Below, in pieces: positions 1 through 64,000 of a stretch of DNA of 64,000 nucleotides. The stretch lies in contig NW_025408667.1 of the NCBI RefSeq assembly GCF_020360975.1, forward strand, positions 8,308,001 to 8,372,000. Direction: 5' to 3'. The translations under genes and the position numbers were made by a program. This DNA is from Hirsutella rhossiliensis. Taxonomy: Eukaryota; Ascomycota; Sordariomycetes; Hypocreales; Ophiocordycipitaceae. Every line of letters starts with the position of its first letter. Within the stretch, counting starts at the first letter, position 1. The notes under the pieces were generated by a model that was not told where the DNA came from, ran no database searches, and was given only the letters and a program-made list of their open reading frames with translations.

Positions 1-1972
1 CCTTATAGGTCGATATAGTAGTTAGCTACCTATACCTTTAGCTTTAGCTTTAAATCTAAGCGTTAAGCGCTAGACTTTATAGCGCGGCGCACGCCTTTAT
101 AAGTATAGTCTAGAGCTACTATCCTATCTTATAAGCGTTAAAGGGCCTTATCTTAAATACTTTTACCGCGCGCGCCCTTAAGCCGGTTTATCCCTCCTTA
201 CTAAACTAAGGTAAAAGCGTTAAAAGAAGCTTATTTAGTAGTAAAGGTATAAAGGGAAGCTCGTTCGCTAGTACTACGCCTTTCTTTACTAAGGAAGCTC
301 CTATATAAGTCTATAGCGCTTCCTATAAGATAAGCTATAGATCCTAGGTAGTAATATCTACTTTTATTAGCTAGTCTTAATCCCTTTAAGAAAGCGCGTC
401 TAAGACTATAAAGTCCCGCTTAAGGCGGTACTTAATTAAGAAGTTAAAGCGTAAGAAATACTCTACTTAGCTAGCTTACTACTTCGAGAGGTACTAGTAG
501 GTTATAAAGTATTTAAGGTTCCTATAGTCTATAAGAACCTTAAAGCTCTTATAGCTTTAGAGCTCTACTTACTATTACTTAAGGTAGCTAATAATCGCTA
601 GTATCTCCTTATTATAAATAATATAATTCCGCTTTACTAAGGTTAGCTTATAGAAGTAAAACGCTACTAGTTACTTCCGCTTATCTACCTCTTAAGAGAG
701 CGTTCCTTTAAGTACCTAGCTACTATAGTTTACTTCGATTAATATAAACTAGTCAAAGTCCTACTAAAGTAGTACTAAGGCTTATAAAAATAGGTCCTTA
801 AGCGTAAAGAACGCTCCTTCTTATATAGGCCCTTAATAAAAGGCGGTCTATTTCTTAGTAATCTTATTTAAGGGTATTATAATATAAGAGAAGCCCTTAA
901 TAAATATCTTATAATAGTTCTTAAACCTAAGGAAGCTTTATATACTTATTTATATAGTTAGGGCCGCCTAGTCTTAGATCGCTTAGATCTTTATAAGATC
1001 CGCCTATATACCTATACTTATATAAATAATAAAACCTAGGTACTTAACCTTTTTAACCTTAAATTTATACTTATTTAAGTTCAGGTAAAGCCTATAAAGT
1101 TAAAGGCGCTTTAAGACCTTTTATACTTTTTATATATAGTCCTTATAAGTACCGCTTATATAAATAAGGATATTATCTATATATATAAAAGTAAACTTAT
1201 TAAAGAAGTCTTAAAGTATATTATTAATATAATACTAAAAAGTAGCGGGCGCTTTTAAGAAGCTAAAGGGTATTATAAGCTACTTAAATAAGCTATATTA
1301 TATATAAAACGCTATCTTTTACTTATTACCTTTTAAGATCTATACTTTATAAAACGCTTATTTTATATTTAGCTTTATAAACTACTTTACTAATAAGAGG
1401 TTATAAAGTATATTTAAGATTAAGAGTAAGGGGTAGTAGTTTAGCTTTATAATTATATTTAAAGCCCTATAATTATAATAAAACTATATCCTACCCCTTA
1501 GTTTATATATAAATAAGACTAGCGCTCTTACTTTAAAGCTACTTATTTAAATAAACCCCTTATTTAAAAGGTCCCTTAGTACCTTCTTTAGTATTAATAG
1601 CTCTATATATAATATACTAAATAGTAATTTAAATAGTATAGGTAGTTCCTACTTCTTTTTATTAATATAAAGTATAATTCTATAGTTTACCTTTAGCTTA
1701 TATAAGCTAAGCTTATTTACTTTCTAAGACTTAAATAGTAATAAAAGGTTATAATAGCGCTCTAGTATTTATTACTATAGCTTAGTAAGTAACTTTAGCT
1801 TTTTTATTTTAAGGGCTTTATTAATATCTACTAAGCTAACTATATAAACTATTATATTAGCTACTACCTTACCTTCCTCTTACTTTACCTATTATATAGT
1901 TCTTATAAAGATAAAGGTAAGGACTTCTTAAGCTAAGTATAAAGCTTATATACTTAATCTTATACTTATTTT
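1..1972 (-). pseudogene. Gypsy-1 pol fragment (RT, RNase H, start of integrase), RIP-degraded
   Basis: This is a Ty3/Gypsy reverse-transcriptase remnant read on the minus strand. Reverse-complemented, it aligns by eye over its full length with about 50515-52453 of the Gypsy-1 copy further right. It covers the end of the protease linker, the RT palm with the Y-I-D-[N] active-site region near 1160-1195, the RNase H-like segment near 440-720, and the start of the integrase at the window edge. Stops are TAA/TAG replacing Gln/Trp codons, as RIP gives. The fragment runs off the window on the left and ends abruptly at 1972, where Copia sequence begins with no LTR between. The RT family call is firm; the exact junction is good to a few bases. 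Confidence 0.85.
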
Positions 1973-1980
1973 TAATTAAC

Positions 1981-4900
1981 CTTTTTACTTTTTCTTTTAT
2001 AATAATATCGAAAAACGATTCCTTTACTATCTTTATAGTCTATAATATAATTCTTATAAAGCCCTAAGATTAAGATAAGTAGGTAAAGGAGCTATAGGCT
2101 TATATAAATAGAACTATTAATAATTTAGTCTTCTTTAATAAGTAGGACCTTCTTAAGCCTACTCTTTATCCTAAGGTAATAGATTTTATAAAGGGAGCTT
2201 CCCTCTTCTTTAAGCTAACGTCTATATACTAAAGAGCTTTTTCTACTACCTTAGGTAACTATAAGAGTTACTATAAGGAATACCTTTATAAGATAAAGCT
2301 ATTAACTACTATATATATAGCGATAATAAAATCCGTTAGTACTATAAAGATAATCTCTTTTTAAGAGAAAGAGACTCTTAAGTAATAGCTTTTAAAGCTC
2401 GAGACCTTAATAGCTCCCTTAAGAGGCTATATAACTAACTATATTAAAAAGACCTATATAATATACCTAAAAGCCTTTTCTACTAAGAACCTCCTAGCTT
2501 TTTTATAGCTAGCTAAGTAAGAAGAAATCCTTAAGAAAGCTAATTAATACTTCCTAATAAAAGCTCTTTCTAAGTAGTAGCTATAGGATATATCTCTATT
2601 AATAAAGCTTATTAGTAACGGTTACTTAACTATCTTTTAAGAAGCTAGTAAGGAACTAAATAAAGAGGCTATTAAAGTATAATAATAAGTAGTCTTATTC
2701 CTTTATAGCTAGCACTTAACTTAGATAGCTCGATCTACTACCCTTATAGCTATTATAGCCTTAATTACTATAGCTCTTACTACTACTACTATAGCTGCTG
2801 CCCTTTTAGCTCCTCCTTCTTTAAGAGCCTTAACCCTATCTTTAACGGCTACCTTAGTCCTAGCCCTAGCTCCGCCTTTTACTCTAGGCCCGGTCCTATT
2901 AGTTAGACTAGCCTAGCTAGTCCCTTAATAGACCTTTTAGTCTATTAGTCGAAAAATTAAGGAACTAGTTAAAATTAAACCTCTTTATTAAAATTAGTAA
3001 TAAGGGGTAAAAAGGGGAGGTTTTTAAGCAGACGTTTTAAACTAAGATAAGGATTCCTTAAAGAAATAAAAGACTAAACGAAATAGCTACCTAGCCTATA
3101 AATCCCTAGGCTATTAGTTATTATAATACTAATAGGTCTTTAAGGAAAACCGACTTAAAGGAGTTAACGTATTAAAAAGGCTATAAGAAATAGTATAATA
3201 GTCTCTTAAAGAGGACCTATTATTATAAAAGAAGATAAACGAGATTAAGGTTACTAAGAAATAGTAACTAACGCCGCTACCCTTATTTAAGCTATAAATC
3301 TAAGGAAAATTTATTAGTATAATAAATCTAGTATTTATCTTCCTTATAGATTAATAAGACTAACTATTAAGACACTTTAATTATCCCCTATAAAAATTAG
3401 CTATCCTTAACTTTAATACTTCCCTTAATATCTATAATATGCTTTTATAATTCTAGTCCTTTAAAAGGGTATAGAGGAAATACCTTATTACTAAGGAAAT
3501 AACTATATAAATAGATAGATATAGAATAGTAAATTCTATAATAAAATTACTTAATAGTTCTAAATAAATTCTTCGATAAAAAAGGGTAGCTTTTTACCCT
3601 TAATTTTTAACGAGCTTAATTTCCCTTTACTTTCTTTAAGAGGATAGAATCTTCTAAGATATAACTACTAAGCCTATAAGGCTAGTCTAAAAGAATAAAA
3701 CGATTAAGATTATCGAGGAAAATTTAGTTAATTTATTCTTAAATTCTAACCTATTTATAAGAAGGAACTACTTAAGAAGTTAGCTTTCCCTACTAAGAGG
3801 AATAGGTCTATTATAAAGGACCTTCTTTTAATAGCTTAAGGAGACGGTCTTCTTTAGTATATATAACTTAGTTACCTAGGCCCCCTAGCTTTATATAAGC
3901 TAAGCTAATAATAGGGCGTATATAAAAGGGGCTTAAAGACTATTAAATATAAATACTAAAGCTAGGGGAAGACTAAGAGACGAATTTCTAAACGGACCCC
4001 TATATAGCTAGACTAGATATATAAGGAAATTTAAGTTACTTAAACTAATATCTCTAAGTATTAAGAAAGCTTTATTAAGGTAATGTTTTTTATAGATACT
4101 TTTTAGTAATAGTTTTCCTTTATTTCTTATAGACCTACCTAAGTAAGTATAACTAGTTTACCTTCTAAGACTTTATTAAGTAAATAAAATCCTACTTTAG
4201 CTATAAGGCAAAGAAGATATAGTTTAATAAAGAGCTATTTATAAAAGATATCTTAAATTAGCTTAAAAAAAGTAGTATTTTACCCCTCTTATTAGTATTA
4301 AATACCTAGGCCTAAAACGGAGGGGTATAAAGATTAAGGGGTACTATAATAGAAAGGGCCTATATAATAAGACTTACTATAAAGCTTTCTTATAACCTTT
4401 AAAGGGAAGTCGTTAAGGCCGCCTACTACCTTTAAAACTAGACCCTTAGGGACCTAAAGGACCCTAGGGAACTAAACTAAGAAATAGACTAAAAGTCTCC
4501 CTTTAAGCTCTTTATAAAAAAGAGGGCCTTACTAGCCTACCTTTATACCTATAGCTATAAGGTATATACTATAACTATTAATATATATTTAAAAAAGAAG
4601 AAGAAAAGAAAGCTTAATCTTAGAGCTTTTATTAGTTACCTCGTTAATTATAATTTTACTAATATCTTTTAGATCTAGATCCCTTTTTTATAAAAGGTTA
4701 TTTTAACTAAGGATATAATTTTTAATAAATCTAGCCTTTTTAATAAAAAGAGGGATTAATAGCCCCTCTTACTCTTATAACGTTAGCTAATTTAAAAGAT
4801 CTAAATCCCTCCTTCTTAATAGTCTTAAGAAGAGGTCTTAGATAAAGAAATAAAAAAAGAAACTAACGTTAAAGTAGTTAAGGATAATACTAACTTTAAA

Positions 4901-7190
4901 GAAAAAGAAGCTATTAAATTAAATAATCTAAATAAAAAAGGAGACTATAAGGAAGCGGTAGAGCTAGAATACGCTTACCTCCCTATACTTCCTTTTATAT
5001 AAAAAGAAGATCTAAAAGTAGCTTTTTTAGTTAGTCTTTCTATATTAACCCTTAAAAGGGTAAGAAAGGCACCTCTTTTAAAAGATTACCTAGCTGCTTT
5101 TTTATTCTTACTTTAAGAAGTAAAGGAAGGTATAGGGCCTAATATAATTACTAAAGAAGACTAACTACTTTTTTATTTCGATCGTTTTTCTAACTTCTAT
5201 TTAACGCTTATAAAAGATTATTCTTATAGAGTATTTATAGTAGGCCGGCTTTTTAAGCTTCTATTAATAAGGAAGGTATATAAAAGAGACCTCTTAGACC
5301 TACTAGTAAACTAAAAGCAGCTAGAAAAACACCCTTTTAAAGACTAGTTTTTCTAAGCTTAGAAAGACTACCTAGCTTTATATAAAGAGATAGGGTCTTT
5401 TAAAGAGGTCCTTAAAGAGAAAGTAAGAGGAAAATAAGTCCTTAGCTATAAGTAGGTCTTTATCTATAAGAATAATAAATATAGCTTCCTTTAAAAGTAT
5501 AAAGCTTAGCTAGCTATTTATAAGAATTAGTAGGAAAAAGGGGATTTACCTACTAAAGCAACTACCTTAATAAGGATATCTTTTTAAACCCTTATAGCTA
5601 TAGTAATAGAATTCGACCTTAAACTTAATTAGATAGATATAGTTAACGCCTTTATTAACTACTTACTTAAGGAAGAAGAAGTTATTTATATATACCTTTT
5701 ATTAGGCTTTTAATAGCTAGGAAAGGTTCTATAGCTTAGGAAAGCTTTCTATAAACTATAAAGATTACCCTTTCTTTAATAATAATATTTAATAAGTTCC
5801 CTTAGAGCCCTAAGCTTTAAGAAAGTCCCTTAAGAACTATATATAATATAAAAGGGTAAAATTATAGTCTTTTTCTAGATCGATAATATTATCTAGGCCT
5901 ACTTAAAAGAGGAAGAAGTAAATACTAAGAAGGCTATATAAGGCTTATAATAAAGGTATAAGATACTTAGGCTAAGGGAACTAAAGTAGTTTTTAGGGAT
6001 ATAAATCCTTTAGAATAGGTCCTAATAAACTTTCTAGCTTACCTAAGACGCCTATATCGATAAGGTCGTATATAAATTCCTTCTTAATTCCCTTAATAAA
6101 AAGCTTCCTTTTACGCTTATATTAAATAAAAAGCTTTTACCTAATCCGTCCTTTTAAGCTTAAGAGTAAGAGAAATATTAATATTAATAAAAGGAAGGCT
6201 CCTTACCTTTTTTAGCTATTTCTACTAAACTAGATATCTTTTTTATAGTCTCTTAGCTAGGTAGGTATAACTAAAATCCTAGCCCTAGGTACTAAGAAGT
6301 AATAGATAAAGCTATCCTTTATCTTTATTTAATAAGATTATATAGTTTATACTTAAGAGGGTAAGAAAGGAAATAAGCTATTAAAATCTTTTTTTATTTA
6401 AGCGATTTATCTTTTATAAATAATTCCTTAAATAAAAAGAGCTTATAAGAGTATATTATATCCCTTTTTAAAGGAATTATTACTTAAAGAGCTTTAAAGT
6501 AAGCTATTATTATAACTTTTATTATAGAAGTAAAGCTACTAGCTCTTTTAAAAGCGATAAAAGAGGGACTTTCCTTAGCTAGCTACTAATATCTCTATAA
6601 CTATAAATTCCGACCCTATTAGCTATAGAATATAATAATATATAAACTATATAAATACTTATAAATAATAGTAAGCTATTAACCTAGCTATAGTATATTA
6701 ATATCTATTAGTATTAGTTACGCTAAGAGGTTTAAAAGGGACTTATTTCTATTTAATAGGTTTTAATAGTATTAATAAAAGTAAATAGTTTTATAAAGCC
6801 CTTACTAAAGTAAAAGCTAGCTATCTTTTTATAGTAAATTAAGCTAAAAGACGTTTAAGAAAAGCTATCCTTAAAGGCCCGCCTTAAGAGTTTATAAGAG
6901 GAGCTAATAGTATATATAAGAAGGTAATATCTATAGCTAAAGAGAGGAATAAGAACTTATCTTAAAGGAGGGCCCTTAGCTTAATTAAGACTTATTTTTC
7001 TTAAAGGCCCCTTTCTAGGGATTTATCCTAAAAGAAGCCCCCCTTTTTTATAAGACTTAATATTATCCTTAGGCCCCTTTTTCCTAAAGTAGGTTTAAAA
7101 GAGCCTAGGGTTAAAACCCGGATTTCTTAAGTAAGAGATAAGTATAGACTAAGACCTCCTTTATACGCTTACTAGCCTAAAGCTATATTA
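1981..7190 (+). pseudogene. Copia gag-pol polyprotein, RIP-degraded
   Basis: The polyprotein would copy the element RNA into DNA and integrate it. Reading through TAG/TAA as Gln or Trp gives one long frame. The order is gag (about 1990-3200), the gag-pre-integrase motif G-P-L-A-L-Y-K-L (3879-3902), the integrase core start V-M-F-F-I-D-T-F (about 4077-4106), the N-G-G-x-x-R integrase motif near 4316, RT from about 5400 with its metal-binding I-D-N-I-I (for V-D-D-I-I) at 5868-5894, and RNase H to about 6900. Integrase before RT identifies Ty1/Copia rather than Ty3/Gypsy. The catalytic D-to-N change fits a G-to-A RIP change. No intact product is possible. Confidence 0.85.
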
Positions 7191-7232
7191 GCTATGCCCT
7201 AACTATAAGGGCAAGCTATAATTAAGGGGGTA

Positions 7233-7717
7233 TATTATAAAGTATAGCTTAATTTTATAGTTCTTAGAGATATCCCTTAGTAAGAGGAACTAAGGAAGCT
7301 AAAAATACTTAATATAAAAGAAAGAAGAAGGAGCTAAAAAGAGGTATAGAAAAGAGGGTAAGGGTATAAAGGGAAGTATAAGTAGTAATAGCTTTTTATA
7401 GAGGTAGCGAGAGATAAGACGGCTATACTAGTAACGGCTAGAAAGAGGGGGAAAAACTAGTAAAAAGCTTAATTATTAAGAGGATATTAATAGCTTCTTT
7501 TAGTAAGATCTTCTTAATTAATTAAGATATTAGATCGATATAAAGAGGGGCGTTAAATAGGAAAAAGAAGGAGAATTAAGGTAATATAATAATTACTCTC
7601 TTACTATAATTACTACCCTTATAAGAATTAAATATCTCTACCTTACTTATCCGACCCCTTACTTTTAATTTTACCTTTATATATTTTTATATACTTTTTA
7701 TAACTCTCTTTATAAGA
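7233..7717 (+). repeat. Copia-E 3' LTR (copy 1)
   Basis: The 485-bp LTR aligns along its length with those at 9710 (inverted), 21321, 44937 (inverted) and 45714. The original termini, read from the least mutated copy at 45714, are TGTCGCGAAG at the start and TTTACGAGA at the end. Here they read TATTATAAAG and TTATAAGA, as RIP would produce. Confidence 0.85.
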
Positions 7718-8754
7718 ATATATTTACTTAATATATAATAAGCCTTTAAATATATATACTTATTTAAAAGAACCTATTAATAAATTTTAAGGGAATTATA
7801 CTTTTATTATCTTTTCTTTTATAGTAAAGAGTCTTATTTACTACTTTATATATTATAAATCTAATCTTATAGTCCTAGGAGTATACCTTATACTTTTTAA
7901 GGTAATATCTCTCTTTACTATATTAAAAGTATCTCCTAAGCTAGTTAAAAGTATTAACCTAAAACTATATATATTAATTAAATAAGTAGTAAAGTCCGAT
8001 AGTATTTACGCTATATTTTTATTTATAACTTAAGGAGTAGCCTTTACTACTAAAACGTTTTTATTCCTTATTAAGCTAGTTAAATATTTATTTTTATTAA
8101 TAAGTAAGGTTAATCTTTCTTTCTTTTAAGGCTTTTATTAGGTTTAAGATCTCCTTTATAGGCTATTTAAGTTTCTTATTATTTTCTTTAACTTTTTAAG
8201 AAGTTTTCCTTTATATTTATTAGATTTAGCTTTCTTTATTACTTTATTAATTTCCTTTAAAAGCTAATCTTTCTTTAAGTTCTTAAGCTTTTAATAATAT
8301 ACTTTAAATACTATATCTTATTACTTAACGTCTTAGTAAGGTATTAAGTAACTATTAATTATATAAATAAGGCTTTTATATAAGAGCTTTAAAATAACTT
8401 TAAATATTTTCTTATTTCTCTTTATTATATTAATAATAAGTTCCTTTAGTATTATATAGTAAATAAAGTATAATTTAACTATAGATTCTTCTTAGCTATT
8501 AAGTTATACCTTACGCTATAAGTATAAGTAAAACCTAGGCTATTTTATAACTTTTATAATACTCTTAAACCTTTTAGTATTATAATAGTTTAAGCGGTTA
8601 TTAATAGTTTCTAGTTATTTAATATTATATATATAGTAGTATTAAAAGAGTCTTTTTTTACTTTTTCTTAAGTAAGTTTATTTATAAGAATTTTAATAGT
8701 AAGGGCTTATATAAAGAAGATATAGACTTTAAGCTAGTTTATTAATTATTTAAA
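7718..8754. other. Unassigned A+T-rich RIPed sequence
   Basis: I could not assign this kilobase to any element in the window. On the minus strand a Lys/Leu/Ile-rich frame can be read with mainly RIP-type stops (about 8000-8740), so it may be a remnant of another retroelement polyprotein, but I see no diagnostic motif. Confidence 0.4.
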
Positions 8755-8976
8755 AAGCTATATCTCTTTATATAAGGCTAGGTAGTCTTTCTAAGCCTAG
8801 AAATACTAGTCTTTAAAAGAGTGTTTCTCTAGCTACTTTTCGTTTACTAATAGGTCTAAGAGGTCTCTTTTATATACCTTCCTTATTAATAACTATAGCT
8901 TAAAGAGCTAGCTTACTATAAATACTTTATAGGAACTATCTTTTATAAGCGTTAAATAAAATTTAATCCTTATTAT
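8755..8976 (-). mobile_element. Copia-E pol fragment
   Basis: About 220 bp match by eye the inverted Copia segment at about 47720-47930, just N-terminal to the RT domain. Both ends are truncated; it abuts the element D LTR on the right. No LTR or target duplication is visible. Confidence 0.7.
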
Positions 8977-9707
8977 TATAAGACACCCTATAGTTAATAA
9001 TCTAGGTACCTATAATAATATCTACTTTCTTTAAGGAAGTTACTTTTAACTATTTAAGGAAGTTACTTTTAACTCTTTAAGGAAGTTACTTTTAACTATT
9101 TAAGGAAGTTACTTTTAACTCTTTAAGGAAGTTACTTTTAACTCTTTAAGGACTTTATAAAAGAAAGAACTTAAAAGCTACTAAGTAAACTTTAAGAGGT
9201 TACTTAAAAATCCTAGAAATAATAACCGAGCGGATTATATAAGTATTTTATAAAGACTTCCCTTATAAATATATTATATAGGGAATATACTATAATTTCC
9301 TAAGTAATAATAGCTCTTTTAGGATTATACTAATATTTTCTTAAGAAGTTACTATAAGATTATACTAAGAAAGTTATAAAGAAATACTTATACTTACTTA
9401 AGGAAAATACTAGGAAATACCGCTAATATACTATACTACTATTATACGATTATAAGGTTAAGATATTACTTAGTTAAAGCCTTAAGTAAGGTCTTATATT
9501 TACTATAATATATATAAAAAATAAAGAACCTATTAAATCTTAAGTAAGTAAAGAAAAATATAGATAGTTATTACTACTCTTATATTAACTTATAAGACTA
9601 GTAGCTAGTCTATATTTAATATATAAATTAATATATAGTAGCTAGTTTATATAATATATTTAAGTATATATAGTAGCTAGTTTATTTAGTTATTTATTAG
9701 ACCTATA
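8977..9707 (+). repeat. Element D 5' LTR (copy A)
   Basis: This 731-bp LTR aligns with 40518-41155 (638 bp). The 93-bp difference is almost wholly four extra copies of a 23-bp tandem unit. It starts TATAAGACACCC and ends ACCTATA, consistent with RIPed TG...CA termini. In both copies the same leader beginning CTAGATCTA follows, which marks it as a 5' LTR of a plus-strand element. In copy A a Copia solo LTR has inserted at that junction. Confidence 0.7.
9030..9144 (+). repeat. Tandem repeat, five 23-bp units, inside D LTR
   Basis: Five units start at 9030, 9053, 9076, 9099 and 9122, each reading TTTAAGGAAGTTACTTTTAA plus CT and a final A or C. The final bases run A, C, A, C, C; otherwise the units are identical. 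The other D LTR carries one diverged unit. Confidence 0.9.
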
Positions 9708-9709
9708 CT

Positions 9710-10185
9710 TCTCGTAAAGAGAGATACGAGAAGTATATAAAAATATATAAAGGTAAAATTAAAAGTAAGGGGTCGGATAAGTAGGGTAAAGAGATTTAAT
9801 TCTTATAGGGGCAGCAATAAAGGTAGGGGAGTAATTATTATATTGCCTTAATTATCCTTGTTTCCTCTATCTAACGCCCCTCTTTATACCTATCTAGCAT
9901 CTTAATTAATAAAGAAGATCCTGCTTAAAGAAGCTACTAATATCCTTTTAACTACCGAGCTTTTTACCGGTTTTTCCCCTCCTTTCTAGCTATTACCGGC
10001 ATATCCGTCTTATCTCTCGCGGCCTCTATAGGAAGCTATCGCTACTTCTACTTCCCCTTATACCCCTACCCTCCTTTCTATACCTCTTTTTAGCTCCTTC
10101 TTTAAAACCTGTTTTTTAGCTTCCTAGGTCCCTCGTACTAAGGGATATCTCCGAGAACTACGAAATTAGGCTACGCTTCGTAATA
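9710..10185 (-). mobile_element. Solo LTR of Copia-E inserted in element D
   Basis: A 476-bp inverted Copia-E LTR is flanked by the 5-bp direct repeat ATACT at 9705-9709 and 10186-10190. Removing the LTR and one repeat rejoins the D LTR end to its leader exactly as in the D copy at 41149-41220. It is therefore a real insertion later reduced to a solo LTR. A few CA/TG survive, so RIP is less complete than in D itself. Confidence 0.9.
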
Positions 10186-10777
10186 ATACTAGATCTAAGT
10201 AAATAGTACGGTTATAGTTCTAGCCTTATATAAAGGGACTAGTATCTAATAAATAGTAGTAATTTTAATTCCTTTAACTATTTATTCTCTTAAGGTTTAT
10301 ATCTAGTAAAATAAAAGAGAAAAAGTAAGGAAAGGGATAAGTTAACCTTAACCTATAAACCTTAATATCTTTTTAAGAAGAAAGCTCTTACTTATATACT
10401 AATAAATACTAGCCTCTTAATCTCTTTTTATAAAAGAAATACTTAGGGAACTTTAAATAAAAGTAGAACTTTAATATATTAAAGCTTAAGTAATATAAAG
10501 CTTTTATTAGTAGTTAGAAAAATACTTATTTCTTAGATATTTCCTATTAAGTTCCTATAAAAATAAAAGATAGCTAGATTATATACCTTAGTAATAAGAA
10601 TAATACTTAAAGGAATTAAGAGCGGAACTTTTATAATATAACTTACTAGCTTACTTAGCTAATTATTAAGGCCTATAAAAATAAATTAATAAACTAGAAT
10701 ATATTTTAGTAATAAGGTAATATTAGCTATAAGTAATAGAGCCTTAAATAAATTAGTATAATATAGCTTCCCTTACC
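10186..10777 (+). mobile_element. Element D leader and gag 5' part
   Basis: The first 65 bp match the leader after the D LTR at 41156. After that comes A+T-rich RIPed sequence with a plus-strand frame (from about 10380) having mostly RIP-type stops. It continues beyond the LINE insertion at 18143. Together the two parts are read as the gag region of D. Confidence 0.5.
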
Positions 10778-10798
10778 TTATATTAACTACCTTTATTA
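10778..10798 (+). repeat. LINE target-site duplication, left copy
   Basis: This 21-bp direct repeat is matched at 18143-18163 with one C/T difference of RIP type. It delimits the LINE insertion. The left copy is followed by TTA repeats, which read TAA repeats on the element's sense strand and fit a LINE 3' tail. Confidence 0.85.
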
Positions 10799-11548
10799 TT
10801 ATTATTATTAAGATTACGCTAGGGACCTAGCTAGAGGTATCTAGAACTTTAATATTAAATAGGAGGGAAAAACTAAAATGCCTAGGGGAAAACCCTCCCC
10901 TCTTTTAGTATAGGTCCGCCTCGAACGAGGTCGTGGTAGTAGTACGTAGGAAATTTACGCCGGCTGCTGTAGGCTCCTCCCGCGAAATCGTATCTCGGCG
11001 CGGGCCCTCTTAGGCCGTAGCCGCTACTATCCCGAGCGGCCGCGGCCCGGGCTCGCTAGCCCGGGCCTAGGGTTATAGGTAGTAGTCTCTCTTCGGGGGC
11101 CCGACTCGCGGGCGCCTCTATTTACCCTAGCTCCCGCGTCGTAGCCGCGTAGCCGCGGTTACGTCGGCTTATTAGTCCGTTAGTTAGTAGGGCAGGTAAT
11201 ATCCGGTTACCGGGCCGGGCGCTAGTATAGGTCGCTCTTAGGTAGGGCCGGCTAATCGAAATTCGGTCGGCCGGCTCCGCTAATCGTAAATCGGTTCCTA
11301 TCTAGCTACGCGACTTCCTAATCGGGGGCGCGGCGGCCTATATTTACCCTCTATCTCGTAGTTACTAATTACGCGCGCCCGGCTCGCGCCTATATATACC
11401 TACCCTCCCCCCCTAGTTCTATACGTGCCTCCTCCTATCCCTTTATTATTTATCTCTTTTATAGGCCTAACTACTACCTCGCTTGCCTTATTTCTATAAC
11501 TCTAGGTCTCCTTAATATCGTATCTAGTTCGCTCGTCGTCGCGTCGCA

Positions 11549-13090
11549 ATATCTAACTAGGAAGCCGACTTAGGTAGTAGCGGCTCGCCTCCTCTAAAAC
11601 CCCCTCCTCGTAAGAAAGTCGCTATAGTAGCGGGATCGGAGCGCTCTATCCTATGTTTTATATATATCGGGCGTCTTACTAGTAAGCTTACCTATAAGTC
11701 CTTCGCCGGCTATTAGAACTAGTCTTATACGTATTAATCCTAGCTTTATCCTTAGTCGGTCTTACTTTTAGTATTTTTACTAACTTTAATAGCCGTAAAG
11801 GCTAAAGCGTATATCGCTTACGCTAACTCTAACTAGTCTTATTATTAAGTAAGTAACCCCTTCCCGCTATAGTACTATCTAAGTTTAATGCTAATCTAAG
11901 TTTTAGATTACCTTCGAAGGCGAGGAGGCCGCTAGTACCTTCTACTAGGCATAGTCCGAGGTCGATAGCCCTTCCCTTATTAAGGGTTCGGTATAGGAGC
12001 GCTTTTATCGTGCTACTTTAAAAACTTATATTCGCGCTAGTTAGAAGGCCCCCGCCGCTAAGGGTAAGGGCGCGTTAGGCGAGTCCGCCCTTAGTCTAGC
12101 TATAGTCGCTAAGAATATAGAGACGCTCGCGTTAGCCTTTACCCGTTTTATAGACGATACCCGCTATATATACGAGTCCCTAGAAAAGCACCTAGGTAAG
12201 TTTAGCGACGCTATTAAGACCTTAGCCTAGGTTAGGCCTAAGTCGCTCTTAGTCGCTTAGAAGACTCTTACGGCGGTTAACGATCTCGCTAACTATTTCT
12301 ATCTTATTACTAGCGACGGCCCTAACGTAGAGGATAGCGGCTTTAATCTTACTAGTCTTACTAGGCCTATTCCGGCCTTAATCCCTATCGATAAAGGGAA
12401 GGGCAAAGGTAAGGGTAAGGTAGCAGCCGCGTCTAAGGCCCTATCTAAGGCTAAGGCTAAGGTATCTATACCTATGGCCGTCGCGGAGCCGGCTCGGGAG
12501 CTAACCGCGTCTCCCTCCGACGCTAAGCTATAGCCCGGTAGTTCTCCTAGCGCCGAGCCTACCTTAAAGCGTCCCCGTCTTACGTCGCCTACCGATCCTA
12601 TTAACGCTCCCGACTTCGTCTAGTAGCGTCTTTATAGCTATCGCGGTTCGGTCCTAGCTAAGATTATTACTAGTCTTAACCTCGATTAGATCTATAGTTA
12701 TAGTATAGGCTATAGCGAACGCCTCTATACCGCCGCTAGTATAGGTCCTGCCTTAGTAAAGACCCCGGTCGTTACTCTATCTCGTAAGCTAGCCGTCTAG
12801 GCTAGCTCCGGTTCGGGTTTAGGGTTAGGTCCGTTCGGTCGTCGTTAGGGTTCTCGTAGCGGTAGTAGTCCCCGCACTCCTCGTAAGCCTTAGGTTACTC
12901 CCTCCTATACTCCGCGTACTACCCTAGGGGGGTCTTATTATTCCCGCCGCGATAACGAGGCGGATATTACTACCGATAAGCTAGGCTAGGGTTATAATTT
13001 AGGGGGGGCTAGTTATTAGCTCTATCTTAGTTCGGTTCTAGGTCGGGTCTTATTCGGTTACGGTCTTTTAGTAATAGGTCTTATTCTATA
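11549..13090 (+). pseudogene. Antisense accessory ORF in the LINE 3' region
   Basis: I do not recognise this protein. On the strand opposite to the LINE RT, exon 1 (11549-11848, exactly 100 codons) starts at ATA, probably a RIPed ATG. A 52-nt intron with GTAAGT donor and GCTAATC branch-like site ends in AAG (11849-11900). Exon 2 continues in frame for more than 1.1 kb with only TAG/TAA stops. Visible features are a Pro/Lys/Arg-rich N-terminus, an acidic G-E-E-A-A stretch early in exon 2, and a K-G-K-G-K-G-K and Lys/Ala-rich basic segment near 12400-12460. The opposite strand is closed there. The end is uncertain; it lies tail-to-tail with ORF2. Confidence 0.65.
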
Positions 13091-13329
13091 GCTATTAAGG
13101 TTAGTTTAGTTAAGTTATATTAGTTTTATTCGGTCTATAGTTTAATCGGCGAGGTTTACGCTTAGTCTAGGTCTAGTTTAGTTAAAGCTATAGTCCTATA
13201 ATTATAAGTCCTCTTCCTTTCTAGGTCGCCCTAGTAAGGGAGGTAGTTAGCTAGGGTGGTCCTAGTCGGGGCCGCTCTATCCCTAGCGCGACCCTGGTTT
13301 TATTATCCGGTATATCTATATATAGCCTC

Positions 13330-16300
13330 TAAGCTAGGTTAAACTAGCGGAGCCTACCTAAGTAGAGGAACTATTACGCTAGCGGCGCCGTAGTCTTTTT
13401 CCCTTAGAGGCCCGCTCTTACGTTACCTATATCCTAGGCCCGTATTAAGAGGGACTCCCTCGCCTCTACTATTAGTAGATAGTCGATTATTATATAGTAG
13501 ATAGTATCCTATCTTTATCTATAGGTATATATTAGCGAAACTACGCTAGGGACTTATCGGTTAAAGAGGAAGTCGTTAAGCCCGATCTTTCCTATACGTA
13601 TCTAGGTAATTACCGTGCTAATATACTTAGGAAGGCCCTCGTAACGGTCTAGCGTTATCGCTTTATCGAACCGAGGCAGGAAGTCGGCGGGGTAGAGGGT
13701 AGTCTAGTATTATCGGATCGCGTCTTCCCTAGCATTCTATTAAGCGGCCTATTCCTCGTTTAGCCTTTTAAGCGACTTAGCTTTATCTAGGAGGTCGTTT
13801 ATTCCTATCTAGCTCTAGACCCCCTTTATCTCCTCCGCGAGGGGGGGTCTACCTAGAGGTAGTACCGTTAGGGGTCTGCCCTCTCTTTAGCGTCGCCTCC
13901 TTTTAAGTATGCCCGCGACCGCGTTAAACGCGCGTTAGATTTAGCCTAGGAGCCCTAAGTCTTCTAGCCTCTAAAGGGTATCTATTATTCTTTAGTTTAG
14001 GTAAAGGTCGATTAAGGGCACCTATGCCTCTACTTTAACTTAGTAGACTAAAGTCGCGTAGTAGGCACCCGTTACTACCCGGAGGTAGGCTAACTAGTCC
14101 TAGGTAAGGTCCCGCGCGATTCTACGTAGTTTCCCCCCTATAGGCGTTATCTTATAAAATATAACTATAGCGTAAGAGATTAAGGACTAGATTACCTTAC
14201 TATAGACTTCCCTAGCGCGTAGTAGGGTATAGCCCTACGTAGACGCCGCGAGCCCGGTTAGGGCTATAGTCTAGCGCTTTAACTTCGCTCGGAGTTATTT
14301 TAGGTACGCCTTCTAGCGTAGTTTCTAGTATACCTAAACCCCTAGTAAGCGGGCCTCTTAGACCGGGGTTACTACGTCGGCCCTAAGGTATACCGGCGTC
14401 GTTATCGCTTATCTCTTTTATATAAAGTATATTAATTCGCTCTTCGATAGTTTAAAAGTAACCGCGAACTTAGTCGCCTATTCTACGTATACCCTCTAGG
14501 CTTCCTCTAAGCGTGCTACCATAGTAGCCTCGTTAGGTCTAATACTAACTATATTTATATTATCGGCGAAGCTAACGGTATAAATACTATATATCGTACT
14601 AAGCCTTTTATATAGGGGGGTTATATAGTATAGAAATAGGATCGGGGATAAGAGGGAGCTTTAAGGGACTCCTATCGGTACTTAAGTTAGTTCTAAGGTC
14701 CTCCTATTAAAGTAAAGGGTCGATCTCCTATCGCTTATAAAGCTCTATATTAAGCTTATAAGCTACCTAGGGTATCCCTTAAGCTCTAGTTCCCTTATAA
14801 GCTTATTATAGTTAACTATATTAAATACGCCTTTAATATCTAGCTATAGGAATAATACGATGCCTCTCTAGGCCTACGTCGCGCGTACTAGTTCTATTAC
14901 TAGTAGGATCGCCGCCTCCGTAAAGCGTTCCCTCTTATTCCCTATTTATCCGTCTAGTAGGATGCCGTTCGCCTCCGCTGCTCCCGCAATCCTCTAGGCT
15001 AGTATCTACTCGAGTACTTTTCCTACTATAGGTAGGAGGGAGATTAGTCTCTAACCCCCTACCGTACGGTAAGCGTCCGGCCTCTTACCTAGCTTCTAGA
15101 TAACTACTATATTCGCGCTATAGAACCGACCTAGGAAATATAAGAGTTAGGTATAGGCGTTAAAGATTATAGCTAGTCGCTAGACTAGGGCTAGGCCGTA
15201 CTTCTTAATAAACCCTAAGGGGACGCCGTTTAGACCCGCCGCTTTCTAGCTTACTATCTTACCTAGCGCCCCTACGACGTCGGCTAGCTAGATCTATTAG
15301 TTAACTATAAGGGTCGCCTTAGCTATAGGCTAAGGTAGCCCTTAGGTTATGCCGGCCTCTAGTAGGAAGAACTTAGCGGCTAGTAGCTAGGCCTTCCCTT
15401 CGAAGGTTTCTATTAGTTAGTCTTCGCCTTCCTTAACTAGCGGTAGGATATAGGTCGGTTCTAGTAATAGCCTACTACGGAGTCTTACCTACCTCTTTAT
15501 ATTCTAGAGCTTAGTATTATCGGCGCTAAATTCCTTTAAGAACTCGCGCTAGTAGGCCCTCCTCGCCTCGCGGACGGTCCGCTTCTAAGCTATAGACGCC
15601 TTATATAAGTCTTCCTAGTTCGCCTTATTTCTTTCCCGCCTATACTTCCTCCTTACCCTCTTAGCCTCCCTTATCGCCCTCCCTACCTCTAAGGTAAACT
15701 ATACGTTGCCTCTAAGTAATACTCGCCCTTAGCGTAGAACTATAGCTATCGCGATCTACGCTAAAGTAGTAAAGATATAGTCTAGGTCCTTATTAATATC
15801 TTTAGGCGTCTAGAGCATTAGCTAGTATAGTCCTAGCCGGGATATAGTCTCGGCTTTAACTAGCTTTACTTCCGCTTCTTTCTACCTTAGGGCCGGTTTA
15901 GGTACCTAGGCCTAGGTATCGACCTATAGTATAATAGTTTAAGGGATATAGTCTAACCCGGTTAGGTCTAGGTCGGGCCCGGTATACCGTGTTCTAGTCT
16001 CTAGCGTTGCCTAAGCTAGGTTAATAGTACTATCCCTTTAGCCGTAGAAGAATCTTATATACTCCCCTCTTAGGGTAGTAAGTTTAAGTTATAGCCTTAT
16101 CGCCTCCTATATAAGTTATATTACGCTATCTAAGGTTCTATTATATCTATCCTAGAGCGGGTAATAGATATTAAAGTCCCTTACTATTACTATAGGGTGC
16201 TCCGGTTTAATTACGCTTAGGTCGCGTAGCGCTCCTACCCTCGCGGCCCCCGGTAGTAAGTAAATCGCCTATAGTTTAGTACTATCCCCGAAAATCACCT

Positions 16301-16600
16301 CGCTCTAGTCTAGTCTAGACTAGGGCGACTAAGTTCCTAGCCCGAGCCTTTTATATATATATAGCGCGTACCTCCCCTCCTTATAGACTAGGCTATAGGG
16401 CGCCGCTCTAGGGGCCGCCTCGGCATAGCTTCTACTTCCTATAGTACTATTAGGTTAAAGCCGGCCCGGTAGTAAAGCGCTAACTAAGCTAGCTTATATC
16501 TCTTTTATATATTCTAGAATAGTACTTTTAGTTATATATAAGTAGGGTTAGGGTAAAGGGGGTCGTTTATATAGGGAGGGAGGCGCTCTATCTCTTAGCG
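13330..16600 (-). pseudogene. LINE ORF2: endonuclease, reverse transcriptase, C-terminal domain
   Basis: The protein would nick the target and prime reverse transcription there. Read on the minus strand with RIP stops as Gln/Trp, it starts with an AP-type endonuclease (N-terminal L-x-V-L-x-x-N-I near 16510-16540, then L-I-V-L-Q-E). The conserved [G]-D-F-N-I-Y-Y-P follows at 16158-16181. The RT has G-V-P-x-[G]-S-x-L-S-P near 14650-14690 and the catalytic F-A-D-[D/N] at 14559-14570. A segment typical of Tad-like LINE C-termini follows, reading A-S-T-x-G and later G-K-I-G-L (about 13570). The second catalytic Asp reads Asn, a G-to-A change of RIP type. Confidence 0.85.
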
Positions 16601-16699
16601 CTTCTCTATCTACTATACCTACGAATATCGTTTATACTTAGTTCGGCCTCCCTAGCCTTACTAGCCGGCGGGTATCTTAAGCTCGACCTCTTATCCCGG

Positions 16700-17980
16700 C
16701 GCGGTCTACCTAGTCCCCGCTTCCGGACTACGGTCGATTTAGGAACGCCCTAGGTTTCGATAGTAGGGAGCACCTATTACTCGGCGTACGTTTAGGTATT
16801 CGCAAACCGTTAAGGTCGTCGCGGGTAGTTTTCCCTTGCCTTTTCCTAGGCTTTATTCGCTATAGGGTAGGTCTAGGTCTACGAAGGGTAGTCCCCTTAG
16901 TATAAGATATAGTTATAGGGGATTTCGCCCCTCTTAGCCCTATATTCGTTCTCGCCTCTATCGTATACCGTGCTCCTATATCGGCTATAGAGTTATATCG
17001 ATATATATTACCTAGCGATATAGCCGTATCTATAGTAGTTATAGTACCTCTATAGTTAGACCGACTTATTATAGGGTTTATATCGGAAGATCTATACTTC
17101 GAGGACTAGGCTTAGGTCGTAGAGCCTATTAGCCTCCTTTAAGCTACCGACCCTAATAAGTATAGTTATCGCCGTCGATATCTTAGATCGGGGGCGTAGC
17201 GCCTAGGCCTAGAGGACCTTAACTTTATTCGCCTCTATAATCTCGTAAAGTAATCGCTCCCTATCTACTATCGCTACCCTTAAGGGGACGTTCTTTACGA
17301 CTACCGTATATACGCGGCGGGAGATCGTAGCCTCCGGTCTAAATACCGCCTTAACCTAGCCTTAGTCCCTCTAATAGGCTCTCGCCGCGGTATTAAATAT
17401 AACCGCGATATCTCCGCTTTAGAGGCGCCTCGCCGCTATAGCGCTCGTGGCTTTTAGGGCCGTGTTTACCGCCTTTATTATATCCTTTAGTTCGCGGCTT
17501 AGGATTTTAAGCGGTGCCCCGGTAGAGACTACGATAATCTTACGTTTATAGCGCGGTAAGACCTATTTTACCGTAGCTTTATATTAGGTCGGTCCCTTAG
17601 TCTCGGCTACGACCGCGGCCTAGGTTCGCTTAGGGCCCCCCGGGCCTAAAGCGATGCCTAGGCAGAGTTCTTCCTTAACTACCTCCTTAATTATATCCTA
17701 GATTATCGTCTTAAAGCTCTCGTCCGCGCGGAGTACCGCCGACGATACGCTACTAGCGCGGCTCTTTGCCCTAGAGAGCCGTTCGACTACTACCTATACC
17801 CTACTAAACTATACGCTTAGGATAAAGCCCGCGAGTTCGTTGTATGCTGCTTTTTCTATAAGGTCGCTCGGCGCCTAGGCCGGTATCGCATCGCTACTTT
17901 AGGTTTATTAACTCGCTCTATCGGGGTATATAAATTCGGGTAGCGTCTCTTCGCGCTACGCGCTTTAATCGAGCCCGGTA
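16700..17980 (-). pseudogene. LINE ORF1 (nucleic-acid-binding, CCHC knuckle)
   Basis: The frame upstream of ORF2 encodes the LINE RNA-binding protein. A central segment, about 17130-17560, reads like the RNA-binding fold of fungal Tad ORF1 proteins. At about 16985-17065 lies a CCHC-type knuckle whose Cys and His codons have become Tyr, as RIP makes TGY and CAY codons TAY. The spacing Y-x2-Y-x4-Y-x4-Y matches C-x2-C-x4-H-x4-C. The start is not resolved. Confidence 0.7.
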
Positions 17981-18142
17981 CGTCGAGGGCCGCTACTACG
18001 TCTACCTACCCCTCGGCCTTAGCGTAGTATCGTTACTAAGGGTAATTAATGCTACTAAATTAATTCCTAGTATTAGTTAGTATTTTAGTCGCGATACGCA
18101 CCCGCTATAAGCGTATATCGGTTTCGCGAGAAGGTTTTTTTT

Positions 18143-20512
18143 TTATATTAACTACTTTTATTAAAAGGATAAAGCCTTAAAAGTTTACTAAATTATAATA
18201 ACTAAGATAGGAATAAACCTTTTAATAATATTACCCTAAGTAATATATTTATAATAATAACCTTAGTAAACTAGTTAGTAAGCTTAATCATAAAAGAAGC
18301 TTTTATAAGACTATTAATAAAAGCTATAGTAAGAAAAGCTAAGGATAATACTACTATAAACCCTCCTTAAGTACCCTTAGTATATATTAAACTAGAAAAT
18401 ATAAGGAAGTTTAACCTTACTAGCCTACTTAATTTAAAATTTAACGTCCTTAAAGAAACTAAGAAAATAATTATATATAAAAGCGTTAATCGATTTATTA
18501 ATTCCTTAAAGTAGGTAGCTATTTATAGACTAGAATATACTAATATACTAATAATACTAATCCTTAGCTTACTTTATAAAACTACTATTAAATAGTACTT
18601 TAGCGATCGTAGTAAATCTAACTAAGCTATACTTTATACCTTAAACTAAGGATATACTACTTAGTAAACTAAACTATAAAAACGCTTTACTATCTAGCTA
18701 AAAGTAGCTTTAAGATCTTTATAAATAAAACGATTTACTACCTTAAATATTATAAATAAAGCTAACCTTTATAAATAGATTTTAAAGCTCTATTAAAAAG
18801 TAAAGGTAGTACTATACTTAAAGGAGTACCTTATTATACTAGTCTCTTAATAACTAGATATATTACTATAAGAATCGTTTTATTTACTTACTAGTTTAAA
18901 ATCGTTTAATATTTAAATTAATAACTATAAGTAATTTATCTTATAGTTAGAAACTAAGCTAATAGTTAGGTTAAAGGGAAGATAATTAATATAGTAAAAA
19001 GATAAATATAAGGTAGATTATATAAAACTAAGAATAAGATTCTAGTAAACTCTATTATATCTATAGTTAAATTAACTAGTTAAAAACCCTAGGAATAAAA
19101 ATAATTTTAATAAAAAGGAAATATAATAACTATATTAAGATAGAATAATCTATACTAAGTAAATAAGGGCTTAGTACTAAGCTAGTTAACTAGTTCTTAA
19201 ACTAAACTCTAGCCTTAGGATTTAAAACTAAAGGAAGGTACTTAGGAAAACCTAATTATTATTAACCTTACTTATTAGCTTTTAGCGGCGCTAACTAATA
19301 ACTAGGGCGGGATATACCTTTCCTAGGAAATATAAAACTAGATGCTATTTACTTAGGATAAAGGGCGAGAAGATAAAGATATAGCCGCTAATATAAAAGA
19401 AGAAACTAAAAAAAATTAAAAGATAAGCTCTTATTTATTCTTAATATAATAAAAGTAGAACTTATAAGACTAAGTAGTTCGCTTAAAATGCTAAGGAGCT
19501 AGCTAACTATAAATGTAGCGTTATAAACTAAAATATTAAAGCTAATAAAGCTATCTTAGTTTATATATACTTAGATATTTATCTTTAAAACTAAAGGCTT
19601 AAATAAACTATTAAATATATATATAAACTTTAGTATAGCTTATTTTATAATTAAGGGAAACTAGCTTAACTACCCTAATAATATAACCCTTAATATAACC
19701 TAGTAGGTCTTATTATTTAATATAAGGAAAAGCTAAACTAAGGGTTAAGCGACCTTAATAATTAATATCCTAAGGAAATAAAGAATAGGATTTAAGGTTA
19801 GGTAATTTACTATTAGTACTTAAGTAGTTTAAACCTTATCTATAAGATTATTAGTTAGATAAGATTTCCTAGTACTAAATATGGTTAATATCTTAAACTT
19901 TAAAGGAATAATATTTATTAGCTTATATAGTAACTTAATAGTTATAGCTCGCTTAACTTAAGAAGGCTATATAATTTATTATTAAGTTATATACTAAGCT
20001 AATATCGACGTCCTTATATATATAATAAGACGCTTACTAGTATAGATTTAAAATATACTAAGAGACTAAGACCTAGTATTTTCCCTAAGAGACCTATTAT
20101 TAGCCTATAACTTAATCTAAGGTATAAAGATAGTGCTTAGGAATATTAATAGACCTTAGCGACGAAATATAGTTTTTATAGATCGACCTACCTAAGGAAA
20201 CCTTAGCTAAGGTAAATTAAATTAAAGAACTAGCTATATAAAAGCCTATAAAACCTAGCGAACTATTTTAAGATACTAACTTAATAATAGAAACCTTAGA
20301 AAAAGAGAGCCCTAGGTCTATTAAAAGGGAACTCCCTTTATAAATATATAAATAGACTTTAAACTATAAGATTAGGATTTTATAAGATTATAGCCTCTTA
20401 GAGATAATTACTTTAAAGGAAGTTAAAATTTATAATTAAAACCTTATATTTATAAAAAGGATCTTATATATAGTCGCCTCCTCTTTAACCCTATAAAAGA
20501 ACTAGGGTATTA
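18143..20512 (+). pseudogene. Element D gag-like region
   Basis: This continues the frame interrupted by the LINE. A segment near 18560-18960 has the pattern of a retrotransposon capsid (an aromatic-rich block, then a repeated L-x-x-R-F theme). Near 19260-19330 there is a degraded knuckle-like R-P-Y-x2-[C]-x-G-A-N-x3-G-R-D-[C]-P. Downstream to 20512 the frame remains readable with RIP-type stops but I recognise no protease or RT motif. I infer a Ty3/Gypsy-like gag from the weak capsid and knuckle resemblance. Confidence 0.45.
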
Positions 20513-20516
20513 TTAA

Positions 20517-20897
20517 TATCGCGAAGACTATTACGCTATATAGGCAAAAGTAGAACGCGCTCTAATAGGTGCGCTATAAATAATATATATCTAGCAACCG
20601 CGTCTTCCGATATACCCCCTTAGGGATCGCGGCTCCGCCGGGAGCCCTAGTCTATAGCCTAAGACGCGGGAGTCGAACACTAAGCGCCGCGCTAATAACC
20701 TAAGGAAATCTAAGAGAGGTAGTTACCTATAGGGGATTAAACCCCGCACCGTATATAGTTACCGGAAGTTATAAGGGTAGTATACTATCCCCTCCCGGGC
20801 TTATAATTATCGTAAAGACTATTACGCTACGTAGGCAAAAGTAAAACGCGCTTTAATAGGTATGCTATAAATAATATATATCTAGCAACCGCGTCTT
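20517..20897. mobile_element. TRIM-like miniature LTR element, 381 bp
   Basis: Two direct repeats of exactly 90 bp (20517-20606 and 20808-20897) flank a 201-bp core, and TTAA occurs on both sides (20513-20516 and 20898-20901). The repeats differ only by C/T and G/A changes. There is no coding capacity. The repeats start TATCGCGAAG, the same ten bases as the Copia-E LTR at 21321, which hints at mobilisation by that family. The core is richer in G+C than the flanks. Confidence 0.75.
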
Positions 20898-21320
20898 TTA
20901 ATAATTAAAGTCTACTTAGACTACTATATATATATTCCGTTAATAGAAAACTAATACTTATAAGAACTAGCTTTTAAGGCTTACTTACTTAGCTAAAAGG
21001 ATAAAGTATTAATTAACTAAACTTATAAGGACCTATATTAAAAAGGGTATTTAAAATTAGCTATAAAGGTAACCTTATTCGCTTACTTTATATTTATAGT
21101 TTAAAGAATAATATATAGTAATAAAAAGGGCGGAATAGTAATAGGCCTATATACGTTTAATAATATAGCTATCTTAGATACCTATTTAATATTGCTTTAA
21201 GGAGATATAATTTAAAAGCTATAAAGGAAACGCTTTATTTTTATTCTTTCTTTTATTCGTTTCTTATATATAAGGAGTATTAAGAAAGGTTTATAGTAAT
21301 AAGCTATAAAGGCTTAGAAT
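20898..21320 (+). mobile_element. Element D, part after the TRIM-like insertion
   Basis: A plus-strand frame with RIP stops carries on from upstream of the TRIM-like element and ends where a Copia LTR begins. No recognisable domain is seen. Confidence 0.35.
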
Positions 21321-21797
21321 TATCGCGAAGTATAGCTTAATATTATAGTTCTTAGAGATATCCCTTAGTATAAGGGACCTAGGAAGCTAAAAAATAGGTT
21401 TTAAGGAAGGAGCTAAAAGGAGGTATAGAGAGGAGGGTAGGGGTAAAAGGGGAAGTAAAAGTAGTAATAGCTTCTTATAAAAGTAATAAGAAATAAGACG
21501 GATATACTAGTAACGGCTAGAAAGGAGGGGAAAAAACTAGTAAAAAGCTTAGTAGTTAAAAGGATATTAATAGCTTCTTTAAGTAGGATCTTCTTTATTA
21601 ATTAAGATACTAGATAGGTATAAAAAGGGGCGTTAGATAAAGGAAAGAAGGATAATTAAAGTAATATAATAATTATTCCCTTACTATAATTACTACCTTT
21701 ATAAGAATTAAATATCTCTGCCCTACCTATCTAACCCCTTACTTTTAATTTTACCTTTATATATTTTTATATACTTCTTATATCTTTCTTTATAAGA
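21321..21797 (+). repeat. Copia-E 5' LTR (copy 2)
   Basis: This 477-bp LTR starts TATCGCGAAG and ends TTATAAGA. It aligns with the LTR at 7233 and the others of this family, and is followed by a leader and the start of gag, so it is a 5' LTR. Confidence 0.88.
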
Positions 21798-22344
21798 GTT
21801 TTAAGCCTAGGAGGAATAGTATTCCTATACCTTCTAGCTATTATAAAAGGCACCTTTCTTATATCCCTTATAGCTTCCTTTTACCCCTCTTACTAAAAAA
21901 GCCGATTTTTAACTAACTTTTCTACCCTTCTTCTATAATAATATTAAAAAACGACTCTACTACCCTTATCGTTTATAAGACGATTCTTATAAAGCCCTAA
22001 GATTAAGATAAGTAGGTAAAGGAGCTACGGGCTCGTATAAATAGAACTATTTATAATTTAGTCTTCTTTAATAAGTAGGACCTTCTTAAGCCCCTTCTTT
22101 ATCCTAGGATAATAAAATTATAAAAAGAGCTTCCCTCTTCTCTAAGCTAACCTCTATATAATAAAGAACTTTTTCTACTACCTTAGGTAACTATTATAGT
22201 TACTATAAGGAATACCTTTATAAGATAAAGCTACTAACTACTACTTATATAGTAATAATAGAATCTATTAGTACCGTAAAGCTAATCTCTTTTTAAGAGA
22301 AAGATACTCTTAGGTAGTAGCTTTTAAAGCTTAAGACCTCGATA
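21798..22344 (+). pseudogene. Copia leader and gag start, 3' truncated
   Basis: About 120 bp of leader are followed by a gag start that matches the Copia copy at 1970-2410. The match stops at 22344 where the Gypsy-2 LTR begins. The rest of this Copia is not found on the far side of Gypsy-2. Confidence 0.8.
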
Positions 22345-22739
22345 TAGTCTAACGGATAAATAGTTAGCACGACTATTTAATAGATATAGGATTAAGGGGA
22401 TCGTAGAGATCTAAGTAATCTAAGATTAACGAGATTACTATACTTTATACGATCTAACGTTAGGGATTATAGCTAGGCCTATAATCTAAGGATAGTCTCT
22501 ATAGGTATATATAGCTACCTACTTTTACTCCTTTAGATAGATAGCTCGATAGCTTTTAATATAGATCTTTATTACGATTCTATCTTTAATTTTAATTACC
22601 TAGTTATAGTCTATAGTCTACGACCTCTAACTTATTACTAACGTAATATACTTATTATTGCTTAGACTACGCCCTATTATATCTACTAATATAAACCCCT
22701 CGATAGGTTTATCCCTTAGGAATAATACTAGTCGTTATA
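22345..22739 (+). repeat. Gypsy-2 5' LTR
   Basis: This aligns base for base with 29745-30139. Differences are almost all C/T and G/A. It ends GTCGTTATA, a RIPed CA terminus. The exact first base is uncertain by two or three positions. Confidence 0.88.
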
Positions 22740-22919
22740 CGTTAAAAGCTCTTATTTAGTATAATACCGCGTTACTCTAAGTAATATCGTAACTATTAAT
22801 ATACCTATATAGTAAACTAGATTAACTAACTCTAGAGCTACTATATTGCCTTAGGATATAATACGCGAGATTATTACCCTTTAATATAAGGTATAGTTAC
22901 TTAAGAACGGAGGAGGTAA

Positions 22920-25900
22920 TAGATAAGTTAAAGACCTTAAAGAAGTAGTTAAACTAAAATAGCTAGGACTATTCGATAGTACTTATAGTATACTTTAAGA
23001 CTTTCTTACTTAACTTAAGGCCTACTACTAGTTTTACCTTACGAAACTCTTAGACCTAGTCGAAAAGGTACTCTATATAGGAAATTATTTATCTAGAATA
23101 GTACTTACTTAGTTTAAACCTATTATAAGGGACTTTCTCGATAACTAACTAGCGTAATAAGATAATAAGATAGATAAAGTCTTTACTAGTTTCTAAGGAT
23201 TTAAAGAAGCTATTATAAAGGTATTTAGAATAACTAATAAGGAATAAGAAGCTAAATAAAAACTTTAAGAACTCCGATAAAGGATCTTAGTATTAGATTA
23301 TACTATAAAGTTCTAATAAGTTACCTTAAAGCTTAATTAAGATAACGAACCTCTTATATTATAATTCTACGATAGGCTTAAAAAAGAAGTTAAGGACGAG
23401 CTCTATAAGGAAAGTCGACCTAATAACCTCTCGGACTATATTACTATAATAGTATAAATTAACGATAGATAATATACGCGACGCTAAGAAAAGAAATAAG
23501 GAAGAGGAAACTAGAACCCTTCTTATAAGAATAACTTTAACTAACGCGCTAACTATAAAAAAAAGCGCGAAACTCTTATTACCTATACTTATATAACTAA
23601 CCTAGGTAGGATAGATCTAGATATAATATAGAAAAGTAAAAGAAAGTATTTTAACTATAGGAAACTTAGATATTACTCTAAAGAATATAGATAACCTTAT
23701 AAGGAAAAGAAAACCTACTAAGTATTAGCCCTAAAAGGTAAGAAATACCTAAACGCTACTAATAGATAGGAACTAAAGTATAAACTCCTTAGTTAAACTA
23801 TATATTATAACGACGAATATATAGTATACTTAAGCAATAAGAATAGTACTAGATAGTTCTTAAAGCTATTAAAGAAAACCCTTATAATAATATAATAAAG
23901 GGACCTTAAAATATAAAAATAAGTTAAATTCGTAGAACTAAAATACCCCTATCTTAAAAGAGTCTCTTAAGACTAGATTAAGAAGAACGGTAAACGATTC
24001 TAAGAGGATATATAAAATAAAAATCGATAATAATAATAGGTAGTCTATAAATAATATAATAAAGAAGATATAGATATAGCCCTTATATTTACGAAACTTA
24101 GATAATAACTTAAAAAGGAATAACGAAGTATCGATAATATAAGCTTTAAAGAATAAGAAATACCTAGAGAAATAGAAAACGAGAACGAACTTATACTACT
24201 ACCCTCGCTACTAAGGGAAAATACTATAATTAGAGAATATACTTTATACTTTAAAGAATTTAAAGAAATACTTAAAATTAAAACCTAATAAATACCTTAA
24301 ATTCTTATAGAAAACTAATAAGCTATATTAATTCGATATTAACTAGTACTACGTAAGGAAACTATATTATAGCTATTACTATAGTCGATACCTTTATAGC
24401 TCTATAATAAGAATAGTAACTATAAGGAGAATTTAAAGGCGATCTATAAATACTACTTACTTATAAGTACTATAAGTATATTTTATAGATATTATACGTC
24501 TACCTAAATTATATAATATACTTTTAGAAAAAGGTATAATATAACGCCTTTTTAGTTAGGTTTAAAAGATAAGTACTTTTAAAACCCTACCTAAGTATAG
24601 AACTAGACTACTAGAAAATCGATTAACGCTACTTAAACGACTAAGTTATATTATTAGAACCTAATTATAGTATACTACTTAAATACTACGATAATTATAG
24701 TTTATTAATAAGATATCTTTTAGAGATATATAAAATCTATAAATATACTAAAATAAAAGAATACTATAACGCTACTTACTCTAAGGTATCTAAACCCTTA
24801 ATCTTTTAAAGACGTATATAATAAGTTAAATATAATAAAGAAGATTATAACGAATATATATACTTAAACTATAAAGTTTATAAATACGAAAAAGTATAAG
24901 TATAATATAAACGATATAACGGTATATTAAAAGATTATTAGTAATATATATAAAGGCTATAAGCTATATTCGACTAAGGAAATATTAATATAGAAATACT
25001 ACGCGAAAAATAAAAAGACGCTAAATAAAAACTTAACCTTTAGTATAAAAATAAATAGAATTATAAAGTATAGTATATAATTAACTATAAAGTAGTATAA
25101 TATAAATAATATAGTATTAAGAAATAAGAAATCTTCGATTAGCTATAAGAAATTAGTCTCTTAAGCCCCGATATAATACTATATAATAAAAATATAAAGA
25201 AACGATATTAATAATAAATTAAAGAAGAATACCTAAATAAAACGAATAAGGACTAAGTAAAAAATAAGGTACGCTATCTATAAAAGGGCTATAAACTAGT
25301 ATAATATAATAAGATCTAAGGACCCTATATATAGTAACGGTAAGCTATAGCGACTAAATAGTATTAGATATCTAAATCGCGGGATATTATATATATATAC
25401 TTTTAGACTATAGCGCGATAGGTAATTACGTTTTACCTAAAGTCGTTAATTATTACCGACTTATATAGAGATATAAGATAGATCTATATAAACTTATAAA
25501 TATTAAAGGAGAAGCCTTTAACTATAATAATAGAATTATTAATATAGAGATTAATTACCTTAATATTAATATCTAGAGCTATAACGAATAAGTTAACTTC
25601 GATATTATAGATATTAAAGAATACGACCTTATATTAAGGCTTTTATAGCTATAGGAGAGCAACTTATTAATTAACTAGAAAACTAGCTAGCTATATTAAA
25701 ACGAAGATATAAGTTTCTAGGACTAGTAGATTTAAAAGAAAGTAAAATTTTACGATAATTTAGCTACTAAATAAGATAAAAGGGATAACTATTTAAGTAA
25801 ATTATTATAGGCTTTAGCGATATAAACGAAAATAATAACTAAACCGGCGGATATAATAAAATCGACTAATAAGACCTATATACTAACTAATATAGCTATA

Positions 25901-28900
25901 TAACTTAGTATCCGATATAAATAAAATAAAGGATATAATATAAAGATCTAAAGAGTTATTACTATTTTAAGGAAAGACCTTAAACGAATTAATAAAGAGC
26001 TTAAGTTAAGAGAAACTAACTCTTAAAAGAAAGAATAAAGCCTATAAGATAGAATAAAGAATATCCCCTAGGAATACTAAAAATATAATAAACTCTTTAA
26101 GGAAGAACTTAAGATAGGGTTACCTAAATATAGCTAATAGGACTATAAAATTTATCTTAAGGATAGAATAACGCCGACGTTTTATAAAATCTATAACCTA
26201 AATAAAAAGTAACTATAAACGCTATATAACTACCTTAATAAGAATCTATAAAAGGGATATATATAAATATTAATATCTAAAGTAAGCTATCTAGTTATAT
26301 TTATTTTAAAAAAAAACGGTAAGCTACGACTAGTTATCGACTATAAACGCTTAAACGATATTATAATAAAGGACCGAATACTATTACCGCTTATATCGGA
26401 ACTATAAGATCGATTATATAGTAAAAAATAGTTTATAGCCCTCGATTTTAGAGGCGCCTATAACTTAATATATATAAAAAAGGGATATAAATAGATAATA
26501 GCCTTTAAAACGAAATTCGGACTATTTAAATATCTAGTAATATTATTTAGACTTATAAATATACTAGCTACCTTTTAACGGATAATTAATAATATCCTAC
26601 GCGAATACTTAGATATCTTTATAGTAGTATACCTAGATAATATCCTAATCTTCTTAGATACCTTAGAAGAATATAAGGAATATATCTATAAGATACTCCG
26701 CGTACTTTAAAATATAAAGTTACTAGTTAAACTAAAGAAAAGTAAGTTCTATATATAAGAAGTAGACTTCCTTAGATATATAATCTTATTAAGAGAGATA
26801 TAAATATAATAAGATAAGATTAACTTAGTTAAAGAATAGCTAACGCTAAAGAACGTTAAGGACGTATAAAGTTTCCTAGGATTTATAAATTACTACTAAT
26901 AACTTATTAAAGATTTTAGAAAGATTATAATACTACTATATAACTTAACGAAAAAGGAAAAAGAATTTATATAGGACGATAAAGCTAACGAAGCTTTTAA
27001 ATATATTAAGACTATAATTATATAAGAACTAGTCTTAACTACCTTTAATCTAAAATAATAAATCGAACTTAAAACTAATATATTAAACTTTACTCTAGGA
27101 GTATAAATCGGATAAAAAGATAATAAAGGAAGACTATAATTAATTATATTCTACTTAAAAAAGCTATATAGCGTAGAACTTAATTACCCTATTTATTATA
27201 AAGAATTCCTTATAATTATTTAAGCTTTTAAGGAATTTTAATACTACCTTCTTAAAAGTAAATATAAAGTTAAGGTCTATATAAATTATAAGAATATCTT
27301 ATACTTTATAATAATATAATAGTTAAATAGACAATAGATCTAATAGGCCGAATACTTATTAGAATTCGACTACGAAATAATCTATAGAAAAGGAATAGAA
27401 AACGGTCGAGCTAATACTCTTAGTCGACGAAGTAACTATAATATAAAAGTACTTATAGCGAAAAGATAGCTCCTAGAAATCAATAAAAATAGGAACTACT
27501 AGTAACGATAGCTAAATATAATATTTAAAGTATAACCTAATAACTTAATATACTAAAAGATCCTAAAATAAATAAAAGAATATAAAGTACTAAATAAATA
27601 TAATATAGAATATTTAGAAGTTTTAATATATAAAAATAAAATCTAGATACTATTAAAATTACAAGATAAAGTTATATAAGATATATATAAATATCTAATA
27701 TATAGATATTAAGGAATCTAAAAAATAATAGAATAGATTAAACGATAATATAACTTCTTATAGCTTAAGGAAGTAGTATAATAAGTTATTAAAGAATATA
27801 AACTTTACGTATAAAGTAAAGCTAAACGATATAAACTATATAGAGAATTATAACCGCTACTAGTACTAGAAAAACCATAGGATTTAATAGCTTTTAATTA
27901 TATTATAAAGCTACTACTATTAAAAGAACCTATAACTAATATTAAGTATAATAGTATATTCGTTATTACTAATAAACTAATAAAGTATAGGTATTTCTTA
28001 CTATATAAAGAACTAAGCAATATAAAAGAGCTAGTATATATATTCCTACGAATAATTATTAGTAATTATAAACTATTAAATAAGATTATCTTTAATAAAG
28101 GAAGTATATTTATAGCTAAGTTTTAGTAAGCTCTTATAGTATAATTAAGAACGAAATATAAGCTTAGTATAGCTTATTACCTATAAATAGATAGATAAAT
28201 AGAACGACTTAACTAAACGCTTAAATAATATTTACGATACTATATTAGCTACGAATAAAACAATTAAGTTAAATAGCTATTAATAGCGTAACTAGCTTAT
28301 AATAGCTTAATTATAGAAATAACTAAGCTCTTACTAGTATACGCTAATTATAGATATAACCTAGAAGTATTTAAGGTTACTTAATAAAGACTATAAGTAG
28401 AACGAGCGATACTATAAGTAAATTAGCTATAAAAATTATATAAAGAAATATAATAAGAACTTTAATTTATAAAAGAATAAATATCTACTTACTATAATCG
28501 GAAAAGATTATAAGGACTAATTTTTTAAGAGGGAGATATAGTCTACCTTATATAATAAAATATTAAAATAAAATAACTAAGTAATAAATTAGATTTTAAG
28601 AAACTTAGACTATTTAAGGTTAAGAAAACTATTTTAAAAGTTAACTACGAACTTTCGCTACTAATAATAATATAGATATACCCGATATTTTATATCTTAT
28701 TATTAAAACTAGCGCTATAAAACGCTAAACTATAGGAAAAAATCGAAGTTAATAACGATTAAGAATATAAAGTAAAATAAATACTAGATATAAGAAAATA
28801 AGGTTAGTAATAAGAATACCTTATTAAGTAGAAGGGATATAGACTAAAGGAAAATACCTAGGAACTACTTAAGCACTTAACCTACTATAGCTCTCTACTT

Positions 28901-28903
28901 TAA
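22920..28903 (+). pseudogene. Gypsy-2 gag-pol polyprotein with chromodomain
   Basis: Read through RIP stops, the frame gives gag (from about 22920), a CCHC knuckle (C-x2-C-x4-H-x4-C, Cys and His mostly now Tyr, about 23645-23690), an aspartic-protease-like region near 25400, RT starting near 26290 with Y-L-D-[N] at 26625-26650, RNase H (about 27040-27330) and integrase (about 27650-28500). A C-terminal chromodomain runs from about 28730, reading Y-L-I-K-[W]-K-G-Y, to tandem stops at 28901-28906. The order RT then integrase and the chromodomain place it in the chromoviruses. Its 3' end overlaps the antisense ORF by about 35 nt. Confidence 0.85.
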
Positions 28904-29687
28904 TAATTTTACTAGAAGGATTAAGAGGGATTAAAGGACTAAGATCTATAAACTCCTTACTAATACTAAACGAGGACTAATTCGCCTTATTAAGAACGCC
29001 TAATAATTATAAGTTATTTACTACCTAATACTTATATATATCGAGTATAGGCAAAACGCTATCCTTAGTATCTACTTCTTAGATATTATAACGAAATAAC
29101 TTAGAACTCTTTTTCTTTATATAATTCCGAATCTTTTAGATATAAGCTAAACGATTAACGGTAATAGATATTTACGACTAAAGGTTCGTAAGCTATACCT
29201 AAAGCTCTAATAAGGCTTCCTTAGCTTCCTCCTTTTTAGAATATAGCCTATACTACTCCGCTAATAATTTAGTTACTAAAAGAAATACGTTAGCTACTAT
29301 ATATAAAAAGAATTAGAAGATACTTATAAGAAGAGGCTACTAAAATACTATTATAATAGGGACGACTACTAGTAATATAATTATTATAGCGCGAAAAATT
29401 TTCGGCTATCTAATAATTTATCTTCTTTGCCTTAAAGTATCGAGTATATAGTATATCGGTAGGATCTCTACTTAAGTTAATATATTCGGTAAGAGTAGCG
29501 CGCTTAGAGGCTTTTCGAAAACGATTCTTTAGTATATAACTAAATATACTATTAGTAGTATATCCTAAAAGGATAAAGAGATAAGGAACGATATACTTAC
29601 GTACGACGCGATAAGGGTATATTTATATATAGCGGCTAAGGTAGCTATAGTAGGTCTTATAGATAAGACTAAAAGGAAGGGAGATAT
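28869..29687 (-). pseudogene. Antisense accessory ORF of Gypsy-2
   Basis: I do not recognise this protein. On the minus strand a first exon (29687-29601, 29 codons, ATA for ATG) ends at a GTAAGT donor (29600). An acceptor before about 29526 leads into a frame rich in charged residues. A second good frame near 29300-28900 reads a Lys/Glu-rich K-K-E-E-A-K-E-A-L-L-E-L stretch, possibly helical. The change of frame between these parts suggests a further intron or an indel that I could not place. Stops in these frames are TAG/TAA only. It overlaps the end of pol tail-to-tail. Confidence 0.5.
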
Positions 29688-29744
29688 TATATTATAACTA
29701 TAGCTACTAGGCCGCTAACGGTCGACCGCGTTAAGTATATAACA

Positions 29745-30139
29745 CGGTCTAATAGATAAATAGTTAGTATAACTATTTAATAGATATAGGATTAAGGGGA
29801 TCGTAAAGATCTAAGTAATCTAGGATTAATAAGATTACTACGCTCTATACGATCTAACGTTAGGGATTATAGCTAGGCCTATAATCTAAGGATAGTCTCT
29901 ATAGGTATATATAGCTACCTACTTTTACTCCTTTAGATAGATAGCTCGATAGCTTTTAATATAGATCTTTATTACGATTCTATCTTTAATTCTAATTACT
30001 TAGTTATAGTCTACGGTCTATAACCTCCGACTTATTACCAACGTAATATACTTATTATTGCTTAGACCACGCCCTATTATATCTACTAATATAAACCCCT
30101 CGATAAGTTTATCCCTTAGGAATAATACCGGTTATTATA
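29745..30139 (+). repeat. Gypsy-2 3' LTR
   Basis: A 395-bp partner of the 5' LTR. It retains slightly more C and G than the left copy (for example ACCACGCC against ACTACGCC), so RIP hit the two LTRs independently. Confidence 0.88.
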
Positions 30140-30505
30140 GAAAGGCTAGCTAAGTAGCTATAATTCCTAGATAGCCGCTAAGGATATTATCCTTAAAGAC
30201 CTTATTAAAGAGTTTAATATATAGTAAGAAGCGTTATAAGGTTATATTACCTATACTTAAAAGCTCTATATATACGCTATATAATAGTATAAGCTACTAT
30301 AGCTAAGGGAGAAATAATAGTATATAGTATATACTATTACTACTTATTCTCTTAAAAGTCTAAGAATAAGTTAACTAGCTAATAAGTATTAATAGGCCGC
30401 CTATAATAAGCGGTAATTTAGTTTTATATTTTAGTACCTATATTTATTTTTTATTTTAAAGAACTAATTTCCTTAATTTTTTACGCTCCCTTTTCTATAC
30501 TAAAC
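30140..30505. other. RIPed sequence without a recognisable feature
   Basis: A+T-rich sequence between the Gypsy-2 3' LTR and an unidentified long ORF. I see no repeat partner elsewhere in the window. Confidence 0.4.
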
Positions 30506-32599
30506 TATGCCTTTCTTATATTTATATTTAAGGTTCCCGCTATCTAAGGCTATAGATACTATAGTAAGGACTTAGTATCTCGCTAGTATTTCTTTAACTA
30601 AATCTACCGCTTACTACTACGCTTAAGCCTTAAGGGATTCTACTAAGTAGTTTAATTATATAAGAATAAAGTAAAGCTTCTTTATAACCTTAAATTTAAT
30701 ATAGCTATATTTACTAAGTAGAAATAAGATAATTATAGTATATATACTAACTATTATAACCTCCTTATTAAGGAAGGATATAATCTTAATATAAGCTTAG
30801 TAAAAGATAGTATATACTATACCCTTTTATCTCTTTTATTATTTTAAGCCCGCGACCTATATAAATATAACTAGCTATACTTTTTTATAACTTATAGCCC
30901 TACCGCTTATTATAATACTATTATAACTCCCGCGACTACTTAAACTAGTAAGAATATAATATTAACTATCTAACTATAGCTAGTTAGCGCTTTTTATTAC
31001 CTTAATCTTAGTACTCTTTTATATATTTCCTTTAATAACTATACTTTATTACTATTAAGCTCTAGTAACTTATTTAATAACTCGCTACCCTTAGTTTTAA
31101 ATATTATAAGGAAAACCCCTAGCACCCCTTATAATGCCTATAAGTAGTTTACCTTATTATTTAATAAAGATAAGCTTCTCCCTTTATTACTATATAACCT
31201 AGATAGAGCTATCTTCCTTAATAAGACTAAGATAATAGCTAGCGCCCTTAAAACTATATAGATCGCTACTATCTTAGCTAATACTATTAATAAGCTCTTA
31301 TTTAAATAGGTTACTTCTATTAACGCTAAGATACTTAATACTATTACTACTATTACTAATATAAAGTGCCTCCCTACTTATTTAAAGATAATTAAGGCTA
31401 TAGCTATAAAGGAGCGTAAAGCTACTAGTACCCTAGGAACCTATAAGTTTAAAGAGAGCCTTAAGCGTACCCTAGCTAAGACTAAAGGATCCGCCGCGGT
31501 TAACCTTACCTTTAACGAGCTATTAAGGAACCTATTTACTAAACGCTTACTCGCCGCCGCCGCGGCCCCGCCCTTTACTCCCTTTAAGTAGGCTAACCTA
31601 TTTACTAAGGAATAAGCTATAAAGCTAGTCCGACTAAAGCTTAACCCCTTCTAGGTTCTAAGCTATAGAAAATATAGACTATTTCCTATTATACCCTTTA
31701 TAGTATACTATAATAACCTAGGCGATCTAGATAGCTATATAGGTATTATTTACTTTAGGTTAAAAGTACTAGTTTTTAGAGCTTTAGATATAGCCGTAAT
31801 TTAAGTAAATCTATTCGCTACTATTTATAAGGAAGCTAACGCTAACCTCTTACTTAGTTAGTACGCTGCTTTTACTAGATTACCCGCTAGCTTTATTTAT
31901 TAGTTTATATTCGCCGCTTACCTCTTAAATAACTTACCTAAGCTTACTATAATATACTAAAGAGCCGCCCGCGTTAGCCCCTTATATATACTAGTAGCGG
32001 CCCGCCCTTATAAAGCTAATATAATAGCTTATTTTAACTTTTTAAACTAAAAGTTTACTAATATATATCTAAGTAGGTTCTAGAACTTAGGCCTAACTAT
32101 ATATATACTAATAATAGTATTCTATAACTATATTCTAGCCTCTTATAATAAACTAGCTATAATACTTTTAATAGAACTAGCTTTAAATAATGCTTAAAAT
32201 ATATATATTTATAAAGCCTTTAATATATTAAATGCCTTAGACGACGAGCTAGTAAGCCCTAAAAAACTAATAAAAGAGAAAGCTAAGGAGGAGATTCCCT
32301 ACCTTACCCTTACCCCCGCGGCGTAAGATAGTCGGTTACTAGTTTAGCTTTATTATATCCTTAGTCTTATTTTTTTCTACTAGCTTAGCTATAAAGAGCC
32401 CTTAGTTATATTTAGTTTTCCCTTAGCTTAGCTATACTATACCCCTAGCCCTACTTTATTTATTACCTTAGTTTAGCTACCTAGCGCCCTTAGTTTTAAT
32501 AGTATTTTACTCTTAGCTTCGCCGCCTTATACCCCTAGCGTTAGTTATACTAGGTTGCGCCTTACATAAAATATAAGTTTTTCGCTTATACTAACCTTA
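30506..32599 (+). pseudogene. Unidentified long RIPed ORF, interrupted by Gypsy-3
   Basis: I do not recognise this protein. A plus-strand frame can be read for about 2 kb with mainly RIP-type stops. It may start at the ATG at 30515, although one or two frame changes occur near 31000 and 31700. Visible parts are a Lys-rich region and Ala-rich stretch (about 31480-31580), a hydrophobic/aromatic middle (31690-32180) and a Lys/Glu-rich segment near 32240-32300. No RT, integrase, transposase DDE or recombinase motif was seen. Gypsy-3 inserted at 32600 with a CCTTA duplication, and the target resumes at 40407 for about 110 bp. Confidence 0.4.
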
Positions 32600-32856
32600 T
32601 ATAAGGGAATACGTATTATAGTACGATTAGTTAGGTAGTAGAGATAGCTAGAGGTACTACGCTATATATATTATATTCTCCTTATCGTAAGACTAAAGCT
32701 TACGAGAAGAGGGATTTCTCCTCTTTAGTCGGAGTAGCAAGTAGTCTATAATATACAAGCGGGGTAGGCATGATTCCCTACTAATACCCTACCGATATAT
32801 TAGTACTATATACCTAAGTACTTTATTAGCCTATACCTCTTAGTAGCGCTCTTATA
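32600..32856 (-). repeat. Gypsy-3a 3' LTR
   Basis: A 257-bp LTR aligned without gaps to 40150-40406 and 57839-58095. In plus orientation it starts TATAAGGGAATA and ends CGCTCTTATA. Confidence 0.92.
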
Positions 32857-33237
32857 ATTATCTCCTCTCTTATATAGACGTCTTAGCTATATCTTTAATA
32901 TATATTACTTTCGCTACGCTATATATATTTAGTTAGGAAGAGAGGTAGTTTCGGTTATATATCGCGTATATACGCCTATATAAGTATACGTTAGTCTATG
33001 CTCTATAACGTTAATAGTTATTATACTAGCGGTTACCGCTAAGTAACTATTATAGTATTACCTATATATCGGCCGCGTAACTATAATATAAAGAGCGTAT
33101 ATATATCTCTCTTACTTCTTCTATTTTCTTTTCTTTTTTAACTCTTCCGCTTATAATTACTATAGAGTTTTACGCCTTTTTTTATTAATCCCTTATACCT
33201 TTTTATATTACTTTTTATCGACGATTTATTAATAATA

Positions 33238-34806
33238 ATACCTTCTACGCTAAAAAAGATAAAGAACTATAACGCTGATTTCCTACGCCGTATATAAGAG
33301 TAAGTAGCGGCGGGTTCGCCCTTAAAGCGTAAGCGATTAGCTTAGAAGTCTTATAGCGACGCTAGTTCCCCCTTAGCAAAGAAAGCTAAGAAAAGTATAG
33401 GGGAATCTTAGTCCTAGGAGACTTTTAGTCTAAGACCTAACGTTAGTAAGGGTCGTGCCCCCGTTACCCTACTAAGTGCCCTAACTCTAATTACTAATAA
33501 GCCTACCTCTATAGGCCCGGAAACTTATAAGTTTATTACCCCTATTAGCGATATTAATACTAACGAGGAGATCGTACTTAGGCGCTCCTAAGTAAGTGCC
33601 GATAACCTAGCTACTTTGTCTTAATAGGGCGGCTCTAGCTAATAAAAGATTATTGCCTAGGCCGCTCCTTAGAATAAGTAGGCTAATATTAACGATAAGG
33701 CCTAGCTAAACGAGGGCTAAGACTATCCGATACCTAGCCGAATAAGGGCTAAGATAACGATAATAGTAATAACGAAGATAGCTACGATCCGACTCCTCCT
33801 ACTAACGAACCTAAGAACGGCGGCGCTAAAGACAAGGGCACCTAAGCGGTGGTATAAGGCGGTCGCGCTCTTATAAAGAAGTGTACCTAATCTAAGGCTA
33901 AAGCCCGCCCGGTTAGGGCCTATAGGGTTATCCCTCGTAAGCTTTAGTATATATATTATTTTAGGACGGTCGTTAAGGAGTATAGTACGACCGAGCCTAA
34001 GCCTATTAAGGTGCTCTCGATTAGCTATATTTTCTTAGGGATTTCCTCGACGCGCTATAAGTAGTACTATAAATATACCGCGACCTATAACTAGGTAAGT
34101 TTCCCTTTAACTTTAAATATTATAATTAATAAGCTAATCTTTCTTAAGGCTGCTACTCTTATATTTAGTAACTAGGCCGATATAGTCGCTATCGTTAAGC
34201 ACCTATATAAGCTTAATAAGCTAAAGACCGGTAACGAGGATACTAAGGATAATAGCTTAGACGCGGGCGTGCTTATTTTCGAGGAGGCTAATTAGCGCCG
34301 TCTCGCTATTATAGTATAGTATTTAGCTAAGGCTTTCGACGCTACTAAGACAGCCTATCGTAAGTCCTTTAGGACTATAAGTATATAAAAGTCTATTATC
34401 GTAAGTTTTATCTAACCCTTTTATTAGCGACCGCCTAACGATATACTAAGTTAAGTATACTAACTACTATATACTAATTAATAAGCGCTATAAGCTTATT
34501 ATTTGCCTTAACCCTATGCCCTTATTCGATATCGCCTATATAAGCCTAGAGTACCGGGCCTAGGAATCCTAGTTAAAACTCTACCTTATTAACGGCGATA
34601 TAAGCTATACTTCGTAGTAATACGCCTTACTATTTACTAAGGCCGAGGTAAGTACTATACTAATAAAGATAGGTCTCGACGCGGAGGATAAGGAAAGAGC
34701 GGAGGATAGGGTAGTTTTAGTATTTCTAAAGGTATTTAGTATAGTAGAGGGGGCGCCTTAGTTAGTTCCTACTACGCCGGCGAAAAAGAAGGGTAGTTAA
34801 AAGTAA
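33238..34806 (+). pseudogene. Antisense accessory gene of Gypsy-3a (3 exons)
   Basis: I do not recognise this protein. The ORF opposes gag-pol and starts at ATA, a probable RIPed ATG. Exon 1 is 33238-34094 (286 codons once a 1-bp deletion near 33730, absent from copy b, is allowed for). Intron 1 is 34095-34148 (54 nt, GTAAGT, GCTAATC, AAG), exon 2 is 34149-34400 (84 codons), intron 2 is 34401-34455 (55 nt, GTAAGT, CCTAACG, AAG) and exon 3 is 34456-34806 (117 codons, stop TAA). The product would have 486 residues. It has a Lys/Arg-rich N-terminus (K-R-K-R and A-K-K-A-K-K), an Asn/Asp-rich low-complexity region and a basic C-terminus resembling a nuclear localisation signal. Confidence 0.75.
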
Positions 34807-35084
34807 TAGATAGGTCTTATCTTTCTTTTATTTAGCTACGACTATCCTTCTCTCCTTTATTATTAGGGCCTTAGTAGAGTTATAGTTTAGTTTTATTTTC
34901 CTTAATAATATTTAATAGGTAGTATAAATAGTTTTCCCTATTTTCTTATTTTACTATTTTATATATAGTTATAGGATATTCGGGCGTGCTAATACGTTAA
35001 TAAGTTAGTAGCGATTTAGTAGGGATTTATTACCGATTTAGTAGCGTCTCCCTATACTAATAGGTTTCCCTACCTTACTTAGTC
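34807..35084. other. Spacer between the antisense gene and pol in Gypsy-3a
   Basis: A 280-bp stretch separates the two convergent stop regions. It is A+T-rich and near-identical in copy b. It may hold the 3' ends of both transcripts; I see no clear polyadenylation signal. Confidence 0.4.
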
Positions 35085-38000
35085 TTACGCCTCTTTTTCC
35101 CGGTTAAGCGAGCAATATATTCTTTAATAAGGTCTTAGCTATTTACTATATCTTTAGCCTCGACCTATTAGTTATACTTAGCTAGCTATTCTTTCTATTT
35201 AATAAGGAAAAAGGTATCGCCCTTAGATCTCTTTTAGTCTTTAATCTCTTAGACTTCCTATTCGCCTTTATTATCCTTTAAGTTTAATATTAGTAGGGTT
35301 TCGCTATCTTTATAGGTGCCTTTACGCTCCTTCTATAGCTCTAAGAGACTAATATAGAAAACGTTATAGAGGCGTAAGTACTTCTTAAGGAGTATAAGAC
35401 GATATACTTACTTTCTAATAGCTTATAGGACCCGAAACGGTCTAATATACTTAGGTAAGAGTTTTCTTTTTTCGTCCTTAAGGTATAAGTTCTTTATCGA
35501 TAATACTATAAGGTCTCCTACTTTTAGTATAAGCGGTTAGTGCCTTAAATCGTAGTATTTTACTTACGATTTAATAGCCTTTCCTTAGTATTCCTTAAGC
35601 CTCTTTTATAGCTCCTATAGCCTAGTAACTCTTTCTCTTACTTTAGGTACCCCCCTTTAAATAATATCGTCCTTAGTATTAATATAGAAGTTTAGTTAGT
35701 AACCTATTAACGCTTTATTAAGTAATAACCTAGTTATCGCGTTCTTTATATTATTATATATAAATTAAGTAATACGTAAAAGTAACGCTTAGTTAGTTTA
35801 TTCTAAGTTAGTAAAGTATCTTAAGTAGTGCTATACGGCTTAGTTTATTTATTCTATTTACCTATCGGTTTATAGGTAAAATACTATCGATAGCCTATAT
35901 TTTACTTATAAGATAAAATAGAGATCTAACTAGAACTTACTTATAAATAAGGACCCTTTATCTAAGATAATGCCTTTTAAAGGTCTATATATTAATTTAA
36001 CTTAGTAATAAAATAATTCTACTAGCTCTAGGGCTATTATTATCTTAAAGATAGGAAAGAAGAGGTAATACTTAGTATATCGGTCTACGATTACTAAGAT
36101 TATATTAACGTTTCGTCTATTATACTATACTTTAAGTAGACCTATAGTAAAGTCTATTAATAATTCTTCCTATAGTTATATAGGATATAGTAACGATTAT
36201 ATAGTACTATAGGGGCGATACCTCTTAGATACTATACCTTAATATACTAAGTATAACTAAATATATTTATTTACGTCTTTCGTTATTCTATCTTAGTAGA
36301 AGTTCCTCGCTAGTAGTTTATTAGTATATCGGGAGCTAAAGTATCCTATTAACGGATTATTATAAAAGAGCTATATTAGCTCTTACCGTAAGGCTACCTT
36401 TAAAGGTACTACGATACGACCTTTCTATAGTAGTAGTCTATCTAGGCGTACTAACTAGAAACCCTTCCCTTTTAAGAAGTCTTCGGTCTCCTTTAGCCTA
36501 CTAATTACTACGTTAACCGACTAAGTACGTTTTAGTAACTCTAGTAACGGTTCTAAAACTTCTACTATATAAACCTTTATATAATAGGCCGCTTCTTTAG
36601 CGGTTTTCCTTAAGAGTAACTATTTATAACTAGCTCTCTCTTTAGCCTAATCGGCTAATCGTTTAGGTCTCGCGCCTAAATTATTATAGTTTCGCTATAG
36701 ATAAGCTTATATATTTTCCTTATATAAAGGCACTTTACTACGCTTATATTAACTCGAGGTAAAGTATCTCTTTACCTATAAAAACTCCTTATTATTTCTC
36801 TATATAGATACGGTATTAATAGTAGCTAGCTTCGCTTATAGCTCTAGTAATAGTTTTATAGATAGGGGCTTCTCGCCCTTATATCTAGGTATTCTTAATA
36901 GCGCGTTTGCTAGGTTAGATTTACCTATATAATACTTAATTATAAAGTTAAATAGTACTAAATATATATACTATCTTACTTACCTCCTATTTAGGGAGGT
37001 CTAGTATATAAACGTCTAAAGGTTATAGTAGTCCGATAATACCTTTACTTTATACGCTACCCCTTTAACGTAATATCGCTAGTATTTAAATAACTTAACG
37101 ATAGCGAAGAGTTCTTAGTCTAGAATACTATAATTAAGTTCGGCTCTAGTAAACTTCCTTAACTAAAATATAATCGGATAATAACGCCTTTCGTTATTAA
37201 GTTAAGAGATAATCCTTACTATTGCGAATTACGATATATCTATTTTAATACGAATACGTCTTTCTAGATCGTAATATCGGAGGAGTAGGGCTCCTTAAAA
37301 AGTATCCTTAAGAGCCTAAAACGCTGCCCTTTTAGTAAGGTTTAGCTCTATACTCCTTAGCTTCTTTTTATTCTTACTCCCCTTTAGTAATATAGTTAGG
37401 GGCGCTATAACTCCTAAGTACTTATATATAAATCGTTAGTAAAAATTATAGAACCTAAGGAAAACCTAAATATTATAGTAGGTTATAGGTTTAGGCTATT
37501 AAGCTATTGCCTCTACCCGTTAAGGGTCTATTAATACCCTATCGATAGATAATATAAACCTAAGGAACTTAACTAACTATTAATAAAAGATATACTTCGA
37601 TAGTTTTATATAGAGCTCTATAGCCCTTAGCCTTTCTATTACTTATCCTAAGTATTTAGTATATTCTTCTCTCGTTTTAGAGTATATAAGGATATCGTTA
37701 AGGTAGACTATATAGATTATATCTATAAGCCCCTCGAGCGCCTAATAAATATAGCTCTAAAACGTAGCTAGTACGTTAGTAAGTCTAAAGGGTATTACTA
37801 GGTATTCGAAATATCTATAACGCGTTCGGAAAGCGGTCTTTTATTTATCTCCTTCCTAAATTTAAATACGTTAATATATATTCTATATATTAATCTTAGA
37901 AAAATACTTAGCTCCTTAATAGCGGTTAATAATCTCTAAAATAAGGGGTAAAGGGTACCGATTCTTTTATATAACCTAGTTAAGTCCTCGGTAGTTTATA

Positions 38001-39980
38001 TATAGCCGTAAAGTACTATCCTTTTTTAGAACGAAAAGGATAAGCGCCCTAGCTAGGCTCTTTAACTCCTAGATTATTTTCCTTTTTATTATATCTTAGA
38101 TCTAATCGCGTAATACTTAGAGTTCCCTTTATAATAAAGGGTAAATCGGTCTATAAAAAGGTTCTATATTAAGGATTAAATTAATAAAGTAATCCGTTCC
38201 CTTTCTAGCTAGTAATAAATCGGATTTATTAGCTAAGAAGGTATCTTTAAACTAGTAGAGAGTTAATAGGATTTCGGCCTATTCTTCCTATAAAATCCCT
38301 TTATCTTTATCTTTATTTAGTAGCGGGATTAGCTTAGGATTAAGCGCTATTATATATACCCTTACTTCGTTCTTATATTCCTAAAGGAATTTATAAGGAT
38401 TTTATAAGGTTTCGCTGCTTAGTTAATACTTAAACTACTACTATCGTTTCTATAGGATAATATAAATATATTTATCCTTTAAGGTAGTAACTAATAAAAG
38501 GATTAGTACTTAATCGTTTAGCGTTAACTTATCGGTACTAATATAAAAATAAGTAATTATCTTTTCGGTGCCCCTTATATATATTATATAGAGCGGTACT
38601 AACTATACTCTATACTCCCTTACCTTACTATTATTAAGCCTTAATAACTTAGGGTATAATAGCGCTACTTATAGTAATCCTTACTATTAAGTAAAGTATA
38701 CGTCTATAAGGTTAACGGTACTATAAGTATCTAAGTATATAGGGACTTTAATAGGGTTTCGCCTTAATATCGTTATAAGAGTTTTACCTAACTATCCTAT
38801 AGGTATTAAGTTTACTAAGAGAGAGGCGTTTACCCCAATATCTTACCTTTTCCCTATTTTATAGTATTAAGTCTAAGAGTCTTTACTAGGGTTTTTACCT
38901 TTAGAGAATTAGTATATTCTATAGATAGGTATCCCGGCTTATTATATTAGAAATATATAATTCCTAATTAAGTAAAAGATCCTCTTCCTTAATAACGTCC
39001 CTTAGTTTAGCCCTTAGTAAGTATATCGCTAGCTTACTAATTATCGGTCGAATTAATAGTATTTCCTTAACGATTTAGCCTAGCTTATCGGCCTCTTTAA
39101 TTCCTTCCCCTATATATACCGCCTTAAGGTATAGCACTACTTTTATTCCTAGTTCCTTTAAGGGTAGAAGTAGTATTAATACGTCGCCTCTTATTAGTAG
39201 TAGTATCCTAATATCGTTAGGCGACTTATATAAGCTCTTCCTATTAGTAGGTATAGATAGGTATTAAATAAAGGTTAATTTAGTCCTAAAGTTATAGCTC
39301 TAGCTTAGCGAAAAACGTAAGAGTACGCGCCTTTTTTAATAGGTATTCGAAATACCTCTTTAAGGAGTTAAGGTATAAGCTAAACTTTAAGGGGGACTAG
39401 CCTTCTTATTAATAAGCCTCCTTTAATTACGTCGCTAATAGTATCTCCTTATTTATAGTATCCTTAATTAAGATAAGTATCTATTCCTTAAAGTATACTT
39501 AATCTATACTATATTTAGTTCGGTTAATCGGCGTTTATTCTTTAAGGTATCGGCGCTATCTCGCTTTATAGTCGCTATATATATAATCTACCGCGTAGAG
39601 GATCTTCGTTTTATCGCGACGAAAGTATCTAGGCGCTACCCTAAAGGCGTCCTTTAGATCGTAAGTTTAGTCTAGACGTTTCTATATATTAGTAGGTTAG
39701 GATAATTAAGCGATATTTTTAATCTTAACCTTACTACCGCGACTGCCGTCCGATTTAAGGGAGTAGGACTATCGACGCTTCCCTAAACGGATAGCGATAG
39801 CACTAGCGCGTTTAGCAATTTCCTCCTCTAATTATATAACGCGATCTTATAGGCGTTTCGTCTCCTCTAGCTCTTTAACGCGCGCTTATAGGGCTATAAG
39901 CTTTTCCTTACGAGATAGTTATCTTACGCTTATAGGTAGCGATATCTTTAATATAGTTATAACGCCGTCTATAGTAGGGG
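35085..39980 (-). pseudogene. Gypsy-3a gag-pol polyprotein with chromodomain
   Basis: Read on the minus strand, the capsid region lies at about 39700-39200, with the L-K-F-x3-L-x-x-L motif of fungal Gypsy gag proteins near 39380. RT has Y-L-[D/N]-D-I-L-I-Y at 37684-37716. The integrase (about 36450-35650) shows the zinc-binding segment, the L-V-I-V-D-R-x-T-K core near 36080-36110 and the Q-T-D-x-Q-x-E motif near 35850. A chromodomain follows at about 35240-35110, with F-L-I-K-[W]-K and a distal I-K-E-Y. All stops fit RIP. Its 3' end faces the antisense gene. Confidence 0.85.
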
Positions 39981-40149
39981 TCTATTCCGAGGATATATCT
40001 TCCTATTCTTTATCTCCTAAGTAGATACTTAATATACGTAACGAAGAGGCCTTAACTAGTTAACTATTACGTCGCGCTATAGGAGCGTTATATAGTCTTC
40101 TCTAAGTAGCTATCTCTACTAGGTAACTAAAAAGGGAAGCTTTAAAAAT

Positions 40150-40406
40150 TATAAGGGAATATATATTACGGTACGATTAGTTAGGTAGTAGAGATAGCTA
40201 GAGGTACTACGCTATATATATTATATTCTCCTCGTTATAAGATTAAAGCTTATAAGAAGAGGGATTTCTCCTCTTTAGTTAGAGTAGCGAGTAGTCTATA
40301 ATATATAAGCGGGGTAGGCATAATTCCCTGCCGATACCCTGCTAATATATTAGTACTACGTACCTAAGTGCTTTATTAGCCCGTACCTCTTAGTAGCGCT
40401 CTTATA
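40150..40406 (-). repeat. Gypsy-3a 5' LTR
   Basis: A 257-bp partner of 32600-32856; differences are of C/T and G/A type. Confidence 0.92.
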
Positions 40407-40517
40407 CCTTAGAAATCTATATAACTTTACTATAATTCCTTATTAAAGTAACTCCCGCTTAAATACTATAAGAGACTAATATATACGTTAGTTAATTCTT
40501 TTACCCTAGGCATTTAT

Positions 40518-41155
40518 TATAGGATACCCTATAGTCGATAATCTAGGTACCTATAATAGTATCTACTTCCTTTAGAGAAGTTACCTTTAACTCCTTAAGG
40601 ACCTTATAAAAAATAAACTTAGAAGCTACTAAGTAAACTCTAGGAAATAACCTAGAAATCCTAGAAATAATAACCTAGTAGATTATATAGATATTTTATA
40701 GAGATTTCCCTTATAGATATAGTATATAGGGAATATACTATAATTTCCTAAGTAATAATAGCTCCTTAAGGATTATAGTAATATTTCCTTAAGAAGTTAC
40801 TATAAGGTTATAATAGGGAAATTATAGGGAAATACCTATACCTACCTAGGGAAAATACTAGGAAATACCGCTAATATACTATACTAACGTTATATAATTA
40901 TAAGGTTAAGATATTACTTAGTTAATGCCTTAAGTAAGGTCTTATACTCGCTATAGTATATATAAAAGATAGAGAACCTATTAGATCTTAAGCGGGTAGA
41001 AAAGGATATAGATAGTTATTACTACTCTTATTTTAACTTATAAGACCGGTAGCTAGTCTATATTTTATACGCGTATTAACGTATAGTAGCTAGTCTATAT
41101 AATACGTTTAAGTATATCCTATAGCTAGTCTATTTAGTTACTTATTAGACCTATA
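40518..41155 (+). repeat. Element D LTR (copy B)
   Basis: This 638-bp LTR starts TATAGGATACCC and ends ACCTATA. It aligns with 8977-9707 apart from the tandem 23-bp expansion found only in copy A. The D leader follows directly, so it acts as a 5' LTR. The 110 bp before it (40412-40517) continue the unidentified ORF region interrupted by Gypsy-3a. Confidence 0.75.
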
Positions 41156-41535
41156 CTAGATCTAGGTAGACGGTAAGGTTAAGTACCGGCCCCGTACTAA
41201 GGGACTAGTATATAATAGTAAAGCCTTTCCTACTATAAGAACCCCTTTATAATTTATTAAAGGAAGAGCTCTTAGTATTAAAGAAGACCTTAAGCGAGTT
41301 AATAAAAATAAACCTAATCTACTTAAGTAGCTCCTTAGCTATAGCCTTAGTACTCTTTACTTAAAAGTTAAATAGCTAGCTATAATTTTACTATAATTAC
41401 TAAGCCCTAAACGTAATTATAAAGAAAGACTAATACGCGCTACCTTTAATTATAGAGATACTATAAACGCTTATAAAGGTAAAGTAGCTTATAAAGCTTA
41501 ATACTATAGTAGTATTCTAAATAATTTAAAGACTA
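41156..41535 (+). pseudogene. Gypsy-type RT N-terminal fragment joined to the D leader
   Basis: After about 65 bp of D leader the sequence changes to the start of a Ty3/Gypsy RT (about 41225-41530). Visible motifs are P-L-Y-x-L, E-E-L-x-V-L-K, S-S-S-x-A-x-A-x-V-L-F, Y-x-A-L-N and L-P-L-I. It breaks off before the catalytic Asp pair, where the un-RIPed island begins. Gag and protease are missing between leader and RT, so an internal deletion formed this copy. Confidence 0.7.
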
Positions 41536-42073
41536 TTAGCACTGCGGCAAGAAACGCAGTGAATTAAACCAAGATCGCAATAGACTAACAAGCTCAGCTG
41601 GATTCATCGACGGCCACGAACACCCCGATGGCCAGGTTTCTAGTAGCTATGGGCATCGGTATTATTTGATAAGGAGCGCGGCATTGATAGCTGCAAACAT
41701 GGCCGAGCGCTAGTTTCGATGGCAAATTCAAGGGGCAAGCCAACAGAGCCCAGAAATGTGCTTTCAACCGCTGAGGGCTGACATCGCAGTCACTTTGGTC
41801 GACTACATGGTCCGGAAGACGATATCTCGCTTGACACATGCTAGCAACTTCTCTCCCTTGTTTAGTGTTCTGTCTGTTTGTGCGTCCGTATACAGCCGCG
41901 GGGAAAGGCACTAAATATCGGTAGGGAAACAGGTCCTAACCGGCATCGCTCTCTTTTCCTCGTCTCCACTTCCTCTCTCCCACCCTCTCCGCTACATCTC
42001 TCTAAAAGCCGCGGCCACAGCTAGATAAGACAAAATAAAGAGAAGAAGTAAGAAGTAAGATACTCCAAGGCAC

Positions 42074-42092
42074 TTTTGCCTAAGAGGCAAAA
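42074..42092. repeat. Short inverted repeat (8-bp arms)
   Basis: TTTTGCCT and AGGCAAAA are separated by AAG. The arms pair perfectly. It might be a factor-binding palindrome or a chance hairpin; no gene is close. Confidence 0.4.
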
Positions 42093-43259
42093 TTATGTCT
42101 CATCCCTAGGTGGCAGGCAGCTTTCTCTGCTTTCTACCTTGTCGTCTTCTCTATTCCTTGCACTTGCATGTGTGCTTATGAATTAGACTCGGACTTGGGC
42201 TTTTTATCTATAAAGCTGATCCGAGCGGGCCTGTGGGCTCGGTTTCGATCGGGCTGAGCCTCTTCTAGCACCTCACCAGCCGGCGAAGTCCTTTCTACTC
42301 ATCATCGTAGTGACCGCTAACGTTTTATCGGTTTTGCTGATTTACTCCAAGTTGCCAGGGCCTGGTGAGGGCGCTCCCTCATGGACTTGCTGATTTTGAT
42401 ATTGAGTATACGACCTATGAATTGCTGACTCTAAAGTACCCAGTTAGACGATAAGATTGAACGAAATATCAACTTAAAGGACGCATTTATAAAATTTACA
42501 TAAAACCGAGCAGGCCGTTTAGGCTGTGCCACACTAGAGCGTGAAACGGAACAGGTTGTGCTGAAAATCCACTCCCACACTAACATCTTACCCTTAGAAA
42601 AGCGGCGCTGCTCGACGAAGACTGGTTTTGCCTAACGCGCAATGGACAAGCACAAGGCAGCTGTGGAAACGAAACCATGCGGGAAGCGCCGCTGTATGTG
42701 TTGGGCGGCCTCCAGATACAGCGGCTGTCTGCCTTTTTAAACTTTAGCACCTGTAGCAGGCTAGTCTTAGTTGCGCAGTCAACTAATCCAAGCTGGGTAT
42801 CAGGACGGCACAAATCTGAGCTGGGAGTTCAAGATCTCTCGCTCTTTCCGGCTTGTTTCTCCTTTCTTCCCTTCATGTGGTTTGAGGAAACTAGTAGCAG
42901 TCGCCAACTTTGAACTCGGTATGGACTACGACTTTAACAAGCATCCTATGGGTGAAGACAGATAAAAATAGCGAAAAGAATAAACAGTAGATGAACTGCC
43001 GGAGAGCTGTTGCTTTTATCTGGATCGAGGTAATTAAAGGCAGAAGTCAAGTGTCTATTTTAGCCGCCCCCGCGACTAAGTCGTGGTCGCCCTAGCAGGG
43101 TGTTAGGGTCAAAGGGGGAAGTTTCGGTCAAGTCGATCCGGAGTTTCCATTGAAGTCTTTTGCCTGAATGGAGCTAGCCTTGCACTTCGGTCTGTAACAC
43201 CGCCCTCAGACGAGTGTTATGCCAGTGGACAATCCCCCTTGTAGTGGTGAAATTCCCAC

Positions 43260-43266
43260 TATAAAG
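43260..43266 (+). promoter_or_regulatory. Putative TATA element
   Basis: TATAAAG lies 168 bp upstream of the chosen ATG of the seven-helix gene, in un-RIPed unique sequence. Position and match fit a core promoter element; no transcript data are available. Confidence 0.35.
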
Positions 43267-43433
43267 ACTTTTGAGGCCGGTGGACAGCTAGGGACTGAAC
43301 ATTTTCCAGTTTTTTAAGTATTTAGGGAGGCTTAATCGTTGTCGTGCAGGCCGATCCCTTCATCGCGTCCCTTTTATCCCTTCCCATGCATCTCTGTTAT
43401 CCCATTCATTCCTTTAGGGGAAGGTCAGCCTAG

Positions 43434-44760
43434 ATGGAAAACATCAATTCCTTTGCAGTGGAATCGTGGACATACTCTATTCTCAGCACTGTCTTGATTA
43501 TTGGTAGGATCGCTCTGCGATGGAGGACCCAGTCGTTTTCCGGCTTGTCCGGCGACGACTTTCTCATGGCTGCTGCAATCGTAGGCCGCCGCCCCCTCCC
43601 TCCGGGCAACGCCCCGGATAACAATTAATTTTCGCTCTCACACTTACATGGCACAAACAGCCGCTTTCCATGGCCGGAACCGCGGCGTCGTACATTATCG
43701 AAGCAGAAATGCACGGCTTGGCGAATAACGGGTACGAGACCTCAGGCGCGGCTGTCAATAAAGCCATGTGCAACTCGGGATACTAAATCAACATACAGCC
43801 TGACTCCCGAGCAACGCAATGCCCTAGATCCGGACAGCGACGAGTGGCGCTTAAGGGTCAAGGGCTCCCAGACCCATCTCGCCGGCTGGCTTCTCTATAC
43901 GTCCCTGCTCTGGATACTCAAGCTGTGCTGGCTCTTCTACTATAGACGACTCGGTGATCGTGTAGATCGCATGACTCTCAAGGTTACTCTCGGATTTTCA
44001 TTTTGCGCCGTTACCTTCCTTGCGGTCTTGTTTACCATCCTATTTGGCTGCTGGCCCGTTTCAAAGCACTGGCAAATCAACCCCGATCCTGGGAGTATGC
44101 CGCCGCGTCTGAACTCTATGTAACTATTAGCGGGAAGATCGCTAACGCATGTTGACCTAGACTTCTGCTATCCGGCTATATCCGAACTCCAGGCGTGGAC
44201 CGTGGTATGCACTAACCTAACGACCGACTTATACATCATGACGATCCCCATCCCAGTAAGTGCAACTGTTTCTAGGCCAAGCTGGTAGCTCTAACGGATG
44301 ACGGTAGATGATTTGGCGTGCTCGCATCTCGATGATGAAGAAATTCGGTCTCGGCACCATGTTCTGTGGTGGACTCATCACTATCGCTTTCGGCGCCGCC
44401 CGATGTAGCCTGATTCTACAGGACGACTCTAAATCTGGAGAATCTGCCGCACGGTGGTCGGACCGTGAGACCTTTGTTGCCATCATCCTCACCAACGTCC
44501 CCGTTCTCTTTCCGCTTATACGTCAATATTTCCGGCATACTAAGAACGTCTCTTACCGTGGCTATAACGGCACCAACGGCGATTCAATCCGGTCCCGCAG
44601 CAAAGGCGGTGTCGTCTTAGAGCTCCCAACGTTATCTGGGGAGAGCGCCGCGACCGCGAGAAATAAGCCAAAGAGCCAGAAAAGCCTACCCACCTTTACG
44701 CGGTATGGGCATAATGAGTCAGAGGAAGCAATCATCGGGATCCCAGCCCACGCGACGTAA
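43434..44760 (+). CDS. PTH11-like/SAT4 rhodopsin-domain integral membrane protein
   Basis: This is probably a seven-helix plasma-membrane protein of the fungal rhodopsin-domain (SAT4, PTH11-like) family, whose members include GPCR-like receptors; no ligand can be inferred. Exons are 43434-43580, 43661-43731, 43799-44094, 44161-44255 and 44308-44760, giving 353 residues with no stop or frameshift. Introns of 80, 67, 66 and 52 nt are GT-AG, with branch-like TACTAAA, GCTAAC and TCTAAC in introns 2 to 4. Seven hydrophobic segments are seen. Family signatures are D-D-F-L near residue 43, E-x-H-G-L-A-N-N-G, L-T-P-E-Q, W-Q-I-N-P-D-P-G, T-D-L-Y-I-M-x-I-P-x-P and R-E-T-F-V-A. The C-terminal tail is polar and Lys/Ser-rich. 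It is the only intact host-type gene here. Confidence 0.88.
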
Positions 44761-44936
44761 TCTGTCAAGTTAAGGTCAGCAGTATGGCCATCTACTAAGC
44801 TGTAGGCAGCATTGTCTCTATTAATTTAGTAAGAGCTAATTATTCCCGCTTTCGTATGCTATCAAGCGTCGTCCACTGTTTGGTCTGCTGAGGACAGGTT
44901 GTCGAGCGTTATTAGGCAGTCTCATATATCTATATC
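44761..44936. other. 3' flank of the gene up to the Copia LTR
   Basis: This 176-bp un-RIPed sequence would hold the 3' UTR. No clear polyadenylation signal is seen. The last five bases, ATATC, are the expected target-site copy of the Copia-E insertion; the partner lies beyond the window. Confidence 0.5.
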
Positions 44937-45414
44937 TCTCGCGAAGAGAGATGCGAGAAGTACATATAAAATACACGAAGGTGAAATTAGAAGTAAGGGG
45001 TCGGATAGGCAGGGCAGAGATGTTTGATTCTTGCGGGGGCAGCAATTGCGGAAGGGGAGTGATTATTATATTGCCTTAATTATTATTCTTTCCTCTATCT
45101 AACGCCCCTCTTTATACCTATCTAGCATCTTAATTTAATAAAGAAGATCCTACTTAAAGAAGCTATTAATATCCTCTTAACTACCGAGCTTTTTACTGGT
45201 TTTTCCCCTCCTTTCTAGCCGTTACTAGCATATCCGTCTTATCTCTCGCTACCTCTATAAGAAGCTATCGCTACTTTTACTTCCCCTCTTACCCCTACCC
45301 TCCTCTCTATACCTCCTTTTAGCTCCTTCTTTTAAACCGGTTTTTTAGCTTGCTTAGTCCCTCTTACTAAGGGATATCTCTAAGAACTACGAAATTAGGC
45401 TACGCTTCGCGGTA
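44937..45414 (-). repeat. Copia-E 3' LTR with a RIP gradient
   Basis: This 478-bp LTR lies next to the unique island. Its first 140 bp (to about 45075) keep many CA/TG, while the remainder is almost fully converted. Confidence 0.88.
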
Positions 45415-45713
45415 TACCCCCTTAGCTATAGCCTGCCCTTATAGAAAGGGTAAAGCTAAATAATTAGGCCGGTAAGCGTATAGAGGAGGTCTTAGTCTAT
45501 ACTTATCCCTTACTCGAGAAATCCGGGTTTTAGCCCTAGGCTCTTTTAGACCTACTTTAGGAAAAGGGGCCTAAGGAGGAATTAAGTCTTATAAGAAAGG
45601 GGGTCTTCTCTAAGGATAAGTCCTTAAAAAGGGGGCCCTTAAGAAGAGTAAGTCCTAATTAAGCTAGGGGCCCTCTTTTAGGATAAGTCTTAGTTCCTCT
45701 CTTTAGCTATAGA

Positions 45714-46176
45714 TGTCGCGAAGCGTGGCCTGATTTCGTAGTTCTCGGAGATATCCCTTAGCAAGAGGGACCAAGGAAGCTAAAAACACCCGGTGTAGAA
45801 GAAGGAAGAAGGAGCTAAAAAGAGGTGCAGAAAGGAGGGTAGGGGCATAAGGGGAAGTATAAGTAGCGAGAGATAAGACGGATGTGCCGGCAACGGCTAG
45901 AAAGGAGGGGAAAAACCGGCAAAAAGCTCGGTAGTTAAAAGGATATTAGTAGCTTCTTTAAGCAGGATCTTCTTTATTAATTGAGATACTAGACGGGTAT
46001 AAAGAGGGGCGTTAAATAGAGGAAAGAAGGTTAATTAAGGCAATATAACAATTACTCCCCTACCTTTATTGCTACCCCCGTAAGAATCAAATCTCTCTGC
46101 CCTGCCTATCCGACCCCTTACTTCTAATTTTACCTTCGTGCATTTTTATGTACTTCTCGTATCTCTCTTTACGAGA
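45714..46176 (+). mobile_element. Copia-E solo LTR, only lightly RIPed
   Basis: This 463-bp LTR in plus orientation lies inside the minus-strand Copia-E, flanked by ATAGA (45709-45713 and 46177-46181). It retains many CA/TG dinucleotides and shows the original termini, TGTCGCGAAG and TTTACGAGA. It is the best template in the window for the family LTR. Confidence 0.9.
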
Positions 46177-48701
46177 ATAGACGTCTCCTTCCTTATATAT
46201 ATTATTAGCTCCTATTAAAAACTCTTAAGGCGGGATTTTAAGGATAGCTTCTCTTAAACGTCTTCTAGCTTAATTTACTATAAAAATATAGCTAGCTTCT
46301 ACTTTAATAAGGGCTTTATAAGACTATTAGCTCTTATTATTACCGTTAAAACTAAATAGATAGAAATAAGTCCCTTTTAGACTTCTTAGTATAACTAATA
46401 CTAGTAGATATTAATATATTATAGCTAGGTTAATAGCTTACTATTTTCCTTTATAAGAATTTATATAGTCTATATATTATTATATTTTATAGCTAATAGG
46501 GTTAGAATTTATAGTTATAGAGATATTAGTAGCCGGCTAAGGAAAATCGCTTCTTTTAAAGCTTTTAAAAGAGCTAGTAGCTCTGCCTTTATACTTAAAG
46601 TTATAATAGTAGCTTACTTTAAAGCTTTCTAAGTAATAGTTCCTTTAAAAAGGGATATAATATACCTTTATAAGCTCTTTCTATCTAAGGAATTATCTAT
46701 AAAGGATAAATCGCTTAAATAAAGGAAGATTTTAATAGCTATTTTCCTTCTCTACCCTCTTAGGCGTAGACTATATAATCTCGTTAAATAAAGATAAAGA
46801 TTAGCTCTATCTAGTATATCTTAGTGCCTAGGGCTAGGATTCTAGTTATACCTAGCTAGCTAAGAGACTATAAAAGAGATATCCGGTCTAGTAAAATAGC
46901 TAAAGAAAGTAGGGAGCTTACCTTCTATTAATATCGGTGTTTCTCTTACTCCTTAGTTTAAAAGGACGGATTAAGTAAAAGCTCTTTATTTAATATAAGT
47001 ATAAAGGGAAGCTTCTTCTTAAGGGAATTAGGGAGGAATTTATAAGCGACCTTATTAATATAGGCGTCCTAGGTAAGCTAGATAGTTTATTAGGACCTAT
47101 TTTAAAGGATTTATATCCCTAGGAACTACTTTAGCTCCCTTAGCTTAGTTATCTTATACCTTTACTCTAAGCCTTTTATAGCCTCCCTAGTAGTTACTCC
47201 TTCCTCTTTTAGGTAGGCCTAGATAGTATTATCGATATAAAAGAAGACTATAAGTTTACCCTTTTATATTATATACGGTTCCTAAGGGACTTTATCGAAG
47301 CTTAAGGCTTTAAGGGAACCTAATAAATACTATTACTAAAGAAGGGGTAATCTTTATAGTTTATATAAAGCTTCCTTAAGCTATAGAACCTTTCCTAGCT
47401 TTTAAAGGCCTAGTTAAAAGTATATATAGATAACTTCTTCTTCTTTAAGGGGGTAGTTAATAAAAGCGTTAACGGTATCTATTTAATTAAGTTTAAGGTT
47501 AAATTCTACTACTATAGCTATAAGGGTCTAAAAAGATATCCTTACTAAGATAGTTATCTTAGTAGGTAGATCCTCTTTTTCTTATTAAATTTTATAGATA
47601 ACTAGCTAGGCCTTATACTTTTAAAGGAAGTTATATTTATTAGTCTTATAAGTAAAGACTTACTTATAGCTAAGGACCTATTTTCCTCTTAACTTTTCCT
47701 TAAGGACCTCTTTAAAAGACCCTATCTCTTTATTTAAGGCTAGGTAGTCTTTCTAAGCCTAGAAAAACTAGTCTTTAAAGGGGTAACTTTATAGCTAGTT
47801 TTATATTACTAGTTAGTCTAGGAGGTCTCTTTTATATACCTTCCTTATTAATAGCTATAGCTTAAAAAGCCGGCCTACTATAAATACTTTATAGGAACTA
47901 TCTTTTATAAGCGTTAGATAAAAGTTAGAAAAATAATTAGAATAAGAGAGTAGTTAGTCTTTTTTAGTAACTATATTAGGCCCTATACCTTTCTTTACTT
48001 CTTAAAGTAAGGATAAAAAGGTAGCTAAGTAATCCTTTAAAAGAGGTACTTTTCCTACCCTTTTAAAGGTTAAAATAAAAAGACTAATAGAAAAAGCTAC
48101 TTTTAAATCTTCTTATTATATAGGAGGAGGTATTAGAACGTACGCGTATTCTAGCTCTACTACTTTCCTATAGTCTCCTTCTTTATCTAGATTATTTAAT
48201 TTAATAGATTCCTTTTTTTCTTTAAAGTTAGCGTTATCTATAAGTACTTTAATATTATTTTCTTCTTTTATTTCCTTATCTAAGACCTCTTCTTAAGTCT
48301 ATTAAGAAGAGGGGATTTAAATCTTTTAAATTAGCTAATATTATAAGAGTAAGAGGGGCTATTAATCCCTCTTTCTATCTAAGAAGCTAGATTTATCGAA
48401 AATAATATCCTTAGTTAAATTACCTTTTATAAAAAAGGAATCTAGATCTAAAAGATATTTATAGAATTATAACTAATAAGGTAACTAATAAAGGCTCTAG
48501 GATTATACTTTCTTTTCTTCTTTCTTTTTAGCTATATATTAATAGTTATAGCGTATACCTTATAGCTATAGGTATAAAGGTATGCTAGTAAGGCCCTCTT
48601 TTTTATAAAGAGCTAAAGAGGGGATTTCTAGTTTATTTCTTAGGTAATCCCTTTAACGGTCTAGTTCTAAAAGTAATAAGCAGTCTTAATAAGTTTCTTT
48701 T

Positions 48702-48887
48702 TATAAGAGTCTTTAACTATTATAGGTAATAGGCTTAGGCCGCGGCTTAAGCCGTATAGTTATATATAGAGGGCCGGATCCTATAAGTATAAGGGCGGGC
48801 TAGCCGTATATAAAAGAGCTCTATATAGCTTATTAATATTATCCTATAGACGGCACCTACGTATACGCCTCTACTAACTCCGTGATA
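48702..48887 (+). repeat. Gypsy-1 5' LTR
   Basis: This starts TATAAGAGTC, ends CCGTGATA and is the same length as the right LTR, with mainly C/T and G/A differences. Confidence 0.9.
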
Positions 48888-48929
48888 GTATAAGCTATTA
48901 ACTAATAGATCTAATAGATATCTCCCCGG

Positions 48930-51900
48930 AAAGGGTGCCGCTTCCTTAAGGGAGCACCCCGCTACCCCCTAGGCGGATAGGAAGTATTATAGCTATCCTA
49001 GAAGTAATTAAAAGCTCGACGGCTAGCGAGAAGAATAAGGTTCTCGCTATACTAAGGGAGCCGTCTATAAGACTAGCGTTAACCCCTACGACCTTAGTAA
49101 TACTAGTTACGGCGGCGGCACTACTAATAAGGAAGCCGCTTCCTTAGCTAACTTAGGACGGTAAGCTTAAGTCCTTCTACTTCTTCCTTAGCTAGCTATA
49201 AATAAAGTTTATAATAGACGAGAAATAAGGCCTAAACGGCTATCGTAATATAGCGTGGTATTCGCTCCTCTATACGCTGCCGGAGCCCTAGATATAGCGG
49301 ATCTCTAGATTCTAAGATAAGGGCGGCCCTAAAGGTAGACGCGACCTATAGGACTTCTTCTAATACCTTATATATACGTTCGGCAACGTATAAGAGCGGG
49401 AGAAGGCGTAGGATAGGCTACGGACCCTTAAGTAGAGGGATAGGTAGACCTTTAGCGAATTCCTCCCTAACTTCGAAGAGACGCTCTTATAAGTAGCGGG
49501 AACTATAGTATAGGAAGATAGCGCGAAGCTTATATAGTTATAGAACTCGATTACGCCGGCCTTATAAGAGCTACTTATCCCTATAATTATACCTACTAAC
49601 TATAGCGAGTATATAAGCCGGTTAATAAAGGTAGTATAGGGCTATAAGTAGACGCCGCGTTTCTAGAAGCTTTATAAGCGTACGCTATATAGTAGTAATA
49701 AGATTACCGCCCCTTTATAAGAGGAATAGCTAACTATCGATACTAATAAAGATACCTTAATATCGGCTACCTATATAGACCGAGCTAAACGTAGTAGAAA
49801 GTCGTCTTTAAATATCCCCTATACTATCCCGCTCTCTAAGTAGCGGGCGAAGTAGGTAATAAGCAAGGAAATTAAGAAAAGGAAGGCTAACGGCCGCTAC
49901 CTATATTATAGCGCGTCTATATACTTTATATTAAAATGCCCCTTCTTTTTAGCTAAGCGGCCTATAGTAGTTTAAGTAGCGAAGATAGAACCGCTCCTTA
50001 CCTTAGACGATAAAGAGGACTCCGCTCCCTTAGGCCTAGAGGAAAAAGAGTAGCTCCGGAGTAAAGACGGGCTCTAGAGCCTTAATTACTAGCGCTAGTA
50101 AAGGAGAAGGAGGAATTATCCGCCTATATAGAAAAGGAGCCTACTTTAATATAGGTTATAGTTAATAACTCCTTACCTATCGCCGCCCTTATAGATAAGG
50201 GCTACTAATACTATACTATAGTTAATAAGGCGCTTATATAAGAGATATAAGTACTAGTAGAAAAGATTGCCTTAAGGCGAGTAAAGGGCGCCTTAAGCGT
50301 AATAGAGGGTATAGTAATTAAGGGTATTACGTAGCTAGCTATAGAGGTCGATAGTTGCTATAAGCTTATCGTAGCTTATATAATCCCCTAACTAGAGTTT
50401 CCCTTAATCCTCGGGAAACCCTAGTTATAATATATAGAGTTATACTCGGTTCTATACTAAAAGAAGCTATAGTTTAGGCCTATATAACGGTAGGTCTACT
50501 ATAACGATAGTTCTATAAGCGTAGGACTAAGCGTGCGAGCTTTATACTTAGTATAAGAAGTCCTTACCTTTATCTTTATAGGAACTATATAACGGTTAAA
50601 GCGGGAGGAAGGCCGGGCAGCGGCTAATATAGCGGTCTATATAGTTAGCCTAGCGAATATCGATAAGGCCCTTTAAGTAAAAAAGCTAAAGTCGCCCTCT
50701 AAGCTACGGTAGTAGATACTAAAGCGCTTTTACGACCTCCTACCGCTATTTAAGTCCTAGGAAGCGGATAAGCTTAACCTATATAAGCTAGGGGTAGACT
50801 ATAAGATCGTACTCTATACTAATAAGAAGGGGTAGGAACTACCTATACTATTTAGACCGCTATATAGTATATTATATACGGAGCTACTAGTACTAAAGAA
50901 GACGCTAAGGGACCTCCTAGATAAGGGTTTTATTTAAGTAAGTAGCTCTAAAGTAAGAGCGCCGGTCTTATTTATACGTAAACTAAGGGGCGGGATATAG
51001 TTCTATTATAACTATAGGGCTTTAAATATAATTATAAGGCCGGACCGCTACCCCTTACCCTTAATCTTAGATACGCTCTATAACCTTTTAAAGGCAAAGT
51101 AGTTTATAAAGCTAGATATAAAATAAGCGTTCTATAAGGTATAGATCTTAGAGGGTAATAAGTAAAAGATAGCGTTTTATATATACTATAGCTTATTTAA
51201 GTAGCTTATAACGCCCTTTAGCCTCTTAAGAGCGCCCGCTACCTTCTAGCGTTATATTAATAACGTACTTTAGGACTTCCTTAATAAGTTTACCTTTATA
51301 TATATAGATAATATCCTTATCTATATAAGCGGCTTCTACGAGGACTATATATAAAAAGTATAAAGGGTCTTAAAGCGCCTTTAACTTTATAGGCTTTACC
51401 TTAACCTAGATAAGTGCGAATTCGGGGTTAAGAGGGTTAAGTACCTAGGCTTTATTATCTACGCTAGCGTAGGTATATAGGCAGATCCTATAAAGATCTA
51501 AGTAATTCGGGACTAAGCTGCCCTAACTACGTAGATAGGTATATAGAGCTTCTTTAGGTTCGCGAACTATTATAGGATATTTATTAGGGGCTTCTCCTAT
51601 ATTATAATGCCCTTAAACGAGATTACTAGGAAGCGGACCCCCTTTTACTAGGGGCCTATATAGGAAGGAGCGTTTTATATACTTAAGGACCTATTCTCTT
51701 AAGCCCTAGTACTACTTTAGTAGGACTTTAACTAGTCTACGTTAGTTAAAGCGGACTATAGCGGCTAAGTACTTAAAGGAACGCTCTCTTAAGAGGTAGA
51801 TAAGCTAAAGTAACTAGTAGCGTTCTACTCCTATAAGCTAACCTTAGCGGAGCGGAATTACGTTATTTATAATAAAGAGATACTAGTAATTATTAGCTAC

Positions 51901-54470
51901 CTTAAGTAATAGTAAGCAGAGCTCTAGAGCTATAAGAGCTTTAAAGTTCTTATAGACTATAGGAACCTCGAGTACTTTATAACTCGCTAGCACCTCTTAG
52001 AGCGGTAAGCCTACTAAGTAGAGTATCTCTTACGCTTTAACTTCTTAATTAAGTACTAGCTAGGGCAGGACTCTATAGTCCTAGATACGCTTTCCTAGAG
52101 GGATTAAGACCGGCTAATAAGAGCGGATATTAAGGCCTAGGATCTATATCTTATCTTATAAGAAGCGCTATAAACTTATATAGGAGCTTCCTTAGTAAAG
52201 GAAAGCACGGCGCTAATAAATAAGCCTTCTCTTATACTTTTGCCTTAGCCTAGTAAGGAGGGATAGACCGGCCTAGGGGCGCGTACGGCGCGGGTATTCT
52301 AAGATAAGGTCCTTTAGCGCTTATAGGATAAGATATTATTTTTAGACTATACCTACGAGAGTATACGCCGCGCCGTTAAGTCTAGCGCTTAATGCCTTAA
52401 TCTAAAGCTAAAGCTAAAGATATAAGTAGCCGACTATTATATCGACCTATAGGGGCACCTACGTTAGCGGCGGAGACTATAGGTGCTAGGCGCGCCGTAT
52501 ACTATAGAAGCTAGGGAGAAGGATAGACTACTAAAGCTAGATAAATAAAACGAGCTCTAAGGGAAGCTAGTCTAGCTCGTTTATAACTCTAGTATTATAG
52601 GCTACCTAGGTAAGCAGGGCATAGTAGTAGGCCTCGCGAGGGATTTCTATTAGCCTCTCTTATAGTACTACGTTCGCCGCTTCCTCTATAACTATAATAT
52701 CTATAGCTATACTAAGATTTAAAGGGCGTAGCTTAAGGGGCTACTTAAGTAGCTTCTAGTACCCGACCGGTTTTATATATATATATAGATAGACTTTATA
52801 ACGGACCTCCTACTTATAAAGGGCGGCAACCGCTATATATAGGTAATTAAGGACTAACTTAGTAAGTTTATAGTATTAAAGCTAATACTATCTATAGATA
52901 TAGAGTCTTATATAGAGCGCTTCCTATAGTACTAGGCCCGCTTATATAGCTAGCTAGCTTCTATTATAAGCGATAAGGGATTAAATTAAACTAGCCGCTT
53001 TTAGTAGTACCTATACTAGCTACTTTAGATTATATAGCTACTTAGTATAGTATATTACCTATAGACTAATAAAGGGCCTAAGAGGGTTAACTAAGAGGTA
53101 TAGGCTTACCTATAGGCCGTTATAGCTTATAACTAAGTAAACTAAGACCGTTAGCTCCCTATAGCTTAACTTATATTAAATAGTAGACCGTATACCTCTA
53201 TTAAGATAGCCCCTTTCTTTATAATATATAGCTTCGAACTACCCTTACTAGTTCCCTTTACTATAAATATAGTAGTAGAGTAGTATAGTAATTTATTACT
53301 AAAGGGCCGCGCCTCCGCGTTTATATAAAAGTTATAGGAGACTATAAATTATTACTAATCTATAATAGCCGCTATAGTATAAGATTAAGAGCGGTATACT
53401 AATAAGACTAGGGCCTTAATAGATAGGTTTACGGTAAGAGATAAGGTATAGCTAGACCTCTATAACTATAGGTTAGTATAGCTAAAGAAAAAGCTTAACT
53501 AGCTATACGTAAAGTTTATAGTATAGAGGGTTATTAGCCTATAGGTTATAGAGCTTAATAGTCTCTTAATAGGGGTCTATAATAAGATTAATATAGACCT
53601 CCTTTATAGAGCCTTCTTTAACCTATTGCCTAGATAAGAAGTTCTTAAGGTATATGAGCAAAAGCGGAATTTTAGGAAATCAAGAAATCACGTAAGACTA
53701 CGTGATAGAGGGGAAGAAGGAGTATAAGGTAGGATTTTCAACGGAATTTATTGGTAGTGTATTGGTGTGTGGAAGAGGTGTTGAAGTTGATGATTTTTTA
53801 TCTATCTACCAGCGGACATGCTGTCTTATATAGACAATTGTAGCTGAACGGAAGAACCTTTCGGGACCAGATTTAGGCTGCCGTATAGCCCTGAGACTGA
53901 GGAATTCCGTGATATCTCGAGTGAATCTGGAAGTGTCTTGGTTCTACTGATATTCGTGTTTAGAGGAGGTTGGTCGTGCCGGTGTTCTTGAGAGGTCTTA
54001 GCTAGCATTCCAAGCTAGCTCTGTTCCTTCGATTCCCGATTGTACGATAACCGGCAACCCGTTTAATGCATAATGACATGCAAAATGACGAGCGATTCTT
54101 GCTCTATAGGATGAGATTTTGTCTATAATTAATATACTACTTATTGGCTTATATAATCGGGAGAGTATATTATAGCTGCTTTATTTATAGTAGGAACACC
54201 GTTCCTTACAGAAGTAGTAGACGCTTAACCGCCTATAATTAAAGTAGAGGGAGAGGACGAGTTTAAGGTTAAAGAGATATAGGCTATACGCTAGAAAAGG
54301 GTTAGTAGGGGGAAACGCTAGGAGGTCCTCGTTAAGTAGCGTGGGTATCTCGACCCTATATAGGAACCTATATATAAGTTTACGGGAACTATAGCCCTCG
54401 ATAAGTTTAAAGCTTTATTTAAAATAGTAAATAAGAATAATAAACTAGCAGACTATTAATAGTAGCCTAG
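48930..54470 (+). pseudogene. Gypsy-1 gag-pol polyprotein, RIPed and interrupted
   Basis: Domains in order: capsid (about 49140-49680); a CCHC knuckle with its Cys and His partly turned to Tyr (about 49895-49945); a protease-like region (about 50190-50420); RT from about 50880 with Y-I-D-[N] at 51294-51320; RNase H (about 51730-52060); and integrase with D-F-I-T-D-L-L and K-G-G-N-R-Y near 52785-52835. After the solo LTR the frame resumes with a chromodomain (V-K-[W]-R-G-Y and P-x-[W]-E-P, about 54330-54370). Removing 53643-54210 and one GAAGT restores an uninterrupted frame across the integrase-chromodomain junction. Stops are of RIP type. Confidence 0.88.
53643..54210 (-). mobile_element. 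Solo LTR of a further family (F), nearly un-RIPed
   Basis: This 568-bp segment with normal CA/TG content is flanked by GAAGT (53638-53642 and 54211-54215). On the minus strand it starts TGTAAGGAACGG and ends CCTTAAGA. It has a TATATAAG box (about 53830-53837) and a hairpin GGAAC-ACC-GTTCC near its start. No internal retrotransposon sequence is present. No other copy occurs in the window. The small minus-strand ORF inside it is not considered real. Confidence 0.85.
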
Positions 54471-54596
54471 GCTAAGACTATAAAGTAAGTATAATAGAGG
54501 GGGTAGTTATAGTAATATAAGTAATATAAGTATAATAGTATAGGTAGAGATAAAAATAGTATTTATTATAGGGCGGAGCCCTTAGACTACCTAGGC

Positions 54597-55583
54597 TTAT
54601 TCCTTATTATTATTATTATTATTATCTTCGTTATTATTATCCTCGTTAGCCCCCTCCTTTTTATTAGCGGCGGCAGTAGTCTTTAGGGCGCTAAGGCGGC
54701 CCTTTAAGCCTATAAGCTAGTCGGCGGCGGCGGCGGCTCTAGGGGTAGAGGGGCGGCGGCTAGTAGTAGCGGCAGGGGCAGCGGCGGTAGTAGAGGGGCA
54801 CGGCTAAGGGGACCGCCGATAAGGCGATAGAGGCAGTATCCTTAGCGCTAAGTATATTAAAGGCGGAAATAGGGGAGCGGAGGAGTAGGACTTACTTAGG
54901 TATAAGGCCCTATCGCTTAAAGGCGCGGAGGTTATAGTAGGCGGCGGCGGCGGCGGTAAGGCGCTTCTTAGTAGCCCCCCGCGCCTACCTATACGAGCCG
55001 GCCTTCTAAGCCGACGCCGTAGCGAGTAGGATAGGAGGCGCCGCCTTATAGGCGCGGCCGGCTCGCGCGTACTAGTAGTAGCTGCCGCCGCGGCGGCGCC
55101 TAGCCTAGTTAGAGCAGTTAAGCTCCTATAACGTATAACGTATATAAGGGGCCGAGCGGGCGGCGCCGGCCTATACTTAGCGCTTATACTATAGGAGGTT
55201 AGCGGATAACGTTTATTACGCTTACCTAACTATAGACTTACGGGGGTAGCGGAGATAAAGGCGGGGGCCGAGGGGCCGGGCGTTATAGGTAGCGGCGGGG
55301 ACGGCGTTATTACCTTAAGGGGCGACGTAAGAGCAAATAGCGTAGCGGAGGCGGCGGCGGCGGCGGTAGGAGCGGTAGTAGCGGCGCGGGTAAGAGCGGC
55401 GGTAGCGGCGGAGTTATCGTCGGCCGCGGCTAGTATATCGTCGATAAACGACTCTATATACTCTAAGAAGGAGGAGGTAGGAGAGGGAGAGGCGGATATA
55501 TCTATCGTAGAAGTTAGTATAATAGAATACGGCCTCCCGCTCTATAAGGCGTAGAACTTATTAGTTAAAGTTATTATTATTAT
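54597..55583 (-). pseudogene. Antisense accessory ORF of Gypsy-1
   Basis: I do not recognise this protein. On the minus strand exon 1 (about 55583-55242, 114 codons from a run of ATA, probably RIPed ATG) is acidic early and Ala/Thr/Pro-rich later. It ends at GTAAGT (donor at 55241). A branch-like GCTAACC and a TAG acceptor follow near 55190. Downstream, one frame with RIP-type stops runs through an Arg/Ala-rich region; another frame gives the final L-K-T-T-A-A-A-N-K-K and an Asn/Glu-rich tail encoded by ATT repeats, ending at TAA (54597-54599). A second GTAAGT lies near 54900. Exon borders after exon 1 are unresolved. Confidence 0.55.
54604..54640. repeat. ATT microsatellite tract
   Basis: Repeated ATT, interrupted once by CTTCG, on the plus strand encodes the Asn-rich tail of the antisense ORF on the other strand. 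Confidence 0.7.
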
Positions 55584-56064
55584 TAAGGCTATTATTACTA
55601 CTACCGCTATTATTATAAGTATATATTAATAGAGCGGCCTATATAGCTAAGAACGGACTAATGCCTTAAGTAGAGCGGAACTTACCTATTAATATTACTA
55701 CTATAGTTAAAGAAAGGAGAGAAGGAAAGAAAGGGGGAAGGGGGGGATACTACCTTATATACCCCTTAGTAGAGGATATTGCCTAAGGTAGAGGGGACGG
55801 GTAACCTAAGGCTTATATAGGTCTAGACTAGCCGCTAGCTACCTAAGGGCGTATATAATAGGTTACGCCCTTATTTAAACGGCTAGCTAGCTAATAAGTA
55901 TAGAGCTAGGTCCTAGCTACTTAAGCTAATAGGCGCGGGGATAATAGGGCTAGTAGGGCCGGCCTTATTAACGGGAAAGGGTAGGGAAGAGCCCGCGGTA
56001 TAGGCCTAATTATATAGGAGCCGTTAATAGGGCAGCGCTACGCCGCGCTTAAGGGAGGGCATTA
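55584..56064. other. Gypsy-1 3' internal region between antisense ORF start and LTR
   Basis: G+C-rich, CpG-bearing RIPed sequence of about 480 bp. On the antisense strand it lies upstream of the accessory ORF, so it and the adjacent LTR could contain its promoter. No specific element is recognised. Confidence 0.4.
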
Positions 56065-56250
56065 TATAAGAGTCTTTAACTATTATAGGTAATAGGCTTA
56101 GGCCGCGGCCTAAGCTATATAGTTATATATAGAAGGCTAGATCCTATAAGTATAAGGGCGGGCTAGCCGCGTATAGAAGAGCTCTATATAGCTTATTAAT
56201 ATTATCTTATAAACGGCACCTATATATACGCCTCTACCTACTCCGTAATA
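56065..56250 (+). repeat. Gypsy-1 3' LTR
   Basis: A 186-bp partner of the left LTR, ending CCGTAATA and followed by the CTTTT duplication. Confidence 0.9.
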
Positions 56251-57838
56251 CTTTTAAAAGTTATAAGGAAGCTTTATAGTAAGTCTTATTATATAGGCCC
56301 TTTTTATTATAGCACCCCTTAATCTTTTTACCCTTTTATTCTAAGCTTAGGTATTTAGTACTAATAAGAAGGGTAAAATACTACTTTTTTTTAAAGCTAA
56401 TTTAAGATATCCTTTATAAATAGCTCTCTATTAAACTATATCTTATTTACCTTATAGCTAAAGTAGGATTCTATTTAGTTAACGAAGTCCTTAAAGGTAA
56501 ACTAGTTATACTTAGATAGGTCTATAAGAAATAAGGGAAAACTATCTTTAAAAAAGTATCTATAAAAATTATTACTTTAATAAAGCTTTCTTAGTCCTTA
56601 GATATATTAGTTTAGTTAACTTAAATTTCCTTATATAGTTAGTCTAGCTATAAAGGGGTTCGTTTAAAAATTCGTCTCTTAGTCTTCCCTTAGCTATAGT
56701 ATTTATATTTAACGGTCTTTAAGCCCTTTATTTATACGCCCTATTATTAGCTTTACTTCTATAAGGCTAGGAGGCCTAGGTAACTAAGTTATATATATTA
56801 AAAAAGACCGTCTTCTTAGGCTATTAAAAGAAGGTCCTTAGAACCTACCCTCTTAATAAGGAAAGCTAACTTCTTAAAAGGTTCTTTCTTATAAATAGGT
56901 CGGAATTTAATAATAAATTAACTGAATTTCTCCTTAATAAGGTTAATCGTTTAATTCTTTTAAACTAACCTTATAAGCTTAAACGTTATATCTTAGAGGA
57001 TTCCTTCTATTTAAAGAAAGCGGAAGGAAATTAAGCTTATTAAGAATTAAGAGTAAAAAGTTACCTATTTTTATTAAAGAATTTATATAGACCTATTATA
57101 TAATTTTATTATAAAATTCACCCTCTTATACCCTTCTATCTATATAGTTAATTCCCTACTACTAAGGTATTTCCTTTATACCTTTTTAAAGAACTAGAAT
57201 TATAAGAGGGTATTATAAATATTAAGAGAAGTACTAGAGTTAAGAATAGCTAATTTTTATAGGGGATAATTAAAGGGCCTTAATAGGCGGTCTTATTAAT
57301 CTATAAGAAAGAGAAAGGCTAGATTTATTAAACTAATAATTTTTAGTTAAATTTATAGCTTAAATAAAAGTAGCGGTATTAGTTACTATTTCTTAGTAAC
57401 TTAAATCTTATCTATCTTCTTTTATAATAAAGGGTACTCCTTATAAGACTATTATATTATTTTTTATAGCCTCTTTAAAAGGTTAAATCCTTTAATCGGT
57501 TTTCCTTAAAGACCTACTAATATTATAATAACCGATAGCTTAAGTATTTATAGGCTAGGCAGCTATTTTATCTTTTAGTCTTTTATCTCTTTAAGGAATC
57601 CTTATTTTTATCTAGAAGGTCTACTTAAAAAAACCCCCTTTTTACCCCTTATTATTAATTTTAATAAAGAGGTTTAATTTTAACTAGTTCCTTAATTTTT
57701 TAACTAACGGACTAAAAGGTCTATTAAGGGACTAGTTAGGTTAGACGGGCTAACGGGGCCGGGCCTAGAGTAGTAGGCGGAGCTAGGGCTAGGACTAAGG
57801 CAGCTATAAAAGATAGGGTTAAGGCTCTTAAGGGAGGA

Positions 57839-58095
57839 TATAAGGGAATATATATCACGGTACGATTAGTTAGGTAGTAGAGATAGCTAGAGGTACTACG
57901 CTATATATATTATATTCTCCTCGTTATAAGACTAAAGCTTACTAAAAAAGGGATTTCTCCTCTTTAGTTAGAGTAGCGAGTAGTCTATAATAATTAAGCG
58001 GGGTAAGTACGATTCCTTACTAATACCCTACTAATATATTAGTACTACGTACCTAAGTGCTTTATTAGCCCGTACCTCTTAGTAGCGCTCTTATA
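57839..58095 (-). repeat. Gypsy-3b 3' LTR
   Basis: A 257-bp LTR, the same length as both LTRs of copy a. It starts TATAAGGGAATA and ends GCTCTTATA in plus orientation. Confidence 0.92.
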
Positions 58096-58476
58096 ATTAT
58101 CTCCCCTCCTATATAAACGTCTTAGCTATATCTTTAATATATATTGCTTTTACTACGCTATATATATTTAGTTAAGAAGAGAGGTAGTTTCGGTTATATA
58201 TCGCGCGTATACGCCTATATAAGTATATATTAGTCTATACTCTATAATATTAATAGTTATTATACTAGCGGTTGCCGCCGAGTAACCGTTATAGTATCGC
58301 CTATATATCGGCCGCGTAACTATAATATAAAGAGCGTGTATATATATCTCCTACTTCTTCTATTTTCTTTTCTTCTTTAACTCTTCTACTTACGATTACT
58401 ATAGAGTTTTACGCCTTTTTTTATTAATCCCTTATACCTTTTTATATTACTTTTTATCGACGATTTATTAATAATA

Positions 58477-60046
58477 ATACCTTTTACGCTAAAGAAGATA
58501 AAGAACTATAACGCCGATTTCCTACGCTATATATAAGAGTAGGTAGCGGCGGGTTTGCCCTTAAAGTATAAGCGATCGGCCTAGAAGTCTTATAGCGACG
58601 CTAGTTCCCCTTTAGTAAAGAAAGCTAAGAAAGGTATAAGGGAATCCTAGTCTTAAGAGACTTTTAGTCTAAGACCTAACGTTAGCGAGGGTCGTGCCCC
58701 TATTACCCTACTAAGTACCCTAACTCCGACTACTAATAAGCCTACCTCTATAGGCCTAGAAACTTATAAGTCTATTACCCTTATTAGCGATATTAATACT
58801 AGCGAGGAGATTATACCTAGGCGCTCCTAGGTAAGTGCTAATAACCCGGCTACTCTATCTCGATAGGGCGGCTTTAGCTAATAAGAGATTATCGCCTAGG
58901 CCGCTCCTTAAAATAAGTAGGCCGATATTAATAACGAGGCTTAGCTAAATAAGGGCTAAGACTATCTTAATACTTAGCCGAATAAGGGCTAAGATAACGA
59001 TAATAGTAATAACGGACACGGCCGCGATTTAACTCCTCCTACCGATAAACCTAAGAACGGCGGCGCTAGAGATAAGGGCACCTAAGCGGCGGTACGAGGC
59101 GGTCGCGCTCCTATAAAGAAGCGTACCCGATCTAAGGCTAAAGCCCGCTTAGTTAGGGCTTATAGGGTTATCCCTTATAAGCTTTAATATATATATTATT
59201 TTAAGATAGTTATTAAGGAGTATAGTATAACCGAGCCTAAGCCTATTAAAGTGCTCTCGATTAGCTATATTTTCTTAGGGGTTTCCTTAACGCGCTATAA
59301 GTAGTGCTATAGATATACTATAACCTATAACTAGGTAAGTTTCCCCTTAACTTTAAATATTACGATTAATAAGCTAATCTTTCTTAAGGCCGCTACTTTT
59401 ATATCTAGTAACTAAGCTAATATAGTCGCTATCGTTAAGTACCTACGCGAGCTTAATAAGCTAAAGACTAGTAATAAGGATGCTAAGGACGATAGCTCGG
59501 ACGCGGGCGTGCTTATTTTCGAGGAGGCTAATCGGCGCCGTCTCGCTATTATAGTATAGTATTTAGCTAAGGCTTTCGACGCCGCTAAGACGGCCTATTA
59601 TAAGTCCTTTAGGACTATAGGTATATAAAAGTCTACTATTATAAGTTTTATCCGACCCTTTTATTAGCAACCGCTTAACGATATACTAAGTTAAGCGTGC
59701 CGACTACCGTACGCTAATTAATAAGCGCCGCGAGCTTATTATTCGCCTTAACCCCGCGCCCTTATTCGATATCGCCTATATAAGCCTAGAGTACTAGGCC
59801 TAGGAATCCCGGTTAAAACTCTACTTTATCGACGGCGATATAAGCTATACTTCGTAGTAATACGCCTTATTATTTACTAAGGCCGAGGTAAGTACCGTAC
59901 TAATAGAGATAGGTCTTAATATAGAGGATAAGGAAGGAGCGGAGGATAAGGTAGTTCCGGTATTTCTAGAGGTATTTAGTATAGTAAAGGGGGCGCCTTA
60001 GTTAGTTCCCACTATACCGGCGAAGAAAAGGGGTAGTCGGAAGTAA
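58477..60046 (+). pseudogene. Antisense accessory gene of Gypsy-3b (3 exons)
   Basis: Structure matches copy a: exon 1 58477-59334 (858 nt, 286 codons, no deletion), intron 1 59335-59388 (54 nt, GTAAGT), exon 2 59389-59640 (84 codons), intron 2 59641-59695 (55 nt) and exon 3 59696-60046 (117 codons, stop TAA). The intron 2 donor reads ATAAGT where copy a has GTAAGT; the lost G follows a T, as a RIP change would give. In-frame stops are TAG/TAA only. Agreement of all exon lengths in multiples of three in both copies is the main support. Function is unknown; the C-terminus is basic (A-K-K-R-G-S-R-K). Confidence 0.78.
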
Positions 60047-60329
60047 TAGATAGGTCTTATCTTTCTTTTATTTAGCTATAACTATCCTTCTCTCCTTTAT
60101 TATTAGGGCCTTAATAGAGTTATAGTTTAGTTTTATTTTCCTTAATAATATTTAATAGGTAGTATAGATAGTTTTCTTTATTCTCCTATTTTACTATTTT
60201 ATATATAGTTATAGGACGTTTAGGCGTACTAATACGTTAACGAGTTAGTAGCGATTTAGTAGGGATTTATTACCGATTTAGTAGCGTCTCCTTACGCTAG
60301 TAGGTTTCCCTACCTTACTTAGTCTTACG

Positions 60330-63300
60330 CCTCTTTTTCCCGGTTAAGCGAGCAGTATATTCTTTAATAAGGTCTTAGCTATTCGCTATATCTTCGGCCT
60401 CGACCTATTAGTTATACTTAGCTAGCTATCCTTTCTATTTAATAAGGAAAAAGGTATCGCCCTTAGATCTCTTTTAGTCTTTAATCTCTTAAACTTCTTA
60501 TTTACCTTTATCGTCCTCTAAGTCTAGTATTAGTAGGGTTTCGCTATCTTTATAGGTGCCTTTACGCTTCTTTTATAGCTCTAAGAGACTAATATAGAAA
60601 ACGTTATAAAGGCGTAGGTACTTCTTAGGGAGTATAAGATAATATACTTACTTTCTAACAGCTTATAGGACCTAAAACGGTCTAATATACTTAGGTAAGA
60701 GTTTTCTTTTTTCGTCCTTAAGGCGTAAGTTCTTTATTAATAATACTATAAGGTCTCTTACTTTTAGTATAAGCAGTTAGTGCCTTAAATTATAGTATTT
60801 TACTTACGATTTAATAGCCTTTCCTTAATATTCCTTAAGCCTCTTTTATAGCTCTTATAGCCTAGTAACTCTTTCTCTTACTTTAGGTACCCCCCTCTAA
60901 ATAATATCGTCCTTAGTATTAATATAAAAGTTTAGTTAGTAACCTATTAACGCTTTATTAGGTAATAACTTAGTTATTGCGTTCTTTATATTATTATATA
61001 TAAATTAAGTAATACGTAGGAGTAATACTTAGTTAGTTTATTCTAAGTTAGTAAAGTATCTTAAGTAGTACTATATAGCTTAGTTTATTTATTCTATTTA
61101 CCTATTAGTTTATAGGTAAAATACCGTCGATAGCCTATATTTTACTTATAAGATAAAATAGAGATCTAACTAGAACTTACTTATAAATAGGGACCCTTTA
61201 TCTAAGATAATGCCTTTCGGAGGTCTATATACTAATTTAACTTAGTAATAGAATAATTCTACTAGCTCTAGGGCTATTATTATCTTAGAGATAGGAAAGA
61301 AGAGGTAATACTTAGTATATCGGTCTACGATTACTAAGATCGTATTAACGTTTTATTTATTATATTATACTTTAGGTAGACCTATAGTAAAGTCTATTAA
61401 TAATTCTTCTTATAGTTATATAAGATATAGTAATAATTATATAGTACTATAAGGGCGATGCCTCTTAGATACTATACCTTAATATACTAGGTATAACTAA
61501 ACGTATTTATTTACGTCTTTCGTTATTCTATCCTAGTAGAAGTTCCTCGCTAGTAGTTCGCTAGTATATCGGGAGCTAAAGTATCCTACTAACGGATTAT
61601 TATAAAAGAGCTATATTAGCTCTTACCGTAAGGCTACCTCTAAAAGTACTATAATACGACCTTTTTATAGTAGTAGTTTATCTAGGTATACTAACTAGAA
61701 ACCCTTCCCTTTTAAGAAGTCTTCGGTCTCCTTTAGCCTACTAATCGCTACGTTAACCGATTAAGTGCGTTTTAATAACTCTAGTAACGGTTTTAGAACT
61801 TCTACTATATAAACCTTTATATAGTAGGCCGCTTCTTTAGTAGTCTTCCTTAAGAGTAACTATTTATAACTAGCTCTCTCTTTAGCTTAATCGGCTAATC
61901 GTTTAGGTCTTACGCCTAAATTATTATAGTTTCGCTATAGATAAGCTTATATATTTTCCTTATATAAAGGCACTTTACTACGCTTATATTAACTTAAGGT
62001 TAAGTATCTCTTTACCTATAAAAACTCCTCGTTATTTCTCTATATAGATATAGTATTAATAGTAGCTAGCTTCGCTTATAGCTCCGGTAATAGTTCTATA
62101 GATAGGGGCTTCTCGCCCTTATATCTAAGCATTCTTAATAGCGCGTCTGCCGGGTTAGATTTACCTATACGATACTTAATTATAAAGTTAAATAGTGCTA
62201 AATATATATACTATCTTACTTACCTCCTATTTAGGGAGGTCTAGTATATAAACGTTTAGAGGTTATAGTAGTCCGATAATACCTTTACTTTATATACTGC
62301 CCCTTTAACGTAATATCGCTAGTATTTAAATAACTTAACGATAGTAAAGAGTTCTTAGTCTAGAATACTATAATTAAGTTTAGCTCTAGTAAACTTCCTT
62401 AACTAAAATACGATTAAATAGTAACGCCCTTTATTATTAGGTTAAGAGATAATCCTTACTATCGCGAATTATAATATATCTATTTCGATACGAATATATC
62501 TTTCTAGATTATAATATCGGAGGAGTAAGGCTCCTTAAAAAGTATCCTTAAGAGCCTAAAACGCTGCCCTTTCGGTAAGGTTTAGCTCTATACTCCCTAG
62601 CTTCTTCTTATTCTTACTCCCCTTTAGTAATATAGTTAAGGGCGCTATAACTCCTAAGTACCTATATATAAATTATCGGTAAAAATTATAGAACCTAAGG
62701 AAAACCTAAATATTATAGTAGGTTATAGGTTTAGGCTATTAAGCTATTGCCTCTACCTATTAAAGGTCTATCGATACCTTATTAATAGATAATATAAACC
62801 TAAGGAACTTAACTAACTATTAATAAAAGATATACTTCGATGGTTTTATATAAAGCTTTATAGCCCTTAGCCTTTTTATTACTTATCCTAAGTATTTAGT
62901 ATATTCTTCTCTTATTTTAGAGTATATAAGGATATCGTTAAAGTAGACTACGTAGATTATATCTATAAGCCCCTTAAGCGCTTAATAGATATAGCTCTAA
63001 AACGTAGCTAGTACGTTAGTAAGTTTAAAGGGTATTACTAAGTATTCGAAATATCTATAACGCGTTTAGAAAGCGGTCTTTTATTTATCTCCTTCTTAAA
63101 TTCGAATACGTTAATATATATTCTATATATTAATCTTAGAAAAATACTTAGCTCCTTAATAGCGGTTAATAATCTCTAAAATAAGGGGTAAAGGGTACTA
63201 ATTCTTTTATATAACCTAGTTAAGTCCTTAGTAGTCTATATATAGCCGTAAGGTACTATCCTTTTTTAGAATAAAAAGGATAGGCGCCTTAGCTAAGCTC

Positions 63301-64000
63301 TTTAACTCCTAGATTATTTTCTTTTTTATTACGTTTTAGATTTAGTCGCGTAATACTTAGAGTTCCCTTTATAATAGAGGGTAAATCGGTCTATAAGGAG
63401 GTTCTATATTAAGGATTAAATTAATTAAGTAATCCGTTCCCTTTCTAGCTAGTAATAAATTAGATTTATTAGCCGAGAAGGTATCTTTAAACTAGTAAAG
63501 AGTTAATAGGATTTCGGCCTATTCTTCTTATAGAATCCCTTTATCTTTATCTTTATCTAGTAGTAGGATTAGCTTAGGATTAAGCGCTATTATATATACC
63601 CTTACTTTATTCCTATATTCCTAAAGGAATCTATAGGGATTCTATAGGGTTTCGCTACTTAGTTAATACTTAAACTACTACTATTATTTCTATAGGATAA
63701 TATAAATACGTTTATCCTCTAAGGTAGTAACTAATAAAAGGATTAATACCCGATTATTTAGCGTTAACTTATTAGTACCGATATAGAAATAAGTAATTAT
63801 CTTTTCGGTGCCCCTTATATCTATTATTTAAAGCGGCACTATCTATACTCTATACTCCCTTACCCTACTATTATTAAGCCTTAATAACTTAGGGTATAAT
63901 AGCCCTACTTATAGTAATCCCTATTATTAGGTAAAGTATACGTTTACGAGGTTAATAATACTATAAGTATCTAAGTATATAGGGACTTTAGTAGGGTTTC
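60330..64000 (-). pseudogene. Gypsy-3b pol (chromodomain, integrase, RNase H, RT), truncated by the window
   Basis: This aligns throughout with 35085-38760 of copy a. The chromodomain is at about 60350-60480, the integrase at about 60900-61700 and RT with Y-L-[D/N]-D near 62925-62955. The start of RT and gag lie beyond the window. Stops are of RIP type, and many stops are shared with copy a while others are private. Confidence 0.85.

Follow-up and report, generated by a model that had tools for sequence, protein, structure and literature searches.

Remnant of a probable twice-spliced antisense gene in a RIP-mutated chromovirus of Hirsutella rhossiliensis

Between pol and the 3' LTR of a retroelement in the genome of Hirsutella rhossiliensis lies a region which, on the evidence of its sequence, is very probably a past-coding, spliced gene running antisense to gag-pol. 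The description favoured here, and considered quite likely, is that a genuine gene for an accessory protein, belonging to a fungal Ty3/gypsy chromovirus, survives as a remnant destroyed by RIP; it would have been transcribed in antisense from a promoter of its own and spliced twice, with a product of nuclear role. A formerly coding, two-intron antisense gene had been proposed in an earlier note on this DNA, and this proposal is borne out by splice signals, by a codon model, by the layout of an un-mutated relative (L079) and by a public protein (P0123). The value of these results lies in that relative and in what appears to be a spliced product of it.

The element and its genomic setting

The window, i.e. 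the whole stretch of 64,000 nucleotides analysed, belongs to an assembly of 81.8 Mb in 40 contigs. Its element extends over ca. 32600–40406, with LTRs of 257 bp and with gag-pol on the minus strand (Table 1). RT, RNase H and integrase domains occur in this order and a chromodomain ends pol, and the window element is, as read from its sequence, a fungal-type Ty3/gypsy chromovirus; the Chromo match at the end of pol, obtained in the less mutated copy L034, has an E value of 0.0015 and is below the Pfam gathering score. The earlier note had placed the antisense frame between pol and the 3' LTR, and correctly so: RT, RNase H and SH3 are all matched on the minus strand, where the zinc domain of integrase has a weak match as well.

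Mutation by RIP has been strong throughout the family. Across the gene region of 31 copies, CA makes up 0.24%, TG 0.58% and TA 16.4% of dinucleotides. CpG sites differ between family copies, reading either CG or TA with both bases changed (for example window 34400–34401 versus 59640–59641), as if a CpG had been hit once and the resulting CA or TG was then nearly always RIP-mutated.

Two further features of the window lie apart from the element. An open 150-codon frame at 44308–44760 weakly matches the end of the Fungal rhodopsin domain (Fung_rhodopsin, E 5e-6, just under the gathering score) and is probably an exon of a host gene. The stretch 10900–18000 (GC 0.43–0.50) resembles a gene island, yet its CA+TG is just 0.8% and it lacks any ORF of 75 codons; it may be a repeat that is rich in GC and mutated by RIP, and not a group of host genes.

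Table 1. Features of the element and of its antisense gene in the window.
Feature	Position	Strand	Remarks
3' LTR	32600..32856	-	89.5% match to 40150-40406; element sense = minus
CT-rich stretch	33097..33216	+	TATATATA near its beginning; a short way upstream of start codon
Exon 1	33238..34094	+	286 codons in most copies; 857 nt in window copy 1
Cys/Tyr cluster, residues 238-284	33948..34088	+	spacing like C-x2-C...C-x9-C-x2-C-x6-C
Intron 1	34095..34148	+	54 nt, phase 0, GTAAGT...GCTAAT...AG
Exon 2	34149..34400	+	84 codons
Intron 2	34401..34455	+	55 nt, phase 0
Exon 3	34456..34806	+	117 codons, stop included
Pol stop in window copy	35077-35075	-	
3' part of pol	35075..38029	-	domain matches
Chromodomain	about 35258-35112	-	scored in copy L034
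SH3	35518-35339	-	domain match in pol
Integrase H2C2 zinc domain	36394-36260	-	E 0.0027, below its cut-off
RNase H	37333-36959	-	domain match in pol
RT	38029-37562	-	domain match in pol
5' LTR	40150..40406	-	pairs with 32600-32856
Second window copy of antisense gene	58477..60046	+	element from LTR 57838, past window end

Layout, splice signals and coding tests

On the plus strand, antisense to gag-pol, the gene (33238–34806) fits between the 3' LTR and position 35075, where pol ends; this is the place of the antisense additional ORFs (aORF-3R) of LTR retrotransposons. In the earlier note, exons of 286, 84 and 117 codons separated by introns of 54 and 55 nt had been described for both window copies. 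This layout stands for the second copy, and the full 1461 spliced nt are present in 28 of 31 copies, that one included; window copy 1 has a 1-nt deletion near 33727 which leaves an exon 1 of 857 nt, and the statement that exon lengths are multiples of three in both copies is thus wrong for it.

The start codon at 33238 reads ATG in 7 of the 31 copies and ATA in the other 24, while the stop codon is TAA in all of them. Intron 1 shows the donor GTAAGT and the branch-like site GCTAAT, the latter as previously described, in 31/31 copies and the acceptor AG in 30/31. GTAAGT had been claimed as donor for both introns, which holds in every copy only for the first; intron 2 has its acceptor AG in 31/31 copies, its donor being GTAAGT in 16/31 and ATAAGT in 15/31 (window copy 2 among the latter). 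A scan of 2.1 kb counted six GTAAGT in all on the plus strand. In addition, intron 1 is a multiple of three with no in-frame stop and could therefore be coding, if the splice signals are due to chance. Upstream of the start codon, the CT fraction in five 24-nt windows of 33097–33216 is 0.71, 0.88, 0.59, 0.79 and 0.80 (mean), and this stretch may be regarded as a candidate promoter or transcript leader of the antisense gene.

The antisense gene could be aligned in 53 of the 54 genome copies read, all of them heavily RIP-mutated; L054 was left out, with just its last part aligned, and L031 matches to 1533 of 1570. An LTR stands beside the gene in all 34 copies whose stretch reached it. With a 5.5-kb query, 27 of 28 matches span LTR, gene and pol, for the best 27 of 827 candidates scored and with a query which itself contained the gene, so that gene-less copies could rank lower. 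No intact gene copy occurs among the 152 matches listed, all of which have internal stops (150 of 523 candidates scored), and the spliced frame contains 26–38 stops per copy in the 31 copies, final stop included. The copies represent one very recent burst, with 53 transversion columns in 53 copies of 1.57 kb, and a proper dN/dS among them is impossible because the burst is single and young. A 33-nt (11-codon) unit in exon 1 varies in number with the frame kept, two copies having one unit fewer and one copy one extra (L057, L062 and L060). A divergent subfamily comprising L031–L033 was considered and rejected, these being members of the same family that are more mutated. L033 has terminal repeats in inverted arrangement at 2425–2911, and at L025 (C15:641823 region) a piece of pol in inverted orientation stands back to back with an element.

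Stop counts were rejected as coding evidence, since RIP can make every TAA and TAG and TGA hardly survives; the previous argument from the presence of RIP-type stops only carries almost no weight for the same reason. In exon 1, the mean is 14.3 stops in one minus-strand frame versus 21.9 in the claimed frame. Codon usage was instead evaluated with a model that had learned from pol in ten copies whose antisense gene is richer in GC; it replaced an earlier model derived from the window's own heavily mutated pol, which was too weak. As a control, 10 of 10 held-out pol chunks were rightly framed by the mean, each in 8–10 of 10 copies. Run on 30 copies (L001 omitted for its deletion), the model gave top rank to the claimed frame in 30/30 copies both for the complete spliced ORF and for exon 3, in 28/30 for exon 2, and in 26/30 for the last third of exon 1 (codons 193–286, where the claimed frame is +2, the coordinate reference being one base short). 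For codons 1–96 and 97–192 the claimed frame came first in just 2/30 and 9/30 copies, respectively.

Transversions, which are not made by RIP, provide a further test. Of the exonic columns, 28 of 49 lie at codon position 3 versus 17.1–19.6 expected (P 0.0016–0.0066, base- or context-matched draws), 21 of the 28 being in exon 1, and singleton transversions alone give 25 of 44 (P 0.0022–0.0148). Synonymous changes in the claimed frame number 15 versus 8.6 expected (P 0.015); one minus-strand frame likewise has 15 versus 9.4 expected (P 0.045), and the other four frames have no synonymous excess. The pol control, comprising 26 of 29 copies (L048, L055 and L059 dropped as misaligned), shows 19, 12 and 16 of 47 transversions at positions 1, 2 and 3, i.e. 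no position-3 excess. Since pol itself shows none, selection may not be the cause of the excess seen in the antisense gene, and the transversion test is suggestive only.

An un-mutated relative, with a product that appears to be spliced

The protein of the window gene found nothing in the protein collection, PDB or Pfam, and nothing in IMG/VR or in scans of bacterial and archaeal genomes; IMG/VR likewise gave nothing with pol or with the L079-type proteins. A pol piece had 4776 relatives among 7982 scored candidates of the protein collection, with fungal names among the 120 matches listed. The collection thus includes fungi, and the antisense protein is still without a match there. Scanning bacterial and archaeal genomes with the pol alignment yielded 31 loci, evidently contaminants in these records. 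Among 13 loci with ORFs inspected, a long antisense ORF after pol is found in L079 and L082 only, with shorter ones (117–212 codons) in L064, L068, L071 and L078. A Cys-motif scan of the 31 loci gave an antisense match in L079 only, plus a low-complexity sense match in L068; L082 is one Cys short and hence missed by the pattern.

L079 and L082 (proteins P0122 and P0121, respectively) are located in MAG records JAPYPR010000043.1 and NYXK01000161.1, as eukaryotic-type LTR elements inside bacterial assemblies (Erythrobacter and Deltaproteobacteria MAGs), and the antisense protein P0121 is entered as a bacterial hypothetical protein. In L079 the two terminal repeats (3–183 and 6880–7060) are identical, gag contains a zinc knuckle, and SH3 and Chromo are present in pol; an intact antisense ORF of 431 codons (5469–6761) lies between pol and the 3' LTR. 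It is presumably an un-mutated chromovirus of a fungal host which contaminates a bacterial assembly, and apparently a recent one in view of its identical LTRs. The antisense ORF of L082, in which gag is broken, is 94.6% alike over 368 residues. Both contain introns of 51 and 50 nt in phase 0, with GTAAGT donors and GCTAAC and GCTAAT branch sites. L079 may harbor a further 5' intron, together with TATATAAA upstream of its ATG.

Two JGI proteins, P0123 and P0124, are relatives of these antisense products. P0123, a public protein of 204 residues from a 1205-bp JGI contig with its N-terminus missing, matches the L082 product in two blocks, the second 96% identical, with both introns absent. Its joints on L082 fall at GTAAGT...GCTAAC...AG (51 nt) and GTAAGT...GCTAAT...AG (50 nt), and the frame is changed by the second splice in L082, as it is in the window gene. 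P0123 is most simply read as the cDNA of an antisense transcript after splicing, although it could also stem from a retrocopy that lacks introns or from an in-silico gene model with the splices built in. Because the un-mutated relative shares the place and phase of the introns, and the public protein is without them, the reading of the window gene as spliced in antisense is supported. The reasoning of the earlier note that antisense introns survive reverse transcription of the sense RNA likewise gains from this two-intron relative and from P0123. AlphaFold gave only a poor model for P0123 (mean pLDDT 59, pTM 0.30), in which helices at 46–65, 71–91 and 111–161 are the best part.

For the L079-type family, no Pfam match rose above a cut-off, and nothing in PDB had an E value below 0.52. 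The Zn2Cys6 clusters of fungal transcription factors have the spacing C-x2-C-x6-C-x5-12-C-x2-C-x6-8-C; the first half of the present motif is longer, and no Pfam Zn cluster was matched. A host gene at G000:C3:7582030-7582368 (locus L095, 1030–1368 and on) is GC-rich and not RIP-depleted, the 3-kb stretch having a GC of 0.60, and is a possible host counterpart or source of the L079-type antisense protein.

Several traits are common to the window gene and the L079/L082 gene: a chromovirus setting, an antisense position between pol and the 3' LTR, a basic N-terminal region and two short phase-0 introns with GTAAGT donors (50–55 nt across both families). Intron 1 follows two codons past C-x2-C-x6-C in L079/L082 and, where the Cys/Tyr cluster of the window gene stops two codons ahead of it, past Y-x2-C/Y-x6-Y; the intron position is thus the same, and of the three motif positions one is Cys in 26/53 copies and two are Tyr in 53/53. 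Across the 53 copies, thirteen columns hold Tyr alone, or Tyr and Cys but neither Arg nor His; 9 of these columns lie within residues 238–284, and Cys is kept at two of these positions in 3/53 and 26/53 copies. The set omits columns with stops (such as 229), yet keeps 277, which has a stop in one copy. With random placement, 5 of 200000 draws were as clustered and none reproduced the motif at the intron; the uniform null is generous, however, folded regions being richer in such residues, and the motif was picked after seeing the data. On the other hand, the L079/L082 product is shorter (exon 2 of 111 versus 84 codons, exon 3 of 49 versus 117), the middle portion of the Cys motif is spaced differently, and no similarity between the two was detected by blastp or by hhalign (probability 0.1%). 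The window gene is not classed as a member of the L079 family, because similarity is undetected and the window family is RIP-damaged; common descent of the two genes is nevertheless somewhat favoured.

Interpretation and comparison with known antisense genes

As a remnant of an accessory gene, the region would have been transcribed from its own promoter, situated between the 3' LTR and its ATG, into an RNA running against gag-pol and spliced twice. Its introns would outlast retrotransposition, as reverse transcriptase copies the genomic RNA of the other strand. In the predicted product of ca. 486 residues, the N-terminal half would be disordered and contain basic clusters that resemble nuclear-localisation signals; a Cys cluster, which may bind zinc, would come just ahead of intron 1, and the C-terminal part is probably helical and perhaps dimerising. 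It is likely a nuclear Cys-cluster accessory protein, and most likely it would act in the nucleus by binding DNA or chromatin, regulating the transcription of the element or aiding the integration complex. By analogy with plant antisense ORFs, as covered in reviews (PMC7264820, PMC11963269), the protein may regulate the element.

A coding region could also have arisen by capture of a host gene with ordinary host introns, as cargo useless to the element. The host gene at C3:7582030 is open and GC-rich and of like design (Cys motif, disordered acidic N-terminus), with an E value of 0.018 to P0124, and in the richest copy the GC of the antisense gene is above that of pol (0.50 versus 0.36). However, this match is weak, being one of 2 matches among 3 candidates with P0124 as query, and the own-genome search with P0123 gave nothing at E 1. 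The antisense place and the two phase-0 introns, moreover, recur in the L079-type family with a pol just 36% identical to the RIP-damaged window pol, which suggests long service and not chance cargo, and capture is considered unlikely.

The window family is known from genomic sequence alone, and antisense RNAs of LTR elements are treated as dsRNA sources in PMC7264820, both of which would suit a region that gave an antisense regulatory RNA triggering RNA silencing, with the frame incidental or secondary. Such a role does not need a start, a stop, phase-0 introns or frame-matched codon usage, nor the open 431-codon frame of the relative with its apparently spliced public product, and is therefore judged improbable. 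Finally, the region might never have been a gene and might combine RIP compositional periodicity with chance splice-like motifs: RIP makes TAA/TAG and GTAAGT-like strings common, as the six GTAAGT on the plus strand illustrate, and the exon 1 stop counts do not favour the claimed frame. The ATG at the exact start in 7/31 copies and a codon model right on 10/10 pol controls speak against such an artefact, already strained by the same layout in the un-mutated L079, and it can be given very little credence.

The accessory gene thus favoured makes plain in what way a retroelement can keep a gene with introns. Introns at matching places within a fungal lineage would offer a clean marker for the transcription of such antisense genes in existing RNA data, where spliced means antisense, and L079 supplies an undamaged protein for study.

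Boty-like elements of Botrytis cinerea carry an antisense gene, brtn, reportedly described by Zhao et al. 2011 (Virology 417:248). The earlier note knew of no antisense gene in a fungal chromovirus, which does not hold in view of brtn, and the window gene is not the first of its kind. The gene is cited in PMC7264820, PMC8365987 and PMC4227169; the last describes a Boty-like element with brtn-106 whose adjacent gag-pol carries a CHROMO domain, so that brtn resembles the window gene in being an extra gene, antisense to a gag-pol with CHROMO, of a fungal Ty3/gypsy element. In addition, a Monilinia transcript similar to truncated Pol and BRTN is reported in PMC5987419. Searches of the protein collection with the window gene and the L079-type proteins brought up no protein named Botrytis.

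Antisense accessory genes of LTR elements have been described mostly from plants, with function unknown (PMC7264820). Maize Grande gene23, rice RIRE2 and Silene Retand likewise carry them between pol and the 3' LTR, and for gene23 an own promoter and a nuclear product are reported (PMC7264820, PMC11963269). Retand, however, belongs to a non-chromovirus lineage and has a TRP28 domain, whereas the window gene is without a Pfam domain. The word antisense is absent from PMC3248453 and the word intron from PMC11963269, PMC9409477 offered nothing relevant, and no report of conserved introns in such antisense genes was found in the literature searched, a search not aimed at introns and covering few subscription papers.

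It is conceivable, though tentative and held at somewhat short of an even chance, that a spliced antisense gene of great age, passed on vertically, is common to fungal chromoviruses in widely separate hosts and codes for a nuclear Cys-cluster/helical regulator; it would perhaps have been exchanged with a host gene family, with brtn, the window gene and the L079 gene as members. The fungal antisense gene would then be a parallel of antisense regulators such as HBZ of HTLV-1, which is spliced. Like the product proposed here, to which no homology is expected, HBZ comes from the antisense strand of a reverse-transcribing element and is a regulatory protein of the nucleus (PMC11963269).
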